NCBI RefSeq assembly: GCF_900188325.1 | Contig: NZ_FZPD01000001.1 | Location: 62,001 to 126,000, forward strand | Source of the DNA: Ekhidna lutea | Lineage (GTDB): Bacteria; Bacteroidota; Bacteroidia; Cytophagales; Cyclobacteriaceae | Length of the DNA stretch: 64,000 nucleotides | Reading direction: 5' to 3' | Part shown: positions 1 through 64,000 of the stretch, piece by piece | Layout of the letters: every line of letters begins with the position of its first letter | Numbering within the stretch: position 1 is the first letter of the stretch | Program-made: the position numbers and the translations under genes | Notes under the pieces: model-generated | The model's database searches: none | The model's input: only the letters and a program-made list of their open reading frames with translations | Told to the model about the DNA's origin: nothing

Positions 1-3000
1 CCTGTTGAGGAATATTCTAATCCGGTTGCACCGAGTGTAACCCCAACTTGTAAACTCGCAGATTGAGCAGCCCAGCCATTTAAAATAGAATCATAGTTAA
101 CAACCGATATCCCGGAATTATCAAGCATGGCAGTCATATTGGTGACTGCTGTAACGTCCCACGATCCAATATTCCAATCAAATGCAGTTGCATTGTTAAA
201 CATATTGTTGAGATCGGTTGCATTTACATCCCAGCCACTCAGGTTTTGATTGAATGAGGAGGCTCCCTGGAACATTCTTGCAATCGAACTAACGGTCGCA
301 ACATTCCATCCACTGATATTAGCGTTAAAAGCTGTGGCATCTCGAAACATTTGCTCCATGTTCGTCACCAAAGCAACATTCCATGAACTTATATCCTGAT
401 TAAATGCAAAAGCCTGATTGAACATGCCATTCATGTTCGTGACTCCAGAAACATCCCATAAGCTTATATCCTGGTTAAAAGCATTTGCATGGCTAAACGT
501 TCGTGACATATTGGTTGCTGCGGAGGTATTCCAACCACTGATATTCTGATTAAAAGCAGGGTTTACATAAAATAGATAGCTCATGTTAGTAACGGAAGAA
601 ACATCCCAGCTAGAGATATCACCATTAAAACTTGTGCTACTAAATAAGAAGCTCATATCGGTGATGGTGCTCACGTCCCAGCCACTTAGGTCACCTGTAA
701 ACGTACCTGCAGCTCTAAACATTTGGCTCATGTTTGTTACTCCAGATAAATCAGGTATGTCAGTGGCTGCCATATCAAGATTTGTACAACCCAAAAATGC
801 AAGTTGCATACTTGTCCAAGCTATATCACCCCACTGTTCAATGGTTTGAATTTTATCCTTATCCCCGGTATTATTGAAATAAATACGTGGGAATGCACCC
901 CGAATAATCACCTCATAAGTGGAGCCATTTTCCATTCCGGTGATGGTATAGTCTCCTGTTCTGCCATCAATAAATCCTTCATTTGTGCCTGGATTGGTTA
1001 TGTTATTCCATTCAACCGAATAATTATACCCACCGCCTGTGGTTGGAATGGTGATTTGCCCATCTGAAGTAACCCATGTTGTGACAAAACCAGCTTCGGT
1101 AGTTACATCAAAAACTGTATTTACACTTTGAACATTTGGAGATCCCTCATCGTCCTGAGCCACGATGTATACATCATAAAATGTGTTTGGTGTAAGGCCT
1201 GTTGGGCTCAATACAAAATTTGAAGAAGGAGTTGTCACTGCGATGTTTCCAGCTGCCAGCTGTCCGGTCCCCCCAAAACCAGTCCCAGCTCTTACGTCAT
1301 CTACGGATGGCGGGGTAGCTCCATCAGGAACTACAACATAATAGTAAGTCCCTGGCTCATTCAATTGTACAGTAATGTCAAAGCCGGTGGTACTGATATT
1401 ATCAATCAGAGGATATCCGGAAATGAAATAAGGCGCGAAAATGTCATTATCAAAAGCTGTGGAATTAATCCAGTTTGATGAAGTGGAGTTTAACGTAAAG
1501 TTATTTAGGGTTCCATTATTAGAGTTAGAAACATCTGGAAGGGATGTATTGCTGCTATTATCTGCATTTGGAACTCCCTGATTAAAGTTATAAGATGAAA
1601 TCAGGTCAGAATCAGATGATACATCTAAATACGCATTGTCATGTATTTGCTGTAGGGTGCGAGCTGTGTTCCAAAATCTGACCTCATCGATGGATCCGTC
1701 AAAAAATTGGGTCGGGGTAGCAGCGTTTCTTGCTCCAATAACTATGTTTTCTGATCCTGTAACTGCAGAGCCAGATACTGATGCTGTTCCTTCAAGGTCT
1801 CCATTAACATAAAGCCTTGCTTCCGAACCGTCAAATACACATGCAATGTGATAGTATTGGTTAGCCACTACGGTAGATGTGCCAACTATGTCCATATTAA
1901 GACCTCTCAGGCCGAACCGCCACTGATTAGTAGAATTTATTCCTGTTATAAATTCAATGGATGCATTGCCAGTGTTACTCTTCGACATTATCCAACGAAA
2001 GTTTCCATCCACTACTTCCGGTCTGGCCCAGTATTCTATGGTAAAGGCACCATCATCAAGGTTTAAGGTAGCATCGTGAGTAATCGTTACATTATCATCT
2101 GTTCCATCAAAATTCAGGGCATTCTCTGTTGTAAATGCAACGGTATACTTATGCCCGTCAACAAGTGTTGTTACATCTACTCCAAAAAACTCAACAACAT
2201 CTCCGATAATGCCTGTATCCATTATCACCTCCGTATATGCTCCTGAAGTTCCTGGTCTGGTAATGAGCATTGCGGAAACTACATTCGGCGGTACAGAAAG
2301 TCCCATTTCTGCAAGGTCAAATTCTAAATCTATGCTTCCGGCATTTGAGGTAGCATCAGAAATATCAATGTACCAGTCGCGGGCTAGACGCATATTATGA
2401 TTTGCTGGTAAATCCGTTGTTGCAAAAGCATTTGGAGTACCGCTATGCCCCGCAATCACATAATCTCCATCATCTAAAAGAAAGGATTGATCTACCAACT
2501 TAAGTCCTGCTGAGGCACTCTCTATATGACTTGCTCCCGCATCTCTTCCTATCCCTATTACGTCAAAGTCAAAATCACCGCTAGGAACTAAGTCGCCTGC
2601 ATATAAGTCATTTGATATTGGAATATCATATTTTGCGGATAGATAGTTTTCAACTATTGTTCTTTCCACAGCATTCAACTCAAAGCCGTAGTAAATAACC
2701 TCATATATATCTCCATTAAACTGTAACCCTGCATTGTCAGCTAGTGCTCCAACTGAACCGGATGTTAAAACTGTAGCCGGTGTAGCAGCGCCTCCTGTAT
2801 GCGTAGAATTAGTACCGTTTATAAATATTTGAGATGTATTTAATGCTCCGCCACCAAATGGATAAATGGTTGAAAAAATGAATGGTGATGCGGCAGCAAC
2901 CGTATTATCTGATGTGATGCCATCACCTTGCATCTCCACTATAAGATTATCTGAAGAGCTAACCCCTAAAGAATACCTTTGGCTGGTCACATTGGGGCCG

Positions 3001-3398
3001 TATGAGAAAAAATATTGCTGACTTCCGGGTGTGGATGGGTATTCAGCTACAACGAAAACAGATCGATCAGCAGAGCCAAATGCAAAGGCGTCCAATGCGA
3101 AATCCATATCATCATCGCTAAAGCTAAGATATGGTCGACCATTTTGACCGCCTATCTGAAAAGTAGGATTTGCTCCTCCAACGCTGGCGTTGTTTCCAGT
3201 GCCTGAAACATCATTCCACTGTACAACCGGATCTGTATCAACTGCGGGTGTGGTTCCTGCGTCTGAAAAGACGGCTGAATCGGCCCTTAGCCACAGGTCA
3301 GAGAATACACCTCCCGGACCACTTTGGGCAAATGAGGTACTTAAAAATGAAATGAAAATAATGACAAGAGTCGACCTGACTAAGCTGGGGAAGTTCAT
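1..3398 (-). CDS. Secreted BspA-family (DUF285) surface protein with LamG-like domain, partial
   Basis: The reading frame is open from the ATG at 3398 to the left edge, about 1,132 codons, so the C-terminus is missing. A signal peptide (residues 1-27, ending TSFAQ) is followed by a glycine- and serine-rich segment resembling bacterial LamG-type lectin domains (first one about residues 30-230). A second LamG-type segment near residues 430-600 carries the typical WNTARTLQQI motif. Fibronectin-like segments follow. From about position 740 down to 150 there are eight units of 24-25 residues, each with W(D/N)V and NM..MF, the hallmark of DUF285/BspA leucine-rich repeats. The family is cell-surface exposed and binds host or matrix components in some bacteria; here adhesion is only inferred. 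Such proteins in Bacteroidota usually end in a type IX sorting domain, which would lie beyond the edge. It is transcribed divergently from the CHAT gene. Confidence 0.85.
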   Translation of the reverse strand, partial: MNFPSLVRSTLVIIFISFLSTSFAQSGPGGVFSDLWLRADSAVFSDAGTTPAVDTDPVVQWNDVSGTGNNASVGGANPTFQIGGQNGRPYLSFSDDDMDFALDAFAFGSADRSVFVVAEYPSTPGSQQYFFSYGPNVTSQRYSLGVSSSDNLIVEMQGDGITSDNTVAAASPFIFSTIYPFGGGALNTSQIFINGTNSTHTGGAATPATVLTSGSVGALADNAGLQFNGDIYEVIYYGFELNAVERTIVENYLSAKYDIPISNDLYAGDLVPSGDFDFDVIGIGRDAGASHIESASAGLKLVDQSFLLDDGDYVIAGHSGTPNAFATTDLPANHNMRLARDWYIDISDATSNAGSIDLEFDLAEMGLSVPPNVVSAMLITRPGTSGAYTEVIMDTGIIGDVVEFFGVDVTTLVDGHKYTVAFTTENALNFDGTDDNVTITHDATLNLDDGAFTIEYWARPEVVDGNFRWIMSKSNTGNASIEFITGINSTNQWRFGLRGLNMDIVGTSTVVANQYYHIACVFDGSEARLYVNGDLEGTASVSGSAVTGSENIVIGARNAATPTQFFDGSIDEVRFWNTARTLQQIHDNAYLDVSSDSDLISSYNFNQGVPNADNSSNTSLPDVSNSNNGTLNNFTLNSTSSNWINSTAFDNDIFAPYFISGYPLIDNISTTGFDITVQLNEPGTYYYVVVPDGATPPSVDDVRAGTGFGGTGQLAAGNIAVTTPSSNFVLSPTGLTPNTFYDVYIVAQDDEGSPNVQSVNTVFDVTTEAGFVTTWVTSDGQITIPTTGGGYNYSVEWNNITNPGTNEGFIDGRTGDYTITGMENGSTYEVIIRGAFPRIYFNNTGDKDKIQTIEQWGDIAWTSMQLAFLGCTNLDMAATDIPDLSGVTNMSQMFRAAGTFTGDLSGWDVSTITDMSFLFSSTSFNGDISSWDVSSVTNMSYLFYVNPAFNQNISGWNTSAATNMSRTFSHANAFNQDISLWDVSGVTNMNGMFNQAFAFNQDISSWNVALVTNMEQMFRDATAFNANISGWNVATVSSIARMFQGASSFNQNLSGWDVNATDLNNMFNNATAFDWNIGSWDVTAVTNMTAMLDNSGISVVNYDSILNGWAAQSASLQVGVTLGATGLEYSST

Positions 3399-3455
3399 CT
3401 TTTTGATCAATTGGTAGTTGAATAATGGCAAATAAGGCTGTTTAAACACTAAAAA

Positions 3456-3479
3456 AGAATACCATAAATTGGGTATTCT
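3456..3479 (-). promoter_or_regulatory. Terminator-like hairpin in the leader of the BspA-family gene
   Basis: On the minus strand an 8-bp perfect stem (AGAATACC paired with GGTATTCT) with an 8-nt loop is followed by a run of five to six T. It lies about 55 bp upstream of the surface-protein start, and no minus-strand gene ends above it. It could be an attenuator in the 5' leader or a regulator-binding palindrome. I cannot tell which from sequence alone. Confidence 0.35.
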
Positions 3480-3675
3480 ACTAGCTAATTTGTGTTAAAA
3501 ATACTTTCATATTCATCCAGAAACGGTCATCAAATTGTTATTTCGATTAACATTCCTAATCCAGCTACGAATAGTACAATTATGGGCACTTATATATGCT
3601 ATCTTTAGGTCGAGATTGATTGTGTGATTTTTGAATCTGCCAATCCCTTGCTTAATTCGTACTAAATTCACTACC

Positions 3676-6600
3676 ATGAGACTATTATATACCATAGCTT
3701 TAACCCTAGTTAGTGTTACCCTTTTTGCTCAATATGCCTTCGAGAGCAAAAAGGCTGAAAAGCTTTATTACAAGCTGGATGATGCTTATCTGGACTATGA
3801 TTATGAAACCATTTTGGATAACGAAGCTATTGCCAAGGAGACCTTCCTCACAAAAGAAGATACGGTTGCAGCTAATATTTACAGTTATCTGGCAGAGGCA
3901 TACGACTATGAATTAAGCGACTATCAAAAAGCCCTTGACTTTTATCAACTGGAGCTGAATCTAAGAAAGAAGATTGAGCCAACTAGTGATGTAAAAGATC
4001 TTCTCTACAATATGGCTACTCTCCAAACGGAGCTAGGATATTACACAGAAGCTGAGCAATTTCTTATCACTATTCAAGAGGCTGACGCTGAAGAGTTTGG
4101 AAAAGAAAGTGCCGAATATTTTGACTCATCCAGGGCTCTAATAGAGTTGTACCTGCAAACCGAGCAGGTCAACAAAGGATTAAGTGAAGCTGAGAGTATA
4201 AGAAAAGAAGTTGCAAAAAAGTCAGTAGAAGAAGGAGTTTCCTACAAATGGATTGGAGACGCCTATGCCATCGAAGGTTCCTTTAAAAAAGCAGAAAAAA
4301 ATATTCTAAGAGGCCTAAGTGTGTTTGAGGAAAATGGCCTTGAAACCACTATAGAATATGTATCCACTCTCAACAGTCTGGGGGTGATCTATATGGATAA
4401 AGGGAAGCTCCCTGAAGCTGAAGAAATATTCCAGCAAGCCATTGACCTGGTGAACAGGATGCAGGGAGAAAATGATGATGTTATAGCAGGCCTTCAAAAT
4501 AATCTGGCCATTGTCTATTTCAACCTTGGCGACTATGAAAGGGCTACAGCACTTCAACGAAATATCCTTGAAGAGGATAAAGACTATTATGGTGAAGATT
4601 CCTTTACCTATGGCCTAAGTCTTTTAAACCTGGGACTTACCCTTTTGTATGACGGACAGTATACAGAATCGGAAAAGCTTCACCTGGAAGCAATGCAAGT
4701 CTTTGAAACCAGTGCTGGAAAAGAAAGCATTGACTATGGTCGTGTGCAGAATAACCTCTCCCTATTAAACGCTCGCAGAGGGAGAATAGATGAAGCGATA
4801 GATTATGGTCAAAAAGCCATAAAAACGTATGAAGCAACACTTGGTGAGGATCACCCCGAAACGGCTTTTCCTTATTTTAACTTAGCCAATGCACACCTTG
4901 GCTATGAGGAAGTAGACAAAGCTAAACCACTTGCAAATCGGGCCTATGAAATACGAAAAAAAGCTTTGGGGGATCAGCATCCTTACTTTGCACGTAGTGC
5001 TAACCAATTGGCCATTGTCAATTGGAAAGAAGGAAATAATGAGGAAGCATTAAAGTTTTATCAGGAAACATTTGACAACTATTTTAACCAAATCAATACC
5101 TTTTTCCCAGTCCTTACTGAAGAAGAAAAAGCGACTTTTTACTACACCAATCTTCGTCCTGCATTTGAGCAATACGTTTCGTTCATAGAAGAAACTTCGC
5201 GAGAAGACAAAGATCTCTTGGGGGAAATTTATAATTATCAGCTGGCTCTAAAAGGACTGATCATGTATGCAACCTCTAAGGTAAGAGAGAGTATTCTTGC
5301 TAGTGGTGATGAAAACCTGATCAGTATGTTTGAGGAATGGATTAGTCAAAAAGAACAACTGGCTAAGCTATTCAGCGCTACTGATATTGAAATCGGCGTT
5401 AGAAACAAGAAAATTGATTCATTAACAGAAGCCTCGAATGTGCTTGAAGAACAACTAAGTAAATCATCGCAAGCGTTTGGAGAAAACTTTGCTAACAAGT
5501 CTGTCACATGGGAAGATATTAGAAACTCATTAGCGCCTGGAGAAGCGGCCGTTGAAATGGTCCGATACCGGGACTTTTCCACAGATTCATCCGGAGTTTT
5601 TACAGATGAAGTGTACTATGCGGCAATGATAGTCCGACATGATACAGAAGATCATCCTGAAATGGTGATCCTTCGAAACGGAGCTCAGATGGAACAAAAA
5701 TTTCTTGCTAATTATCGAAATGCCATTAAGTACAAAATTTCTGAAAACTATAGCTACCGATTGTTCTGGCAACCAATTGCCCGAAGACTGGAGGGTATCA
5801 ATAAAATCTATTTCGCCCCTGACGGGGTGTACAACCAAATCAGCATCTACACGCTTCAGAACCCAGGAACCAAAGATTATCTCCTAAATGAAATCGATCT
5901 TGCCCTGGTGACAAACACCAAAGACTTGCTGGAAGAAAGTCAACCGTTCGAGGACGGAGGAAGAAGCGTATTCTTTGGCTATCCTCAGTATTCAATGGGC
6001 TCCACCTTAAGTGATGATGGTAGCGCAAAAGATCGAGGAGTTAGGGGTGCAAGAGGATCTCGTGGTAAGACGAGTAAAGAAGAACTTTCGAGGGGTATTC
6101 CGAGAGGTGTACGAGGAAACCTGGTAAGATACATGCAGTCATTCAATGGATTGGGGATGCTTCCAGGCACGAAAAAAGAAGTAGAACTAATCGATAGCCT
6201 GTATGCTGTTAATGACAGGAACAGGGACACGTATTTTCTCAATGAAGCCCTTGAGGGTACAGTAAAAAGTGTTAATAATCCGAATATTCTTCACATTGCT
6301 ACGCACGGATTTTTTCTGGAGCAGGACCATGATGCACAATCAGATGATGCATATGTTCAGAACCCTTTGCTAAGATCAGGACTTATTCTAGCTGGTGCCA
6401 ACAACTTCATCCAGACCGGAACCATCGTTTCTGAGTCAGATGGAAATGATGGCATCCTTACCGCATTTGAAGCAATGAATATGAATCTGGATAAAACAGA
6501 TGTGGTGGTACTCTCAGCTTGTGAGACAGGTTTAGGAGAAATCAAAAATGGTGAAGGGGTTTATGGACTTCAACGTGCCTTCCAAATTGCCGGTGCAGAC

Positions 6601-6783
6601 GCGATTATCATGTCAATGTGGACGGTAGATGATGATGCAACCCAAGAGCTTATGACCACCTTCTATCGTGAGTGGCTATCACATGGGGACAAACAGCTGG
6701 CTTTCAATACCGCTCAGAAAAAATTGAGGGAAAAATATAAAAAACCTTATTACTGGGGGGCGTTTGTGATGATTGGAGAGTAA
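3676..6783 (+). CDS. Exported TPR-repeat protein with C-terminal CHAT protease domain
   Basis: The protein has 1,035 residues. I chose the ATG at 3676 rather than an in-frame ATG 45 nt upstream, because it gives a clean signal peptide (MRLLYTIALTLVSVTLFAQ). Residues ~25-480 are tetratricopeptide repeats, including several of the 42-residue kinesin-light-chain type (YGRVQNNLS, ETAFPYFNLANAH). A helical linker follows. Residues ~700-1035 form a CHAT domain (caspase HetF associated with TPRs). The catalytic dyad is visible: His877 in HIATHG and Cys949 in LSACETG. CHAT proteases are caspase-like cysteine proteases, often activated through their TPR region. An unusual Arg/Gly-rich insert lies at residues ~785-815. 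The signal peptide means it acts outside the cytoplasm, so a canonical cytoplasmic defence role is unlikely. The substrate is unknown. It ends at a bidirectional terminator. Confidence 0.9.
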   Translation: MRLLYTIALTLVSVTLFAQYAFESKKAEKLYYKLDDAYLDYDYETILDNEAIAKETFLTKEDTVAANIYSYLAEAYDYELSDYQKALDFYQLELNLRKKIEPTSDVKDLLYNMATLQTELGYYTEAEQFLITIQEADAEEFGKESAEYFDSSRALIELYLQTEQVNKGLSEAESIRKEVAKKSVEEGVSYKWIGDAYAIEGSFKKAEKNILRGLSVFEENGLETTIEYVSTLNSLGVIYMDKGKLPEAEEIFQQAIDLVNRMQGENDDVIAGLQNNLAIVYFNLGDYERATALQRNILEEDKDYYGEDSFTYGLSLLNLGLTLLYDGQYTESEKLHLEAMQVFETSAGKESIDYGRVQNNLSLLNARRGRIDEAIDYGQKAIKTYEATLGEDHPETAFPYFNLANAHLGYEEVDKAKPLANRAYEIRKKALGDQHPYFARSANQLAIVNWKEGNNEEALKFYQETFDNYFNQINTFFPVLTEEEKATFYYTNLRPAFEQYVSFIEETSREDKDLLGEIYNYQLALKGLIMYATSKVRESILASGDENLISMFEEWISQKEQLAKLFSATDIEIGVRNKKIDSLTEASNVLEEQLSKSSQAFGENFANKSVTWEDIRNSLAPGEAAVEMVRYRDFSTDSSGVFTDEVYYAAMIVRHDTEDHPEMVILRNGAQMEQKFLANYRNAIKYKISENYSYRLFWQPIARRLEGINKIYFAPDGVYNQISIYTLQNPGTKDYLLNEIDLALVTNTKDLLEESQPFEDGGRSVFFGYPQYSMGSTLSDDGSAKDRGVRGARGSRGKTSKEELSRGIPRGVRGNLVRYMQSFNGLGMLPGTKKEVELIDSLYAVNDRNRDTYFLNEALEGTVKSVNNPNILHIATHGFFLEQDHDAQSDDAYVQNPLLRSGLILAGANNFIQTGTIVSESDGNDGILTAFEAMNMNLDKTDVVVLSACETGLGEIKNGEGVYGLQRAFQIAGADAIIMSMWTVDDDATQELMTTFYREWLSHGDKQLAFNTAQKKLREKYKKPYYWGAFVMIGE

Positions 6784-6802
6784 CAGTATTTAAAAGTTTT
6801 AG

Positions 6803-6829
6803 AAAAGGGAAGTTTACCGCTTCCCTTTT
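6803..6829. terminator. Bidirectional rho-independent terminator
   Basis: A perfect 10-bp stem (AAAAGGGAAG with CTTCCCTTTT, 7-nt loop) is followed by T on the plus strand and, read the other way, begins with A, so it can serve both convergent genes. It begins 20 nt after the CHAT stop and overlaps the stop codon of the minus-strand propeller gene. Confidence 0.85.
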
Positions 6830-7857
6830 TTCTTTTCCCATGCTTTAAAATCCAGAATCAAAATCCCTCTTCCTTTCCCTGCTGCATCTGCTGCATGCGC
6901 ATATTGAAAAGCCATATAGCGACCATCATCACTGACAACAGGGTTAGATGCCTTATATTCCGGATTGTCGTTGAAGTATGTTATCCGTTCTACATCTCCC
7001 GATTCATCGAGTTTTAGTTTGTAAATATCCAGGGTCAAAAATTCCTTCATGCCTTTATAGTTGGCTCTATGCCTGTTGCTCTCAATTAGCATACTTAATC
7101 CATCAGGAAATATGCCCTCTGCTTCATCGTAGGTGTCTTTGCTGTTGGAGTAATTGGTAAATTCTTTTTCTTCCATGTCATAGCCAAGTACTTCTGCCTG
7201 AAAACCAAACTGTCCGCCGAACGCATAAAAGAACAACTCATTTTCATTTTTTGGATTAAAGTTTTGGGTTTCCAGATCCCATCCCTTAGCTGGCGTGGGA
7301 AGGTCGCCTGCTGTAAAAAGTGGTTTCCAGTTTTTCAGCTTGGGTTTCTCTCCATCATAATCTATTTCACCCTTATAGATAGTGGTTCCTAGTGCCCAGG
7401 CAATATTCATTTTCGTTCTTGAAACGGCAGGTCCCTCTTTGCAGTGTACTCCCAGTGGAACCGGTGGAGATTTAAGGTCTTTTTTCAACACCCATAATTC
7501 CGCATTTCTAGCATCCCTGCTTTTCCATGGATTTTTTGAGTCAAATTCACGAGCTCCTGATAGTAGGATGTCGCCGTTAGCGAGATAGAGCGCACGCACA
7601 AATCCTTCATGGAAAAAGTGATGAGTCATTGGTTGGATGATACCTGTTGTTATTTCAACTTCAAATACATCACCAAAAGTTTTTTCAATAAATAGAATAC
7701 GCTCACCATCATGTGACCAATCTGCTCGTTCCCCGAAATAAGTAATCTGCGTAATATAATCGGGCAAATCTTCTAAGGGAGATTTGTTTGTATCCTGGGA
7801 AAGTAAGCTGCCGGGTAAAGCAACAAAAATGAGCAAGGCGATGTATAACTTATTCAT
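6814..7857 (-). CDS. Exported TolB/PD40-type beta-propeller protein
   Basis: This 347-residue protein has a signal peptide (MNKLYIALLIFVALPGSLLSQ). The rest is made of WD40-like PD40 blades: ADWSHDGERILF near residue 45, and NPVVSDDGRYMAF near the C-terminus are the clearest. Such propellers appear in TolB and in C-terminal regions of periplasmic peptidases, but no hydrolase domain is present, so this is a stand-alone propeller. Its partner cannot be named. It converges on the CHAT gene through a shared terminator and diverges from the small lipoprotein gene at 7890 with only 32 bp between start codons, so their promoters must overlap. Confidence 0.7.
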   Translation of the reverse strand: MNKLYIALLIFVALPGSLLSQDTNKSPLEDLPDYITQITYFGERADWSHDGERILFIEKTFGDVFEVEITTGIIQPMTHHFFHEGFVRALYLANGDILLSGAREFDSKNPWKSRDARNAELWVLKKDLKSPPVPLGVHCKEGPAVSRTKMNIAWALGTTIYKGEIDYDGEKPKLKNWKPLFTAGDLPTPAKGWDLETQNFNPKNENELFFYAFGGQFGFQAEVLGYDMEEKEFTNYSNSKDTYDEAEGIFPDGLSMLIESNRHRANYKGMKEFLTLDIYKLKLDESGDVERITYFNDNPEYKASNPVVSDDGRYMAFQYAHAADAAGKGRGILILDFKAWEKKKGKR

Positions 7858-7889
7858 AGAAATTAGGGATGATTAAACTCAAAGATAAA

Positions 7890-8339
7890 ATGAATAAGCT
7901 CCTTACCATATTTATTGTCTCCGCGTTCCTTTCCTGCACAAACCAGCAAGCCCCCTCTGAGGAAAGCTTAAGGACAGCAATTGATCAGTTTAACCAGGCT
8001 TATAAGATCGGTGATGACGAAAAGCTATCATCTATGATTACTGAGAACTATGTACACACCAATAGCTCATGGAAGTCTTTTGGCAAGGAAAAATGGATTG
8101 GGTATATGGAAGACCGTTCCAAAAAACTTAACAACGGAAATCTCACCGTTGAATCCTACGAGATGAACGAGCTATCCATTGAAATGTATGATGATGCCGC
8201 AATAGCGACTGCCCTGATCTCAACAACAGGAGTTGAAGATGGCGTTCAGTTTAACAAGAAATTCAGGGTATCCAATTTTTGGATCTTTGATGGAAGCCGC
8301 TGGCTGAGAGCAGGCTTCCATGATACGCCGGTTGAATAA
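7890..8339 (+). CDS. NTF2-like (SnoaL/DUF4440-type) lipoprotein
   Basis: I place the start at 7890 (MNKLLTIFIVSAFLSC), which gives a lipoprotein signal with Cys16. An in-frame ATG lies 21 nt upstream. The mature part of about 134 residues has the pattern of the NTF2-like cone fold: an N-terminal helix (LRTAIDQFNQAYKIGDDEKL), then MITENYVHTNSSW, and a C-terminal strand ending WIFDGSRWLRAGFHDTP. Members of this superfamily are small-molecule-binding or enzymatic, and the DUF4440 group is mostly uncharacterised. It converges tail to tail with the next gene, one base apart. Confidence 0.7.
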   Translation: MNKLLTIFIVSAFLSCTNQQAPSEESLRTAIDQFNQAYKIGDDEKLSSMITENYVHTNSSWKSFGKEKWIGYMEDRSKKLNNGNLTVESYEMNELSIEMYDDAAIATALISTTGVEDGVQFNKKFRVSNFWIFDGSRWLRAGFHDTPVE

Positions 8340-8340
8340 A

Positions 8341-9138
8341 TTACCCTTCCCCAACATTCAGCGGAGCTATTTGTGCATCTTCCGGCATCACAAATAAGCT
8401 GTCTGCAGGCGCCTCTTTTGATGATAGCTCAATGCTTTCGAAAACAACCTCATTACTCATCACACCAACTGTGTCATCCTTAAACTGATACCATTGAATA
8501 GTCGTAGGAAGTAGCAATCCATTGACCTCTCTCCATTGATCGTATTTGATCAGTTTATAAGTATCGCTTGGTTCCCCACTTCGATAGGTAACTGTGTACA
8601 TCAGCCATTCCATTTTGTTCGTCTCAGGATCATACCACAAAATGTAATTGTCGTCCGGAGCGTCTCCGATGTTTTCGCCGTAGGAAATTTTGATCCCGTT
8701 GTAGGTTTTGCCTAATAGTTCACGAGGTTCCACGTCTTCGTAAAAAGCGCCCGGATCACCGACAACAAAAGGCATAGCATAGAAATAGAAGTACAGATTA
8801 TGATAAAACCTAGCTCTACTGGCATCAATGGTATCCGGCGATACCCATACATTTTCTCCATCAAACCCGATTGTCTGCTTTGGTGACTCCACTCGAATCT
8901 TCCGATTCTGAAGGTTTGTGATCGTTGATTCTTCCCCTTTCATGTACGAAAGTGATTTCATTTTGGACCATTGTTCATAGCCGCCGTGTGTATCCATCAC
9001 TTTGGTGAGTGATTCGCTGTGATGAGAAGGTGCTTCATAGATCGCTTCTGCCTGAGTAGCCTCTTCGGGGCTGTCTTTTTGGTTGTTCGACTGGCATGCC
9101 ATCAACATAGCCAATAATAGAATAGTGAGATATTTCAT
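8341..9138 (-). CDS. DUF6503-like outer-membrane lipoprotein
   Basis: A 265-residue lipoprotein with lipobox LMAC (Cys15). The stretch VMDTHGGYEQWSKMKSLSYMKG, the middle part with FDGENVWVSPD, and the C-terminal YDQWREVNGLLLPTTIQWY are typical of the LolA-like half-barrel proteins annotated as DUF6503 in Bacteroidota. These resemble lipoprotein or lipid carriers by fold, but no function is established. The gene ends one base from the NTF2-like lipoprotein gene. Upstream is a 319-bp non-coding region shared with the first PadR operon. Confidence 0.65.
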   Translation of the reverse strand: MKYLTILLLAMLMACQSNNQKDSPEEATQAEAIYEAPSHHSESLTKVMDTHGGYEQWSKMKSLSYMKGEESTITNLQNRKIRVESPKQTIGFDGENVWVSPDTIDASRARFYHNLYFYFYAMPFVVGDPGAFYEDVEPRELLGKTYNGIKISYGENIGDAPDDNYILWYDPETNKMEWLMYTVTYRSGEPSDTYKLIKYDQWREVNGLLLPTTIQWYQFKDDTVGVMSNEVVFESIELSSKEAPADSLFVMPEDAQIAPLNVGEG

Positions 9139-9257
9139 TAAAATTTTTCTTCAAATGTAGCCGATTAAAAAGGCATCTTGTAGCTCATAAAAATCATTTT
9201 TGGCTAAAAGGTAAGCTGGACTACATTAAAAATTTTATCCCGAAACGCAACATTAAA

Positions 9258-9304
9258 ACTACAAATAAGGTATAAGAATAATTATTAATACTACATTTAA
9301 GGTA
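9258..9304 (+). promoter_or_regulatory. Direct-repeat pair, putative PadR operator (locus 1)
   Basis: ACTACAAATAAGGTA (9258-9272) and ACTACATTTAAGGTA (9290-9304) match at 13 of 15 bases, with starts 32 bp apart. A weaker third copy starts at 9230. Similar pairs precede each of the other three PadR genes. That these are binding sites is inference. Confidence 0.5.
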
Positions 9305-9345
9305 AAAATGAGAATTAGGTTTAGAAAAGATTTAATACAGGCACC

Positions 9346-9409
9346 ATTTTTTACCCCTGCCCTAAAGGGAGTTGTTGACTTTCCCTTCAGGGATAAAGGG
9401 TTATAAAAA
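9346..9409. repeat. G/C-stem intergenic repeat, double hairpin
   Basis: Two short stems (CCCTAAAGGG and CCCTTCAGGG) lie head to head, flanked by TTTTTACCC and GGGTTATAAAAA, so the whole unit is an imperfect inverted repeat. It belongs to the same family as the copies at 15673, 54421 and 54599. Confidence 0.6.
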
Positions 9410-9457
9410 GGTCGTCATTTTAATCAAAATCTTTTCTATCCAAGAAAATGGTTAATC

Positions 9458-9793
9458 ATGGGAAAACATCAACTAGGTGAATTCGAAGAGGTGGTGATGC
9501 TCACAGTAGCAATCCTTACAGATGAAGCGTATGGGTTTGCCATCATCGAAGAGATGGAAAAGCGACTCAATCGAAAAGTGAGTATTGGAGCTTTACAAAC
9601 TGTGCTTCGAAGATTAGAAAAGAAAGGCTATCTGTCCTCAGAGATGGGTGAAGCTACTGCTGTTCGTGGAGGTAAGCGAAAACGATTCTTTCACCTTACA
9701 TCGGCAGGGAAAAACGTTCTTCAGGAAACAAAAGAACAGCGCCTTGGACTATGGAATGCTGTTCCTGAATTTGTCGTGAAGTTCAGCTATTAA
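9458..9793 (+). CDS. PadR-family transcriptional regulator (locus 1)
   Basis: A 111-residue winged-helix protein: LGEFEEVVMLTVAIL (helix 1), YGFAIIEEMEKRLN, then the recognition helix region VSIGALQTVLRRLEKKGYL and the wing with GGKRKRFFHLT, ending in a short C-terminal helix. This is the small PadR subfamily, which dimerises and represses neighbouring transporter genes, often relieved by a ligand. Its stop codon shares one base with the start of the permease (TAATG), so the two are translationally coupled. A pair of direct repeats upstream is the likely operator. The ligand is unknown. Confidence 0.88.
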   Translation: MGKHQLGEFEEVVMLTVAILTDEAYGFAIIEEMEKRLNRKVSIGALQTVLRRLEKKGYLSSEMGEATAVRGGKRKRFFHLTSAGKNVLQETKEQRLGLWNAVPEFVVKFSY

Positions 9794-12435
9794 TGAACAA
9801 ACCAAACCAGATATCGCCACCGAGATGGTCGCTCAAATTCTTCCGCTGGTTCTGCCATCCGGACTATGCGGAAGACATTGAAGGGGATCTCTTCGAACGA
9901 TTTGAAAAAAGGACTATTGAAAATAGAGCAGCTAAATGGCTGTTCACGCTGGATGTGCTAAAACTATTTCGGCCCGGCATTATAAAGCCAATCACAGGCA
10001 GTCAAAAACTAAATAACTACGACATGTTTAAAAATTATTTCAAAATAGGTCTTCGAAACATTCGCAGGCATAAAACATTCTCATCCCTCAATATCGCAGG
10101 GTTGAGCGTTGGGATCGCGAGCTGTATTCTGATTCTCATTTACGTGAACAATGAGCTATCCTACGATACCTATAACAGCAATTACGAAACTACCTACCGG
10201 GTGATTCACTATTACGGACAGCAAGGTGAAGCACCTGATTACACATCTCTTCCTACGAATGAATACCAGGTATGGGGAAATGCACCGGTGGCACCTGCGA
10301 TGCAGCAATTTTTTCCTGAAATAGACAAGGTCTTTCGTTTTACCAGTGATGCGTCGTGGCTTTTTTCCTACAATTCGATTACCTATTCAGAATCAGACGT
10401 TCTTTTTGCAGACTCCACCGCATTTGACATCTTCGACTGGAAAGTAATAGCAGGAAATCCTAAAACTGCCCTTGAGAGGCCAAATACGGTGGTCTTAACT
10501 CCGAGATTAGCCGAGAAATACTTTGGAAGCGAAAACCCCATGGGTAAGTCCATTATCATGGATAATCAAGATCCTTTCGAAGTAACTGGTGTTGTAGAAG
10601 TGCCCACTAATTCCCATTTCTCTTTCAATGGACTGATCTCTATGAGCACCTTTCGAAATTCACGTCCGCAAATATTCGATTCATGGGGTTATGTGGATTT
10701 TTACACCTACTTCACGCTAAAGCCAGGTACAAGTATTGAGCAGGTTCAGGAAAAAGTGCCCGAATTTTTGGAGGCCAACTTCCCTAACGATTTTAACTAT
10801 CATATAAAATTTGAACCTCTTTCAGATGCGTATCTTCACTCGGAAGCAGGAAGACAGCCTGGCCCTGTTGGGAGCATGGGGAGCATTTATATCTTTACTT
10901 CTGTCGCTCTGTTCATCTTACTAATTGCCTGTATCAACTTCATGAACCTTTCTACCGCCCAATCAGTAGAGCGAGCAAAAGAAGTAGCGATTCGAAAAAC
11001 AATTGGCTCTCATCGTGAGGCATTGATATATCAATTTTTGGTGGAGGCCATTCTTGTAACCTTTATAGCTTCAATACTTGCCGCTGTATTCGTCATTTTT
11101 GGTCATTCACTGCTCGAAACCATTTCCGGAAAAACATTGCCGATCGATTGGCTTTTTACACCTCAAAATGCGCTACTCGCTTTGGGGGGAATATTATTCA
11201 TAGGAATAGCGGCCGGGAGTTACCCTGCATTTGCATTATCGACTTTTAAGCCAGTCACAGTGCTTAAAGGCTCCTTTAAAACATCGTCCAAAGGCATCTG
11301 GCTCAGGAAATCTTTAGTGATTCTTCAGTTTTCCCTATCCATCATTTTGCTTGCAGGAGCTGCAGTTGTTTCATCGCAACTCGATTATCTTCAGAAGTAT
11401 GATCTGGGCTTTGACTCAGAACAAATGCTGGCTGTTGACTTTGGGTATGATGACCTGGTTCAACAAAAACGTGAGTTCATTAAGCAAGAATTTTTGAAAC
11501 ATAAAGACGTAGAAATAGTCTCTGTTTCACGAGCAGTGCCTGGTGATTTTTTTCCAAATGCAGGAACAGGAGTTGCCGATCCCGTTTCAGGAGAAATTGT
11601 TTATAAAGGTCCTGCTATCTATGAAGTTGACGAAGATTTTATCCCTGCCTATAAAATGAATATGGTAGCGGGGAGAAATTTTTCAGACGATTTTCCTTTG
11701 GACTCTGCGAATGCCTTAATTCTAAATGAATCTGCTGCCAGGCTATTTGGCTATCCAAACCCTGCCGACATCATCGGGAAGTCTTTCCGCCAATGGGGAC
11801 GCGAAGGAAAAGTGGTTGGGGTAGTGGAAGACTTCAACTATGTGTCTTTGCATGAAGATGTAGAGCCTCTATCACTCCGTTTTGGTACCCGTTTTAATGT
11901 TTCAACCATTTCAGTTAAACTAAAAAGTGATGACTTTTCGAAAACGATCGCTGAGCTTGAAAACATCTGGCAGGGAATCGTTCCACATCGTCCGTTCGAT
12001 ACACGTTTTGTGGATCAAAACTTTAATGCGCAGTATGAATCTGATGAACGCTTTGGAATGATATTCACCACATTTTCAGGGCTAGCAATCTTTGTTGCAT
12101 GTTTGGGTTTATTTGGATTAACTATCTATAGCACCAGCCAACGAAATAAAGAAATAGGTGTGCGAAAAGTGATGGGAGCATCCATCACGCAAATAATTGC
12201 CCTTCTTTCCAGGGACTTCCTTACGCTTTTCATCATTGCCCTTGCTATCTCTGTACCACTTTCCTGGTATGTGATGAACAGCTGGCTTGATGGGTTCGCG
12301 TATCGCATTTCATTAGGTGTTGAGGTCTATGCTGTATCCGCTTTGATCACTTTGCTGGTGGCATTCATTACCATGAGTTTTAAAACAGTAAATGCCGCAC
12401 TCTCAAACCCCATTGAATCATTGAGAGATGAATAA
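9793..12435 (+). CDS. FtsX/MacB-like permease with N-terminal permease prefix domain 2 (P1)
   Basis: An 880-residue inner-membrane protein. Residues ~10-65 form the cytoplasmic prefix domain (FFRWFCHPDY, EGDLFERFEKR), ending before a conserved internal Met78. TM1 is at ~97-117, followed by a MacB-type periplasmic domain, three TM segments within the first FtsX domain (LLIACINFMNLSTAQS, RAKEVAIRKTIGS), TM5 near 515, a second periplasmic domain and a second FtsX domain (FVACLGLFGLT, RNKEIGVRKVMGAS), ending NPIESLRDE. The family works with an ABC ATPase to move or transduce force on envelope substrates, but no ATPase gene is nearby. It is coupled to the PadR gene by a 1-nt overlap. Confidence 0.9.
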   Translation: MNKPNQISPPRWSLKFFRWFCHPDYAEDIEGDLFERFEKRTIENRAAKWLFTLDVLKLFRPGIIKPITGSQKLNNYDMFKNYFKIGLRNIRRHKTFSSLNIAGLSVGIASCILILIYVNNELSYDTYNSNYETTYRVIHYYGQQGEAPDYTSLPTNEYQVWGNAPVAPAMQQFFPEIDKVFRFTSDASWLFSYNSITYSESDVLFADSTAFDIFDWKVIAGNPKTALERPNTVVLTPRLAEKYFGSENPMGKSIIMDNQDPFEVTGVVEVPTNSHFSFNGLISMSTFRNSRPQIFDSWGYVDFYTYFTLKPGTSIEQVQEKVPEFLEANFPNDFNYHIKFEPLSDAYLHSEAGRQPGPVGSMGSIYIFTSVALFILLIACINFMNLSTAQSVERAKEVAIRKTIGSHREALIYQFLVEAILVTFIASILAAVFVIFGHSLLETISGKTLPIDWLFTPQNALLALGGILFIGIAAGSYPAFALSTFKPVTVLKGSFKTSSKGIWLRKSLVILQFSLSIILLAGAAVVSSQLDYLQKYDLGFDSEQMLAVDFGYDDLVQQKREFIKQEFLKHKDVEIVSVSRAVPGDFFPNAGTGVADPVSGEIVYKGPAIYEVDEDFIPAYKMNMVAGRNFSDDFPLDSANALILNESAARLFGYPNPADIIGKSFRQWGREGKVVGVVEDFNYVSLHEDVEPLSLRFGTRFNVSTISVKLKSDDFSKTIAELENIWQGIVPHRPFDTRFVDQNFNAQYESDERFGMIFTTFSGLAIFVACLGLFGLTIYSTSQRNKEIGVRKVMGASITQIIALLSRDFLTLFIIALAISVPLSWYVMNSWLDGFAYRISLGVEVYAVSALITLLVAFITMSFKTVNAALSNPIESLRDE

Positions 12436-12440
12436 ACTGT

Positions 12441-12475
12441 AAATCCTGACAGGTTTCAAAAACCTGTCAGGATTT
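12441..12475. repeat. Perfect 16-bp-arm palindrome, loop CAA
   Basis: AAATCCTGACAGGTTT is followed by CAA and its exact complement. It fills the 51-bp gap between permeases P1 and P2. It lacks a long T tract, so it is more likely an intergenic repeat (which may also attenuate or protect mRNA) than a plain terminator. Confidence 0.8.
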
Positions 12476-12486
12476 AAAAGAAAGTT

Positions 12487-15063
12487 ATGAAACAACCCCC
12501 AAAATATCCCCTCCATTTCTTCCGTTGGTTCTGCCATCCGGACTATGTGGAAGATATTGAAGGTGATCTTTTGGAGCGATTTGAAAAAAGGACGAATGAA
12601 AACCGATCAGCCAGATGGCTGTTCGCACTCGATGTGCTCAGGCTTTTCAGGCCGGGGATCATCCAAAATTTTGAAGGAACAAAAAAACTCAACTATTACG
12701 GCATGTTTAAGCACAACCTACTTATTTCTCTACGTGGTTTCAAGCGACACAAAGCAGTCTTTGGTATCAATTTAATTGGTCTTATCACCAGTCTCACATG
12801 TGTGCTTTTCAGCGTGCTCTGGATAAACGATGAACTGCAAAAGGACCGGTTTCATGCAGAATCTGATAAACTATTTCAAGTCCATTCCAAATTCACTAAC
12901 GTAAGCGGCATAACCGTTTCCAGAGGTGTAACTGGACTCATAGAACCAGAAATTGAAACTCAGATTCCACAGGCTGTTGCTTCCGCAGTATCCACGGATG
13001 TGCATGAATATACTTTGAGTATTAATAAAAAAGGGTTTAGGGTGAAAGGTCGATTTGCCGATTTCGACTATCTAAAACTCTTAGATTATCCACTTTTGAG
13101 TGGTGATGCAACCGCATTGAACGAACCCACAAATATTTTGATCACCAAATCTCTGGCTATGAAAATGTTCGGAAAAGAAGATGTAGTCGGAGAAACCTTA
13201 GACTGGCATTTCTGGAGCAGAGAAAACACATTCCAAATTGCCGGCATACTAGAAGACGTTACCTCGGCCACCTCTGAACCATTCGAGTTCATCCTTCCAT
13301 GGACCTTTTATCATGATGAACTCATTAACTATAAAGGGTGGGGAAATTTCTATGGAAGAGTTTTGGTAAAACTTGACGACCTCTCGCAGAAAAGTCTGGT
13401 GGAGGAAAAACTGAACGAAATCTTTCAGGCCAATCAATCCAATGAAAACGTAGAACTGTTTCTGACGGGTTATTCAGACAGGTACCTCTATGGAAAGTAC
13501 GAGAATGGCGAGCAAGTGGGAGGAAGGATTGAGTATGTAAAGCTAACGAGCATTGTGGCCGCATTCATTTTGTTAATCGCCTGTATAAATTTCGTGAATT
13601 TATCTACCGCATTTGCATCGCTTAAGGCAAAAGAAATAGGAGTGAAAAAATCTTTCGGTGCGTCCAAAAGAAACCTTGCTTTCCAGTTTTTCTTTGAGTC
13701 ACTCCTACTTTCGTTCCTTGCCACCCTTGCTGCGATACTATTTGTTGTTGCTCTTATGGAACCTTTCAATCAATTGACCGGCAAGCAGCTATCGCTTCTT
13801 CCACAACCTATGATGATCGTCTATTTCTTACTGTTTATTCCAATAATTGGAATAATTGCAGGTCTTTACCCGGCCATTCATTTATCCAGACTGAAGGTTA
13901 TTACGGCCCTTAAATCTAAGGTACTCGGAAGCCAAAATCATAAAGCATGGGGCAGACAGACATTGGTTTTGATTCAATTTTCTCTTTCCATACTGCTAAT
14001 CGTTGGAACATTAATAGTGAGCAAGCAAATGGATTATGCCTTAAACAAAAACCTGGGGTATGACAGAGATAACCTCCTCTATTTTTTAAGAGAAGGGCAG
14101 CTGTTTGAAAATGGTCAGGCTTTCATTTCGGAGCTCGAAAGCATCCCCGGTGTACAGCAGGTTTCTGAAACCGGATTTTCAGTGAGCCCAAACATGCAAA
14201 ACCGAACCGGCGGATTAGACTGGGTTGGCAAAGGTGAAGATCAACAGGTCAATGTTTGGGAAAATAATGGAGACGCTCATTCCGTAGATATTCTCGGTTT
14301 GGAATTGGTAGCAGGAAGAACCTTCCAGGAAGTACTAAACAACGAAAAAGAAAGTGTCATTTTCAACGAAACCGCTATTCGAATGATGGGTATAGAAAAC
14401 CCCATTGGCAAAACGGTTGAGCACTACACAGGTAAAAAAGAAATCATTGGTATTGTAAAGGATTTTACAACAGAATCCCTCCACAATCCGATGGAACCAG
14501 CCATGTTTTTCTATCGACCGGAAAGAGCGCACTATATCATGGTCAAAATGGAAAATGGAAAGGAATTTGAAACAATTGAGAAATTGGAAACGCTATATAA
14601 AGAGTTCAATCCTAGTTATCCTTTTGAGCCTAAGTTTGTCGATCAGGATTATCAGGCCATGTATGATTCTGAAATGCGAATGGCCAATTTGTCCCACATC
14701 TTTTCAGGATTAGCGATTTTGATTTCATGCCTGGGTTTATTCGGACTTACCATTTTTCAAGTACAACGAAAAGTCAAAGAAATTGGAATCAAAAAAGTAC
14801 TAGGATGCGATAGATGGAAACTCGCACTTTCAATGACGTATAATTTCACAAAAGCTGTATTCCTGGCAATCATAATTACTATACCTATTAGCTACCTCTT
14901 CGGACTAAGGTGGTTAGAAAACTACGCTGAAAGTGTTCAACTTTCCATGTCGACTTTTGCCATAGCAGCTGGTGTAGCACTATTGATTGCGTGGATTACT
15001 GTTGGTTCGCAAACTATAAAGGCAGCAAATGCCAATCCTGTAGATTCTCTCAAGGATGAGTAA
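12487..15063 (+). CDS. FtsX/MacB-like permease with permease prefix domain 2 (P2)
   Basis: This 858-residue permease is second in the locus-1 operon and has no PadR of its own. The prefix domain (FFRWFCHPDYVEDIEGDL) spans residues ~8-62, and the internal Met73 begins the permease body. Topology matches P1: TM1 at ~90-110, a periplasmic domain, three TMs (LLIACINFVNLSTAFAS, KEIGVKKSFGAS), TM5 near 495, a second periplasmic domain and three C-terminal TMs (SCLGLFGLTIFQVQRKVKEIGIKKVLG), ending NPVDSLKDE. The prefix is about 86% identical to that of P1 over 49 residues, whereas the bodies look only distantly related. It is probably co-transcribed with P1 through the palindrome. Confidence 0.88.
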   Translation: MKQPPKYPLHFFRWFCHPDYVEDIEGDLLERFEKRTNENRSARWLFALDVLRLFRPGIIQNFEGTKKLNYYGMFKHNLLISLRGFKRHKAVFGINLIGLITSLTCVLFSVLWINDELQKDRFHAESDKLFQVHSKFTNVSGITVSRGVTGLIEPEIETQIPQAVASAVSTDVHEYTLSINKKGFRVKGRFADFDYLKLLDYPLLSGDATALNEPTNILITKSLAMKMFGKEDVVGETLDWHFWSRENTFQIAGILEDVTSATSEPFEFILPWTFYHDELINYKGWGNFYGRVLVKLDDLSQKSLVEEKLNEIFQANQSNENVELFLTGYSDRYLYGKYENGEQVGGRIEYVKLTSIVAAFILLIACINFVNLSTAFASLKAKEIGVKKSFGASKRNLAFQFFFESLLLSFLATLAAILFVVALMEPFNQLTGKQLSLLPQPMMIVYFLLFIPIIGIIAGLYPAIHLSRLKVITALKSKVLGSQNHKAWGRQTLVLIQFSLSILLIVGTLIVSKQMDYALNKNLGYDRDNLLYFLREGQLFENGQAFISELESIPGVQQVSETGFSVSPNMQNRTGGLDWVGKGEDQQVNVWENNGDAHSVDILGLELVAGRTFQEVLNNEKESVIFNETAIRMMGIENPIGKTVEHYTGKKEIIGIVKDFTTESLHNPMEPAMFFYRPERAHYIMVKMENGKEFETIEKLETLYKEFNPSYPFEPKFVDQDYQAMYDSEMRMANLSHIFSGLAILISCLGLFGLTIFQVQRKVKEIGIKKVLGCDRWKLALSMTYNFTKAVFLAIIITIPISYLFGLRWLENYAESVQLSMSTFAIAAGVALLIAWITVGSQTIKAANANPVDSLKDE

Positions 15064-15087
15064 GGCTCTGCCACACCTAGGTATCAA

Positions 15088-15116
15088 CTTTCGGAAAGTT
15101 TGAAACTTTCCGAAAG
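15088..15116. repeat. Perfect palindrome, CTTTCGGAAAGTT arms, loop TGA
   Basis: Arms of 13-14 bp with a 1-3 nt centre lie 25 bp downstream of the P2 stop. This is the same architecture as the palindromes at 12441, 34053, 40008 and 47520 but with a different sequence. It may end the P1-P2 transcript. Confidence 0.75.
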
Positions 15117-15160
15117 CTAAAAGACAAATTCTCGACACAGACTTCTTCCAAAAATAATTT

Positions 15161-15220
15161 TACTACAATTAGGAATTTATAACCAAAATTCTCTTTCTTC
15201 GTAAATACTACAATTAGGAA
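15161..15220 (+). promoter_or_regulatory. Direct-repeat pair, putative PadR operator (locus 2)
   Basis: TACTACAATTAGGAA occurs twice without mismatch (15161-15175 and 15206-15220), 45 bp apart, the second copy ending 14 bp before the PadR start codon. The position and the ACTACA core match the pair at locus 1. Confidence 0.6.
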
Positions 15221-15234
15221 ATAATTAATTACGA

Positions 15235-15579
15235 ATGAAAAAGTTCCAACTAGGTGAATTCGAGGAGATCGTGATGCTCACGGTCGCTATTCTTTATGAC
15301 GATGCATATGGCGTATCTATCAAAAAAGAAATAGAAAATCGACTGAACCGCAGCGTAAGTGTCGGGGCTTTACAGTCAGCGTTGAAGCGACTGGAAGACA
15401 AAGATTATCTGGAATCGCTTGACAAGGATGCTACGCAAGAGCGTGCAGGTCGTCCCAAACGGTATTACAAGATTACTGCACTTGGCAAAGAAGCGATGCA
15501 GTATACCAAAGAAACTCGTAATTCACTTTGGGAGGCCATTCCGTCCGTCTCATTGGATGTGAAATTTGCAACACTATGA
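15235..15579 (+). CDS. PadR-family transcriptional regulator (locus 2)
   Basis: This 114-residue winged-helix protein is closely related to the first PadR: FQLGEFEEIVMLTVAIL, YGVSIKKEIENRLN, then SVGALQSALKRLEDKDYL and GRPKRYYKIT. It is a presumed repressor of the downstream permease and of itself. Unlike the other three PadR genes it does not overlap its permease; a 132-bp gap filled with two intergenic repeat elements separates them. An exact 15-bp direct repeat sits just upstream. Confidence 0.87.
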   Translation: MKKFQLGEFEEIVMLTVAILYDDAYGVSIKKEIENRLNRSVSVGALQSALKRLEDKDYLESLDKDATQERAGRPKRYYKITALGKEAMQYTKETRNSLWEAIPSVSLDVKFATL

Positions 15580-15601
15580 AGTGTGGAGCTTACATCAATT
15601 T

Positions 15602-15658
15602 GAATCAGCCCTCTACCCCAACCGAACGTCGGCCCGGCCTAAAGGGTAGGGCTGATTC
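15602..15658. repeat. Inverted repeat element, 11-bp arms
   Basis: GAATCAGCCCT (15602-15612) and its exact complement (15648-15658) enclose a G/C-rich 35-bp loop containing CCTAAAGGGT. It lies between PadR and P3, where the other loci have overlapping genes. Confidence 0.6.
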
Positions 15659-15672
15659 CAATCTTCTCAAAG

Positions 15673-15696
15673 TCCCCTTCAGGGGGTTGGGGGTGG
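15673..15696. repeat. G/C-stem intergenic repeat copy
   Basis: TCCCCTTCAGGGGG followed by TTGGGGGTGG is the same pattern as the copy next to polA at 54599 (stem, then a T/G-rich GGGGGTG tail). It ends 15 bp before the P3 start codon. Confidence 0.6.
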
Positions 15697-15711
15697 AAAA
15701 AAAGAAAGATC

Positions 15712-18438
15712 ATGCATAACCCACCAAAGCTTTTCCTCAAGTTCTTCCGATGGTACTGCCATCCACGATTGGCAAAACCAATCGAAGGGGATCTTATGGA
15801 GCTCTATGATGAGCGAGTAAAAGAACTGGGCAAGAAAAAAGCTGACTGGAAATTTATAAAGGACACACTTCTCCTTTTCAGGAGAGATATTATCAAACCC
15901 GCCGGTGGCGGACAAAGACTCAATAACTACGGCATGTTTAAATCAATGATAAAAATGGCATGGAGAAATGCCATCAGACAAAAACAATTCACTGTACTAA
16001 ATCTACTCGGGCTAACGATTGGAATAAGTACCTGCTTCATGATTGGACTATATATCCATGATGAGATGACCTTTGATGCCTTTCACGAAAAAGGAGATCG
16101 AATCTATCGTGTGAATCAACCATTTATATGGGGTGACTGGGACAGGATGATGGCCAGCACCGGCCCCAATCTAGCCACTGCATTGCGCGAGGATGCGCCT
16201 GCATTTGAAGAGGTGACGCGAATATTGTCCCTTGGGTCACTAACGGCAACCGCTGCTAATAACGGTAACCGATCAAATGCCTTCAAAGAAGATCGAATCT
16301 ATGCTGCAGAGGAAAATTTCTTTGATGTCTTTTCCTTCAAGCTCAAAGCAGGAGACACTAAATCAGCTTTCGATGACCCACAAAATATAATGATTACCGA
16401 AAAGACCATGAGACGGTATTTCGGCGAAGATGCCAGACCTGAGGAAACGATTGGAAAAAACATTGAGATCAAACAGTATGATAATTCATGGAAAGCCTTT
16501 TCTATCAATGGAATTCTGGAAAATGTTCCTACTCGATCTCACATTCAATATGATATGTTGGTTTCACTCAAGAGTGAATCTGAAATGATGCAGGCTCATG
16601 GATGGAAGTGGATCTGGACAGCATTTTCTACCTATGGTTTGGTCAAAGAAGGTACGAATGTGGCAGCCTTAGAAAGAGATATTCAGGCAATTCCGCCTAA
16701 ATGGGCTCCACCTACCACAGAACGTATTTTCAATCAAACATTCGAAGAGTTCACCGATGGAAATCCATGGAAGCTGGATCTTCAGCCATTGAGCGAAGTG
16801 TACATTGCCGGATCACCGAGAGGCCATTCTTTTGGCCCAACAGGAAATCCGCTTTTTATTAAAATATTTGGCGCAATAGGGCTTTTAGTGCTTGTCTTGT
16901 CAGCTATTAACTTCATGAACCTCTCAACTGCAAGAGCCACCAACAGATCCAAAGAAGTGGGCGTCAGGAAAGTGCTTGGGTCTGAAAGAAGTACCATCGT
17001 TAAACAGTTCATTTTAGAATCTGTGCTCTTTGTTCTTACAAGCACTGCGCTTGCTTTGATGGTTGTACAGCTCACATTGGGTACCTTCAACCACCTGGCA
17101 GAAAAGCAAATCGAAATCCTTCCGTTCTTTCAAAACCCAACATTCTACCTGATTGTCTTTGCATTCATTTTGACACTCGGTTTTATTGCCGGCAGCTATC
17201 CGGCACTCTATCTATCATCTTTTAAACCGATTGAATCGTTGAAAGGAAAAATCAAAACCGGCTTCAAAGGAAGAAGTATCAGAAACGGGTTGGTTGTTTT
17301 TCAATTCACCATTTCCATCGCACTGATCATCACCACATTTTTTGTTCAAAAGCAGCTTACCTATGCTTCAAATGTGGATATCGGATTCGCCAAAGAAAAC
17401 ATCCTTCAACTACACAATGTTGAAGAATTGGGGTTCGAAACTGAGGCCTTAAAAAACCGGCTGGCGGCAAACCCAAAATTCACTGTGGTTGGTAAATCAT
17501 TCGGCGTTCCGCCATTTGTGTATTCAAGTGATCGCTACAAGGCGGCCGGCCCGGAAACCCCTGTTGTTCAGCTAAACAACCTGCGGATTGATGAAGATTA
17601 CCTGGAGGTCTTAGGGCTGGAATTTCTCTCTGGCAGAAACTTTGATTCCAATCGAGAGAATGATAAGTATAGGGTGATATTGAATAGGGAAGCGGTCAAA
17701 AACCTTGGATGGAATGTAGAAAATGCCGTTGGAAAATCTGTCGCGCTTGCCTCAGGCGGTGAAGAAGAACATGAAGTGATCGGGGTGGCGGAAGATTTCA
17801 ACTTTAATAGTGTAAAACAAGAAATAGCTCCTTTGATTTTAATTCATCATTACAATGATATTGTCTGGGATTATGGCGCAGGACTATCTTTTTACTCTAT
17901 GCGACTAAACCAGGAGGCAATTACCTCAACAGACGACCTAAATCAACTGCTCATCTCACTTGAAGAAGAAATGAAGCAGATAGATCCTACGGTTCCTTTT
18001 GAGTACAGTTTTATGGATCAGGAGTTTGAAGCTACCTTCCGGTCAGAAAGGAAAATGGCAACTATACTCAATGTCTTTACCATCATGGCGATGATTATTG
18101 CCTGTCTTGGATTGTTTGGGCTGGCCGCATTTTCTGCTGAGCAGCGCACCAAAGAGTTGGGAATTAGAAAAGTCTTGGGGGCCAGTGTCTCGGAGCTTGC
18201 TGTTACCTTCTCAAAAGAATTCACCAGATTGGTTCTGATAGCCATCCTATTGGCGTGCCCTATTGCATGGTATTTTGTTAGTCAATGGCTCCAGGATTTT
18301 GCATATAGCACGCCTATGGAAGTTTGGGTATTCATAGCTGCAACTATAGCAGCTATGTTAATAGCGATCGTAACCATTAGTTTTCAGTCGTTGCGGTCAG
18401 CAAATCGAAATCCAGTGGAGACGCTTAAGGATGAGTAA
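15712..18438 (+). CDS. FtsX/MacB-like permease with permease prefix domain 2 (P3)
   Basis: This 908-residue permease has its prefix domain at residues ~4-62 (FFRWYCHPRLAKPIEGDLMELYDERVK), an internal Met75 in NNYGMFK, TM1 near 95-115 and a MacB-like periplasmic domain. Three TMs (LVLSAINFMNLSTARATNRSKEVGVRKVLG), TM5 near 525, a second periplasmic domain and three C-terminal TMs (IACLGLFGLAAFSAEQRTKELGIRKVLG) follow. It ends NPVETLKDE. It is the probable target of PadR locus 2. No ATPase is adjacent. It converges on the envelope gene cluster at 18460 with a 21-bp gap and no clear terminator. Confidence 0.88.
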   Translation: MHNPPKLFLKFFRWYCHPRLAKPIEGDLMELYDERVKELGKKKADWKFIKDTLLLFRRDIIKPAGGGQRLNNYGMFKSMIKMAWRNAIRQKQFTVLNLLGLTIGISTCFMIGLYIHDEMTFDAFHEKGDRIYRVNQPFIWGDWDRMMASTGPNLATALREDAPAFEEVTRILSLGSLTATAANNGNRSNAFKEDRIYAAEENFFDVFSFKLKAGDTKSAFDDPQNIMITEKTMRRYFGEDARPEETIGKNIEIKQYDNSWKAFSINGILENVPTRSHIQYDMLVSLKSESEMMQAHGWKWIWTAFSTYGLVKEGTNVAALERDIQAIPPKWAPPTTERIFNQTFEEFTDGNPWKLDLQPLSEVYIAGSPRGHSFGPTGNPLFIKIFGAIGLLVLVLSAINFMNLSTARATNRSKEVGVRKVLGSERSTIVKQFILESVLFVLTSTALALMVVQLTLGTFNHLAEKQIEILPFFQNPTFYLIVFAFILTLGFIAGSYPALYLSSFKPIESLKGKIKTGFKGRSIRNGLVVFQFTISIALIITTFFVQKQLTYASNVDIGFAKENILQLHNVEELGFETEALKNRLAANPKFTVVGKSFGVPPFVYSSDRYKAAGPETPVVQLNNLRIDEDYLEVLGLEFLSGRNFDSNRENDKYRVILNREAVKNLGWNVENAVGKSVALASGGEEEHEVIGVAEDFNFNSVKQEIAPLILIHHYNDIVWDYGAGLSFYSMRLNQEAITSTDDLNQLLISLEEEMKQIDPTVPFEYSFMDQEFEATFRSERKMATILNVFTIMAMIIACLGLFGLAAFSAEQRTKELGIRKVLGASVSELAVTFSKEFTRLVLIAILLACPIAWYFVSQWLQDFAYSTPMEVWVFIAATIAAMLIAIVTISFQSLRSANRNPVETLKDE

Positions 18439-18459
18439 ACGATTACCATTATTTCAATT

Positions 18460-19650
18460 TCAATCGTCTTCCATGCTTATCTCATATTCCATTTCTACAG
18501 CTAGATTGTGGGCAAAGTAGGCATAAATCAGTTTCTGAATTTCCTCTATTGTAAGACTTTTCAAAAAGTGAAACTTCGTCACTCGATTTTTCTTTCCTCC
18601 TTCAATCACAGTCAGCTGGGCACTCAATCCCACTTTTTCATTATTCATACGGTATTCCAAATAGTCACTGTCGATTTCGATTACTTTCAAGGTATCAGTG
18701 CCCCACTTACCAATTAAATCATCGTGAATTAATGTCAACGCCGAAACGAGAGTATCTCCTTCATAAAAAGTTACCATTGGATCATCTTCATCTCCAGTCC
18801 ATGAATGATTAAAATTTTCCTGTGCAGATACGGAGCTTACGACATCATATCGTTTTCCAGATCTCATTTCGTCAATGCTAATTTTTTGTTTAATCCTATC
18901 TGAAAGGTCCAGATTAAAAAAACGCTCTGTAAACTCTTCATTTTTAACTCCTTGTTTCATTACAAAACGCTGCACTTCATCTCCTTCGCTAAAAAGCATG
19001 TAGTTCTTTTTTTTGTTTCGAAGCAGCAGTGAGTCAGTTTTATCAAGGAATGCTTTAAGCTCCTCAGACTTTCCCGCTTTCAATACCCTACGCTTCGGCT
19101 TGCCTTTCTTTTTTAAAAATAAGCTTGAATTGGCCGTTTGAAGAAGATATTCAATGTCTTCAACTGAATACCATTGATCATGGATATATGGGGTAAAAGC
19201 ATTTTTCTGTGCAGGAATTACGATCGACTCCTTAAGCACTTTTTTACGCTTTTTATTTACCACAAACACCTGCAACTTGAAATTTACGTTTTGGATGGTG
19301 TATTTTGGGGTGCTTGTTGTACCTCCCTTTACAAATCGGTAAATGATATTAGCAAAATAATCAGCTTTTCCCTCGGTAATCTTTGGTTTAATACCTGGAA
19401 AAATAAATGTGTTTTTTTTCTCTATGAACTTATCCGGATTTATATAAATAAACTCTTTAATACCCAACTTAGCTGATAGTTTATCCTCGATAATCTTGAT
19501 TGTTTCGGCTCTCAAATTCGGTGAGTCCTTTACAATTCCTAAGCAATCTTCACATCTCAGCTCAAAGTTATTTACCTGAATTGTCTGACTATTCGATTGC
19601 ATGGTGGTCACCATGGTAAAGCACAAAAACAATATTTTTATGAGTTTCAT
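18460..19650 (-). CDS. Exported protein of unknown function
   Basis: I do not recognise this 396-residue protein. It has a signal peptide (MKLIKILFLCFTMVTTMQSNSQ) and a CEDC pair near residue 34. A strongly basic middle section (FLKKKGKPKRRVLKAGK, LLLRNKKKNYM) lies near residues 180-220, and the end is acidic (EYEISMEDD). No membrane segment follows the signal, so it is periplasmic or surface located. It is the last gene of a tightly packed minus-strand cluster of four envelope genes (gaps of 11, 11 and 34 bp), probably one transcript. Confidence 0.6.
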   Translation of the reverse strand: MKLIKILFLCFTMVTTMQSNSQTIQVNNFELRCEDCLGIVKDSPNLRAETIKIIEDKLSAKLGIKEFIYINPDKFIEKKNTFIFPGIKPKITEGKADYFANIIYRFVKGGTTSTPKYTIQNVNFKLQVFVVNKKRKKVLKESIVIPAQKNAFTPYIHDQWYSVEDIEYLLQTANSSLFLKKKGKPKRRVLKAGKSEELKAFLDKTDSLLLRNKKKNYMLFSEGDEVQRFVMKQGVKNEEFTERFFNLDLSDRIKQKISIDEMRSGKRYDVVSSVSAQENFNHSWTGDEDDPMVTFYEGDTLVSALTLIHDDLIGKWGTDTLKVIEIDSDYLEYRMNNEKVGLSAQLTVIEGGKKNRVTKFHFLKSLTIEEIQKLIYAYFAHNLAVEMEYEISMEDD

Positions 19651-19684
19651 GTTAATTCTTGTTTAGCTGATTTAGATCTCGCTT

Positions 19685-20629
19685 TTAAAAAAAGAAATGA
19701 AACCTTGGTCCCAGGTAGGATTTCAAGTTTGATGATTTGGCATTTTTGATTGAATAATCATATCCTATATCAACACTTAATCCGGTGTTTTTAGTAAAGT
19801 AAAAGTCCTTCCCAATAGAGGTGCTTAAGTAGAATGTATTGTCAATTCTATCTGTATTCCATTTGTAAGAAGCCCCGGCTAAAATGAAGTAGGGTTTTCT
19901 GCTATTAATGGGTTTACCGAAACTTTTTCGGTAATCCAATCCGAAACCTTTTGCCGCTGCAAGAATAAAGCTCCCATGGATATTGATTGAATTGACGTCA
20001 TCAACCAAATATCTGACACCTAAATGTATGGTTTCTGAGGAATATCCAGCTCCTGCAATCCCAAAAAGTCTTCGACCTATCTGTTTTTGTAATTCCTTAA
20101 TTTCACTATTGAGTTCCAGATAATTTTTCTGTGACCATTGTCCATTCTTAGAATTGTATTTGTATATAGGTTTAAAGCCAGATTTAGTGCTTCCGCCAAT
20201 GAGTGCTCCAAGTGGTACCGATATGGTTGCACCCAAAAGAGCTCCTACTTCCGGACCACTGAGTATGTAGCCATCATTACTGTTAGTAACAGCGCCAATA
20301 ATTGCCCCAATACTTCCTATGATAAGCGCACCATTTAGCATACCAGCGCCAACGCTTTTTTTGGAAATCTTAGTCTCTTTCAAATCATTGAAAGCATATT
20401 GCCGAAAAAGTGCACTTTGAGATCTATTTCTAAGAGCTTTACGTACTTCAGAAAAAGGTTCAAGAACAATCAAACTATCGATCGAGTGTGAATGGTATGC
20501 CCCTGTTTTGATTTCTCCTGTTGAGAGCACCAGGTTCACTTTGATGTTCTTCTTCACACTATCCATTGACTGGGCTAGTGAAAGTTGAGCCATTAAAAAA
20601 AACAATATGGTGATAAATCTAAGCTTCAT
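19685..20629 (-). CDS. Exported protein with glycine-zipper segment and C-terminal barrel-like strands
   Basis: This 314-residue protein has a signal peptide ending LSLAQ. Residues ~40-90 look like a small beta domain (LVLSTGEIKTGAYHSHSIDSLIVLEP). Residues ~94-155 carry two hydrophobic Gly-zipper stretches (GALIIGSIGAIIGAV and GALLGATISVPLGALIGG), a pattern of membrane-inserting proteins. The C-terminal half alternates polar and hydrophobic residues and ends in aromatic residues (GPRFHFFF), as outer-membrane barrels do. Its specific role is unknown. It is third in the four-gene envelope cluster. Confidence 0.6.
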   Translation of the reverse strand: MKLRFITILFFLMAQLSLAQSMDSVKKNIKVNLVLSTGEIKTGAYHSHSIDSLIVLEPFSEVRKALRNRSQSALFRQYAFNDLKETKISKKSVGAGMLNGALIIGSIGAIIGAVTNSNDGYILSGPEVGALLGATISVPLGALIGGSTKSGFKPIYKYNSKNGQWSQKNYLELNSEIKELQKQIGRRLFGIAGAGYSSETIHLGVRYLVDDVNSINIHGSFILAAAKGFGLDYRKSFGKPINSRKPYFILAGASYKWNTDRIDNTFYLSTSIGKDFYFTKNTGLSVDIGYDYSIKNAKSSNLKSYLGPRFHFFF

Positions 20630-20640
20630 AATTGCCTAAA

Positions 20641-21336
20641 TCATTGTCTTTCGAACACATAAGTTAGCCATTCTGAGTCAATAAAATAAGTGAGTCTAAA
20701 GCTTGAATATGAAAGTGATGTAACGGTAGTTGGAATTACCGTTGCTCCCTCATCAAGCAATAACCATAACTCATCTGTACCTACACCCCACCAGCTTCCT
20801 TCTACAAAAGATGTCCCACAATCATCATTTATATCTGTTCGCTCGTAAGCTCCTGCTCTTGTAAACATCACTATGTCATTTATCTCACATTCTCTGCTTG
20901 AATGAGGATCGCCATTTTCATCCAGCACCTGGCTAATACTCCAAGCTATTCCTTCTGCGTTTGAAATGTACCCATCGACGGTCTCGTGAATTTCAACACC
21001 ATTATGATAAATAGTGCCATCTTCAACATACAATGCATAGGGGGTTTGCCAGTTGTTTAAATTGTCAAAAACCGCATCGATATAGTATTCACCAGCATCT
21101 AATCGCGGTATAGCTACAGCTCCATTCTCACTGGTTTTGTAAACTCCCAATCTATTTTCATCAAAAGCCCAATCGTCGACAGTTCTGTAAAGTGTTAAAT
21201 CAACATCTGATTGTGGCGTCCCATTATTCACTACTTCCACTATCATAATACCCCTTTCATCAAATGAAAGTGTGGTGTCACATGCAGGAAGTATTGATGA
21301 GATAATCACTGAAAAAGTTATCAAAAGATTTTTCAT
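20641..21336 (-). CDS. Lipoprotein with Ig-like/carboxypeptidase-regulatory-type domain
   Basis: A 231-residue lipoprotein: the signal ends ILPAC (Cys19). The first half (VDLTLYRTVDDWAF, GVYKTSENGAVAIPRLDAGEYYIDAVFDN) looks like a prealbumin-like or SpaA-type beta sandwich. The second half (SSRECEINDIVMF, GSWWGVGTDELWLLLDEG) resembles a lipocalin-like fold. The role is unknown. It lies 11 bp from both neighbours in the envelope cluster, so co-transcription is very likely. Confidence 0.6.
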   Translation of the reverse strand: MKNLLITFSVIISSILPACDTTLSFDERGIMIVEVVNNGTPQSDVDLTLYRTVDDWAFDENRLGVYKTSENGAVAIPRLDAGEYYIDAVFDNLNNWQTPYALYVEDGTIYHNGVEIHETVDGYISNAEGIAWSISQVLDENGDPHSSRECEINDIVMFTRAGAYERTDINDDCGTSFVEGSWWGVGTDELWLLLDEGATVIPTTVTSLSYSSFRLTYFIDSEWLTYVFERQ

Positions 21337-21347
21337 AATATTAAATT

Positions 21348-21980
21348 TTAAAAGTGGTAGGCAACACCAAAGTTTAGCGATTGATTGGTGACTTTATCCT
21401 CCTCATCAAATAGGTTCTTGAAGCCATTTTGAAGCACCCCTTCGATTGCTAGATTATTAATTATTCTAAGGCCAAGCCCTAGAATAATCCCATTGTCCGA
21501 ATCAGATATTTCGCTGGTTTCAAGGTCTTCTTTCATACCTGTACAATTTCCATCAACACATTCTCTCCAGGTGAATTCAGATTTTTTGTCTACGCCAAAA
21601 GATCCATAAATCCCAGCAAGCGCATAAACTCTGTCATGCATAATGAACTTTACCGGAAGTATTAAATCGATGTAGTCCAGAGATAATTCAGCTCGAGCTG
21701 TAGTTGTGACTGGAAGTTGAAAAAAGGAATGGGTTTCCGTTTCTTCATAAAATGCTCCACGCTGGGAATAATTAATTCCAGGTGTCAGGAAAAGGTTTTC
21801 TTTCAAGGTGAACCCGTAATGGAGGCCAACTTGAAATCGCTGAGTTCTTGTTAAATCTTCCGTGTCATCACCAACTAATTTTGATGAGGTTAATGCTGAT
21901 TTCAAGATCAGCCCTTGACAAATCGCCAGTGAGGGTATGAGTAAGATTATAAGAAACGTGAGTACCAAGAGATTTTTCAT
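21348..21980 (-). CDS. PorT-like outer-membrane beta-barrel protein
   Basis: This 210-residue protein starts at the ATG at 21980 (MKNLLVLTFLIILLIPSLAICQ, signal peptide), preferred over an in-frame ATG 27 nt upstream because that would add a charged tail before the signal. The mature sequence shows alternating strands (FQVGLHYGFTLKENLFLTPGINYSQRG) and ends NFGVAYHF, typical of eight-stranded barrel proteins of Bacteroidota. No enzyme motif is visible. It is first of the four envelope genes and lies 100 bp downstream of the LytTR regulator, which may control it. Confidence 0.7.
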   Translation of the reverse strand: MKNLLVLTFLIILLIPSLAICQGLILKSALTSSKLVGDDTEDLTRTQRFQVGLHYGFTLKENLFLTPGINYSQRGAFYEETETHSFFQLPVTTTARAELSLDYIDLILPVKFIMHDRVYALAGIYGSFGVDKKSEFTWRECVDGNCTGMKEDLETSEISDSDNGIILGLGLRIINNLAIEGVLQNGFKNLFDEEDKVTNQSLNFGVAYHF

Positions 21981-22080
21981 AGTGTTTTCTTTTGATGATG
22001 AAAACAAACCTCTTATAGCACTAAGACAAATGAAAGTTATCCGGAGTGAGTGGGAATAATGATGGAGTAAACAGGAAGAA

Positions 22081-22833
22081 TCAACGCTGTAACCATTTTT
22101 TAAATAATGGTGATTTATCTACACTAACTATCACCTGTTCTTTCGTTGGTGGATTGAGGATAACTCTGATACGACTCTTGGAATAAGAATACATCTCAGA
22201 TATCGCCTTCACATGAATGATAAATTGCCTGTTTACACGAAAAAAATCAGTTGGATCAAGCAAGAGCTCTAAGTCTTTGAGCGACTCGTCAATAAGGTGC
22301 CGATGGTTATCAAACGAGTGGAGGTAGGTGTATTTATCCTGTCCAAAAAAGTAAGCAATTTTATTGCAGTCAACCAACACAATTTTTTCGCCTGAAGACA
22401 CCATAAACCTTGAGCGATATTCCTTCTGTTCAAGCGACTCAATTATTGCAGATATATCAGGCGAATGCCTCGTATGCTGTTTTTTGAATTTATCAATTGC
22501 CTTGATTAATCGATCTTTTTCTATCGGCTTAAGTAAGTAATCAACACTATTTAGCTCAAAAGCTCTAATCGCATAATTATTAAATGCTGTTGTAAATATG
22601 AGAGATGCATTAGTATTAGTGCTTTTCAAGATTTCAAAACTCTGACCATCCGATAATTGAATATCCAAAAAAATGATATCTGGTTGAGGATGTGTATTTA
22701 ACCACTCGATTGCTGCCTTACAAGATGTGAGATGATCAAGCACCAAGATTGTTGTATCAATTTCTTTAAGGAGTGACTGAAGTCTATTTGCAGCGTTAAA
22801 TTCATCTTCAACTATAAGTACTTTAATTGCCAT
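22081..22833 (-). CDS. LytTR-family response regulator
   Basis: A 250-residue regulator. Receiver domain at residues 3-120 with acidic pocket E9/D10, phospho-acceptor Asp57 (IIFLDIQL), Thr in FTTAF and Lys in LLKPI. LytTR DNA-binding domain at ~145-248 (FRVNRQFIIHVKAI). The family binds direct repeats upstream of envelope genes. It is paired with the histidine kinase gene, 2 bp upstream, so the two form an operon. The four envelope genes downstream are plausible targets. Confidence 0.92.
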   Translation of the reverse strand: MAIKVLIVEDEFNAANRLQSLLKEIDTTILVLDHLTSCKAAIEWLNTHPQPDIIFLDIQLSDGQSFEILKSTNTNASLIFTTAFNNYAIRAFELNSVDYLLKPIEKDRLIKAIDKFKKQHTRHSPDISAIIESLEQKEYRSRFMVSSGEKIVLVDCNKIAYFFGQDKYTYLHSFDNHRHLIDESLKDLELLLDPTDFFRVNRQFIIHVKAISEMYSYSKSRIRVILNPPTKEQVIVSVDKSPLFKKWLQR

Positions 22834-22835
22834 GA

Positions 22836-23885
22836 TTATGCACTTAATATGGGGATCATTGCTACAAAATGTGTTTCTGTCCGTTCGAATTTAGTTCTCA
22901 TATCTGTGATTAATTTGTAGCGGTCTTTGAGATTGGTTAACCCAATCCCACTGGCTGATACACGAGATTGAGGGATGATATTATTAGTTATTTCAATATA
23001 ACCTGAATTCTCACTGATATCGATTTTGAGTGGATTCTTTTCAGATAGTCCGTTATGTTTTATTGCGTTTTCAACCAATGATTGAATGGCAAACGGAGGA
23101 ATGTTACCGGAGGATTTTACATTAAACTGAACTTCAAATGAATCACCAAAACGAATCTGCTGAAGAAACACATAGCTTCTTACAAACTCCAATTCTTTTT
23201 CAATTGTAATCGTTGGTGATTCTACAGTCTTCAGTACATTCCGATAAATGCTCGTAAAGTTTTCAGTAAACTCAAGTGCGCGTTTTTGATCCGTTTTTAT
23301 TAGATGAAGAAGCGATTCCAAACTATTGAATAGAAAATGTGGATGAACCTGATACCGAAGTGCTTCAAACTGGGTTAGAATATTCTGCCTCATTGTTTTT
23401 TCCAGATTGAGCTGAGTCTTTTGCCTTTGAATGTAAAGGTGGAAGATTTCGTAACTGACAATGAATAGTGAATTCAAAACAACGATATATAGAATATTAT
23501 AATATAACGTGATTACTAATCCATCTGTTGGGAACCCCCAAAAAGGAGTTAAAAACCCATAGTCTATCCATATCAGAAAAGGGATCGTAATAAAAACAGC
23601 AGCACAAGTCGTTAGAAAAAATTCTGAAATAGATCGTTTTGTAAATGATTTATCCCATGAAAGTTTACTATCAAGGAACTTTATTATCTGGATATTAACG
23701 TAGTAAATGGAAAGAAATTGAAAGAATGTTTGGGTTGCGAAAGAAGCAAAACTGAGGATAATCTTTCCGAGGGAGAAAGGTGGCAACTCGTCGTATAATG
23801 CAAGCTCGCTGAAATACTCCACTTCAACAATGACTGCAAGAGTAAACACGAATAAAGTAGCTCTAACGGATAGCTTTTGTCCCAT
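22836..23885 (-). CDS. LytS/YehU-type sensor histidine kinase
   Basis: A 349-residue membrane kinase. Four hydrophobic segments lie in residues 1-155, with no separate sensor domain. The phospho-acceptor region is QVHPHFLFNSLESLLHLI with His183 in the conserved PHFLFN. A HATPase_c-like domain follows (LVENAIKHNGL as N box, GIGLTNLKDRYKL as G box). It phosphorylates the LytTR regulator encoded 2 bp downstream. The signal is unknown. Confidence 0.92.
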   Translation of the reverse strand: MGQKLSVRATLFVFTLAVIVEVEYFSELALYDELPPFSLGKIILSFASFATQTFFQFLSIYYVNIQIIKFLDSKLSWDKSFTKRSISEFFLTTCAAVFITIPFLIWIDYGFLTPFWGFPTDGLVITLYYNILYIVVLNSLFIVSYEIFHLYIQRQKTQLNLEKTMRQNILTQFEALRYQVHPHFLFNSLESLLHLIKTDQKRALEFTENFTSIYRNVLKTVESPTITIEKELEFVRSYVFLQQIRFGDSFEVQFNVKSSGNIPPFAIQSLVENAIKHNGLSEKNPLKIDISENSGYIEITNNIIPQSRVSASGIGLTNLKDRYKLITDMRTKFERTETHFVAMIPILSA

Positions 23886-23970
23886 TATCCATATTGCATA
23901 TACAATATAAATTTAGGTGAATTGACTAATAATAGGAGGTTTTAGTCCTATGAAACAATAAACACCAAAG

Positions 23971-24789
23971 CTATTGGGGTAAAGAGGCTTTAAAAGCATC
24001 ATAGTCAGAAATGGAATCATCTCCCAGAGAAGTATCACACCCTTCTTCGGTTGCTTTCGCATTAATGTCTTCTACCCGATTGTCCGGGCTTGGGTGGGTA
24101 CTTAAAAATTCCGGCTGGCTTGATGAGTTACTATCCAATAGTTTCTGGAAGAAGCCGGCTGCTCCATTGCAGGCAAAGTCATTTACATCTGCCAGATAGA
24201 GTACAGAGTAATCGTCAGCTTCAGCCTCTGCATCACGGCTAAATTTTAAGGTTCCGAGTGAGGTTGCTATTTGAGTAAGAAGTCCAGGGTCTCCGCCGGT
24301 AATTATACTCAAAAGGACGCTCACACCGTACTGCCTTTGGAGTTGTTTAGAACTGTGACGTTGGTCTGCATGAGCAATCTCATGGCCCATCACTCCAGCG
24401 AGGTGATCTTCTCTCTCTAAAAAGAAAATCAAACCTGTATAAACATATATCTGGCCGCCAGGAGTAGCGAATGCATTTAATACTTCCGGATCATCAATAA
24501 TATTGACTTTCCATGGAAATTCTGTTCGGTAACTCACGCTACCAGACGCTAAAATGACATTCATCATATTCTCAATGTATTCGTATGCTTCCAGATTGGC
24601 TGACCGTTCCAAAATTGGGAATTGCTCAGGCATACTTTCAATTTCAGCTGCCACCTGCTGTCCAAGTGAGATATCATTGTTGATACTGAACAATACGATA
24701 TCGTTGTTTTTATCACATGAGACAGAAATAACAGTAAAGCAGATTAATAGAACTAGTATGAAGGAATTGAGTTTTTTCATTTTGGCCAT
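23971..24789 (-). CDS. M48-family zinc metalloprotease lipoprotein
   Basis: This 272-residue protein has a lipoprotein signal with Cys25 (VISVSC). The zinc site is HEIAH (His136, Glu137, His140), with the third ligand region DAEAEADDYSV near 185. GGQIYVYTGLIFFLEREDHLAGVMGHE is typical of the BepA/LoiP-type periplasmic M48 proteases, which degrade misassembled outer-membrane proteins. A second start 9 nt inside (MKKLNSF) is equally possible. The C-terminus (FLSTHPSPDNRVEDI) is the usual M48 end. It forms a separate transcription unit. Confidence 0.9.
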   Translation of the reverse strand: MAKMKKLNSFILVLLICFTVISVSCDKNNDIVLFSINNDISLGQQVAAEIESMPEQFPILERSANLEAYEYIENMMNVILASGSVSYRTEFPWKVNIIDDPEVLNAFATPGGQIYVYTGLIFFLEREDHLAGVMGHEIAHADQRHSSKQLQRQYGVSVLLSIITGGDPGLLTQIATSLGTLKFSRDAEAEADDYSVLYLADVNDFACNGAAGFFQKLLDSNSSSQPEFLSTHPSPDNRVEDINAKATEEGCDTSLGDDSISDYDAFKASLPQ

Positions 24790-24916
24790 TTTTATAGTAC
24801 AAGATCAGTCTTCGAAACCAATTGCTAGTTATTAAGAGGCAATTGAATCATATAAGACTTCCTTGATTATATAACTCTCCAAAGGTTTCTATGTTTTATT
24901 CGGATCTGTTGAAATA

Positions 24917-25387
24917 TCAAAGTTTTTCTATCTCATATTGATAATCCGCTTGCAGATCCTCATGAAGACTTGACAATGCCTTTTCAATACGCTTGATTTC
25001 TCTATGATACAGGTTTTTGATGGTCGTATGCTTGTTTATAGCAATGCCAGAATCTTGTATGCGTTGACAGAAATAAAGCCTTGCATCAACTTCTGTCTGC
25101 TTTTGTCCTGAATATCGAAGGGACTTATTTAGCGACCTGACAATTTTCTGAAGCCCTTTTTTTACATAATAAAGATGACTCATATTGATCTCCTCCATCA
25201 TGTCATCAATATCTTCTTTCAAGAGCTTGATATAACTCTGTTCATTTCCAGCCTCAAAAAGCAAGTAGGTTAGGAGTTCTTTATTGTCTTTTTTGAATCG
25301 GCCCAGGCGTAAACATATTGTCAACAACTCTTCAGGACTCCTTTGCTTTAGTTCTCTTTTTATATCTGCCAGTGATGCTGCCTTCAT
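24917..25387 (-). CDS. Conserved helical protein of unknown function
   Basis: The 156-residue protein is cytoplasmic, with no signal or membrane segment, and is rich in Lys, Glu and Leu. It is predicted almost entirely helical (SPEELLTICLRLGRFKKDNK, KGLQKIVRSLNKSLRYSG). I have the impression that the N-terminal stretch is conserved in Bacteroidota, but I cannot name a family. It is divergent from PadR locus 3. Confidence 0.6.
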   Translation of the reverse strand: MKAASLADIKRELKQRSPEELLTICLRLGRFKKDNKELLTYLLFEAGNEQSYIKLLKEDIDDMMEEINMSHLYYVKKGLQKIVRSLNKSLRYSGQKQTEVDARLYFCQRIQDSGIAINKHTTIKNLYHREIKRIEKALSSLHEDLQADYQYEIEKL

Positions 25388-25469
25388 GCTAAAATCAAAT
25401 TTACACTCTTTGATCAGTCATGTTTGATTGCTACATCCCATTTACATAAAAAACTGTGAAAACTATTTC

Positions 25470-25526
25470 TTTTACAACTTAAATAGAAATGATCCGTATA
25501 TTTGTTTTACAAATTCAATAAAAATG
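25470..25526 (+). promoter_or_regulatory. Direct-repeat pair, putative PadR operator (locus 3)
   Basis: Two 22-bp copies (25470-25491 and 25505-25526) share TTTTACAA at the left and AAATG at the right and agree at 19 of 22 positions, 35 bp apart. The second copy includes the PadR start codon, so binding there would block transcription initiation or elongation. Confidence 0.6.
25497..25504 (+). promoter_or_regulatory. Putative -7 promoter element TATATTTG
   Basis: It matches the Bacteroidota -7 consensus TAnnTTTG, 19 bp before the PadR start codon and exactly between the two direct repeats. The -33 element is not clear. Confidence 0.5.
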
Positions 25527-25856
25527 GGAAGAACAAATTTTCTGGGTGAGTTTGAGGAGCTAATTCTCACCATGGTTTTGATTCAGGAAGAAGATGCATA
25601 CGGCAATACGATTGTCAAAGCGATTAAAGAACATCAGAACCGTGAAGTCAACCTCAGTTCCGTACACATCACCCTTTATCGATTGGAGGAAAAGGGATTC
25701 CTCGAATCGTATATGGGTGGGGCTACCAAAGCAAGAGGTGGACGCAAGAAGCGCTATTTCAAAATAACGAATGCAGGTAAGGTACTGCTGCAGGAAATGA
25801 AAGATGCGAGGACTAATCTGTGGAAACTTGCACCGCAACTCAATTTTTCTTCATGA
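25524..25856 (+). CDS. PadR-family transcriptional regulator (locus 3)
   Basis: A 110-residue winged-helix protein. I take the ATG at 25524 (MGRTNFLGEFEELIL) because it aligns with the other PadR starts; a longer frame upstream has no homologous content. The features match: YGNTIVKAIKEHQN, LSSVHITLYRLEEKGFLES, then GGRKKRYFKIT. Its stop overlaps the permease start (ATGA), giving tight translational coupling. A direct-repeat pair brackets the likely promoter, consistent with autorepression. Confidence 0.88.
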   Translation: MGRTNFLGEFEELILTMVLIQEEDAYGNTIVKAIKEHQNREVNLSSVHITLYRLEEKGFLESYMGGATKARGGRKKRYFKITNAGKVLLQEMKDARTNLWKLAPQLNFSS

Positions 25857-28522
25857 GCACTCCAAGGCCACCGAGGTTATTTGCCAGATTTTTTCAATGG
25901 TATTGTAATCCACGATTGCAAGAAGCGATTCTTGGGGATATGGAAGAACAATTTGAAGAAGACATTGAAACACATGGACTAAACAAGGCAAGAAGAAGAT
26001 TCGCCTGGACAGTGATTCGATTTTTTAGAAAGGACATCATTAAGCCCTTAAGCGGCACTCAAAAACTCAACTATTACGGCATGTTAAAAAATTACTTTAT
26101 TACATCTATTCGATTCATTAAGCGTGAAAAGGTGTTCGCTTTGATGAACATCTCCGGGCTTGCATTGGGCATTGCCTGTGCAATTGTCATCTACAAAATC
26201 CTGGATCACGAGTATAGCTACAACAAGCATCAACAGCATTACGCTAATCTCTACCGGGTCTTAAATGAGGACATTACCACACGAGGAAAGCTACTCTACC
26301 GTGCACAAACGAACCCTTTGGCGGGCGCTATTAGAAGCGATTTCACAGGAGTTAATGCCACCATGACCTTTTATGATCGGGACGGTCTGATTGGTATTCC
26401 GGATGGAGAGGGAAACATTCAACGCTTTCAGGAAAACAAGGGAGTGGTCTTTGTTGAACCGCAATTTCTAGAGATGTTCACACTTCGCTTTCTGGTTGGA
26501 GATCAAAAAAGTGCACTCAGTGAGCAGGGGAAAGTCATTTTAACAGAATCAAAAGCCAAGAAGTATTTTGGACTCTCATCATTCAATTTACACGAAGCTA
26601 TAGGCAGGGAAGTAATCCTGGAAAATGAGAAGACGCTCTACGTTTCTGCAGTTGTGGAAGATGAACCAAACACCTCCGACTTCCCTTTCGAAGTAATCTT
26701 TCATCACATGGATCAGGATGCGGCAAACCCCTGGTTCCGCAATGGGCAAGATTGGGATGAATACAATAGTGCAACCAATTGTTACGTCCTACTCGACAAA
26801 GGGGTGAATCCAAATGATTTTGAAAAGCAGTTAGAAACCATCGTAGATAAATACCTGCCTAAACATGCTGCCGAGAACAGGACCTATAGACTTCAGCCAT
26901 TCTCAGACCTCCACTACAGCGGAGAAGTAAGGAGCACGTATGCAGGCATCACTTCAACAAAGAATGAGTTAATGATTCTGGGATTGGTTGGCCTGTTTTT
27001 AATCATTACAGCTTGTATCAATTTCGTAAACCTATCCACTGCACAGGCGGTTAAGCGATCCAAAGAAGTAGGCGTACGAAAAACGATGGGTAGCAGCAGG
27101 AGTCAATTAATGATTCAATTCTTATGTGAGACTTTTCTCATCACCGTTCTTGCAACGATTTGTGCTCTTTTTCTTGCGTCTTTCCTTGTGGGCGAAGTAG
27201 CGGACATTTTTAAATATGAGATGCAGCTCGATATAATGTCTGATGTTCAAATCATCTACTTTTTATTAAGCCTAATCCTGGGTGTAACCATCGTTGCTGG
27301 TATCTACCCTTCCCTCATTCTTGCACGGATGAATCCAGTGCTGGCAATAAAAAACAGTCTGAACGTGAAACAAACGTCCGGATTTCTTTCCCTACGAAAA
27401 GGACTAGTCGTGTTGCAATTTGCCATTTCGCAAATCCTTATTATCAGCATTCTGATCCTCAAGGCACAAATGGATTTCTTTCAAACCAAGGATTTAGGAT
27501 TTAACGATGAATCCATCGTGGTTGTAGACCTACCCGAAAATGATTCCACTCGTTTAAGTGTCTTAAAAAGCGAGCTTCTATCGCATTCGTCAGTATCGAA
27601 AGTGAGTTTGAGTACGTCAGGACCTATGGCTTCATGGAGATCCACCAATCCTATTTTTCATCCCAATATTGAAGGGCAGGATGTTTCAGGAAATTTGAAG
27701 AATGTGGATGAAGATTATTTTGACCTTTACGAAATGGAGTTCTTAGCAGGGGAGCCCTTTAAGGCCACTGATCCTCAAAATTACGTGGTAATAAACCGGC
27801 AGATGACAAAAGTTTTGGGATTTGAAGATCCACATGATGCATTGGGTGAACGCATCAAATATGGAAGAGGATCCCTTGAAATGATTGTAGTAGGCGTGGT
27901 TAAAGATTTTCATACAGCCTCTCTTCACGCTGAAATAGATAACGTGTTTCTAGCTAACTACTCCTGGAATATCTTTCAGGCAAATATTAAGCTTCATTCG
28001 AGTGAAAATAGTTTTTCAGAGTTTAAGCATGCATTAAATCATATTGAGGAAAGTTGGGAAGCTCAATTCCCGGAGCATGTGTTTGACTTTGATTTTTATG
28101 ATGAGCAATTGGCCGCTATGTATACATTGGAGCTAAGTGTGGCTAAAGTGTTTAGAATCTTTGTCATCATAGCCATCCTCATTGGTGCTTTGGGACTCTA
28201 CGGACTGGTATCATTTATAGCCAATCAGAAGACAAAGGAGATCGGAATACGGAAAGTAATGGGGGCGTCTGAAATGGCGATTTGGAATATTTTTTCAAAA
28301 GAATTTGTGCTATTGTTAACTATAGCCTTCTTTATTTCTGCGCCAGTCTCATTCTACCTTATGAATGCGTTTCTGGATACATACGCATACAGAATCACCT
28401 TAGGATCAAAGTTTTTTATTGCAGCAATACTTCTAAGTATGGTCATTGCCTTTCTTACTGTTGGATATAAATCCCTAAGGGTTGCTCGGGCAAACCCAAT
28501 TGATGCACTAAAAGACGAATAG
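25853..28522 (+). CDS. FtsX/MacB-like permease with permease prefix domain 2 (P4)
   Basis: An 889-residue permease starting at the ATG in the ATGA overlap with PadR. Prefix domain at residues ~6-64 (FFQWYCNPRLQEAILGDMEEQFEED), internal Met77 in NYYGMLK, then TM1 near 95-117 and a MacB-like periplasmic domain. TM2-4 (ITACINFVNLSTAQAVKRSKEVGVRKTMGS), TM5, a second periplasmic domain and three C-terminal TMs (IGALGLYGLVSFIANQKTKEIGIRKVMGAS) follow; it ends NPIDALKDE. It shares the architecture of P1-P3 and P6 and has no neighbouring ATPase. Its stop lies 2 bp from a convergent small gene. Confidence 0.9.
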   Translation: MSTPRPPRLFARFFQWYCNPRLQEAILGDMEEQFEEDIETHGLNKARRRFAWTVIRFFRKDIIKPLSGTQKLNYYGMLKNYFITSIRFIKREKVFALMNISGLALGIACAIVIYKILDHEYSYNKHQQHYANLYRVLNEDITTRGKLLYRAQTNPLAGAIRSDFTGVNATMTFYDRDGLIGIPDGEGNIQRFQENKGVVFVEPQFLEMFTLRFLVGDQKSALSEQGKVILTESKAKKYFGLSSFNLHEAIGREVILENEKTLYVSAVVEDEPNTSDFPFEVIFHHMDQDAANPWFRNGQDWDEYNSATNCYVLLDKGVNPNDFEKQLETIVDKYLPKHAAENRTYRLQPFSDLHYSGEVRSTYAGITSTKNELMILGLVGLFLIITACINFVNLSTAQAVKRSKEVGVRKTMGSSRSQLMIQFLCETFLITVLATICALFLASFLVGEVADIFKYEMQLDIMSDVQIIYFLLSLILGVTIVAGIYPSLILARMNPVLAIKNSLNVKQTSGFLSLRKGLVVLQFAISQILIISILILKAQMDFFQTKDLGFNDESIVVVDLPENDSTRLSVLKSELLSHSSVSKVSLSTSGPMASWRSTNPIFHPNIEGQDVSGNLKNVDEDYFDLYEMEFLAGEPFKATDPQNYVVINRQMTKVLGFEDPHDALGERIKYGRGSLEMIVVGVVKDFHTASLHAEIDNVFLANYSWNIFQANIKLHSSENSFSEFKHALNHIEESWEAQFPEHVFDFDFYDEQLAAMYTLELSVAKVFRIFVIIAILIGALGLYGLVSFIANQKTKEIGIRKVMGASEMAIWNIFSKEFVLLLTIAFFISAPVSFYLMNAFLDTYAYRITLGSKFFIAAILLSMVIAFLTVGYKSLRVARANPIDALKDE

Positions 28523-28524
28523 TC

Positions 28525-28689
28525 TCAAAGAGGCGTAGCGATGATTTTTCTTTGAATCTCCTGCGCCTCTTTTTGCTTTTGCAAACTTTCGTCCGGATTA
28601 GATTTAGAAAGATCATAAGCTTCTTTCATAAGGCGATCATACTTCTTCTGAAGCGAGTTTACCTTGGATGATTTGAATAGATTTAGCAT
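28525..28689 (-). CDS. Lacal_2735-family small protein (copy 1)
   Basis: This 54-residue ORF is too short for most ORF filters. It begins MLNLFKSSKVNSLQKKYDRL, continues with MKEAYDLSKSNPDESLQKQK and ends in ATPL. The pattern (short hydrophobic start, QKKYD.LMKEAY.LS.SNP, Glu/Lys-rich helix) is that of the Lacal_2735 family of Bacteroidota, whose function is unknown. A second copy is encoded at 31980. It converges on P4 with a 2-bp gap. Confidence 0.75.
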   Translation of the reverse strand: MLNLFKSSKVNSLQKKYDRLMKEAYDLSKSNPDESLQKQKEAQEIQRKIIATPL

Positions 28690-28803
28690 AGTTGATTACG
28701 ATGAAAGTAGTTTCACCGCGAATATATTCATCGTTCTGACCCGTAATAAACTTACTCTTTGAAGCAGCTAAATTCTTCGATGAATTAATGGATTTCTATT
28801 TAA

Positions 28804-29712
28804 CTACCTCACCAAATCCGGCGTAGGAGGGTCTTTCTTGAAAAAATCACCCTCTTTCCCCTGGCTCATTCCCCACTTATGAATCCACGAAATGCCCCAG
28901 TCCCCAAACTTGGTAACGGATGATTGATAAGCAGGATCACTTGCCGCTTCATCTTGAGAAATAAATGTGTAGCCATGCTCTTTATAGGTTTTAAGCAAAG
29001 CATCCAGGTACTGAGCATTCAAAAAATTCGCATGGATCAATAGCGTTTGTTTGATGTTTCGACCGAAGAGTTCAATGGAAATTTCTTCGAAGTACAATAG
29101 CTTCTCTTCCATGTATGTGAGATAAGTATCCCCAATTTGCTTCATCAATTTAGTGTCCCCTGACCGGTACGCCCAAGCGTATTTTTGTGCGAAGAGGTAA
29201 TCATCATTGTCGATAGTTACAAGTGATTCCTGGTAGCCACTCTCCTTTAAGAAAGTCTTCAGTGAATCCGTGCTGCCTGCAGTCAATCCACTGCGCAAAT
29301 ACGGGTGACGGAAGTAACGAATCTCTGTATCATACTTGGTAGCCAAAGACTTAATAATTCGCTCCCCTTTAAGAATGTCATCCGTATACTCTTTAAATGG
29401 AACCCTGTGATAGTTTTTATGTGAATAGGTGTGATTACCCAGATCCATTCCCGCTTTCAGCCATTGGTCTAGTAATTCCACTTTTGAAGAATCTAGTGCT
29501 TCTCCTTCATAGAGCTTTCCTTCATTGACGAAACCAATGGCTTTTACATTATGATTTTGTAGCGCATTCAGGATCCCATCTGTAATTACCTGGCTATGCT
29601 CCGAAATGCCGTAAGTGACAGCAGGAAGGTCGTCAATGGAAATACATATGGCTCGCTCCTGAGCAAAACAGGAAAAGGAAAGGAAAGTGAGTAGTACTAT
29701 TAATTTTCTCAT
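28804..29712 (-). CDS. Exported polysaccharide deacetylase (NodB homology domain)
   Basis: The start is the ATG at 29712 (MRKLIVLLTFLSFSCFAQ signal peptide); a TTG seven codons upstream is less likely. The mature NodB-type domain shows the metal-binding motifs: Asp pair in CISIDDLPA, His pair in GNHTYSHKNYH, and RHPYLRSG. CE4 enzymes remove N- or O-acetyl groups from peptidoglycan, chitin or other polysaccharides; the substrate cannot be told. The C-terminal part (TLLIHANFLNAQYLDALL) is typical of the proteobacterial/Bacteroidota subgroup. It lies 54 bp downstream of the XRE gene and may be part of that operon. Confidence 0.88.
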   Translation of the reverse strand: MRKLIVLLTFLSFSCFAQERAICISIDDLPAVTYGISEHSQVITDGILNALQNHNVKAIGFVNEGKLYEGEALDSSKVELLDQWLKAGMDLGNHTYSHKNYHRVPFKEYTDDILKGERIIKSLATKYDTEIRYFRHPYLRSGLTAGSTDSLKTFLKESGYQESLVTIDNDDYLFAQKYAWAYRSGDTKLMKQIGDTYLTYMEEKLLYFEEISIELFGRNIKQTLLIHANFLNAQYLDALLKTYKEHGYTFISQDEAASDPAYQSSVTKFGDWGISWIHKWGMSQGKEGDFFKKDPPTPDLVR

Positions 29713-29766
29713 TGCATCATTCTTTAGCAACAAGTATAACTATTATTATAGTAATAGTTAAATAAC

Positions 29767-30588
29767 TTACTCTTTAAATAATTCATCTGCTTTAAAAAGC
29801 AGTACGATTTCAATAACAATCATTGGGAATAGTAAAATAACTCCTACAAAGGACAGGATCAATGACATGTACGACACACCATAAACGATTTCAATTTTGC
29901 CTGCAATTCTTGATACCCTCCCCAATCCATCCTGAAGACGAATCAAACCAATACCAAAAATTACAGCAATGGATCCAATAGCAATAACAGAGAAAGAATT
30001 TACAAGGGATAAAACAGATTCATAATCTGGAAAAAATAGGAGGGCAATTATCTCAAGGATCATGACAAAGGCGAAAACCACCATGTACAAGTAGGAGGAA
30101 GTTTGAAGCAACTTGTTTTCAAAAAGCTTCGCTAGGGCGAGGAATCCGCGTGTAAACCAGAAAAATGAGATGATCATAAAAACTTTCAGCGTGACGCTCA
30201 TGCCGATCGAGGCATTTTCTTTGTAAGCATCCGATAAAAATCCCATTCCAAGATCCAGCAGGCTCATAAGTAAAAAGACAACACCTGCGATTCCAGCATA
30301 TAATATGGAACGTCTCAGTAGGTTATCATCAGGATCAATTAAAAGAAATTCTTTTGCCCTTTCCATAATACCCTTTGATGAATTGGCAGTAAACCATTCT
30401 TGATTGGTATCTCCCAGTGCATCAATTAAGATTTTCAATGTAGAGGCACGGGGCATTACCGATCCTGTCTCAATTCGCTGAATGGTACGTACGCTCACAT
30501 GACTTTTCTCTCGAAGCTCATGCTGAGTCATCCCTTTTTCTTTACGTAGGGAAAGCAGTCTATTTCCCAATTCAGGTTGATCAATCAT
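29767..30588 (-). CDS. Membrane-bound XRE-family regulator
   Basis: This 273-residue protein has an N-terminal helix-turn-helix of the XRE/Cro type at residues ~9-60 (LLSLRKEKGMTQHELREKS, VSVRTIQRIETG). A short linker is followed by five or six hydrophobic segments from ~93 to 265, so the DNA-binding domain is tethered to the inner membrane. Its start overlaps the CPBP protease stop by four bases (ATGA). The pairing suggests membrane signalling, possibly by intramembrane proteolysis of the regulator, but that is inference. Confidence 0.85.
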   Translation of the reverse strand: MIDQPELGNRLLSLRKEKGMTQHELREKSHVSVRTIQRIETGSVMPRASTLKILIDALGDTNQEWFTANSSKGIMERAKEFLLIDPDDNLLRRSILYAGIAGVVFLLMSLLDLGMGFLSDAYKENASIGMSVTLKVFMIISFFWFTRGFLALAKLFENKLLQTSSYLYMVVFAFVMILEIIALLFFPDYESVLSLVNSFSVIAIGSIAVIFGIGLIRLQDGLGRVSRIAGKIEIVYGVSYMSLILSFVGVILLFPMIVIEIVLLFKADELFKE

Positions 30589-31394
30589 TTAATTCTGTGT
30601 CGTATTCTTTTTGAGTATATCCATGTGCTCAAGATAAGAACTAGCAATGAGATCAATTGAAGAGCCAAGCCAAAGTTCGAATTAGATTGGATCATTTCTT
30701 CAGTAGGTGGATTGGCAAAGTCCACTGTCCATAAGGCTGGAATCCATTCTTTATCTCCAACAGCAGCAAGGATTAAATTTAGCCCGCTGTGAAAACCGGT
30801 AGGCATGGAGATTCCACCTGAAATGATAGCCATAAGTCCAAAGGCTAATGCCCAAACCCCAGGACCAAGAAATGCACTCGTAATTGACCAACCCCCTACC
30901 ACATGGTAAAGCGCAAATAAAATCGAAGTAACAATCTGGGCGTTCCATATTCCGTACTCCTTTTCTAGTTTGAAGAAAGCATAGGACTTGAAGGTCAACT
31001 CTTCCATGAAGGCCAATGGAAGAATGCAGAGAACCATGATCATAAAGCTCGATACATTCTGCTGGTTGAAAGTCATTGTAAGGTTGCTAAACCATATCTG
31101 AGATCCAATCATTACAACTGCAATCACAACTCCTACCGCCAGGCCCTTAATAAAATTAGGCATCACCGATTTATTGAACTTAAGGTTAAAGCCTCTAAGC
31201 GGTTTCTTATCTAGCCTCATTATTATGAAAATAGCAGCAAATGCACATACAGACCCGATTATTCCATACCAATATTTGGAGTATGGGAATGGTATGATTC
31301 CCTCAGATATAGAATAAAGAAAAAATAACAGCGTGGTGAACGTTATAGGGATGCCGATGGCAATTAGTAAAGGTCTAATTCTTTTGATTTTCAT
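30585..31394 (-). CDS. CPBP-family (CAAX/ABI) intramembrane metalloprotease
   Basis: A 269-residue polytopic protein with about eight TM segments. The three CPBP motifs are visible: EELTFKSYAFF (a Lys where most members have Arg), FALYHVVGG, and GFHSGLNLILAA. Bacterial members cleave membrane proteins or peptides, or give bacteriocin immunity. It is first in an operon with the membrane-bound XRE regulator, overlapping it by four bases. Confidence 0.85.
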   Translation of the reverse strand: MKIKRIRPLLIAIGIPITFTTLLFFLYSISEGIIPFPYSKYWYGIIGSVCAFAAIFIIMRLDKKPLRGFNLKFNKSVMPNFIKGLAVGVVIAVVMIGSQIWFSNLTMTFNQQNVSSFMIMVLCILPLAFMEELTFKSYAFFKLEKEYGIWNAQIVTSILFALYHVVGGWSITSAFLGPGVWALAFGLMAIISGGISMPTGFHSGLNLILAAVGDKEWIPALWTVDFANPPTEEMIQSNSNFGLALQLISLLVLILSTWIYSKRIRHRIK

Positions 31395-31496
31395 TTGATC
31401 GTTTTTCTACAATTGTAGACCTCATTGAATTTAACTGCATGTTTAATAAGGTGACACTCATGCGTCACTTGCTGAAAAGGGCTGTATTTTTAAAGA

Positions 31497-31985
31497 ATGA
31501 TCCGTGACGCTACTAATAAAGACGCAGCAGCTATAGCAAAAATTTATAATCACTACATCCTTCATTCTCATTCAACCTTTGAAATTGGTCCCATCGATGA
31601 GAATGAAATGATTAGCAGGATTGAGCGAGTACAAAATGAATTTCACTTGCCGTGGTTAGTGCTGGAGGAAGACGGCATCATACTGGGATATGCCTACGCC
31701 ACGCAATGGAAAGCTCGGGTTGCATACTCCAAAACCACCGAGACTTCTATTTACCTTCAGAAAGATCAGGGTGGTAAGGGATACGGAAAGCCACTTTATT
31801 CCAAATTAATGAGCCAATTAAAAACACTCGGCTATCATGCCATTATTGACGGGATGTCTCTTCCCAATGAAGCAAGCCGTGTACTCCATGAAAAATTGGG
31901 CTTTAAAAAAATTGGAGAGTTTAAAGAAGTGGGTTACAAGTTCGATCGATGGATTGATGTCGGCTATTGGGAGTTGATTTTATAA
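31497..31985 (+). CDS. GNAT-family N-acetyltransferase (phosphinothricin/methionine-sulfoximine type)
   Basis: A 162-residue single-domain acetyltransferase. IRDATNKDAAAIAKIYNHYI at the start, the SKTTETSIYL strand, the acetyl-CoA loop QGGKGYGKPLY near residue 97, and NEASRVLHEKLGFKKIGEFKEVGYKFDRW at the end follow the Pat/MnaT subgroup, which acetylates methionine sulfoximine or similar compounds. It uses acetyl-CoA in the cytosol. It is divergent from the CPBP gene, and its last six bases overlap the convergent Lacal_2735 gene. Confidence 0.88.
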   Translation: MIRDATNKDAAAIAKIYNHYILHSHSTFEIGPIDENEMISRIERVQNEFHLPWLVLEEDGIILGYAYATQWKARVAYSKTTETSIYLQKDQGGKGYGKPLYSKLMSQLKTLGYHAIIDGMSLPNEASRVLHEKLGFKKIGEFKEVGYKFDRWIDVGYWELIL

Positions 31986-32156
31986 ACGCCCTTTATCTAT
32001 TTTATCCAAAATCTGTCGTTGAAGGTCAATGGCCTCTTGTTGCTTTTTCATGCTTTGCTCAGGGTTTGACTTGGCAAGTATATAAGCCTCATGCATCAAG
32101 CTATCATATTGCCTTCGCAAAGATTCAATTCGTGGTTTTCTAAAAAAATTTAGCAT
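31980..32156 (-). CDS. Lacal_2735-family small protein (copy 2)
   Basis: A 58-residue ORF: MLNFFRKPRIESLRRQYDSL, then MHEAYILAKSNPEQSMKKQQ and a Lys/Asp-rich helix ending KGRL. It is a clear paralogue of the gene at 28525 (shared MLN.F, Q.YD.LM.EAY.L.KSNP). Function unknown. The stop lies inside the 3' end of the acetyltransferase gene. Confidence 0.75.
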   Translation of the reverse strand: MLNFFRKPRIESLRRQYDSLMHEAYILAKSNPEQSMKKQQEAIDLQRQILDKIDKGRL

Positions 32157-32299
32157 CTGTAGTTGTTGGTTTATGCTGATTTCAATTTGTTTCCATCAAT
32201 CAGACGGCATGAATGGCAAAAACCCTCCGGAAAATTTTAGCAAATAGCAGAACAATCTTTCTGCAATTGGATGAGATGGATTTTCAATAATCATTAACC

Positions 32300-32307
32300 T
32301 ACTTTTG
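32300..32307 (+). promoter_or_regulatory. Putative -7 promoter element of glnS (TACTTTTG)
   Basis: It matches TAnnTTTG, 17 bp before the glnS ATG. A second match (TAATTTTG, 32313-32320) is too close to the start codon to be likely. No clear -33 element is visible. Confidence 0.45.
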
Positions 32308-32324
32308 CACCCTAATTTTGAACT

Positions 32325-33989
32325 ATGGACGAGGCAAAAAAATCGCTGAATTTTATTGAGCAAATGATCGAGAAGGATCTGAAGGAAGGCAAACACGATT
32401 CGATCGTGACCCGTTTTCCTCCAGAACCAAATGGCTACCTGCACATCGGTCATGCCAAGTCCATTTGCCTGAATTTTGGTTTAGCTGAGAAGTATGGGGG
32501 CATTTGTAACCTCCGCTTTGACGATACCAACCCGGAAAAAGAAGAAACCGAATACGTAGACTCCATTAAATCCAACATCAAGTGGCTGGGGTATGACTGG
32601 GAAGATCGTGAGTACTATGCTTCGGATTACTTTGAGCAGCTCTATGAAATGGCGATCAAATTGATCAAAAAAGGATCTGCCTACGTGGATGATCTGCCTC
32701 AGGAAGAATTTAACAAACTAAAGGGCACCCCTACACAACCAGGCAAGCCAAGCCCATATAGAGATCGTTCAGTAGATGAAAATGTGGACTTGTTTGAACG
32801 CATGCGATCTGGTGAGTTTGGAAATGGCGAAAAAGTGCTTAGAGCCAAGATCGACCTCAGCTCCCCCAACATGCACATGCGTGACCCGATCTTATACCGG
32901 ATCAAGCAGCTTCCTCATCACCGAACTGGCTATCAATGGTGCATCTACCCTACCTACGACTTTGCTCATGGGCAGTCCGATTCAATTGAAAATGTGACGC
33001 ATTCACTTTGTACACTGGAATTTGAAGTGCACAGGCCACTATATGAATGGCTGATCAAGGAATTAGAAATATTCCCGTCTAAGCAAACAGAGTTCGCAAG
33101 GCTCAACCTTAGTTACACGATTGTAAGCAAGCGAAAGCTACGAGAGCTAGTCGAGCTCGGTCATGTCAATGGCTGGGATGATCCGCGAATGCCGACACTT
33201 TCCGGGATCAGAAGAAGAGGATTCACGCCTGCTTCCATCCGAAAGTTTGCTGACACGATCGGAGTGGCGAGAAGAGATGGAATCACAGATATTGCCGTGC
33301 TTGAGCATGCAGTTCGTGAAGACCTTAATGCGAATACCAATCGGGTGTTTGGGATCATGAATCCGCTTAAGGTAATCATCACCAACTGGCCTGAGGATAA
33401 AGTGGAAATGATGACGGGTGTAAACAACCCGGGCGATGAATCGGCCGGGACAAGAGAGATGCCGTTTACACGAGAAATTTATGTAGATCAAGCCGACTTC
33501 ATGGAAGATCCGCCAAGCCCGAAGAAATGGTACCGACTAGGCCCAGATCGTGAGGTGCGTTTGAAGTTTGGCTACATCATCAAATGTACCGGCTACAAAA
33601 AAGCGGAGGACGGCACCATTGAAGAATTGTATGCCGAGTATGATCCACAAACACGGAGCGGACAGGATACAAGTGGCAAGAAAGTGAAAGGTACGTTGGG
33701 ATGGGTTTCAGTACCACATGCTGTGAATGTAGAAGTTCGCGAATATGACCGGTTATTCATGACTGAAAACCTAAACACGATCGAGGATGACTTCAAAAAT
33801 CACTTAAATCCTGATTCTTTAACAATAAATAAAAAGGCTGTCGTAGAGCCATCGTTGAAAGATGCAAAAGTTGGTGACCAGATGCAGTTTGAACGAATCG
33901 GGTACTTCCGGGTAGATGAGGACTCAACAGAAGACAATCTGGTTTTTAATCGCACGATTACGTTGAGGGATAATTGGGCGAAGAAGTGA
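32325..33989 (+). CDS. glnS: Glutaminyl-tRNA synthetase
   Basis: 554 residues, the same length as the E. coli enzyme. It charges tRNA-Gln with glutamine in the cytosol. The class I signatures are present: HIGH at residues 40-43 (PPEPNGYLHIGHAKS) and the KMSKS equivalent VSKRKL near residue 266. The catalytic core (GICNLRFDDTNPEKEE) and the C-terminal anticodon-binding beta barrels are complete. It is a stand-alone transcription unit with a TAnnTTTG element upstream. The presence of GlnRS implies direct glutaminylation. Confidence 0.97.
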   Translation: MDEAKKSLNFIEQMIEKDLKEGKHDSIVTRFPPEPNGYLHIGHAKSICLNFGLAEKYGGICNLRFDDTNPEKEETEYVDSIKSNIKWLGYDWEDREYYASDYFEQLYEMAIKLIKKGSAYVDDLPQEEFNKLKGTPTQPGKPSPYRDRSVDENVDLFERMRSGEFGNGEKVLRAKIDLSSPNMHMRDPILYRIKQLPHHRTGYQWCIYPTYDFAHGQSDSIENVTHSLCTLEFEVHRPLYEWLIKELEIFPSKQTEFARLNLSYTIVSKRKLRELVELGHVNGWDDPRMPTLSGIRRRGFTPASIRKFADTIGVARRDGITDIAVLEHAVREDLNANTNRVFGIMNPLKVIITNWPEDKVEMMTGVNNPGDESAGTREMPFTREIYVDQADFMEDPPSPKKWYRLGPDREVRLKFGYIIKCTGYKKAEDGTIEELYAEYDPQTRSGQDTSGKKVKGTLGWVSVPHAVNVEVREYDRLFMTENLNTIEDDFKNHLNPDSLTINKKAVVEPSLKDAKVGDQMQFERIGYFRVDEDSTEDNLVFNRTITLRDNWAKK

Positions 33990-34052
33990 TTTAGTTAATT
34001 GGCTAATTAGGCTATGGGTGATAGCCTCTGAAAGCTGATTAATCTTATTAAC

Positions 34053-34081
34053 TCGTCACACGACTCAAAGTCGTTGGACGA
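34053..34081. repeat. Palindrome, 13-bp arms, loop CAA
   Basis: TCGTCACACGACT and AGTCGTTGGACGA pair with two mismatches around a CAA loop. It shares GTTGGACGA and the loop with the palindrome at 47520, so the two are copies of one family. Confidence 0.65.
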
Positions 34082-34118
34082 ATGGAGCAAAATTTATTCG
34101 GAAAGACTAAATTCAAGT

Positions 34119-34907
34119 ATGAAAGTCTCCGGTCTGTATATCTACCCCATCAAATCCCTTAAGGGGATCGCGCTTCAGGAAGTTGAAGTAATGGAAAAAG
34201 GATTTAGATATGACCGGCGATGGATGTTGGTCAATGAACAAAACGGACACATCACGCAAAGAACCCATCCTCACCTCTCACAGATTGGCATTTCATTGAC
34301 CGCTGAAAGCATTATTGCTTCGCATCGCGATATGCCTGATCTAAAAATTCCTATCACGCTTGAAAATGGAAGAAATATTCAGGTAACCGTATGGAATGAT
34401 TCGGTTGAAGCGCTTGAAGCACCCCAATCCATTAGTGAGTGGTTTTCAAAAATAGCTGGCGAGCCTTGTAAGCTGGTTTTTATGCCTGAAGATGGATCAC
34501 GTCCGGTAAATCCTGATCGGGCGATCAACGGTGAAAATGTGAGTTTCGCTGATGCCTATCCCTATTTAATCATTGGACAATCATCCCTTGATGACCTTAA
34601 TTCTAGGTTGGAAGAAAAGCTTCCCATGAATCGATTCCGGCCAAACATCGTGGTAGAAGAAAGTAAACCATACGAAGAAGATCATTGGGAGGATATTCAA
34701 ATTGGCGGGTTGAAATTTCATGTTACACATCCTTGCAAACGATGCGTGTTCACCACCATCGATCAGGATACAGGCAAGAAAGCTGCTGAGCCATTGAAGA
34801 CTTTAGCTACCTATCGCAGGGAAGGCAAAGACGTCATTTTTGGGGTAAATACATTGGCGCTTGAGACCGGGACGATTAAGCTTGGGGATGAGGTTTCAAT
34901 GAATTGA
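34119..34907 (+). CDS. MOSC domain protein (YcbX/mARC-like)
   Basis: 262 residues from the ATG at 34119 (MKVSGLYIYPIKSLKGI); an in-frame start 45 nt upstream lies inside a palindromic repeat and is rejected. The N-terminal MOSC_N beta barrel spans ~1-115 (RYDRRWMLVNEQNGHITQR). The MOSC domain follows, with the molybdenum-cofactor cysteine region HPCKRCVFTTID near residue 207. YcbX-type proteins are molybdoenzymes that reduce N-hydroxylated bases. No ferredoxin domain is fused here, so it would need a separate electron donor. The next gene follows after 10 bp. Confidence 0.88.
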   Translation: MKVSGLYIYPIKSLKGIALQEVEVMEKGFRYDRRWMLVNEQNGHITQRTHPHLSQIGISLTAESIIASHRDMPDLKIPITLENGRNIQVTVWNDSVEALEAPQSISEWFSKIAGEPCKLVFMPEDGSRPVNPDRAINGENVSFADAYPYLIIGQSSLDDLNSRLEEKLPMNRFRPNIVVEESKPYEEDHWEDIQIGGLKFHVTHPCKRCVFTTIDQDTGKKAAEPLKTLATYRREGKDVIFGVNTLALETGTIKLGDEVSMN

Positions 34908-34917
34908 TAACAGGGAA

Positions 34918-35646
34918 ATGAAATCATCACTTCTAAATAAAACGATAGAAACCCAACGACTTCAGCTTTCAAGGTGGCATGCTTTTGAATACTATTTCTC
35001 TGTCTTTTTCATTGTGGGTCTCTCTGTGTACATGATGTTTTCAGATTACATCATGAGAAGTGAGGAATTTGCTTCTTCAAACTTATCTTTCAATTCCTTT
35101 TTCATCGGAATCGGACTTCTGATCTTTTTGAATCTTAGAAAAAAGCTAAAGCTCCAGTTTTATCATTTAAAAGTAGACTATAATCAAATTCAAATGGCAC
35201 TTAACCAAACGAAGAAAGATTTGGGCTGGAATATTGTTACCAATAATGAAAACGTAATTCAAGCTAAAAGGAACTGGGGTAATGTCTCGTTTGGAGGTGA
35301 GTTGATTACAATAATTCCAAGGCAAAATGGTTTGCTAATTAACAGTATAAGCGATCCAGACTTGCGTACTCCTTCACTCTTCTTTCACAAGACCAATGTT
35401 AGAACATTCTTGATAAACCTTTATAATGTTGTTAATGACACTAAGATTAAGAAACCAGAAGAATTAGAGAATAAGTGGTCCACCGGCAATCTTATATTCA
35501 GACTAGTTGCTTATCCGTTTTGCTTAGTTTCAATAATCACTTCTATATTTTTCATAATACCAGAAGGAAACTATACCCTAGGAGTTGGTTTAAGTTTATT
35601 CTGTCTTTTTTATCTTGTTTCAGATATCTCAAGACTAATCAACTAA
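34918..35646 (+). CDS. Membrane protein of unknown function
   Basis: The 242-residue protein is not recognised. Two hydrophobic helices near residues 28-45 and 60-76, a soluble middle of about 110 residues (LGWNIVTNNENVIQAKRNWG, GGELITIIPRQNG), and two more helices near 195-240 give both ends in the cytoplasm. The middle segment might be a PH-like fold as in YcxB-type proteins, but this is a guess. It follows the MOSC gene by 10 bp, so the two are likely co-transcribed. Confidence 0.5.
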   Translation: MKSSLLNKTIETQRLQLSRWHAFEYYFSVFFIVGLSVYMMFSDYIMRSEEFASSNLSFNSFFIGIGLLIFLNLRKKLKLQFYHLKVDYNQIQMALNQTKKDLGWNIVTNNENVIQAKRNWGNVSFGGELITIIPRQNGLLINSISDPDLRTPSLFFHKTNVRTFLINLYNVVNDTKIKKPEELENKWSTGNLIFRLVAYPFCLVSIITSIFFIIPEGNYTLGVGLSLFCLFYLVSDISRLIN

Positions 35647-35665
35647 TCACCAACTAACTAAACCA

Positions 35666-36376
35666 CTACTCCCTTACACTCCAAACTTCATACAATGGAT
35701 CACCCTTGCTGCTTTTACCTGAGTGGTGCCACTTACCGTCTTTGAGTTTATAGGTGAATTCCAGACTGGCCCCTACCCGGCTATTGTCGCGTGAAAAGAA
35801 CTCGATGTTCTCGGTATACTTTCCATCTACCGTGGTGTATGTTCCGCCTCCTGTTCCCATAAACTGCTTTGTTTCGGTATTGTATGCTATCCACTGAAAG
35901 CGTGTGCCGGATAGAATCTTCATGGTCTTTCTTGGTCGGTTTGTGTCGCGCTCCTGCATTTCCCCGTTGCGTTTTCTTCCGGACATCAACCACGCCCCGG
36001 CCAGATCTCCCGGCTCACCTGCATCTACACGAGTTGCCCAGGTTTCCATACCCACAACTCGCATTTTATCATTTCCATTAAATTCGATTTCAAAAGATCT
36101 TGATTTGCCAATCCTGGAGGTATCACTAGAGTTAAACTCCGGTATTTCTGTCATGGTATTGCCGTTCAATTCCCAGCTTCCACCATTCGTTTCCACAAAA
36201 GCGCCTGTTTCAGCATCAAACCAGGCAGCCGCCTGATAGTCTTCCGTGAATATGACAACTCCTTTCACTATTTGACCATCTTCGTTTGTTTGCGTCCACT
36301 CCCAGGCCCCAACCGGTGATTGAGCCAGTGCTAGTGTTCCGATTAAGCATATACATAATGTGAATAGTTTTTTCAT
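35666..36376 (-). CDS. Exported lipocalin-like protein with duplicated domain
   Basis: A 236-residue protein with signal peptide MKKLFTLCICLIGTLALAQ. Two similar halves follow: one beginning PVGAWEWTQTNEDGQ and one beginning LAGAWLMSGRKRNGEM, each with the Gly-x-Trp start and alternating strands of lipocalin-like domains. The ligand is unknown. It lies 11 bp downstream of the monooxygenase gene on the same strand and is probably co-transcribed. Confidence 0.6.
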   Translation of the reverse strand: MKKLFTLCICLIGTLALAQSPVGAWEWTQTNEDGQIVKGVVIFTEDYQAAAWFDAETGAFVETNGGSWELNGNTMTEIPEFNSSDTSRIGKSRSFEIEFNGNDKMRVVGMETWATRVDAGEPGDLAGAWLMSGRKRNGEMQERDTNRPRKTMKILSGTRFQWIAYNTETKQFMGTGGGTYTTVDGKYTENIEFFSRDNSRVGASLEFTYKLKDGKWHHSGKSSKGDPLYEVWSVRE

Positions 36377-36387
36377 AGCTTGTAATT

Positions 36388-37746
36388 TTAATCTGTATAA
36401 TACGCTCCAAAAAGGATCATCATTTCATCTGAACTACGTAAACCGAAAGAGAGCGTTCTGTTTTCCCAATTGTCATAAGTGGCTTCCAGCCTCAGCCCTT
36501 CTCCCGGATTTAATACAATGGGTGGGTCTAGTTCTAGGATCGGTGGATGCTCCCAGTCAAACGAAACGTAGAGTAGCTCTCCATCATTCGCGCCTCCTAC
36601 CTTGTAAACATTAAACTCTGTCATGTGCTCATGTGCGTGAGAGAAGAGCTGGAAAATATGCATCCGCTCATTGAAGGTATACTCCTTGGTAATGGTTGTC
36701 ACTTTATTGGGAGGTAGTGAAAAGTCCTGATTATTTAAATCCAGTATTTCAGCCACATAGTTCACCTCTTCTTGCGGAACGGTGTGAATATTTCCATAGA
36801 CCTCTCCGGTAACCACCTCATCCGTTCGGTTGGCGTAATGTGAATTCATATCAAACCCTTTTCCTGCAGGTATTCTCAACGCCACTCCTTCCGGGTATTT
36901 ATAATTCATCCTTGGCCACTGCGTTCCGGCTATGAAATTGTGATACTGAAGTGCAATGAGGTTGCTGTAGTTTAGATTTCCACCGTCATCATAGATGTCA
37001 CGTATATCTCCTTCATTAGGAAAAAAGTGGGATGGGGTATCATCATCGAATGTGTAAAATATAAAGTGATGACTACCAGGCCGCATGACAATCTCAACTT
37101 GATCAATGTAAATATCCTCTTCAGAATCGATTGATTGATAAGTGAAAAGTTCCCGATCACTATTTGGTAGCACCTCAAATGGACCGACATGGAACTGAAA
37201 TCCTCTTTCTGGAAGTGGCAATGGCTCAAAAGGAATCTCCTTAAATCTTGTTTCATCTGCGAGCAATGCAACATCGGCCACCTGTCCGGATTCAGGTGCT
37301 CCGCTTATGATCCACTCACGTATAAACTCCAGCTGCCCATTTGTGAGAAAATCGCCTCCCAAAGGCATAATAGCTCCATAGTGTGGATGGTCAGAGTAAA
37401 AATGTTCCTGGTCGTTGGCGTTGATCTTTTCCCAGAGGTAGCTCTTAAAAAGGCTGGGGAGTCCTTCTGTCCCTACCAATTCAAGACCGTCCTCTCGTGC
37501 AGCTTCATTATCAGGCAAGCGACCCACCAGCTGGTCATATGACTCTCCTGTTGTTAATACCAGGTTTGATTGTTTCGCAAAAGTGGAGCCTGCTGAATGA
37601 CAGCTGATACATTGGGTGTCCCAGATTTGCGTCTGAATTACCTCATAGGTCTGCATGTCGGAGATTGGAACAGGCCCTTTTTCATTGCTGCAGTTGACCA
37701 GCAATATCAGACCAAATAAGAGCGGGAGTATTTTAATTATTTTCAC
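36388..37746 (-). CDS. Cytochrome c fused to PHM-like copper type II monooxygenase, lipoprotein
   Basis: A 452-residue lipoprotein (LVNC, Cys19). Residues ~35-155 form a single-haem cytochrome c domain: CISCH (Cys46, Cys49, His50) and a probable distal Met127 in IMPLGG. Residues ~185-452 resemble copper type II ascorbate-dependent monooxygenases (PHM/DBM): His226-His227 in PGSHHFIFY match the CuA pair, His303 in NSHYAN and His370/His372 in FSHAHEHM match further copper ligands. Such enzymes hydroxylate C-H bonds using O2. The fused haem could deliver electrons directly. Substrate unknown. The penicillin acylase gene ends 46 bp upstream on the same strand. Confidence 0.75.
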   Translation of the reverse strand: MKIIKILPLLFGLILLVNCSNEKGPVPISDMQTYEVIQTQIWDTQCISCHSAGSTFAKQSNLVLTTGESYDQLVGRLPDNEAAREDGLELVGTEGLPSLFKSYLWEKINANDQEHFYSDHPHYGAIMPLGGDFLTNGQLEFIREWIISGAPESGQVADVALLADETRFKEIPFEPLPLPERGFQFHVGPFEVLPNSDRELFTYQSIDSEEDIYIDQVEIVMRPGSHHFIFYTFDDDTPSHFFPNEGDIRDIYDDGGNLNYSNLIALQYHNFIAGTQWPRMNYKYPEGVALRIPAGKGFDMNSHYANRTDEVVTGEVYGNIHTVPQEEVNYVAEILDLNNQDFSLPPNKVTTITKEYTFNERMHIFQLFSHAHEHMTEFNVYKVGGANDGELLYVSFDWEHPPILELDPPIVLNPGEGLRLEATYDNWENRTLSFGLRSSDEMMILFGAYYTD

Positions 37747-37792
37747 TTTTCATGAGTTTTTGACCATTTAAAGATCGGATATTTATTTGATA

Positions 37793-39958
37793 TCAACGCT
37801 TTCCTGGTTTATACGTTTCTTCGGCTCGAGCCTCTACATCTGCTCTGTAATAGGCAGCTTCCTTGAATTCTCCATTGGCATACATCTCCGCCTGATCATC
37901 GAAATGGGGCGAGTTAGGATCACTGCTTTGCCCACCAGCTAAAATCGTTTTAGCTTTCACTTTATCACCAAACTCAACGGCTGCTACAAAGCTGTTGCCT
38001 CGCGTACCATATATCTTGTTCACATCATGATTCCCTCTCATCCCATAAGCAGCAAGGTGTCCCCAAATTGCAGTAGTGTAGCCTACTGGAATGCTTTCCT
38101 GGCTGTCATCAAAAGTGGCATCTATGTCTCCGGACAATCGTTGAAATCTATTTATTTCTCCCCATGGGATAATTGTCGTTCCATAGCGATCTTTCATTTC
38201 GTCCAGTGCTAATCGGAATATTCTAAGCCGCTCTTCCTTTGGCAGCTGAGTGCCACAATAATTCAAATCTTCCAGATCACTCAATTCTGGTATATCAACT
38301 TCATCTAATAAATACCACCCATAAAAATGAGCTAAACTCATCGGTTTTGATTCAACGTTCGTTCTTAAGTCCCATCCTCTCAATAACTCAATTTCTTCAC
38401 TCAAAGACTCATCACCCAAAGCATCATAAGCTTCAACCAAGCCTGGAATTACTTTTTCAAATGCTGGAAGGTATGAGTTATAGCCAAGTTCAATCAATCC
38501 ATCCAATGACAGGTCTTCAACCTCGGAGAGCAAACGTATCGCATTAACCCCTCTAAAATTCTCAGGAAATGAAGCCATGTAATACGGGTAGTCTTCTTTT
38601 TTCGGACTATGCTCAGCAGCTGCGGTAAATGGTGTAGAGTTACAATTCTGTATCCAGCCATTGGAAGGATTGGTCACGATGATCGTTTCGTCCAACTCGT
38701 GCAATCCTTGCCAGTTGGTGGCCGGATTGCTCCCGTCCACAGGTTGTGAATAATCAAATTGCACATCTCTTTTTGGAATAAAGTTGCCATGATAGTAAGC
38801 AATATTTCCTTCAGAATCTGCGAATACCGTATTATTGGAAGAATTGGTGCGGATGTTCATCATCTCATGAAACTCTTCCAGATTCTTCTTTTTTGTCCGG
38901 GTATACGATTGGGTCAACGCATCCACCGGCTTCCACATCAATGCAGTGGCCGTCCACTTTCCATCCGATTCATGGGTGATCGGTCCGTGATGTGTGCGGT
39001 AGATAGGGAAAGTTTTCTCTTTCATTTCATCCCCATCTTTATAGCTCAGAGTCACCTCTTTAACCTCAACAGCTCGCTCTTCTTCTCCATACTGGTAATA
39101 CAGGCCATCTTCTTTTTCAATGATCGTTTCCTGAAACTCATCGATGATATCCGTTCCGGTTGAGGTGTGCATCCATCCGGTGTTCTCATTGAAGCCCTGG
39201 TACACAAAAAACTGCCCCCAGGTCACTGCTCCATACGCATTGAGTCCTTCTTCACTGACTACATGAACTTCTCCTCTGAAGTAGAATGAGGTATGTGGAT
39301 TGATCAGCAACATGGCATTTCCCGATTCAGTCAGGTTGCCGGAGATGGCAAAGCCATTAGAACCTCGCGGCTCTTCGAGGAGGGCATAGCCCTCTTTATT
39401 TACTAATTCATCACCTTGAGCTACTTCCTTGCCTTCATAAAAGGCACTAATCTTCCGAGTAGAAACACGCTCGATATCTCCACCAATGGAGCCTTCTGTA
39501 AAATACATGGTCATCCAAGGTTCATACTTCTTAATCACTTTGGGTTCCACCTCAGGGTGTGTATGAAGGTAGTAATTGATACCATCTGCCCAGGCTTCAC
39601 ATAGCTCTTTCAGCCAATCAGGGGCCGAATCATAAGTTGCTTTTGCTTCCTCCTCAGTCATGAACAATCGAGCACGTAAATCGCTGTAAAGCTGATCTTC
39701 TCCTTCAGTCTCGGCCAGACGGCCAATCGCCCAGGTGAAGTTTCGTTCTACTCTTCTAAAGTCATCTTCACATTGCGCATAGAGCAAGCCAAAAACCGCA
39801 TCTGCATCTGTTTTTCCATAGATATGTGGGACCCCAAAATCATCCCGGATGATGGTAATATTTTGGGCTTGAGATTCCCAGCTTTCAACTTCAGGATTAG
39901 AAGTTTGAGGAGTGCAGGCAATAAATAAAATGAAAAGGAGGGTGAGAATTCGGTACAT
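37793..39958 (-). CDS. Penicillin acylase family Ntn-hydrolase, lipoprotein
   Basis: A 721-residue precursor with a lipoprotein signal (Cys15 in LFIAC). The alpha part begins NITIIRDDFGVPHIYGKTDADAVFG, typical of the family. The autocatalytic cleavage site is RGSNGFAISG with Ser200 as the new N-terminal nucleophile; NPHTSFYFRG follows as in other acylases. These enzymes hydrolyse amide bonds of beta-lactams, acyl-homoserine lactones or acylated peptides. The real substrate is unknown; quorum-signal or lipopeptide degradation is possible. It is first in a likely operon with the cytochrome c/monooxygenase and lipocalin-like genes. Confidence 0.92.
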   Translation of the reverse strand: MYRILTLLFILFIACTPQTSNPEVESWESQAQNITIIRDDFGVPHIYGKTDADAVFGLLYAQCEDDFRRVERNFTWAIGRLAETEGEDQLYSDLRARLFMTEEEAKATYDSAPDWLKELCEAWADGINYYLHTHPEVEPKVIKKYEPWMTMYFTEGSIGGDIERVSTRKISAFYEGKEVAQGDELVNKEGYALLEEPRGSNGFAISGNLTESGNAMLLINPHTSFYFRGEVHVVSEEGLNAYGAVTWGQFFVYQGFNENTGWMHTSTGTDIIDEFQETIIEKEDGLYYQYGEEERAVEVKEVTLSYKDGDEMKEKTFPIYRTHHGPITHESDGKWTATALMWKPVDALTQSYTRTKKKNLEEFHEMMNIRTNSSNNTVFADSEGNIAYYHGNFIPKRDVQFDYSQPVDGSNPATNWQGLHELDETIIVTNPSNGWIQNCNSTPFTAAAEHSPKKEDYPYYMASFPENFRGVNAIRLLSEVEDLSLDGLIELGYNSYLPAFEKVIPGLVEAYDALGDESLSEEIELLRGWDLRTNVESKPMSLAHFYGWYLLDEVDIPELSDLEDLNYCGTQLPKEERLRIFRLALDEMKDRYGTTIIPWGEINRFQRLSGDIDATFDDSQESIPVGYTTAIWGHLAAYGMRGNHDVNKIYGTRGNSFVAAVEFGDKVKAKTILAGGQSSDPNSPHFDDQAEMYANGEFKEAAYYRADVEARAEETYKPGKR

Positions 39959-40007
39959 AGGTTAAAGGTTGAATTTGATAGTTATCAAATATATTCAATC
40001 ACGATTT

Positions 40008-40040
40008 AGTAAACCGATTACTTCGAGTAATCGGTTTACT
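40008..40040. repeat. Perfect 15-bp-arm palindrome, loop TCG
   Basis: AGTAAACCGATTACT, TCG, then the exact complement. It lies between the divergent penicillin acylase and DoxX genes, 16 bp before the DoxX start. It may be an intergenic repeat or a regulator site. Confidence 0.75.
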
Positions 40041-40055
40041 ACTATCTTTCCATTT

Positions 40056-40409
40056 ATGTCAACCGCAACCATTAGCCTCTGGATCATGGCGATCCTTTAC
40101 ATAATTGCCGGAATCAATCACTTTGTGATGCCCCGGTTTTATGAGAAGATCATTCCACCTTTTCTTGGAAATAAACAGATGATCAACTGGTTGAGTGGAG
40201 CAGCAGAAATCATTTTGGGTGTACTGCTTTTGATTCCAGAATATACGTCGTTTGCTGCGTGGGGAATCATGGCATTGCTGATAGTTGTATTCCCTGCCAA
40301 CATCTACCACTTTATGAAAGGGTGGCAAAAAAAGAAGCTGGTATGGGTGTTAGCGCTGCGTCTTCCATTACAGTTTGTGCTCGTCTGGTGGGCATATTCT
40401 TTTACTTAA
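40056..40409 (+). CDS. DoxX-like membrane protein
   Basis: 117 residues from the ATG at 40056; an earlier in-frame start would run through the upstream palindrome and is rejected. Four TM helices are visible: LWIMAILYIIAGINHFV, INWLSGAAEIILGVLLLIP, AAWGIMALLIVVFPANIYHFM and LALRLPLQFVLVWWAY. The INHFV, AEI.LG.LLL and NIYHF positions match DoxX-family proteins, which in some bacteria are linked to thiol or quinone redox. No specific role can be assigned. Confidence 0.8.
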   Translation: MSTATISLWIMAILYIIAGINHFVMPRFYEKIIPPFLGNKQMINWLSGAAEIILGVLLLIPEYTSFAAWGIMALLIVVFPANIYHFMKGWQKKKLVWVLALRLPLQFVLVWWAYSFT

Positions 40410-40469
40410 AAGCAACCTTTCGAGGTTTTCCGAATCTATAATAGTACGGTCACTAAACTCAACCTTATC

Positions 40470-42845
40470 ATGATACGGAATTTCTTCAAAATCACATTCC
40501 GAAACTTTCGGAAAAATAAATCATACGTTTTCATCAATATGCTAGGTCTGGGGCTATCCCTTGCCTGTTGCATTGTTGGATACCTGAACTGGAAATTTGC
40601 CGCAGAGTACGATCAGAATCATGCAAATCATGAACGCATCTACAAAGTGCAGATCTACAAGGATGTGCAAAATCAAAATGTGCCTTATGGGATTTCACCT
40701 CTACCACTGGGGGCTGTAATCAAAGACAAAGTAGCCGGAGTGACCCATATTTCCCGCTACATTGAGACAGGGCTTGTTCTCAAAAAGGAACTTAAGGTTT
40801 TCAATCAGGGAATTGCTTTTGCCGAAGATGATTTCCTTGAAATGTTCACTTTCCCATTGAAGTACGGAAATGAATCCGCATTCTTAGACCGCAGTAAGAT
40901 CATCCTCAGTTACTATACAGCCGATACCTACTTTGGAGAAGGAGTAGACCCAACCGGAGAAATCATTACAATTATCACCGAGGATGGAAAACAATACCCA
41001 ATGACCATTGGTGGAGTATTCGAAGAAATCCCCCAAAACTCATCGGTACGATTTAGCGCTCTGACCCACTTTGATAACTACTTGAAAATTCGCGAAGTAG
41101 AAAACACAGACTGGAAGCAATTTGTAGCAGCTACCTTCGTCATGACGGATGGCCAATTTCCTCAAAACCTGTTGGAAGATGTCAATGTCAACTATGTGGA
41201 AGTGCAGAACAAAGCACGGGATGATTTCAAAATTGGGAGCTATTATGCCGTACAACTAACCAATCTTGGTAGCATAGCTGAGTCCATTCGGGCCAACTGG
41301 CTAAGTGAACCTCCTCCACCTCCTGCAGTGGTCGTTCCAATGATCATGGCATTCCTGATGCTGTTGATTGCCTGTTTTAACTTCACCAATACCAGCATCG
41401 CCATATCTAGTAAACGTCTCAAAGAAATCGGAATTCGAAAAGTAATGGGGAGTGACCGTAAACAGCTCATTTTTCAATTCATGGGTGAAAACCTGATTCT
41501 CTCTTTTCTGTCTTTATTGGTGGCTTTAGGATTTGCCTACTTCCTTGTTCCTGCATACAGTGCCATGTGGGATTTCATTACCCTGGAGTTGAATCTGGTA
41601 TCTGACAGTGAGATTTACTTATTCTTAATCGGTCTTTTGGTGCTCACTTCGGTGATCGCAGGAGGGTATCCTTCTCTTTACATCAGCGCTTATCAGCCGG
41701 TGAATATTCTCAGAGGTAGTTTGTCACTTGGTGGCACCAACTGGTTTTCCAAAACATTACTTGGCCTCCAATACATGCTCACGATCATTGCCCTGATTTC
41801 AGCACTTGCATTTACAAACAATGCAGAATATCAAAACAATCTGGATGTCGGTTTTCAAAAAGAAAATATTCTGGGTGTTCGGGTGGAGAATAAATCTGAG
41901 TATGATCGCTTCTTCAATCTGATTAATCAAATGCCGGAAATCGAGCAAATGACAGGAACCACCCATCATATTGGTTGGTGGACCTATGGCCGTACGCTGA
42001 GGGCCGGAGAACAGGAGGTAGAATCAGATATGATGAATTTCAGTCTTGATTATAAAGAAATCATGAATCTTACGATCAAAGATGGACGATACTTCGATAA
42101 GGATCTTTACGAGTTTGATAAGGAAAACTCCATTATCATGAATGAGGCACTGGTTCGAGAATTTGGATGGGATCAGCCGATCGGTAAAGTGGTTCAGATT
42201 GACGATAGCACAAGGTTGTCTGTGGTTGGAGTAATGGAAGACTTTTACATGTATGGGTTTTTCGATCCTGTGGAGCCATGTGCATTCAGGTTGGCCGATA
42301 AGGAAGAAATGAACTTTGTTGTGATCAAAAGCGAGGTGAATCCAACAGAACTTCGGGACAAAATGGAAGAAAAATGGTATGAAGTGGCACCAAATACACC
42401 ATTCAATGCCTCCTTTATGGATGAGGAACTTGCGGGCACTGACTATGTTAATAACAACATTTCAACCATGTTCAAATTTTTGGGAGCACTCGCGTTAATT
42501 CTATCATCCATCGGGCTTTATACGCTTGTTTCGCTCAACATCATTAAGCGCGTGAAAGAAATCGGGGTGCGTAAAGTGCTTGGGGCTTCTGTCAATCAGA
42601 TTCTTGTTTTAATGAACAAGCAGTTTTTCTGGTTGCTACTACTTTTTGCCTGGATTGGCGCAGGGCTATCGTATTTTGCAATTGATGCATTGATGGCATC
42701 CATTTTTGCCGTCTATCAGGCCATCAGTGTCTTTACTGTGTTAGCACCCTTTTTCTTGCTAATGATAATTGCAGTTGGTATCGCTTCTAGCAGAATTATG
42801 AGAACCGCTACTCAAAACCCGGTAAAGTCGCTGAGGTACGAATAA
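40470..42845 (+). CDS. FtsX/MacB-like permease without prefix domain (P5)
   Basis: This 791-residue permease is of the same family as P1-P4 and P6, but starts directly at MIRNFFKITFRNFRKNKSYVF. That methionine aligns with the internal methionine that follows the prefix in the others. TM1 is at ~20-40, then a MacB-type periplasmic domain, three TMs (LLIACFNFTNTSIAISSKRLKEIGIRKVMG), a second periplasmic domain and three C-terminal TMs (SSIGLYTLVSLNIIKRVKEIGVRKVLGAS), ending NPVKSLRYE. There is no PadR gene and no TACA direct repeat upstream. It ends at a strong terminator. No ATPase is adjacent. Confidence 0.9.
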   Translation: MIRNFFKITFRNFRKNKSYVFINMLGLGLSLACCIVGYLNWKFAAEYDQNHANHERIYKVQIYKDVQNQNVPYGISPLPLGAVIKDKVAGVTHISRYIETGLVLKKELKVFNQGIAFAEDDFLEMFTFPLKYGNESAFLDRSKIILSYYTADTYFGEGVDPTGEIITIITEDGKQYPMTIGGVFEEIPQNSSVRFSALTHFDNYLKIREVENTDWKQFVAATFVMTDGQFPQNLLEDVNVNYVEVQNKARDDFKIGSYYAVQLTNLGSIAESIRANWLSEPPPPPAVVVPMIMAFLMLLIACFNFTNTSIAISSKRLKEIGIRKVMGSDRKQLIFQFMGENLILSFLSLLVALGFAYFLVPAYSAMWDFITLELNLVSDSEIYLFLIGLLVLTSVIAGGYPSLYISAYQPVNILRGSLSLGGTNWFSKTLLGLQYMLTIIALISALAFTNNAEYQNNLDVGFQKENILGVRVENKSEYDRFFNLINQMPEIEQMTGTTHHIGWWTYGRTLRAGEQEVESDMMNFSLDYKEIMNLTIKDGRYFDKDLYEFDKENSIIMNEALVREFGWDQPIGKVVQIDDSTRLSVVGVMEDFYMYGFFDPVEPCAFRLADKEEMNFVVIKSEVNPTELRDKMEEKWYEVAPNTPFNASFMDEELAGTDYVNNNISTMFKFLGALALILSSIGLYTLVSLNIIKRVKEIGVRKVLGASVNQILVLMNKQFFWLLLLFAWIGAGLSYFAIDALMASIFAVYQAISVFTVLAPFFLLMIIAVGIASSRIMRTATQNPVKSLRYE

Positions 42846-42864
42846 TCGGTATTAAAATCGAATG

Positions 42865-42897
42865 AAAGGGCAGAATCATCGATTCCTGCCCTTTTTT
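42865..42897 (+). terminator. Rho-independent terminator after P5
   Basis: A 13-bp stem with one bulge (AAAGGGCAGAATC with GATTCCTGCCCTTT, 3-nt loop) is followed by T residues. It separates the permease from the SusC/SusD operon. Confidence 0.85.
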
Positions 42898-42955
42898 GTG
42901 TCTAGTAATGGGTAATCTGTCTATTTTTAAGATTGTATTATCTACCTACCAAATT

Positions 42956-45900
42956 ATGAAACTAACACTAACCTGCCTGGCTTCCCTGCTATTGGTATTT
43001 TCCGTTTCGGCCCAGACCACCCTTCGGGGCATTGTTACCGATGGGTCAAATAATGGGATTGCCGGAGCTACCATTAAAATAGATGAATCCACCAACTCCA
43101 CGGTCAGCGATGCAAATGGAAACTTTAGCATAGAACTGACAGATGGTTATGAAACACTGATCATCAGTGCGGAAGGATTCCAGGTAAGAAAAATTTACCT
43201 GACCGGCCAAAATTCCATTACGGTCAAAATGAACTCGCTGAGTGCCGGCAACCAAATCAATATGGGGATTGGCTCCCAATCCAAAGATGAGCTGACCAGT
43301 AGTGTATCGAGTATTGATGCAGCGGATGTGAGTCCTGCACCGTTAATTAACCTCGAGCAGGCCAACCAGGGTGTGACAGCTGGGTTATTCGTGCAAAACT
43401 CCAGTGGTAAGCTTGGACAAGGAACCACCGTTCGAATTCGTGGTGGGTCTTCGCTTTCTGCTTCCAATCAACCTCTTTATGTGATTGATGGTGTACCATT
43501 GACCTCCGGTAACCAATCCAACATCAACCCAAGCAATATTGCATCTATAGAAATATTGAAGGATGCTGCCGCAACAGCGATCTATGGAACAAGAGCCGCA
43601 AATGGTGTCATTATTATCACCACTAAAAGTGGCAATGCTGGTGAGATGCAAATCAACCTTGATTACCAACTTGGAATCAGCCAAACCCCTAAGTTTCTGG
43701 ATATCCAGTCTGGTGATGAACACCGACTGCAGACTTTTGAAAGTATTTTAAGAGGATTTATGATCGGAGTTGAGCCTTTTACGATCAGTCCTGAAATAAG
43801 AATTGATGGTACTGATTACACGATCACGAAGGAATTTTTAGACAACTTCTACAATGCGGGTTTAACCGATGTGACCATTGTAGACGATCCGTCAAATCAA
43901 ACATTCACTTTTAACATGCCCTCTTTTTATAGTCAACTAGATGGGAATACCGATTGGCAAAAAGAGGTTTTCAGGAATGCCCCATCGCATCGGGCAAATA
44001 TTGATGTTCAGGGAGGAACGCAGCAGCTCGGATATTTTGCTTCGGTTGGTTACACCACCCAGGAAGGGATTCTTATCGGCAACAAGTTTGATCGCTTAAA
44101 CGGATCACTCTCTCTCAATAGCAAGATCACTGATAAGCTTTCTGCCAACTTAAACTTCAACTACATCTTTACTGAGGATAATCGTCTCAATGAGGACCAG
44201 GATTTGGGAGCACCACTTCAGGCAATAGTACTTCCACCATCTGACAGCTATGATCCGGCAAACAATTACCGTTTGAATGTGAGAAGTTTGGAATACAACC
44301 CATTGACCGAAATCAATTTCGCTGATAATGTGGCCACCAATAATAGTATGATTGGTAGTCTTGGCTTTAACTATAAGTTTTCCGAGAAGGTATCCATTGA
44401 TGTGAATGGGGGTATTGACCGCAGCGATATCAGAGCGGAGAGAAGACAGGGTCCTGAAACACTGGATGGAGCACCAAACGGTCGCTCAAGTATCAGCGAG
44501 CAGATGGTTGAGAATTACGTGACAAATGGGTGGCTAACTTACACGCCTGAGGTTAGTGGAAATAATAAATTGTCATTAATCCTAGGCGGGTCGTACCAAA
44601 AATCGACAACCAGTTTTGATTTCCGACAAGCCAATGTTAATAGTATTTCTACGCTCGAATCATTAACGGATTCTGACCCTTCGCTCTTTAATGAACCTAT
44701 CCAGGGCGATGCAAATGTCTTTCTTTCATCGTACGCCAGAGTGAGCTATTCTATTGGCAACTTGTATGACATTCAGGTGACCGGCCGAATGGATGGTAGT
44801 TCAAAGTTCAGTGAAGACAATCGGTTTGGATATTTTCCAGCTGTCTCCGCAGGATGGAACATCCACAATATGACAGGTTTTGATTCACCGACATGGTCAC
44901 AGTTGAAACTTCGCGCCAGTTATGGTCTGGTCGGAAATGCACCGACAGATGATTTCTTATACAGAAGAAACTATATCCGTACACGATACAATGATGAGGA
45001 TGCTGTTGAGTTTGCCAACCTTTCCAATGAAAACCTGAAATGGGAAACAACCTCGCAACTAAATGTGGGTATAGATTTTGGACTTACTGCAAAAAACATC
45101 ACAGGGTCTGTTGATTACTACATCAAAACCACTACCGACTTATTATTCCCTGTGCCAGTGAGTCAAACATCAGGCCTTTCCACCATTTTTGATAACATCG
45201 GATCGATGGAAAACAAAGGGTTTGAGATCAATATCAGTTCTATCAATGTAAATAACACAGACTTCTCCTGGACGACAGACTTCAACATTTCATTCAATGA
45301 TAATGTGATTACTGATCTCAATGGAGAGCAGGCGATTGTAGGTGTCAATGCATTTTTAGAGAATAGACCTGCGGGTGTCTTTTATATGAGGAAATATGCT
45401 GGTGTCGATCCGGACACAGGTGAAGCGCTTTACGATGATGGAGATGGAGGAACTACAGATAATTGGGAAGAAGCACCAAGGCAAGAAGTTGGAAATCCAA
45501 ACCCTGATTTCTTTGGAGGCCTCACCAACTCCATCACATACAAAAATTGGGAGTTTTCAACCATGTTCCAGTTTGTTGGAGGGGTAGACCTCTACTTCGC
45601 TACTGGAGAATACTTAGCCAATAGCGGCATCCTTAATTTGGGTCAATTAACCCGGGAAAGCAATCGGTGGTATGAACCCGGGGATGAAGCGCCATATCCT
45701 GTTTTAAATCCATTCCAGGATGAACCAAATGCTTCAACGCGTTGGCTTGAGGATGGCAGCTATGTTCGATTAAAGAATATTACTCTGACGTACAACTTCC
45801 CGGAGGCAGCACTTTCTAATATGGGCCTAAGAAACTTCAGCATATACGTAGGAGCTACTAATCTGTTCACCATCACCGATTATATCGGGTATGATCCGGA

Positions 45901-46018
45901 TGTCAGCTACTTTGATCCACTTGATGGGATCATCGGGCAAAACATCAGCCGTGGCATTGACAACTTCACCGCGCCACAACCTAGAATCTTTATGTCGGGC
46001 ATCAAAATCGGATTTTAA
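42956..46018 (+). CDS. SusC/RagA-family TonB-dependent outer-membrane transporter
   Basis: 1,020 residues from the ATG at 42956 (signal peptide MKLTLTCLASLLLVFSVSAQ); an in-frame ATG 60 nt upstream precedes it without adding a signal. Residues ~21-100 form the carboxypeptidase-regulatory-like domain (RGIVTDGSNNGIAGATIKID). The plug (RIRGGSSLSASNQPLYVIDGVPL, TRAANGVIIITTKSG) follows, then a large barrel ending IFMSGIKIGF. It works with the SusD partner to import glycans, peptides or other large nutrients under TonB control. The substrate is not evident: no carbohydrate-active enzyme, sigma factor or anti-sigma gene lies nearby. SusD follows 2 bp later. Confidence 0.95.
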   Translation: MKLTLTCLASLLLVFSVSAQTTLRGIVTDGSNNGIAGATIKIDESTNSTVSDANGNFSIELTDGYETLIISAEGFQVRKIYLTGQNSITVKMNSLSAGNQINMGIGSQSKDELTSSVSSIDAADVSPAPLINLEQANQGVTAGLFVQNSSGKLGQGTTVRIRGGSSLSASNQPLYVIDGVPLTSGNQSNINPSNIASIEILKDAAATAIYGTRAANGVIIITTKSGNAGEMQINLDYQLGISQTPKFLDIQSGDEHRLQTFESILRGFMIGVEPFTISPEIRIDGTDYTITKEFLDNFYNAGLTDVTIVDDPSNQTFTFNMPSFYSQLDGNTDWQKEVFRNAPSHRANIDVQGGTQQLGYFASVGYTTQEGILIGNKFDRLNGSLSLNSKITDKLSANLNFNYIFTEDNRLNEDQDLGAPLQAIVLPPSDSYDPANNYRLNVRSLEYNPLTEINFADNVATNNSMIGSLGFNYKFSEKVSIDVNGGIDRSDIRAERRQGPETLDGAPNGRSSISEQMVENYVTNGWLTYTPEVSGNNKLSLILGGSYQKSTTSFDFRQANVNSISTLESLTDSDPSLFNEPIQGDANVFLSSYARVSYSIGNLYDIQVTGRMDGSSKFSEDNRFGYFPAVSAGWNIHNMTGFDSPTWSQLKLRASYGLVGNAPTDDFLYRRNYIRTRYNDEDAVEFANLSNENLKWETTSQLNVGIDFGLTAKNITGSVDYYIKTTTDLLFPVPVSQTSGLSTIFDNIGSMENKGFEINISSINVNNTDFSWTTDFNISFNDNVITDLNGEQAIVGVNAFLENRPAGVFYMRKYAGVDPDTGEALYDDGDGGTTDNWEEAPRQEVGNPNPDFFGGLTNSITYKNWEFSTMFQFVGGVDLYFATGEYLANSGILNLGQLTRESNRWYEPGDEAPYPVLNPFQDEPNASTRWLEDGSYVRLKNITLTYNFPEAALSNMGLRNFSIYVGATNLFTITDYIGYDPDVSYFDPLDGIIGQNISRGIDNFTAPQPRIFMSGIKIGF

Positions 46019-46020
46019 TC

Positions 46021-47514
46021 ATGAAAGCATTTAAGACAACACAATCGACTATGAAGCATTTAATCGCTTTCTTTTTATTAGCGTCAATCACCTTTTCCTG
46101 TGATAACCTACTCGACATTGATGCCGAAAACTCATTGAGTGGAGACATTTTGACTGATCAGGAATCAGTTGAGCAAGCCCTAAATGGTGCCTACTACAAT
46201 TTTTTTGGGATGAACGATGGATCAGATGGAGGTGAGTTGTTGGGAGGTGATTTTAAACTTATCGCAACACTTCTGACCAGACAAGTAAACCTCGAGGTTT
46301 CATGGGATGAAACAAATGCTCCCGGATATGAGGATTTTGTAAGGAAAAGTGTTCTGGAAACTAACATCAGAGTGGAGTCAAACTGGCGAAGAGGTTATGA
46401 AACCATAAATATTGTCAACGATATCCTGGCCAATCTTGATGTAGTAACTGATGCATCAGCCAGATCACGAATAGAAGGTGAAGCCAGAGCAATCCGAGGG
46501 ATTCTATATTTTGAAATGGCTAGGCTTTGGGGTCCTCAATATGAAGGAAGTGCGAATGATCCGGCCATTCCTCTGCTACTCGAACCCATCACTTCAGTCG
46601 GCGAAATTACAACACCAACAAAGGCAACTGTTAATTCAATATATAGTCAGGTGGAAGCAGACTTGAATGCTGCCTCAACCGCATTGGAATCGCTTGGTAC
46701 AAACAATGACAGAATTTCTTATTACGCATGTCAGGCCTACCTGGCGAAGGTCGCAATGCAAAAAAATGAATACTTTGATGCTGAGGATTTTCTCGATAAT
46801 GTAATCGCTGGTCCATTCAGTCTGGCAAGCAGTCCCTCCGAAGCATTCAGCAATGCTTCAAATAGTACGGAGGATATTTTGGCTGTTCAACAAACTGCGT
46901 CCAGCAACACCGGCGTAAATACCTCAGGGCTTTCAGCTTTCTTCAATTCATTTAATGATTTTGGTAGCACCTTCAGAATCCAGCCATCCTCATTGAATTC
47001 TGGCATTCTTGCCAACAATCCAAAATTCAGTGATGCAGATCATCGCGCAAACATTGATTCAGCCTCTAATGCTGCTGATGAAGTAGATAGCCTGTACTAC
47101 CTCGATAAGGTGAATACCAACAGCATTAGCTCTGCCAAATACCTTAGAAGCACAGACGTGATCCCCCTCATTCGCTTAGCTGAGATGTACCTGGATCGTG
47201 CTGAATCACGATTTGAGCAAGATCCTTTTACACTAGACCCTCAGGCGCTCAGCGACCTCAATACCGTTCGAACCAGAGCTGGATTAACTGCCCTACTTGA
47301 CACACTTACTGCTTCTGAGTTCTATGACAGCTTAATTGTTGAAAGAAACAGGGAGCTTCTTTACGAGGGCGTGATTTTCCATGACCTGAAACGCCAAGCC
47401 GCCAATGGTCTGTCTGTTCATATTACAAATTCAAGACTTGATCCTTTAGCTGATCGCTTCATCCTTCCGATCCCACAATCGGAGTGTGATGCAAGTCCGG
47501 GTTTGTGCAACTAA
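46021..47514 (+). CDS. SusD/RagB-family nutrient-binding lipoprotein
   Basis: 497 residues from 46021; an internal start at 46051 (MKHLIAFFLLASITFSC) gives a more compact lipoprotein signal and is an equally good choice. The lipid-anchored Cys is in TFSCDN. The N-terminal SusD part (DNLLDIDAENSLSGDILTDQESVEQALNGAYY) and the C-terminal RagB region (LIRLAEMYLDRAESRF, VERNRELLYEGVIFHDLKR) are complete. It caps the SusC transporter at the cell surface and presents the substrate. Separated by 2 bp from SusC, so co-translated. Confidence 0.94.
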   Translation: MKAFKTTQSTMKHLIAFFLLASITFSCDNLLDIDAENSLSGDILTDQESVEQALNGAYYNFFGMNDGSDGGELLGGDFKLIATLLTRQVNLEVSWDETNAPGYEDFVRKSVLETNIRVESNWRRGYETINIVNDILANLDVVTDASARSRIEGEARAIRGILYFEMARLWGPQYEGSANDPAIPLLLEPITSVGEITTPTKATVNSIYSQVEADLNAASTALESLGTNNDRISYYACQAYLAKVAMQKNEYFDAEDFLDNVIAGPFSLASSPSEAFSNASNSTEDILAVQQTASSNTGVNTSGLSAFFNSFNDFGSTFRIQPSSLNSGILANNPKFSDADHRANIDSASNAADEVDSLYYLDKVNTNSISSAKYLRSTDVIPLIRLAEMYLDRAESRFEQDPFTLDPQALSDLNTVRTRAGLTALLDTLTASEFYDSLIVERNRELLYEGVIFHDLKRQAANGLSVHITNSRLDPLADRFILPIPQSECDASPGLCN

Positions 47515-47519
47515 AAATA

Positions 47520-47552
47520 AGTCGTCCCACCACTCAAAGTGGTTGGACGACT
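47520..47552. repeat. Palindrome, 15-bp arms, loop CAA
   Basis: AGTCGTCCCACCACT and AGTGGTTGGACGACT pair with one mismatch around CAA. It lies just downstream of the SusD stop and may end the susCD transcript. Related to the copy at 34053. Confidence 0.7.
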
Positions 47553-47569
47553 ACCATTCATGTTTGCAC

Positions 47570-48133
47570 TCAATGCGCTTTATCGATCTTGATATTGTAT
47601 TTTGCCAGCAAGCCAGATAACTGAGAGAGTGGTATTTTAGCCTTGTTGATTTTGTTGGATTCGGGATCAATGATCAACCCGCTGGACTTACTTAAGTCTG
47701 CTCCTTCCAGGTTAGTGAAATCGAATTTTGCATTGGTTAAATCGCAACCAACCAACTTACCTCCACTCAAGTCTGCTTCTGCAAAATCAACTTCGACAAG
47801 CTGACAATTTAGAAAATCAATGTTTTTCAATTTCATTTGAAAAAAGACACTGTGATCCAGCTGACAGCTTTCAAAACTAGCTTCAAACAAAAGCTTGTTG
47901 CAGGTGTCAAACTGAATGCCAAGCATCTTGCAGCTTTTAAAGGTGACCTCTCTAAAAGAAGTTTCGCTTACCATCACATTGCTAAGATTACAGCCAACAA
48001 ATTCGCATTCTATAAATTTTGTGGTAGAAAAATTGCCTCCTGAGAAATCGCAATTCTTAAATGTGCATGCTTCGTATTCGTTTTGATTATCGAAGACATC
48101 CAGCTTTTCTAATACTTCATTGGCGATAAGCAT
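47570..48133 (-). CDS. Pentapeptide-repeat protein
   Basis: 187 residues from the ATG at 48133 (MLIANEVLEKLDVFD); a longer frame upstream overlaps the MBL gene and is rejected. Residues ~22-160 consist of five-residue repeats of the A(D/N)L.. / C.F.. type: ACTFKNCDFSGGNFSTTKF, FIECEFVGCNLS, VDFAEADLSGGKLVGCDL, and NAKFDFTNLEGADLSKS. These fold as a right-handed quadrilateral helix. Qnr and McbG members mimic DNA and protect gyrase. This one is shorter than the 218-residue Qnr proteins, so a role in resistance cannot be assumed. It lies 4 bp after the MBL stop. Confidence 0.85.
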   Translation of the reverse strand: MLIANEVLEKLDVFDNQNEYEACTFKNCDFSGGNFSTTKFIECEFVGCNLSNVMVSETSFREVTFKSCKMLGIQFDTCNKLLFEASFESCQLDHSVFFQMKLKNIDFLNCQLVEVDFAEADLSGGKLVGCDLTNAKFDFTNLEGADLSKSSGLIIDPESNKINKAKIPLSQLSGLLAKYNIKIDKAH

Positions 48134-48137
48134 ATGC

Positions 48138-49025
48138 TTAGGCTCCCTGCTTTTTCTTCCAGTAGCGAACCAGTCCGGCCACACTCATCCAGGAAGGGTT
48201 GGCCGCCTCATATTGCTTAACTCCAGTATCTGAAACGCCTCGATCCTTGAGTTGATTTGCCGTGTAATTCATAAAGAGTGGCGTAATATCATCGTTGCTT
48301 AGTCCTTCCTCCCATTTTTGCTTTATCCACTGACTCCAGTCGCTGAGAATTTCTTTTAGTTCCATCATGTGAATGTTAGGGTTGATTTCTTCCCCAAAAT
48401 GAGTAAGCACTAAACGATTTGGGTTTTTTCCAAGCACCAGATCAATAGAGTGTAACCAGTCTTCGAGGTTGATATCAGGAGGTGGACATGGCGGCACTAC
48501 CGGTCCTCCATCTATTTTCACTCCAGCTACATCCCCTGTGAAGATGGTGTCCTTCCAATGCCAGGCGATATGGTGCTTTGCATGTCCGGGTGTATGCAAC
48601 GCCCGAAAACTTTGCCCTCCAATTTCAATGACTTCTTCATGATTGACCACTTTCAGGTTTTTCTTCGGAATCCCATCCATTTTACCCCAAAGTGTATCCA
48701 TTTGATCACCATAGATCATGGTAGCAGAAGCCACCAATTTGGTTGGATCATGCATATGGTCGTGACCGAAAGGATGCAGGTAAATCTTTGCTCCTTTTTC
48801 AGCTAAAGCCCAGGCTGCTCCAGCATGATCGAAGTGGATATGAGATAAAAGCACATGCTTGACATCACTTACTTTGTATCCATGATCGGCCAATCCTTTC
48901 TCAAGACTGGGAAATGTCGAATACGGACCGGACTCAATAAGAACTGGCCCATCGTCAGTTTCGATTAGAAATGACGCGATGGCATGCTCATAGTTTTGGA
49001 AATGAAGGTCGAGGGTGTGGTACAT
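48138..49025 (-). CDS. Metallo-beta-lactamase fold hydrolase
   Basis: A 295-residue cytoplasmic protein with no signal. The zinc-binding motif HIHFDHAG lies near residue 62, with further ligands in LHTPGHAKHHIAWH, IFTGDVAG and LVLTHFGEE. It resembles glyoxalase II-type or lactonase-like hydrolases of the MBL fold. The extra C-terminal helical domain (~235-295) is common in Bacteroidota homologues. The substrate is unknown. It follows the HigA antitoxin by 6 bp and precedes the pentapeptide gene by 4 bp, so all may share the higBA promoter. Confidence 0.85.
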   Translation of the reverse strand: MYHTLDLHFQNYEHAIASFLIETDDGPVLIESGPYSTFPSLEKGLADHGYKVSDVKHVLLSHIHFDHAGAAWALAEKGAKIYLHPFGHDHMHDPTKLVASATMIYGDQMDTLWGKMDGIPKKNLKVVNHEEVIEIGGQSFRALHTPGHAKHHIAWHWKDTIFTGDVAGVKIDGGPVVPPCPPPDINLEDWLHSIDLVLGKNPNRLVLTHFGEEINPNIHMMELKEILSDWSQWIKQKWEEGLSNDDITPLFMNYTANQLKDRGVSDTGVKQYEAANPSWMSVAGLVRYWKKKQGA

Positions 49026-49031
49026 AATAGT

Positions 49032-49382
49032 TTAATATTCGGTCATTAAAGATTCGTAAGGGATGTTCATCTTCTCATGAAGGTTGCGAATCATATTTAA
49101 AGTGAGCTTTCGCTTTTTTGTCAAAACTTCCGAAACGCGACTCTTATATCCAATCACCTTAGCAAGGTCTTTATTCTTCATCCCTGACTGTTCCATTCTA
49201 AATTTAATTGCTTCAATAGGATCAGGCGGATCAATTGGATGATTGTGAGCTTCATAATCTTCAATTAGTATCATCAATAACTCAGCCTGTTCACCCTCAC
49301 TTGTATTTTCATGAGAATCGAATAAGTCGTCCAATTGCTCCAGCGCACTCAAATATTCTTTTTCTGTTTTAATTACTTTCAT
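49032..49382 (-). CDS. higA: HigA-type antitoxin (XRE helix-turn-helix)
   Basis: 116 residues. The N-terminal half is acidic (LDDLFDSHENTSEGEQAELL, YEAHNHPIDPPDPIEAIKFRME), the part that usually contacts the toxin. The C-terminal half is an XRE-type helix-turn-helix (NKDLAKVIGYKSRVSEVLTKKRKLTLNMI). This is the HigA order and length. It should bind HigB and the operator upstream of higB. It is 60 bp downstream of higB. Confidence 0.88.
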   Translation of the reverse strand: MKVIKTEKEYLSALEQLDDLFDSHENTSEGEQAELLMILIEDYEAHNHPIDPPDPIEAIKFRMEQSGMKNKDLAKVIGYKSRVSEVLTKKRKLTLNMIRNLHEKMNIPYESLMTEY

Positions 49383-49442
49383 GGCCTATAATATTTTTTG
49401 TATGCATATATAGTCCCGTAGTTTCGAGACTCATTTCACCAC

Positions 49443-49736
49443 TTATATATTTTCTGCATCCACATTATCATATTCACTATGTGTTCCAATAAATCGGATA
49501 AATACCCATGATCTATCGTAGTTAATTTTAACAATGAGGCGGTAACTATTCCCGCAAATATTAAATACTACTCTATTATTTTTGAGAATACTTGCTTTGA
49601 TGTATTGATTCTTAATATCATTTGGGCTTTCCCAATTGGCCTTTGAAGCTTCCTTATACCAAGTCTTTAGTGCTTGCTCTGCATCCTCATGTTTATCCCA
49701 AAACTCTCTGAGAATCTTCTTGGCAACTACTCTCAT
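49443..49736 (-). CDS. higB: HigB-type toxin (RelE superfamily mRNA interferase)
   Basis: 97 residues: MRVVAKKILREFWDKHEDAEQALKTWYKEA, then NNRVVFNICGNSYRLIVKINYDR and WVFIRFIGTHSEYDNVD. The pattern, with toxin gene before antitoxin gene, is that of HigBA of the Bacteroidota type. HigB cleaves mRNA on the ribosome. The start codon lies only 4 bp after a -7-like element, so translation may be nearly leaderless. Confidence 0.88.
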   Translation of the reverse strand: MRVVAKKILREFWDKHEDAEQALKTWYKEASKANWESPNDIKNQYIKASILKNNRVVFNICGNSYRLIVKINYDRSWVFIRFIGTHSEYDNVDAENI

Positions 49737-49740
49737 AAAA

Positions 49741-49748
49741 CAAAGCTA
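49741..49748 (-). promoter_or_regulatory. Putative -7 element of the higBA promoter
   Basis: On the minus strand TAGCTTTG matches TAnnTTTG, 4 bp upstream of the higB ATG. It would place the transcription start at or next to the start codon. Confidence 0.45.
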
Positions 49749-49756
49749 ATCAAAAA

Positions 49757-49773
49757 GTTACCATTTTGGTAAC
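49757..49773. promoter_or_regulatory. Palindromic operator between higB and the thioesterase gene
   Basis: GTTACCA, TTT, TGGTAAC is a perfect 7-bp inverted repeat with 3-bp centre, in the -33/-7 spacer region of the predicted higB promoter. It is the expected type of HigA site and may also affect the divergent thioesterase gene at 49814. Confidence 0.6.
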
Positions 49774-49813
49774 AAGTAATTTGTCTAAATCTAAAAACCT
49801 CATATTTGTCATT

Positions 49814-50296
49814 ATGGGTGAGTCAAAATACTTTCAAGATCACATGCCGGAAAATGTCTGCTTTGGGTGTGGACATAACCATGAAGGCCTTCAAATCAAA
49901 AGTTACTGGGACGGTGATGAATCAGTATGCAACTGGGAGTCCAAAGAAAAATACCACGGCTGGAGCAACCTGATGAATGGAGGTATCATGGCAACTTTAA
50001 TCGATTGTCATTGCATGGGCACGGCTATGGCAGATGCTTACAAAAGAGAAGGAAGAAGCTTAAATACAGAACCGGAATATCGCTATGCTACTGGTACGCT
50101 TACGGTGAAATATTTAAAACCTACTCCAAATACCACGGTTGAGCTTCGTGCGAGAGTCATGGAAGTGAAAGGACGAAAAACAGTCTTAAAGTGTGACTTT
50201 CTTTCTGCAGAAGGAGTGAAAACAGCAGAGGCTGACGTGGTTGCTATCCGCGTATTCGATAGTAGTGAAGGGAAGGAAACGGTTTTTAAGAGTTAG
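49814..50296 (+). CDS. PaaI-family hotdog thioesterase
   Basis: 160 residues from the ATG at 49814 (MGESKYFQDHMPENVCFGCG); an in-frame TTG upstream lies in the higBA operator and is rejected. The hotdog fold is shown by the CFGCG..HEGL start, the NLMNGGIMATLIDCHCMGTAM helix (Asn where many have His), and GTLTVKYLKPTPNTTVELRARVMEVKGRKT. It hydrolyses acyl-CoA thioesters in the cytosol; the acyl group is unknown. It diverges from the higBA operon. Confidence 0.85.
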   Translation: MGESKYFQDHMPENVCFGCGHNHEGLQIKSYWDGDESVCNWESKEKYHGWSNLMNGGIMATLIDCHCMGTAMADAYKREGRSLNTEPEYRYATGTLTVKYLKPTPNTTVELRARVMEVKGRKTVLKCDFLSAEGVKTAEADVVAIRVFDSSEGKETVFKS

Positions 50297-50303
50297 ATCC
50301 GCA

Positions 50304-50696
50304 TCACTCAAAAACTAGAACAATTTTGGTTGTATTGTTCTCAATATAGTCTATTGCTTCGGAGAAACTGATAGTCGTTCCATCAATTATTACCTGATTT
50401 TGTAATGCTCGTTCCTCCGTATCAGTTGATAGGTCTCCGTAACCAAGAACTACTCCCTCATCATTTATTGATAAAGAAACAACGATTCTGCCAAGCCACA
50501 CACAGGTTGCATCCGGAGGACAAAGTGAGTTCTCCTTGATACTTTCAAACGCAACTGTCCACTCCTCGCCATCTATTTCTTTCGTGACCGTTTGCTGATA
50601 CTCCACAAGTATTTCATTATCACCAACAGAAATTCCAGTATCATCCTTGCATCCAGCAAAGAGTAAACTGATCAAAAGTATTTTTAAATAGCTCAT
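50304..50696 (-). CDS. Small lipoprotein with CPxxxxCVW motif
   Basis: A 130-residue lipoprotein (LLFAGC, Cys16). The motif SLCPPDATCVWLGRIVVSLSI near residues 57-77 (two Cys probably disulfide-bonded, followed by Val-Trp and a strand) recurs in small secreted proteins of Bacteroidota and others as RCP...CVWAG. No function is known. It converges on the thioesterase gene, 7 bp apart, and diverges from lgt. Confidence 0.6.
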   Translation of the reverse strand: MSYLKILLISLLFAGCKDDTGISVGDNEILVEYQQTVTKEIDGEEWTVAFESIKENSLCPPDATCVWLGRIVVSLSINDEGVVLGYGDLSTDTEERALQNQVIIDGTTISFSEAIDYIENNTTKIVLVFE

Positions 50697-50766
50697 CGCA
50701 TTATTTTCCTTGGATTATCTCAAATCTTATGCCATATCGTTTAAACTTTATACTTTAATACTCATT

Positions 50767-51546
50767 ATGCATCCAGAACTGTTTTCAATCGGCGATTTCA
50801 CGATTCACACCTATGGTTTCATGATCATGATTGGAGCCACGCTTGGCTTCTTTTATATGACCTATTCGGCTAAGAAAGACCTGGGCATTGAGCGCGACAA
50901 AATTCAGAATCTGGCTATCCTGGTGATCGTATCTGCTTTTATCGGGGGTAAGCTCTTCTTTTATCTTGAAGATCCGTCTTATTATTTCGGTTCGTGGGAA
51001 AATATGAAGCGAAACTTCCGAACTGGGTTTGTTTTCTATGGTTCGTTACTTTTTGCGGTTCCTCTTATTGTCTGGTATTTCAAAAAAGAAAAATGGCCCT
51101 TGTGGCCTCTAATGGATCGATTGGCTATTACGGCTTGCATCATTCATGGATTAGGACGACTTGGGTGCTTCTTTGCAGGCTGTTGTCATGGAGTCCCAAC
51201 GGATATGCCCTGGGGAGTCACTTTTACCGATCCTATTTCCCAGGCAGAACCTTTACATACGCCACTTCATCCAACACAGCTCTATTCTGCGACGCTGATT
51301 TTCGGTATTATGATCGTGCTTTTGATGTTGAAAAGATACAACCGATTCGAAGGACAACTCTTCTTTGTTTACATCATCATTTACGCATTTGGGCGGGGGA
51401 TAATTGAGTTTTTCAGAGGAGACGAAGAGCGAGGCTACATCATTGATGGCGTACTCTCTCATTCTCAGTTTATAAGCCTGGGAGTGATTGCGGTGACGGT
51501 TTGGGCCTATCTGAGATTTAAAAAGAAAGCGAGGTTTAGGAAATAG
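50767..51546 (+). CDS. lgt: Prolipoprotein diacylglyceryl transferase
   Basis: 259 residues from the ATG at 50767 (MHPELFSIGDFTIHTYGFMIMIG). It is an inner-membrane enzyme with about seven TM helices that transfers diacylglycerol from phosphatidylglycerol to lipobox Cys, the first step for the many lipoproteins in this window. The signature region is GRLGCFFAGCCHGVPTDMPWGV, a cysteine-rich variant of the usual GRxGNFxNxE, and HPTQLYSA and GRGIIEFFRGDEER follow. An upstream in-frame start (50710) would add 19 residues before the conserved beginning. Its 3' end overlaps the DUF2442 gene by 11 bp. Confidence 0.93.
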   Translation: MHPELFSIGDFTIHTYGFMIMIGATLGFFYMTYSAKKDLGIERDKIQNLAILVIVSAFIGGKLFFYLEDPSYYFGSWENMKRNFRTGFVFYGSLLFAVPLIVWYFKKEKWPLWPLMDRLAITACIIHGLGRLGCFFAGCCHGVPTDMPWGVTFTDPISQAEPLHTPLHPTQLYSATLIFGIMIVLLMLKRYNRFEGQLFFVYIIIYAFGRGIIEFFRGDEERGYIIDGVLSHSQFISLGVIAVTVWAYLRFKKKARFRK

Positions 51547-51838
51547 CTGATGATTCTTCGTGCAGAATTGTATTGTGATAAAGGTCCTCAAATGGAAAGC
51601 ACAATTCAAAATCATTCCAGTCAAGATTGCCGTTCATAATTTTAAACTGCTTAAAATTTTCTTCCTTCTCGTACTTTTTAATTTCTGGATGATTATTCGC
51701 ATTCAAAAATGGTTTGAAATCAACCAGTTTCTCAGCTCCATCACTAAAGCTAATTCGAATGGCAAAGTCACCGATGTAGTGAGCGCTTTTAATTGCTAGA
51801 TCTTGTATTTCTTCCTGATATTTTTCGATGATCTTCAT
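51536..51838 (-). CDS. DUF2442 protein (putative antitoxin-like partner)
   Basis: 100 residues. The core GDFAIRISFSDGAEKLVDFKPFL followed by FKQFKIMNGNLDWNDFELCFPFEDLY is the DUF2442 pattern, though preceded by a short extra N-terminal helix. It overlaps the DUF4160 gene by four bases. DUF2442/DUF4160 pairs have been proposed as toxin-antitoxin modules from gene-neighbourhood surveys; activity is unproven. Confidence 0.8.
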   Translation of the reverse strand: MKIIEKYQEEIQDLAIKSAHYIGDFAIRISFSDGAEKLVDFKPFLNANNHPEIKKYEKEENFKQFKIMNGNLDWNDFELCFPFEDLYHNTILHEESSAIS

Positions 51839-52140
51839 TTCAATCTTTTATTAATTCTACGAAAATCCACTCGTTTGTGATACACAAAATAATCAACCCA
51901 CTTTCTTACTATATCGTCCGCAAATTCGCTAAGAAAGTCCTTTAAATCAGCTAAATCTTTACCCTTAAGTGGCTTTTTTCCTTTTACGTTCGTTATAACA
52001 ACTTTACTAACTATCCCCTCAGTTAATACGATGGTTGCTTTGCTTTCAAACTCACCCTTTCTTGCATGCACATGAATTGGTTCATGCTCATTGGAATAAA
52101 AAAAGAAAATAATACCCAGGTATTCGTAAATTTTTGGCAT
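51835..52140 (-). CDS. DUF4160 protein (putative toxin-like partner)
   Basis: 101 residues: MPKIYEYLGIIFFFYSNEHEPIHVHARKGEFESKATI is the DUF4160 signature (EHEPIHVHA). The C-terminal part is basic (KKPLKGKDLADLKDF, KRVDFRRINKRLK). It shares a base with the lipid kinase stop (TAATG) upstream and overlaps DUF2442 downstream (ATGA), so it is translationally coupled on both sides. Confidence 0.82.
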   Translation of the reverse strand: MPKIYEYLGIIFFFYSNEHEPIHVHARKGEFESKATIVLTEGIVSKVVITNVKGKKPLKGKDLADLKDFLSEFADDIVRKWVDYFVYHKRVDFRRINKRLK

Positions 52141-53027
52141 TATTTAAAGTTATTAAAAACTCTCAATTGAAGCTTCTCCGGCAAAACCTTAATCTCATAC
52201 GGAGGCTGGCCCATCCGCTCCCCGTCGATGTGAGCATAAAGCAGATTATTAGCACCTACTTTTACCGATTTTGCTTTGTAAAAATTGATTTCCTTCAGAG
52301 ACCCATGCGTTCCACCAGAGAGTTTATTGATGTTCAGAAACCTTCTCAATCCGGATACTTTTCCAATTTCACAAATTTCTAAAAGACCATCATCAACCTT
52401 TGCCTCAGGCATCAACTTGAATCCTCCACCAAAGGTGGTTCCATTACCAATGGTCAATAAGATTAAATCCTTTTGAAAAGGTCGATCATCAATTTGATAG
52501 TCGAACTTGCGTTCTCGATAGCCTCCGAGAATGCGAAGCACATGATAGTAGTAAGCAGCATGACCTGTGAGCAATGGCACTCGCTTGGAAGCCATATCTT
52601 CTACAATCTGTCCATCAAACCCTATCCCAACGCCATTGACAAACTTTCGATTATTGCACTGGCCTAAATCAATTCGCTTGATCTCACCATTTATGGCTGT
52701 ATCAATTTGCACTTCCAGTGTCTTCCCAATCGCCACATTCTTGATGAAGTCGTCCCCTGTGCCTGCAGGTAAAATGGAAACCGGAATATCATGGTTCAAT
52801 CCGTTCACCGACTCATTGATGGTCCCATCTCCTCCAATAATAATTAAGTCTGTAAACGATGCATCAAGAAATTCTGAAACGGTAGTAGTTGCGCTTTTAC
52901 TCTCGTTTGTGTCGAAGACCTGGTAATCTACTTCCTGATTGTTGAGTGTCTCAGATAACTTTTTGCAGACCCTCAATGCTTTACCTCCCGCAAAGGGATT
53001 CCAGATAACAAAAATCTTTCTGGACAT
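52140..53027 (-). CDS. Diacylglycerol kinase-family lipid kinase (YegS/BmrU-like)
   Basis: 295 residues. NPFAGGKA at the start and the nucleotide-binding IIGGDGTINESVNGL near residue 65 are typical of DAGK_cat lipid kinases. PVSILPAGTGDDFIKNVAIG and the C-terminal beta domain with YAHIDGERMG complete the fold. It phosphorylates diacylglycerol or a similar lipid at the membrane. Its start overlaps the dehydratase stop (TGATG) and its stop overlaps the DUF4160 start. Confidence 0.9.
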   Translation of the reverse strand: MSRKIFVIWNPFAGGKALRVCKKLSETLNNQEVDYQVFDTNESKSATTTVSEFLDASFTDLIIIGGDGTINESVNGLNHDIPVSILPAGTGDDFIKNVAIGKTLEVQIDTAINGEIKRIDLGQCNNRKFVNGVGIGFDGQIVEDMASKRVPLLTGHAAYYYHVLRILGGYRERKFDYQIDDRPFQKDLILLTIGNGTTFGGGFKLMPEAKVDDGLLEICEIGKVSGLRRFLNINKLSGGTHGSLKEINFYKAKSVKVGANNLLYAHIDGERMGQPPYEIKVLPEKLQLRVFNNFK

Positions 53028-53977
53028 CAGAAAGGAAGTTTTGTCAAATCGACATTTCCTCCGGTAAGAATTACCCCCACTCGTTTGTCTTTAAATGCTT
53101 CTGGATTTTTCAAAATCGCTGCAAAAGGAACAGCACATGAAGGCTCAATCACGATTTTCATTCGCTCCCAGATCAGCTTCATCGCGTCTACAATCTCTTG
53201 CTCCGAAACCGTAAAAACTTCCTTTACATGCTCCTTTAAAATGTCAAAATTCTTTTGTCCGATGGTAGTTTTCAATCCATCAGCGATCGTATCTGATGAC
53301 TTGTTTGGGATGATTTTGCCTGCTTTTAACGACTGATAGCAGTCATCCACTTCTTCTGGTTCTCCAAGATATACTTCCATATTTGGATCCAGGTAGTGAG
53401 CAATCAAAGAAGTACCCGCTGCAAGGCCACCACCGCCCACCGGAGCAATGATGCAATCCAGGTCATCCGTTTCTTCAATCAATTCTTTAGCAGCTGTAGC
53501 CTGCCCGGCTATAATGTTATAGTTATCAAACGGATGTATCAAAATGGCTCCCGTTCGGTCTACTACATCCTGACAAGCTTGTGACCTGGATTGATCGTTT
53601 GGCTCACAGAATATCACCTCCGCGTCATATCCTTTTACCGCTTCTACCTTCACTTTCGTCGCATTTTTGGGCATCACCACGAAAGCTTTTGACCCAGCCA
53701 ACTTGGCTGCAAGGGCTACTGCCTGACCGTGATTTCCGGAAGAGTGACAGGCAAAACCATTCACTCGTTCTTCCGGACGATAGCTGAAGATCGCGTTGGC
53801 TGCACCACGCATCTTGAATGCTCCCACTTTTTGAAAGTTCTCACACTTAAAATAAATGTGGCAACCGGCAATCTCATCAATGTTCTTGGATGTCATTACC
53901 GGGGTTTCAATGATGTATTGAGCTATTCGCTGATGAGCGCGTTTGATGTCGGAGAAGGAAGGAGGTGAGGTTAGCAT
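53027..53977 (-). CDS. PLP-dependent threonine/serine dehydratase
   Basis: 316 residues without the regulatory ACT domain of biosynthetic IlvA, hence the catabolic or serine racemase-like type. The PLP lysine is in KVGAFKMRGA near residue 54, the substrate loop is SSGNHGQAVALAA, and the phosphate-binding glycine loop is PVGGGGLAAG. It deaminates threonine or serine to a 2-oxo acid. It is first in a four-gene overlapping chain. Confidence 0.9.
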   Translation of the reverse strand: MLTSPPSFSDIKRAHQRIAQYIIETPVMTSKNIDEIAGCHIYFKCENFQKVGAFKMRGAANAIFSYRPEERVNGFACHSSGNHGQAVALAAKLAGSKAFVVMPKNATKVKVEAVKGYDAEVIFCEPNDQSRSQACQDVVDRTGAILIHPFDNYNIIAGQATAAKELIEETDDLDCIIAPVGGGGLAAGTSLIAHYLDPNMEVYLGEPEEVDDCYQSLKAGKIIPNKSSDTIADGLKTTIGQKNFDILKEHVKEVFTVSEQEIVDAMKLIWERMKIVIEPSCAVPFAAILKNPEAFKDKRVGVILTGGNVDLTKLPF

Positions 53978-54030
53978 AGAAATGGAAATCCAATTTATTT
54001 GAGATTTTTATCAAATTTAAAACGAATCTG

Positions 54031-54042
54031 TTCCCCCTCGAG
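54031..54042 (+). repeat. Left inverted end of the DUF559 unit
   Basis: TTCCCCCTCGAG, identical to the first 12 bases of the copy at 54599 and, with one mismatch, the reverse complement of CTCAAGGGGGAA at 54436-54447. The DUF559 start codon is 3 bp further in. Confidence 0.65.
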
Positions 54043-54044
54043 AT

Positions 54045-54431
54045 ATGAACAAATATTCTAACAACAACTACAATAAAAACCTAAAGCAGCTAGCTAGAAA
54101 GCTTAGAAAAAACCCTACGAAAGCTGAAACTGTCATGTGGCGTGAGGTGCTCGGAGAAAAGCAAATGATGGAATACCGGTTTTTGAGACAAAGGCCGATT
54201 GGTAATTACATCGTAGACTTCTTCTGTAAAGAATTGAAGCTGATTATTGAAGTGGATGGCTATACACATCAATTTGAAGAGGTGGCTGCCAAAGATCAGA
54301 CTCGAGAAAAGGAGCTAAAAGAGATGGGTTATTTCGTTCTGCGTTTTGAAGATTCTGAGGTTCTTTCAGATATTAACAATGTTGTGAGAACGATTGAGAA
54401 TTGGATTTTGGATCAAAAGGTCACCCCCTAA
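54045..54431 (+). CDS. DUF559 (VSR/PD-(D/E)XK-like) endonuclease-domain protein
   Basis: 128 residues: NKNLKQLARKLRKNPTKAETVMWREVL, then RFLRQRPIGNYIVDFFCKELKLIIEVDGYTHQ and GYFVLRFEDSEVL. The VDFF...IIEVDG segment fits the nuclease motif of DUF559, related to very-short-patch repair nucleases. Biochemical function is not established. Its start lies 3 bp inside one repeat end, and its stop codon is within another: the last residues (VTP, stop) are encoded by the CACCCCCTAA of the repeat. The gene is therefore framed by inverted repeat ends. Confidence 0.88.
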   Translation: MNKYSNNNYNKNLKQLARKLRKNPTKAETVMWREVLGEKQMMEYRFLRQRPIGNYIVDFFCKELKLIIEVDGYTHQFEEVAAKDQTREKELKEMGYFVLRFEDSEVLSDINNVVRTIENWILDQKVTP

Positions 54432-54447
54432 CCCCCTCAAGGGGGAA
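54421..54447 (+). repeat. Right inverted end of the DUF559 unit (G/C-stem repeat)
   Basis: TCACCCCCTAA followed by CCCCCTCAAGGGGGAA. It contains the DUF559 stop codon. Its outer 12 bases mirror 54031-54042, and the whole repeat mirrors 54599-54624. Confidence 0.7.
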
Positions 54448-54598
54448 CTTAGGGCTGCAAATCTTCACGTTCGACCATTCCAAGATTACGAATTTGATTT
54501 GTTTCAATAGGATTAATATGTGCAGGACAAATAACGAATCTCCAATATGGTTGGAAATAACTCTATTTAAGGAGGTCTTTCTTCCTAGGCACACCACA

Positions 54599-54624
54599 TT
54601 CCCCCTCGAGGGGCTAGGGGGTGA
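54599..54624 (+). repeat. G/C-stem repeat copy downstream of polA
   Basis: TTCCCCCTCGAGGGG then CTAGGGGGTGA, inverted relative to the copy at 54421 and ending 12 bp from the polA stop codon. The two copies enclose 151 bp in which I see no gene. Confidence 0.7.
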
Positions 54625-54635
54625 TTATACCAATT

Positions 54636-57395
54636 CTAATGCGCTTCAAGCCAATTTTGACCAATCCCGATTTCTATTTCCATTGGCACTTCCAGTGGAT
54701 GGGCGTTTTTCATGAAATCCTCCACTTTGCTTACCAATAATTCCTGCTCGTCTTTATGCATATCAAAAACCAATTCATCATGTACCTGCATGATCATTTT
54801 CGATTTCAACTTTTCTGATTGCATCCATTTGTGAATGTCAATCATGGCTATTTTGATGATGTCCGCAGCGCTACCCTGAATAGGTGCATTGATGGCATTT
54901 CGTTCATCGAATCCACGCATGGTGAAGTTTCGTGAGTTGATATTCCTCAAGTATCTTCTTCGGCCTAAAATTGTCTCGACGTATTCATCCTTTTTGGCCT
55001 GCTCAATGGTCTCATCCATGTATTTCTTCACATTCGGAAACTCCTTGAAATATGAATCGATGATTTCCTGAGCTTCTCCACGAGCAATATTCAGGTTTTG
55101 AGAAAGGCCATAAGCTGAGATACCATAGATGATTCCAAAATTGACCTCTTTTGCTTTTCGGCGCATGTTCGGCTCCACATTGTCAATGTCTACTCCAAAT
55201 ACCTTGGATGCTGTGGTTGCATGAATATCCCGGCCTTCTTTGAATGCATTCATCATGCTCTCATCCTTAGAAAAAGCGGCCATGATCCTAAGCTCAATCT
55301 GAGAGTAGTCAGCTGCCATAATCAAATGATCTCCATCACTTGGTATAAAAGCTTTTCGTATTTCACGTCCCTTTTCTGTCCGAATAGGTATGTTCTGAAG
55401 GTTGGGATTGTTTGAGCTTAATCGACCGGTCGCAGCAACCGTCTGCCGGTAGTCGGTGTGAATCCTTTCACTCGCTGGGCTTATCAGTTTTGGTAATGCA
55501 TCTACGTAAGTAGACTTTAGTTTCTGGTATTCCCGGAACTCCAAAATCTTCGCTGCGATTGCATGTTCATCTGCAAGCTTTGAAAGAATGTCCTCTCCTG
55601 TTGCGTATTGGCCTGACTTGGTCTTCTTTGGTTTTTCAACCAGCTTCAATTTATCAAAAAGGATTTCTCCAAGCTGCTTTGGTGATCCAATGTTGAAATC
55701 CACTCCGGCTATATCAAAAATTTCCTGCTGTACACGTCGGCTTTCTTCATCCAGCTCCTTCGACATTTTCTCAAGTGCCAAAGTATCCACTTTCACTCCT
55801 TCGTATTCCATATCTGCCAGTACAAAAGAGAGTGGTTCTTCTACTTCATGAAGGAGCCTTTGCAGCTTTCGCTCATCAATGTCCTTTTCAAGAAGCTCTT
55901 TTAGCTGGAGCGTGATATCTGCATCCTCACATGCATAATCCTTCACCTTCTCCGGATCAATCTGATCGATCGTCTTTTGGTTTTTTCCCTTCGGACCAAC
56001 CAGATTCTCGAACGAAATAGTTTTATAGTTCAAGAACTTGTCTGCCAGCCAATCCATGCTGTTGTTTGATTCCGGATCTAATAGAAAGTGAGCCAGCATC
56101 GTGTCGAAGATTTCTCCTTTCACATGAACGCCATAGTTACGCATCACCTGGATGTCATATTTCAGATTCTGTCCAATCTTCTGAATACTCTCATTTTCTA
56201 AGATTTCCTTAAAGGCATCTGCCACAGATTGAGCATTCGCTCCACATGGAACATACCAGGCTTCTCCTTTCTTGATGGCAAAAGCTATCCCTACAAGTTT
56301 TGCCTCCCGGGTTTCCAGACTAGTAGTTTCCGTATCAAAACAGAATGACTTTTTTGCACTAAGCTTTTTTACCAATTGTTGAATGGCTTCCTGACCTTCT
56401 ACCAATTGATAAGTGTGTTTGGTTGTTTTGATCGATTCTTTGTTGTCAGAAGCTGCCGGAGCATCTCCACCTCCATCAAACAATCCCAGCTGTTGAGTTT
56501 CTCCTTTCTTGATGTCATTCTCTTCCTGGAAAACCCTTCTGGCAATTGTCTTGAATTCCAGTTTATCAAAAATCGGTTGAAGAATATCTGGATTCGGCTC
56601 TCCGTATTGCAGGGCAGTTTGATCAAACTCAATTGGTGAATCAATCTTGATTGTGGCCAGCTCTTTTGACATGATGCCTTGCTGCCCATGCTCCTGTACG
56701 CGCTTCTGTAATGCTCCTTTTAGCTCATCCGCGTGAGCCACAATTTCTTCAACAGAACCGTATTCCTTCAAAAGTTTGGAAGCGGTTTTGTCACCAATTC
56801 CAGGGATTCCAGGGATGTTATCCACTGAATCGCCTTTAAGTCCCAGCACATCTCTTACCTGATCGACTGCATCGATATCAAATTTTTCAAGGACTTCAGG
56901 AATGCCCATGATATCCACGCCATTTCCCATTCTCCTTGGCTTGAAAAGGAAGATATTTTCATCTACCAGCTGAGCAAAATCCTTATCTGGTGTCATCATG
57001 TACACCTTAAAACCCTCTTTACTGGCTTTCTTAGCGATGGTCCCAATCAGATCGTCTGCCTCATATCCATCCTTCATGAGAATGGGTATGTTAAATCCCT
57101 CTACAATCTTGAGGCAGTATGGAATTGCTACTTTGATCTCCTCCGGTTGTTCTTGCCGAGTCGCTTTATATTCCTTATAATCTTCATGTCGAAAAGTCGG
57201 AGCATGTGTATCGAAAGCTACACCTATATGGGAGGGTTTTTCTTTGGTAATAATCTCCAGCAAGGAGTTAGTAAAACCTAAAATTGCACCTGTGTTTATG
57301 CCATTGGTGGTAAGTCTGGGATTTTGACTCATGGCGAAGTGAGCACGGTATATCAATGCAAACGCATCAAGCAGGAAGAGTTTCTTTTCGGACAT
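54636..57395 (-). CDS. polA: DNA polymerase I
   Basis: 919 residues, close to the 928 of E. coli. It acts in Okazaki fragment processing and repair. 5'-3' exonuclease at ~1-285 (KLFLLDAFALIYRAHFAM, GDSVDNIPGIPGIG). The 3'-5' exonuclease domain at ~330-520 retains the metal ligands (CFDTETTSLE, NLKYDIQVM, YACEDADIT), so proofreading is likely intact. Polymerase domain at ~530-919: motif A AADYSQIELR, motif B RRKAKEVNFGIIYGIS and motif C QVHDELVFD. Monocistronic. Confidence 0.97.
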   Translation of the reverse strand: MSEKKLFLLDAFALIYRAHFAMSQNPRLTTNGINTGAILGFTNSLLEIITKEKPSHIGVAFDTHAPTFRHEDYKEYKATRQEQPEEIKVAIPYCLKIVEGFNIPILMKDGYEADDLIGTIAKKASKEGFKVYMMTPDKDFAQLVDENIFLFKPRRMGNGVDIMGIPEVLEKFDIDAVDQVRDVLGLKGDSVDNIPGIPGIGDKTASKLLKEYGSVEEIVAHADELKGALQKRVQEHGQQGIMSKELATIKIDSPIEFDQTALQYGEPNPDILQPIFDKLEFKTIARRVFQEENDIKKGETQQLGLFDGGGDAPAASDNKESIKTTKHTYQLVEGQEAIQQLVKKLSAKKSFCFDTETTSLETREAKLVGIAFAIKKGEAWYVPCGANAQSVADAFKEILENESIQKIGQNLKYDIQVMRNYGVHVKGEIFDTMLAHFLLDPESNNSMDWLADKFLNYKTISFENLVGPKGKNQKTIDQIDPEKVKDYACEDADITLQLKELLEKDIDERKLQRLLHEVEEPLSFVLADMEYEGVKVDTLALEKMSKELDEESRRVQQEIFDIAGVDFNIGSPKQLGEILFDKLKLVEKPKKTKSGQYATGEDILSKLADEHAIAAKILEFREYQKLKSTYVDALPKLISPASERIHTDYRQTVAATGRLSSNNPNLQNIPIRTEKGREIRKAFIPSDGDHLIMAADYSQIELRIMAAFSKDESMMNAFKEGRDIHATTASKVFGVDIDNVEPNMRRKAKEVNFGIIYGISAYGLSQNLNIARGEAQEIIDSYFKEFPNVKKYMDETIEQAKKDEYVETILGRRRYLRNINSRNFTMRGFDERNAINAPIQGSAADIIKIAMIDIHKWMQSEKLKSKMIMQVHDELVFDMHKDEQELLVSKVEDFMKNAHPLEVPMEIEIGIGQNWLEAH

Positions 57396-57489
57396 GTGGT
57401 AAATTTAGCTGACTGTTTCTTTTCTCCACTGCTCCCTATACATTAATCCGACTTTCCAATTAACTTAATGGTACCTAACCTATCATTTA

Positions 57490-58209
57490 ATGGAAAAGTA
57501 TAAGAACCTACACCTCTGGATGATCCTTCCATTGGTTATTATTCAAGTCGGAATATTCAATTTTTACTGGCCAAAGCTTACGACGACCTCCTGGGAGTTT
57601 CACATTCATTACTGGCTGGTCACTGGTTGGTTTATCCTTATGATCATCCAACCTTATCTGATTGAAAAAGGGAAAACTTCCAATCATAGAACTTTAGGAA
57701 TGATTGGCTTTTTAATAGCGGGAGGAATTGTATTCACAAGTATGAGTTTGCTGGATATTCCTTTAAAACGAGCTGCTGTTTATGATCCATCCAGGCCCGG
57801 ACCGCCGTTATCTTTCTATTATGGCACACTTGTTATTGAATTAATTCTTGGTCTTCTTTATGGGTTTGCTGTGATTCAGGCTATTCGATTTCGAAAGAAA
57901 TTAAATGAGCATGCCTGGTGGATGGTTTGCTCTGTTTTTTACTTAATGATGCCAGCGCTTGGAAGGGGAATGATTGTTTTATGGAGAGCACTAGTTCCTA
58001 TCGAAAAACTAAATCCAATGATTGTGGCGCTGAGTGCCGAACTTATTTTCATCCCACTTTTAATACTGTATGCTGTCCGCTTTGGTAAAGTGAAGCACCC
58101 GGCAACCATCATTGGTTTGCTGACCGTTTTGTTGAGATTACTTAGAGTCCCAATCGGTTCATCAGAAGCTATTCAAAATTTTCTTGATGGGTTGATCAAG
58201 TGGAATTAA
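57490..58209 (+). CDS. Polytopic membrane protein with conserved histidines, function unknown
   Basis: 239 residues, six or seven TM helices. His38 and His40 in FHIHYWLVTGW, followed by IIQPYLIEKG, and His66 in NHRTLGMIGFL are spaced as in DUF2306- or b561-like proteins, suggesting possible haem or metal binding, but I cannot assign a family. The last 40 residues are amphipathic. It diverges from polA and converges on the FISUMP gene. Confidence 0.55.
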   Translation: MEKYKNLHLWMILPLVIIQVGIFNFYWPKLTTTSWEFHIHYWLVTGWFILMIIQPYLIEKGKTSNHRTLGMIGFLIAGGIVFTSMSLLDIPLKRAAVYDPSRPGPPLSFYYGTLVIELILGLLYGFAVIQAIRFRKKLNEHAWWMVCSVFYLMMPALGRGMIVLWRALVPIEKLNPMIVALSAELIFIPLLILYAVRFGKVKHPATIIGLLTVLLRLLRVPIGSSEAIQNFLDGLIKWN

Positions 58210-58218
58210 AGCTTTGGC

Positions 58219-58821
58219 TTATTCGTCTAGTTTTTCACAAACACAACGAACGGCAAACAATCGATACTCCTCTGGTTTAGATAGCTTTAAATTCTTTTTA
58301 TGAGCATGGCCGGAAATCGTATAGGGAGAGAAATGCATATGAAAACGGTCATCAGTTGCAGAGTTGGTTGTCCAGAAATCAATGAAATCGCCCGTGTCCA
58401 GCTTCCCCCCTTCAAATCGACCAATGGGTTGAATGTTTAAAACATTAGATCCGAAAATGTTGTATTGATTAAGAAAATCAACCCTGTAGAGCTTTTTATT
58501 GCCTTCCATCATTCGCACCTTTTCAGCGTCTTGAAATGATTGTATAAACAGATCCCATTCTTCTACCGTAGGTAGTCGCCATCCTTCCGGACAGACACCC
58601 TCTAAATATTGATAATCATAGAATCTAATTCGATCGCAATGATCAAGGCAGACAGACCCGGGAGCATCATATCTGAGATTTTCTTTCATCCAATGCAAGT
58701 GATCGAGTTTCACAATCTCATATTGTGTGCCATCTCTCTTATCAGTTAGAATCTGCTGACCTAAGCTGCTAAATCCTACGAGAATTAGTAGAAATGTTAA
58801 ATGATGACGTTGAATATGCAT
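58219..58821 (-). CDS. FISUMP-domain exported protein
   Basis: A 200-residue protein with signal sequence (ending GFSSLGQ). The Fibrobacter succinogenes major paralogous domain is shown by LTDKRDGTQYEIVKLDHLHWMKENLRYD, CPEGWRLPTVEEWDLFIQ, DFIDFWTTNSA and FAVRCVCE at the end. Six cysteines may form disulfides. The domain is common on the surface of Bacteroidota and Fibrobacter; function unknown. It lies 39 bp downstream of P6 on the same strand. Confidence 0.8.
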   Translation of the reverse strand: MHIQRHHLTFLLILVGFSSLGQQILTDKRDGTQYEIVKLDHLHWMKENLRYDAPGSVCLDHCDRIRFYDYQYLEGVCPEGWRLPTVEEWDLFIQSFQDAEKVRMMEGNKKLYRVDFLNQYNIFGSNVLNIQPIGRFEGGKLDTGDFIDFWTTNSATDDRFHMHFSPYTISGHAHKKNLKLSKPEEYRLFAVRCVCEKLDE

Positions 58822-58860
58822 CCGGAAAAGTTAATAAAATTCCCGTATGCATATTTTGCT

Positions 58861-61539
58861 TTACTCATATCTTAACGCCTTCACTGGGTTAGTCTTTGCG
58901 ATGGAAAGCGTTTTATTTCCAACAGCAATCAAAGCAATTATCACAACCATGATTGCAGCAATTAGGAATACTGAAACACCAATCGTGATGCGGCTGGTAA
59001 AATTGTCCAGCCAACCATCCATGAGGAAATACACAATGGGCCATGAGATTACGTTGGCGATTGCCACAAGGATTAAGAATTCTTTGGAGAGGATCATCAC
59101 AATTTGAGAAATATCAGCACCAAGAACTTTGCGAATTCCGATTTCTTTCGTTCGCTGAAGTGCGGTAAAAGACGTCAATCCAAATAAGCCAAGGCATGCC
59201 ACGATGATGGCAAAGAAGGCAAAGAGTGTGAATGCCCGACTGAAGTTCTGTTCGTTGGCATATTGTTTATTGTAAAACTCATCCAGGAAGAACGTATCGA
59301 ATGGGTTGCCAGGAAAGAATTGATCAAATGTTGCCTTACTTTCCTCATAAGCAGCTTGAAAATCATCCGTATTGAGCTTTACGGAGATGAATGAAGCAGA
59401 ATTTTCAGTCAACGGGAATACCAGCGGATTGATACTGTTTTTGACAGATTGCTGGCGATAGTTATCTACCACCCCAATAATGGTTCGTTTGTCTCTTCCA
59501 CCAATAAGAACTCTTTGACCAATGGCTTCATCCGGAGTTTGAATATTTAAATATTCCATGGTTGCCTTGTTGATGATCACATTGGCAGTGTCAGTAGTAA
59601 ATGACTTGTCATAATTTCTTCCCGCCAAAAACTCAATGTCATAGGTAGGAAAATAGTCCTGATCAACACCTACAAGGTAAACAGTGAAGTTTTTCTCTCT
59701 TGTATCTTCTTGCTTTCTCATTCCCCTGGTCCAGAAAATTTCATCGCCTGGTACGTTGGAGCTATTCGTAACGGCCTCAATATTTGGATTGCTTTTAAGT
59801 TCGTTTTCAAATGCATTTAGTGCATTTCCGAAAAGTGAATCGACCGCAAAAACCTCCGGTCCTCGCATAACCATGGTATCTGTCATGTCAAATCCAACAT
59901 CCAGTTTTTTCATGTGACTAAGCTGCTGATACACGATAATGGTACCAGCAATTAGTGTAACAGACGCAGCAAATTGGAATACAACCAGCGCTCTGCGCAG
60001 CAGGATGCCTGATTTGTTGGTCGTCATCTTTCCTTTTAGTACCTGAATAGGACGGAAGGAAGAAAGAATAAACGCAGGATACAATCCGGACAAGAATGAC
60101 CCAAGCACATAAACGCCTAGCACGGCCAGCCAAAAATTAGGTTCTAAAAAGAACGCTCTGCTTAGATCAGCATCGATCAGCTGATTAAAAAATGGGGTTG
60201 TAATAACCACCAAAATAACTGCGAGGGACAAGGCCAGAAAATTCAGCACAAATGATTCAGTCAGAAACTGATTCACCAACTGTCTTTTATAGGCTCCCAT
60301 GGATTTTCGTACGCCTACTTCTTTAGCCCTTTCCAGGGACTTGGCAGTTGAAAGATTTATGTAATTGATCCAGGCGATAATCAGGATGAATGCAGCGATA
60401 ATGGCTAGAAAAAACACCGTGTCTCCATCACCCTGCTCTGCAGGTTCGGATTCCTGCAACAAGTTTGAATACAGGTGAATGTCAGTAATCGGCTGCAGCG
60501 GGAAATCCGATCTGAAATTATACTTTTCAAAATCCTCTCCTCTTTCTGCATACAAAACCTCCTCAAATTTTTCATCAAATGCCTTCGGGTCAGCACCATC
60601 CTCCAGTAGAACATAGGTGTTGAAATCATACCACCCCCAGGCCGTCTCAGAAGATGCTGTTCCATCATCATTTCGTGTTTGGTTGTTTAGGGTTTCGTAT
60701 GATATGAGAAAGTTGTATTTGAGATGTGAGTTTTCCGGAACGTCGGCTGTTACTCCCGTGATTTCCAGAGTTTTTTCAATCCAGGTATATAGGTTTAATG
60801 TTTCTCCAACTACGTCTGTCCGGCCAAAGTATTTATTGGCAATGCTTTCCGTTATAACTACCGTATTTGGTTCACTTAGTGCCGTCTCCAAATCTCCATG
60901 GATTAATGGATAATCAAAGATTTTCAAAAAGGCGGGATCGGCAATTTGTATTCGGTTTTCACGAAACTGAATGTTGTCACGCTCAATAACCCCGGACATG
61001 GGATATGCCCTGGCGAAATCCACCACCTCAGGCATGTTTTCTTTCATGAATGGCCCCACTCGCGGAACCGCTGCAGCACAGTTGATTTGGAGGTCTTCTC
61101 CACGATAGACCATGTACTTGACACGGTACAGGTTTTCGTGATTGGAATGAAATTTATCGTAGCTGTATTCATAGCTCACATACTGTGAAATGAATAAGCA
61201 TGCCGCAATACCCAGGGCTAGCCCAAAAATATTAAGTGCCGAGTACACCCTGTTTTTTGATAGGGTGCGGAATGTTGTTTTGATGTAGTTCTTTAACATA
61301 GGTATTGAGTTATTGTATCTGACCTTTCTTTTCCTTCTTAAATCGTAATTCCGAATCGACAGAAATGCATCTTTGAAATAGTGCAATCGCGCTTTGACTA
61401 GTCCTTTGCTTTCCACACGATCCTGAAACATTTCCTGCAAGTCTCCGAGGATATCATCCAGTAGCTCATCATCATAAATGAGTCGGAGTAGCTTCTCAGC
61501 CACTTTTGGTGGGGTAATATCGTGGTGTGTTTGCGACAA
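58861..61539 (-). CDS. FtsX/MacB-like permease with permease prefix domain 2 (P6)
   Basis: 892 residues starting at a TTG one base after the PadR stop; no ATG is available before the prefix domain, which begins by residue 10 (PPKVAEKLLRLIYDDELLDDILGDLQEMFQDR). An internal Met81 (IPMLKNYIKTTF) corresponds to the start of P5. TM1 near 100-120, a MacB-like domain, three TMs (IIAWINYINLSTAKSLERAKEVGVRKSMGA), TM5, a second periplasmic domain and three C-terminal TMs (VACLGLFGLTSFTALQRTKEIGIRKVLGAD) follow; it ends NPVKALRYE. It forms a coupled pair with PadR locus 4. No ATPase is adjacent. Confidence 0.88.
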   Translation of the reverse strand: MSQTHHDITPPKVAEKLLRLIYDDELLDDILGDLQEMFQDRVESKGLVKARLHYFKDAFLSIRNYDLRRKRKVRYNNSIPMLKNYIKTTFRTLSKNRVYSALNIFGLALGIAACLFISQYVSYEYSYDKFHSNHENLYRVKYMVYRGEDLQINCAAAVPRVGPFMKENMPEVVDFARAYPMSGVIERDNIQFRENRIQIADPAFLKIFDYPLIHGDLETALSEPNTVVITESIANKYFGRTDVVGETLNLYTWIEKTLEITGVTADVPENSHLKYNFLISYETLNNQTRNDDGTASSETAWGWYDFNTYVLLEDGADPKAFDEKFEEVLYAERGEDFEKYNFRSDFPLQPITDIHLYSNLLQESEPAEQGDGDTVFFLAIIAAFILIIAWINYINLSTAKSLERAKEVGVRKSMGAYKRQLVNQFLTESFVLNFLALSLAVILVVITTPFFNQLIDADLSRAFFLEPNFWLAVLGVYVLGSFLSGLYPAFILSSFRPIQVLKGKMTTNKSGILLRRALVVFQFAASVTLIAGTIIVYQQLSHMKKLDVGFDMTDTMVMRGPEVFAVDSLFGNALNAFENELKSNPNIEAVTNSSNVPGDEIFWTRGMRKQEDTREKNFTVYLVGVDQDYFPTYDIEFLAGRNYDKSFTTDTANVIINKATMEYLNIQTPDEAIGQRVLIGGRDKRTIIGVVDNYRQQSVKNSINPLVFPLTENSASFISVKLNTDDFQAAYEESKATFDQFFPGNPFDTFFLDEFYNKQYANEQNFSRAFTLFAFFAIIVACLGLFGLTSFTALQRTKEIGIRKVLGADISQIVMILSKEFLILVAIANVISWPIVYFLMDGWLDNFTSRITIGVSVFLIAAIMVVIIALIAVGNKTLSIAKTNPVKALRYE

Positions 61540-61540
61540 A

Positions 61541-61873
61541 TTAGATGGTGATGATTGCTAGCTGTGGTATTGTTTTGTAGAAGTTTTCTTTCAGCTCTTT
61601 GGCTTCTTTCAAAACAGCAAAACCCGTATTGGTGACCTGGAAATAGCGTTTTTTCTTACCTCCACGCTTTTGTGTGGCTCCTCCAAATTCAGAAATGAGA
61701 AAGCCTTTGTCTTCCAGGCGGTATAGAGATGAATGTATCGCGCTGATATTGGCCTTTCTGTTGGCTCTTTTTTCCAATTCTTCCTTTACTGAAACGGCAT
61801 ACGCTTCCGTTTCCAGTGATGCTACTGTGAGTAAAATGAGTTCTTCAAATTCGCCGAGATTATTTCCTTTCAT
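61541..61873 (-). CDS. PadR-family transcriptional regulator (locus 4)
   Basis: A 110-residue winged-helix protein: NLGEFEELILLTVASL, YAVSVKEELEKRANR, ISAIHSSLYRLEDKGFLISEF and GGKKKRYFQVT. Closest in pattern to the locus 3 PadR. Its stop lies one base before the TTG start of permease P6. A TATTTACA direct-repeat pair lies 20-70 bp upstream. Presumed repressor of itself and P6. Confidence 0.88.
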   Translation of the reverse strand: MKGNNLGEFEELILLTVASLETEAYAVSVKEELEKRANRKANISAIHSSLYRLEDKGFLISEFGGATQKRGGKKKRYFQVTNTGFAVLKEAKELKENFYKTIPQLAIITI

Positions 61874-61893
61874 ACTTAAAAATGAGACTATTC

Positions 61894-61940
61894 CTCATAA
61901 ATGTAAATATTACCTATGATAATACTCATGTTTGTAAATA
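61894..61940 (-). promoter_or_regulatory. Direct-repeat pair, putative PadR operator (locus 4)
   Basis: On the minus strand TATTTACAAACATGAG (61940-61925) and TATTTACATTTATGAG (61909-61894) agree at 13 of 16 bases, 31 bp apart. The spacing and TACA core are as at the other PadR loci. Confidence 0.5.
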
Positions 61941-62012
61941 AAAGTTACAAAAAGCAACCTCTTTAATTCATTATCTGGGTTTTGGTTATTTTAGAAGTAT
62001 ATCCAATCAGAA

Positions 62013-62717
62013 ATGAAGAAGTTGTTTTCAACCTTAAAAGAAAAATGGGCCGAGTATTTCCTTGAAATACTGGTGATCACCGTGGGTATTCTGGGAGCAT
62101 TTCTGCTCAATAACTGGAATCAGGACAGGGTTGCTAATAATGTTCATCGGCTTACAATTGAGCGATTGATAGAGGATGTAAAAAGTGATACTTCAAGATT
62201 CGCCTACCTCGATTATCGGCTGGAAGAACGGGTGCAAAAGTGTGACTCAGTCCTTTCGCTGTTTAATGAACTGGAAACGAAGGAAAAGCGATTGTCTATG
62301 ATTTCCGTTCACCTGATCAATTTCTTTCTGGTTGAATCAAATTTTACAACGTACGATGAGATGTTGAATACCGGGCGCTTATATTCAATGAATGATAAAA
62401 AGCTAAGATCAGATATCATCAATTATTACCGTGATGTAAAAAAGTGGAGTACTTACATAGAGCGTGACAATCAGCAGCTTCGTACAATGATGGTATCTCC
62501 GGCTTACAATGATTACTGGGTGGTCCAGCAAAAAATCTGGGCAAAGACGGAGATTGATGAATCGAAATACCCCTGGCTACAGCAATCTCATTCGAATGAA
62601 GTTCGTGACGTTGAAGCGCTCATATTAGCTGCAAGGAATTTATTTGCCGGAAATCGAAGAACCATTGGATTTTTAAAGCGGCATGCTGAATCCCTTTTGA
62701 GTAAACTGGAACCCTAA
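62013..62717 (+). CDS. DUF6090-family membrane-anchored protein
   Basis: A 234-residue protein with one N-terminal TM helix (residues ~15-33, [24 protein letters not shown]), the signature of DUF6090. The rest is soluble and mainly helical ([45 protein letters not shown]). The family is abundant in Bacteroidota, often in several copies, with unknown function. It diverges from PadR locus 4 and converges on the DUF2911 gene. Confidence 0.85.
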
Positions 62718-62725
62718 CACCACAT

Positions 62726-63823
62726 TCAATTTCGTTCGAACACTAGTTTGTTTTGCAAGTAAAGGTATCTAGCATAGTTTTCCCACCTACTTTTTTGCTC
62801 AATAGTCATATCCAAAGCCTTCTTAAAATGTTCTGTCGCCTTCTGTTGATTCTTTTCTTTCAGGTAATACTCCCCAAAAGCAAAATGTGTTTGAAAATTG
62901 TCAGGGTGGGTTTTAACACCTTGTTTTAGAATATCTAATGCCTCTTTTTTCTCTCCTTCAACCGCATACTTTCTCAAAGCATAATAGTAGATATTAAACC
63001 CACTTGCAGTTGTCCAGGCTTTCTCTTTGAGATCTTTCGCTTGATCTTTCTTGCCTTGAGATTCCAGTATCTCCGCTTTAAGTATTTGGTAGGCAAAGTT
63101 GTAATGTTGACGATAATATTCATTTGACATGGTGTCAAAAGCAAGTCGCGATTTTTCTAAATAATCCAATGCAAGTTCTTTTTGATTGGGATTGCCTTCT
63201 AATGTTCTAACTGCCAGCTCCTGATAATCATTGGCATCTTTTTGCTCTTTACTTTCAATGTCTGAAATGATGTTGCTGAAGGCATCTGTTTGAATATTAA
63301 ATGTAACAGCAGTTTCTTCCCACCTGAGTTGCACATCTACCGATTCTGTTTTTGGATTGATAAACTCATAGCTCAGCCACTCTTGAAAGGGCATGGTTTT
63401 AGTTTTAACTGGAACACGAATGATGTCATTTGCTTTGTCATAGTTGAACGCTCCCCAACTCTTTCCCGAGGAAAAAATCAAAGTCCAGTCCTTTTCCGAT
63501 ACCAAAACAAGAAACCCATACGAGCCAGAATCCAGCTTCTGACCTTCAACCTCTACGGGGTGACTAAATTCAATGGTGGTTCGTTGATTGGATCCTGCTC
63601 TCCACGGGTATTCCTTTCCATCAACCACAAAATCGAAGGGTACTATGCCACCAAATATCTTTCTCCCATTGACTGATGGGCTGTGATATTTGATGGTGAT
63701 ATCGCACTTGCCAATGTTTGCTGTGGTAGTTCTGGATTGACTGACTAAGGTTTTTCCGCCAACATCCTGAGAGAATCCAATAGCTGCTAATAAATAAAGA
63801 GATAAGAAGATTGAGCCTTTCAT
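62726..63823 (-). CDS. DUF2911 protein with C-terminal TPR repeats, exported
   Basis: 365 residues with signal peptide ending AIGFSQ. Residues ~25-180 form DUF2911 (ITIKYHSPSVNGRKIFGGIVPF, PWRAGSNQRTTIEF, WTLIFSSGKSWGAFNYD), a beta-sandwich-like domain of unknown function. Residues ~210-360 carry at least three TPR units (ALDYLEKSRLAFDTM, AFGEYYLKEKNQQKATEHFKKALDM). A periplasmic scaffold role is plausible but unproven. Confidence 0.85.
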   Translation of the reverse strand: MKGSIFLSLYLLAAIGFSQDVGGKTLVSQSRTTTANIGKCDITIKYHSPSVNGRKIFGGIVPFDFVVDGKEYPWRAGSNQRTTIEFSHPVEVEGQKLDSGSYGFLVLVSEKDWTLIFSSGKSWGAFNYDKANDIIRVPVKTKTMPFQEWLSYEFINPKTESVDVQLRWEETAVTFNIQTDAFSNIISDIESKEQKDANDYQELAVRTLEGNPNQKELALDYLEKSRLAFDTMSNEYYRQHYNFAYQILKAEILESQGKKDQAKDLKEKAWTTASGFNIYYYALRKYAVEGEKKEALDILKQGVKTHPDNFQTHFAFGEYYLKEKNQQKATEHFKKALDMTIEQKSRWENYARYLYLQNKLVFERN

Positions 63824-63918
63824 AATCCTAATTTTTGCTCAATGGTACACAAGCGTTTAGACAAGTTAAAGGCTATCTGTAAAACAAGATCGTTCAATCT
63901 TGTTCATAAATTTTCTGA

Positions 63919-64000
63919 CTACTGTAACAGTACCAATTCACTGTTGTGATCCTTCAGTTTGAAATCTAATACTTCACCCAGGCCTTTGAATTTAATGCGC
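63919..64000 (-). CDS. 3' end of an unidentified gene, partial
   Basis: The last 26 codons of a minus-strand frame that enters from the right edge and ends FKLKDHNSELVLLQ, stop. Too short to identify. It lies 95 bp upstream of the DUF2911 gene on the same strand. Confidence 0.5.
   Translation of the reverse strand, partial: RIKFKGLGEVLDFKLKDHNSELVLLQ

Follow-up and report, generated by a model that had tools for sequence, protein, structure and literature searches.

The window, that is, the whole stretch of 64,000 nucleotides of Ekhidna lutea DNA analysed here, carries between two host genes a short open frame for a protein of the DUF559 family and three copies of a small hairpin repeat (Table 1). 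The gene product matches DUF559 in Pfam (E 6.8e-33) and, at E 0.001, the gene matches PF04480 and PF18741 only. A complete repeat, exemplified by TTCCCCCTTGAGGGGGTTAGGGGGTGAC, is laid out as a C-rich arm, a loop, a G-rich arm, a short linker and a G-tract tail. The initial annotation described the gene as framed by these repeats, with TTCCCCCTCGAG 3 bp before the start codon, an inverted counterpart ending 16 bp past the stop and a third copy in opposite orientation 151 bp further on. The latter two lie exactly so, the TAA stop (54429–54431) falling within the inverted right repeat, which ends at 54447, and the third copy starting at 54599. Repeats are present at both ends of the gene, but the left one is a half repeat and stands 2 bp, not 3 bp, before the ATG. 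It looks like the relic of a complete repeat, because the congener G200 has a complete copy there. The right and third repeats together form a pair whose layout is shared with dispersed doublets in other genomes.

Table 1. Features of the window discussed in the text (position 1 is its first nucleotide)
Feature	Position	Strand	Remark
Dispersed repeat TCCCCTTCAGGGGGTTGGGGGTGGAA	15673–15698	+	pattern match, G000:C10:77674
Left neighbour, pyridoxal-type threonine/serine dehydratase	53027–53977	−	name by reading; border of the empty site
Truncated left repeat, half hairpin TTCCCCCTCGAG	54031–54042	+	apparent relic; intact copy at the corresponding place in G200
DUF559 (PF04480) nuclease gene, 128 aa, open frame	54045–54431	+	Pfam
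Complete right repeat TTCCCCCTTGAGGGGGTTAGGGGGTGAC	54420–54447	−	tail toward the gene; stop codon within
Inverted pair, tail-head...head-tail, gene-less, 207 bp	54420–54626		right and third repeats; REPIN-like doublet
Third repeat TTCCCCCTCGAGGGGCTAGGGGGTGATT	54599–54626	+	tail outward
Right neighbour, polA	54636–57395	−	name by reading; border of the empty site

Further family members had been proposed at 15673 and 9346. The former is a member, its core being a pattern match, while at the latter none of the repeat patterns tried matches; the inverted pair found there (9348–9408, ACCCCTGCCCTAAAGGGA..TTTCCCTTCAGGGATAAAGGGT, with 3-base C/G runs) could at most be a remote or degraded relative of the repeat family, perhaps a doublet of the same kind. 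At up to two mismatches, the 12-mer TTCCCCCTCGAG is in no excess in the window (8 found versus 8.0 expected), and its three exact matches all lie inside 580 bp. In the whole genome, the 24-mer repeat with up to three mismatches occurs at 7 places and its backward control at none. Single-strand folding of the two complete 30-nt repeats in the window is no better than that of shuffles (z 0.05 and -0.91), and Rfam, at the gathering score, recognises no RNA family in either the window or the eight loci searched. The home genome (G000) has five DUF559 genes, all with a tailed C/G hairpin on at least one side within a reach of 250 bp. The repeat types beside these genes differ, namely the window type, an ATT-tailed type surrounding a DUF559 copy that carries a stop (L009), a TGAG-tailed type (L010) and a TGGG-tailed type (L011 and L012). 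Elsewhere in this genome, about 12 kb (G000:C6:137107-149343) hold four window-type matches with other repeat types interspersed.

The DUF559 protein is very likely a nuclease, because of its invariant residues and its solved relatives. Among 59 aligned proteins, 15 columns are invariant, including E28, D58, E69, D71, H75 and D84. The closest solved relative is 3hrl, an endonuclease-like protein (E 3.5e-30 by profile search), and the second-best is 3r3p, a 'mobile intron protein' (E 7e-4 with the single sequence, 3.1e-6 with the profile), which we take to be the homing endonuclease I-Bth0305I. PADLOC returns a homing endonuclease model (E 9e-7) and one weak restriction-enzyme match. Reading DUF559 as a classical transposase would go beyond what protein comparison supports. 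In the literature, Caulobacter VsrA, a DUF559 protein, is a predicted mismatch-repair endonuclease, of the Vsr kind that nicks the T:G mismatches a cytosine methylase leaves behind (PMC12907096), and a DUF559 gene is filed under the EDxHD homing endonucleases (PMC9403480).

The locus was compared in related genomes by excerpts that begin where the left neighbour starts and stop where the right one ends, ~20 bp of genes included. This excerpt measures 33 bp in G194, 34 bp in G197, 84 bp in G202 and 112 bp in G196, all congeners, and 51 and 52 bp in G209 and G207, which belong to two other genera. None of the six excerpts contains a DUF559 gene or a hairpin of that kind; the one of G196 contains a CCCCC run. 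The empty sister sites envisaged by the initial annotation do exist, since four of the nine congeners, sister species of E. lutea, are without gene and hairpin at the window site. G200 has the unit, its left repeat being complete (TTCCCCCTTGAGGGGGTTAGGGGGTGA) and its gene interrupted by stop codons. Most simply, the gene and the repeats arrived as one before G000 and G200 diverged and are now decaying; alternatively, the other congeners may have lost the unit. In G201 the contig ends too soon for this comparison. The same intergenic site is occupied in G195 and G199 (L194 and L198) by a different insert of ~0.6 kb, by eye a small toxin–antitoxin-like pair, and in G198 (L197) by a 7.5-kb insert whose ends resemble, by eye, a large secreted repeat protein.

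Hairpin repeats beside DUF559 genes

The association was quantified on stand-alone DUF559 genes (ORF of at most 230 aa, each side with a flank of 150 bp or more), around which a motif was sought within a reach of 150 bp, namely a perfect stem of 6 or longer, with CCCC/GGGG, and a GGGG no more than 34 bp after it. Other ORFs of the same loci, 100 aa or longer and 600 bp or more away, served as controls. The order set consists of best-scoring matches, 40 hand-picked places and a few congener loci, including broken fragments (L009 and L199), and the named set, covering many phyla, of the remainder of the 80 nearest relatives of the window protein; duplicates (L001, L049 and L146), polA-centred loci (L093–L112) and loci without a profile-fitting ORF were left out. 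In these non-random sets, which contain related strains and may overlap in genomes, a repeat occurs at 46/58 DUF559 loci of the order set (both sides at 16; controls 4/122; Fisher p 8e-27) and at 63/74 of the named set (both sides at 41; controls 10/128; Fisher p 7e-30). Altogether, repeats flank the gene on both sides at 57 of the 132 DUF559 loci and at none of the 250 controls, 14 of which have a repeat. DUF559 genes are thus enriched in adjacent repeats relative to other genes, as the initial annotation had anticipated.

At the remaining 12/58 and 11/74 loci, the scanner finds no repeat. A looser scan, reaching 260 bp from the domain and run on DUF559 loci only, detects a repeat at 145 of 158 loci, with both sides occupied at 85. 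The window's genus (g1) has 17 DUF559 matches at E <1e-20 in ten genomes; a repeat lies within 250 bp of the domain in 15 of the 16 measurable genes, one locus being too short.

The DUF559–repeat association extends beyond Bacteroidota. In a sample of 18 loci from several phyla, selected by genus (37 plasmid-collection records, those of E. coli and P. aeruginosa left out) and covering alpha-, beta- and gamma-proteobacteria, Cyanobacteria and Deinococcota, the strict scanner finds repeats at 12 loci, on both sides at 9, and inspection by eye finds them at all 18; the scanner's figure is the one relied on here. Terminal inverted repeats, a feature of insertion sequences and MITEs, are present, for example at L300 of Deinococcus psychrotolerans, where 56-nt terminal arms, 98% complementary, surround DUF559. 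The Sinorhizobium repeat, searched as a 25-mer with up to three mismatches, occupies 8 places in its record (control 0) and may resemble the rhizobial RIME element.

Two loci have neighbours worth recording. In Sinorhizobium meliloti Ak57 pSymB (L311, 568–972), a DUF559 gene flanked on either side by hairpin repeats adjoins an ISRm16 transposase gene. In a plasmid of Synechocystis sp. B12 (L299, 502–948), DUF559 overlaps an upstream hypothetical ORF and is followed by one hairpin and by a BREX pglX-annotated gene, which it may interrupt.

Dispersed copies, doublets and tail types

The distribution of the repeats was followed in 194 genomes of the order. A first exact pattern, which caught few subtypes (22/194 genomes), was dropped for a general exact pattern; this yields up to 252 matches per genome, palindromic sites possibly counting on both strands, versus 2 for the controls in all 194 genomes. 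A strong DUF559 match (E <1e-15) is found in 75 genomes; among the remaining 119, a weak match is found in 17. Counting the copies beside DUF559 as well, and with no correction for the kinship of same-genus, hence non-independent, genomes, the mean number of copies per genome is 29.0 with strong DUF559 versus 1.9 without; at least 10 copies are reached by 32/75 versus 7/119 genomes, and at least 50 by 14/75 versus 0/119. The seven repeat-rich genomes without strong DUF559 comprise five with no match and two with a weak one. The richest genome (G096, 252 copies) has a single DUF559 match, with no repeat within 150 bp. In the window's genus, counted with a slightly looser pattern and including overlapping matches, no pattern match is found in G195 (no DUF559), G201 (weak match only) and G202 (one strong match), and 4 are found in G197, which is without DUF559. 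A distinct repeat, TCCCCCTCTCCCC..AGGGGGAGAGGGGG, occurs in twelve copies in G027, a genome without DUF559 match, and may represent an unrelated family.

These figures bear on the idea that another enzyme, a RAYT/HUH or IS transposase, mobilises the repeats and that DUF559 is a passenger landing in or near them. Y1_Tnp matches occur in 140/194 genomes, and copy numbers are highest on average where both genes occur (31.7, n = 65), compared with DUF559 only (11.2, n = 10), Y1_Tnp only (2.5, n = 75) and neither (0.9, n = 44); the five repeat-rich genomes devoid of any DUF559 match point the same way. However, Y1_Tnp adds little beside DUF559 in a two-predictor model (t 1.8 versus 8.95), Y1_Tnp being the only transposase family compared, and 5 of the 10 genomes with strong DUF559 and no Y1_Tnp reach at least 10 copies. 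Moreover, such repeats lie within 250 bp at none of 28 Y1_Tnp loci (two more were too short), these being the best match per genome, among which IS200-type transposases may outnumber RAYTs. Since, in addition, the tail class of the repeats tracks the DUF559 tree (see below), a passenger role is quite improbable.

Many copies come in pairs. In lists of the first 18–20 copies from each of five genomes, 38/98 belong to doublets of less than 300 bp, and all 19 of these doublets are inverted, 16 head-to-head and 3 tail-to-tail. Five doublets of ~148 bp from G096, whose assembly is fragmented with 7% contamination, are 78% identical inside (71% for the lowest pair), two being in the other orientation, and their flanks are 42–43% identical when aligned and 27–37% in register. 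Insides are alike and flanks unrelated; a unit with definite borders has therefore been dispersed over unrelated sites. The initial annotation saw single repeats as non-autonomous copies; gene-less copies are often inverted pairs.

Repeats were assigned to classes by the bases following the G-run of the tail, namely TGTG (45), TGGG (18), TGAGG (18), TGGTT (11) and ATT (6), in 157 rows, of which 59, the window's own type included, are unlabelled. Placed on a maximum-likelihood tree of the DUF559 domain (105 columns, many weak forks), the tail classes require 13 changes, as compared with a mean of 47.9 and a minimum of 43 in shuffles. Shuffling within genera, with the 26 rows without genus pooled as one group, gives a mean of 26.6 and a minimum of 21. 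The clearest comparison comes from genus g19 alone (21 rows), where 3 changes are counted versus a shuffle mean of 8.7, none of 500 shuffles being as low. TGAGG and TGGTT types coexist in three genomes (G030, G074 and G128), each with its own nuclease clade. The pairing of tail and clade is the kind of trace that dedicated recognition would leave. As to orientation, TGGTT tails face the gene and TGAGG tails mostly point outward in genus g19, and TGGTT tails point outward at L042 in another genus. At several loci (L158, L162, L185, L166, L057, L090 and others), a second small hairpin replaces the linker of 2–5 nt (TGGACGCGGAGCGGAC and TGCCCGCAGGGC); its place between stem and tail suggests spatially joint recognition of stem and G-tail.

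DUF559 units inside host genes

DUF559 matches located in long frames were at first candidates for helicase-type fusions, a reading rejected in favour of in-frame insertions, since 13 of the 15 measurable loci bear repeats within 250 bp, 9 of them on both sides. As named by reading, the host genes are leuS (two sites), metH, ileS, purL (at its end) and a gene for N-formylglutamate amidohydrolase. One leuS loop, inspected by eye in 28 genes from 30 chosen genomes picked partly for DUF559, so that the counts are not frequencies, is empty in 14 genes, holds repeats only in 5 and a repeat–DUF559–repeat unit in 8, with 1 unclear. The leuS unit of G025 is bounded by TACCTCACCCCC and GGGGGGTGAGGTA, and the loop is empty in the congener G083; by eye, comparison of the two reveals no target-site duplication in this variable loop.

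These insertions weigh on the main rival explanation, according to which DUF559 is a homing endonuclease that cuts empty sites, the gene being copied in by double-strand-break repair, and the hairpins are mere boundary sequence or by-products of recombination. The kinship with 3r3p, the PADLOC model, the filing of a DUF559 gene under EDxHD enzymes and the occupation of the same leuS loop in several families are all in its favour. Homing, however, targets one site, whereas DUF559 units reside in many unrelated places (intergenic, two in leuS, and in metH, ileS and purL); it also leaves unexplained the up to 252 pattern matches per genome and the paired units with unrelated flanks. The similarity to I-Bth0305I concerns the homologous nuclease domain; that enzyme has several domains, belongs to a group I intron and has a very long target (PMC3943268), whereas the DUF559 proteins studied here consist of the bare domain and their genes have hairpin repeats at the ends. 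Neither intron residence, as judged by Rfam in the window, nor one conserved target is found. Altogether, homing is an unlikely account of the data.

Still less probable, to the point of being hardly tenable, is a domesticated Vsr-like repair or defence nuclease kept for the host, with hairpins as terminators or recombination scars. Such a function would accord with the prediction made for Caulobacter VsrA and with the weak restriction-enzyme match in PADLOC. Against it, repeats lie upstream as well as downstream of the gene and within translated frames, the gene is patchily present among congeners with some copies broken, and tails match nuclease clades.

A candidate mobile element and its relation to known systems

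Taken as a whole, the data make it probable that the DUF559 gene and its flanking hairpin repeats constitute one selfish element, with DUF559 as the dedicated mobilising nuclease. The RAYT-like role initially suggested for DUF559 gains support from the enrichment of repeats beside it, the co-occurrence over 194 genomes, the unit-free sister sites and the tracking of nuclease clades by tails. That DUF559 itself is the mobiliser is what we infer from sequence comparison, as is every chemical step of the following scheme. DUF559, a nuclease of the Vsr/EDxHD type within the PD-(D/E)XK superfamily, would recognise its own repeat, including the clade-specific end of the tail (for example TGTG, TGAGG, TGGTT or ATT), and would cut or nick there, perhaps on a single-strand hairpin formed during replication. 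Repair or replication by the host would then copy or move the repeat-bounded DNA to new places, between genes and, if in frame, inside genes. The full unit would be repeat–DUF559–repeat, the gene-less inverted pairs would be non-autonomous REPIN-like derivatives and single repeats would be relics of full units or of inverted pairs. Copies would decay after insertion, as suggested by the half left repeat in the window and the stops in the gene of G200.

The closest parallel is the REP/REPIN system with its RAYT (TnpA-REP) enzymes. In both cases, a nuclease gene is flanked by short hairpin repeats, inverted doublets are dispersed, the repeat type goes with the enzyme type and several types coexist in a genome (PMC3116915 and PMC6006769 for RAYT/REPIN). 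Two of these features have been quantified here, since the dispersed repeats form inverted doublets (19/19 of those listed) and covary with the enzyme (13 changes versus 47.9 when shuffled). However, the enzyme there is an HUH tyrosine transposase (Y1_Tnp, PF01797) and the repeat bears a GTAG tag, whereas here the enzyme is a DUF559 nuclease and the repeat has a G-tract tail without GTAG; by reading, GTAG is absent from the stem base of the window repeats TTCCCCCTYRAGGGG..TAGGGGGTGA. The DUF559 element would work like RAYT/REPIN but departs from it in these two defining features.

With MITEs and bacterial IS elements, the unit shares terminal inverted repeats and short non-autonomous forms; it differs in that its sole gene is not that of a known transposase. 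No target-site duplication is visible by eye in the variable leuS loop. Rickettsia palindromic elements (RPEs) insert in frame into host genes, and no RPE that carries a gene is known to us; the DUF559 unit, by contrast, lies in frame within leuS and other genes together with its gene. Common to both are palindromic repeats inside protein-coding genes; RPEs are named in PMC3733652.

In open PMC full text, DUF559 is mentioned in 14 papers, two of which also mention palindromes and by title treat CRISPR and secretion, and NAD metabolism; COG2852 is mentioned in four. None of these papers connects the family with REP-like repeats in its title or at the start of its abstract. To our knowledge, no described element uses a lone nuclease of the DUF559 family with REP-like repeats of its own. 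Short palindromic repeats are common among bacteria, and DUF559 genes lying inside their own matching repeats provide a testable candidate mobiliser for those of this kind and point to an overlooked class of mobile elements using no known transposase. If this is true, the DUF559 elements would have converged with RAYTs on the basis of an unrelated nuclease, and unusual translated inserts in enzymes such as leucyl-tRNA synthetase would be accounted for. A broader view, towards which we lean slightly, is that these are bacteria-wide transposable elements that encode a single protein, a Vsr-like nuclease with no relation to RAYTs. They would have generated REPIN-like families in Bacteroidota, Cyanobacteria, Deinococcota and Proteobacteria, including untagged REP-like ones, and would enter essential genes such as leuS as translated, non-spliced and tolerated inserts.

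According to a survey of 2013 (PMC3733652), one of the two REP superfamilies, the CGTC-tagged one, apparently has no dedicated transposase and further REP-like families are untagged; these share with the repeats studied here their palindromic nature, their frequent dimers and the presence of some inside genes. In the loci analysed, no CGTC-ATTCCCG motif is adjacent to DUF559, the nearest being at 348 bp (L186) and 500 bp (L086); therefore, only the untagged kind is a candidate. CGTC-type motifs give 13 matches over all loci, 11 of which are in loci with a DUF559 ORF. Opposed pairs of the CGTCATTCCCG type, located ~350 and ~500 bp from DUF559 in a Nitrospira japonica MAG (L186, 2526–2634) and in G119 (L086, 4831–4907), respectively, are possibly there by chance.
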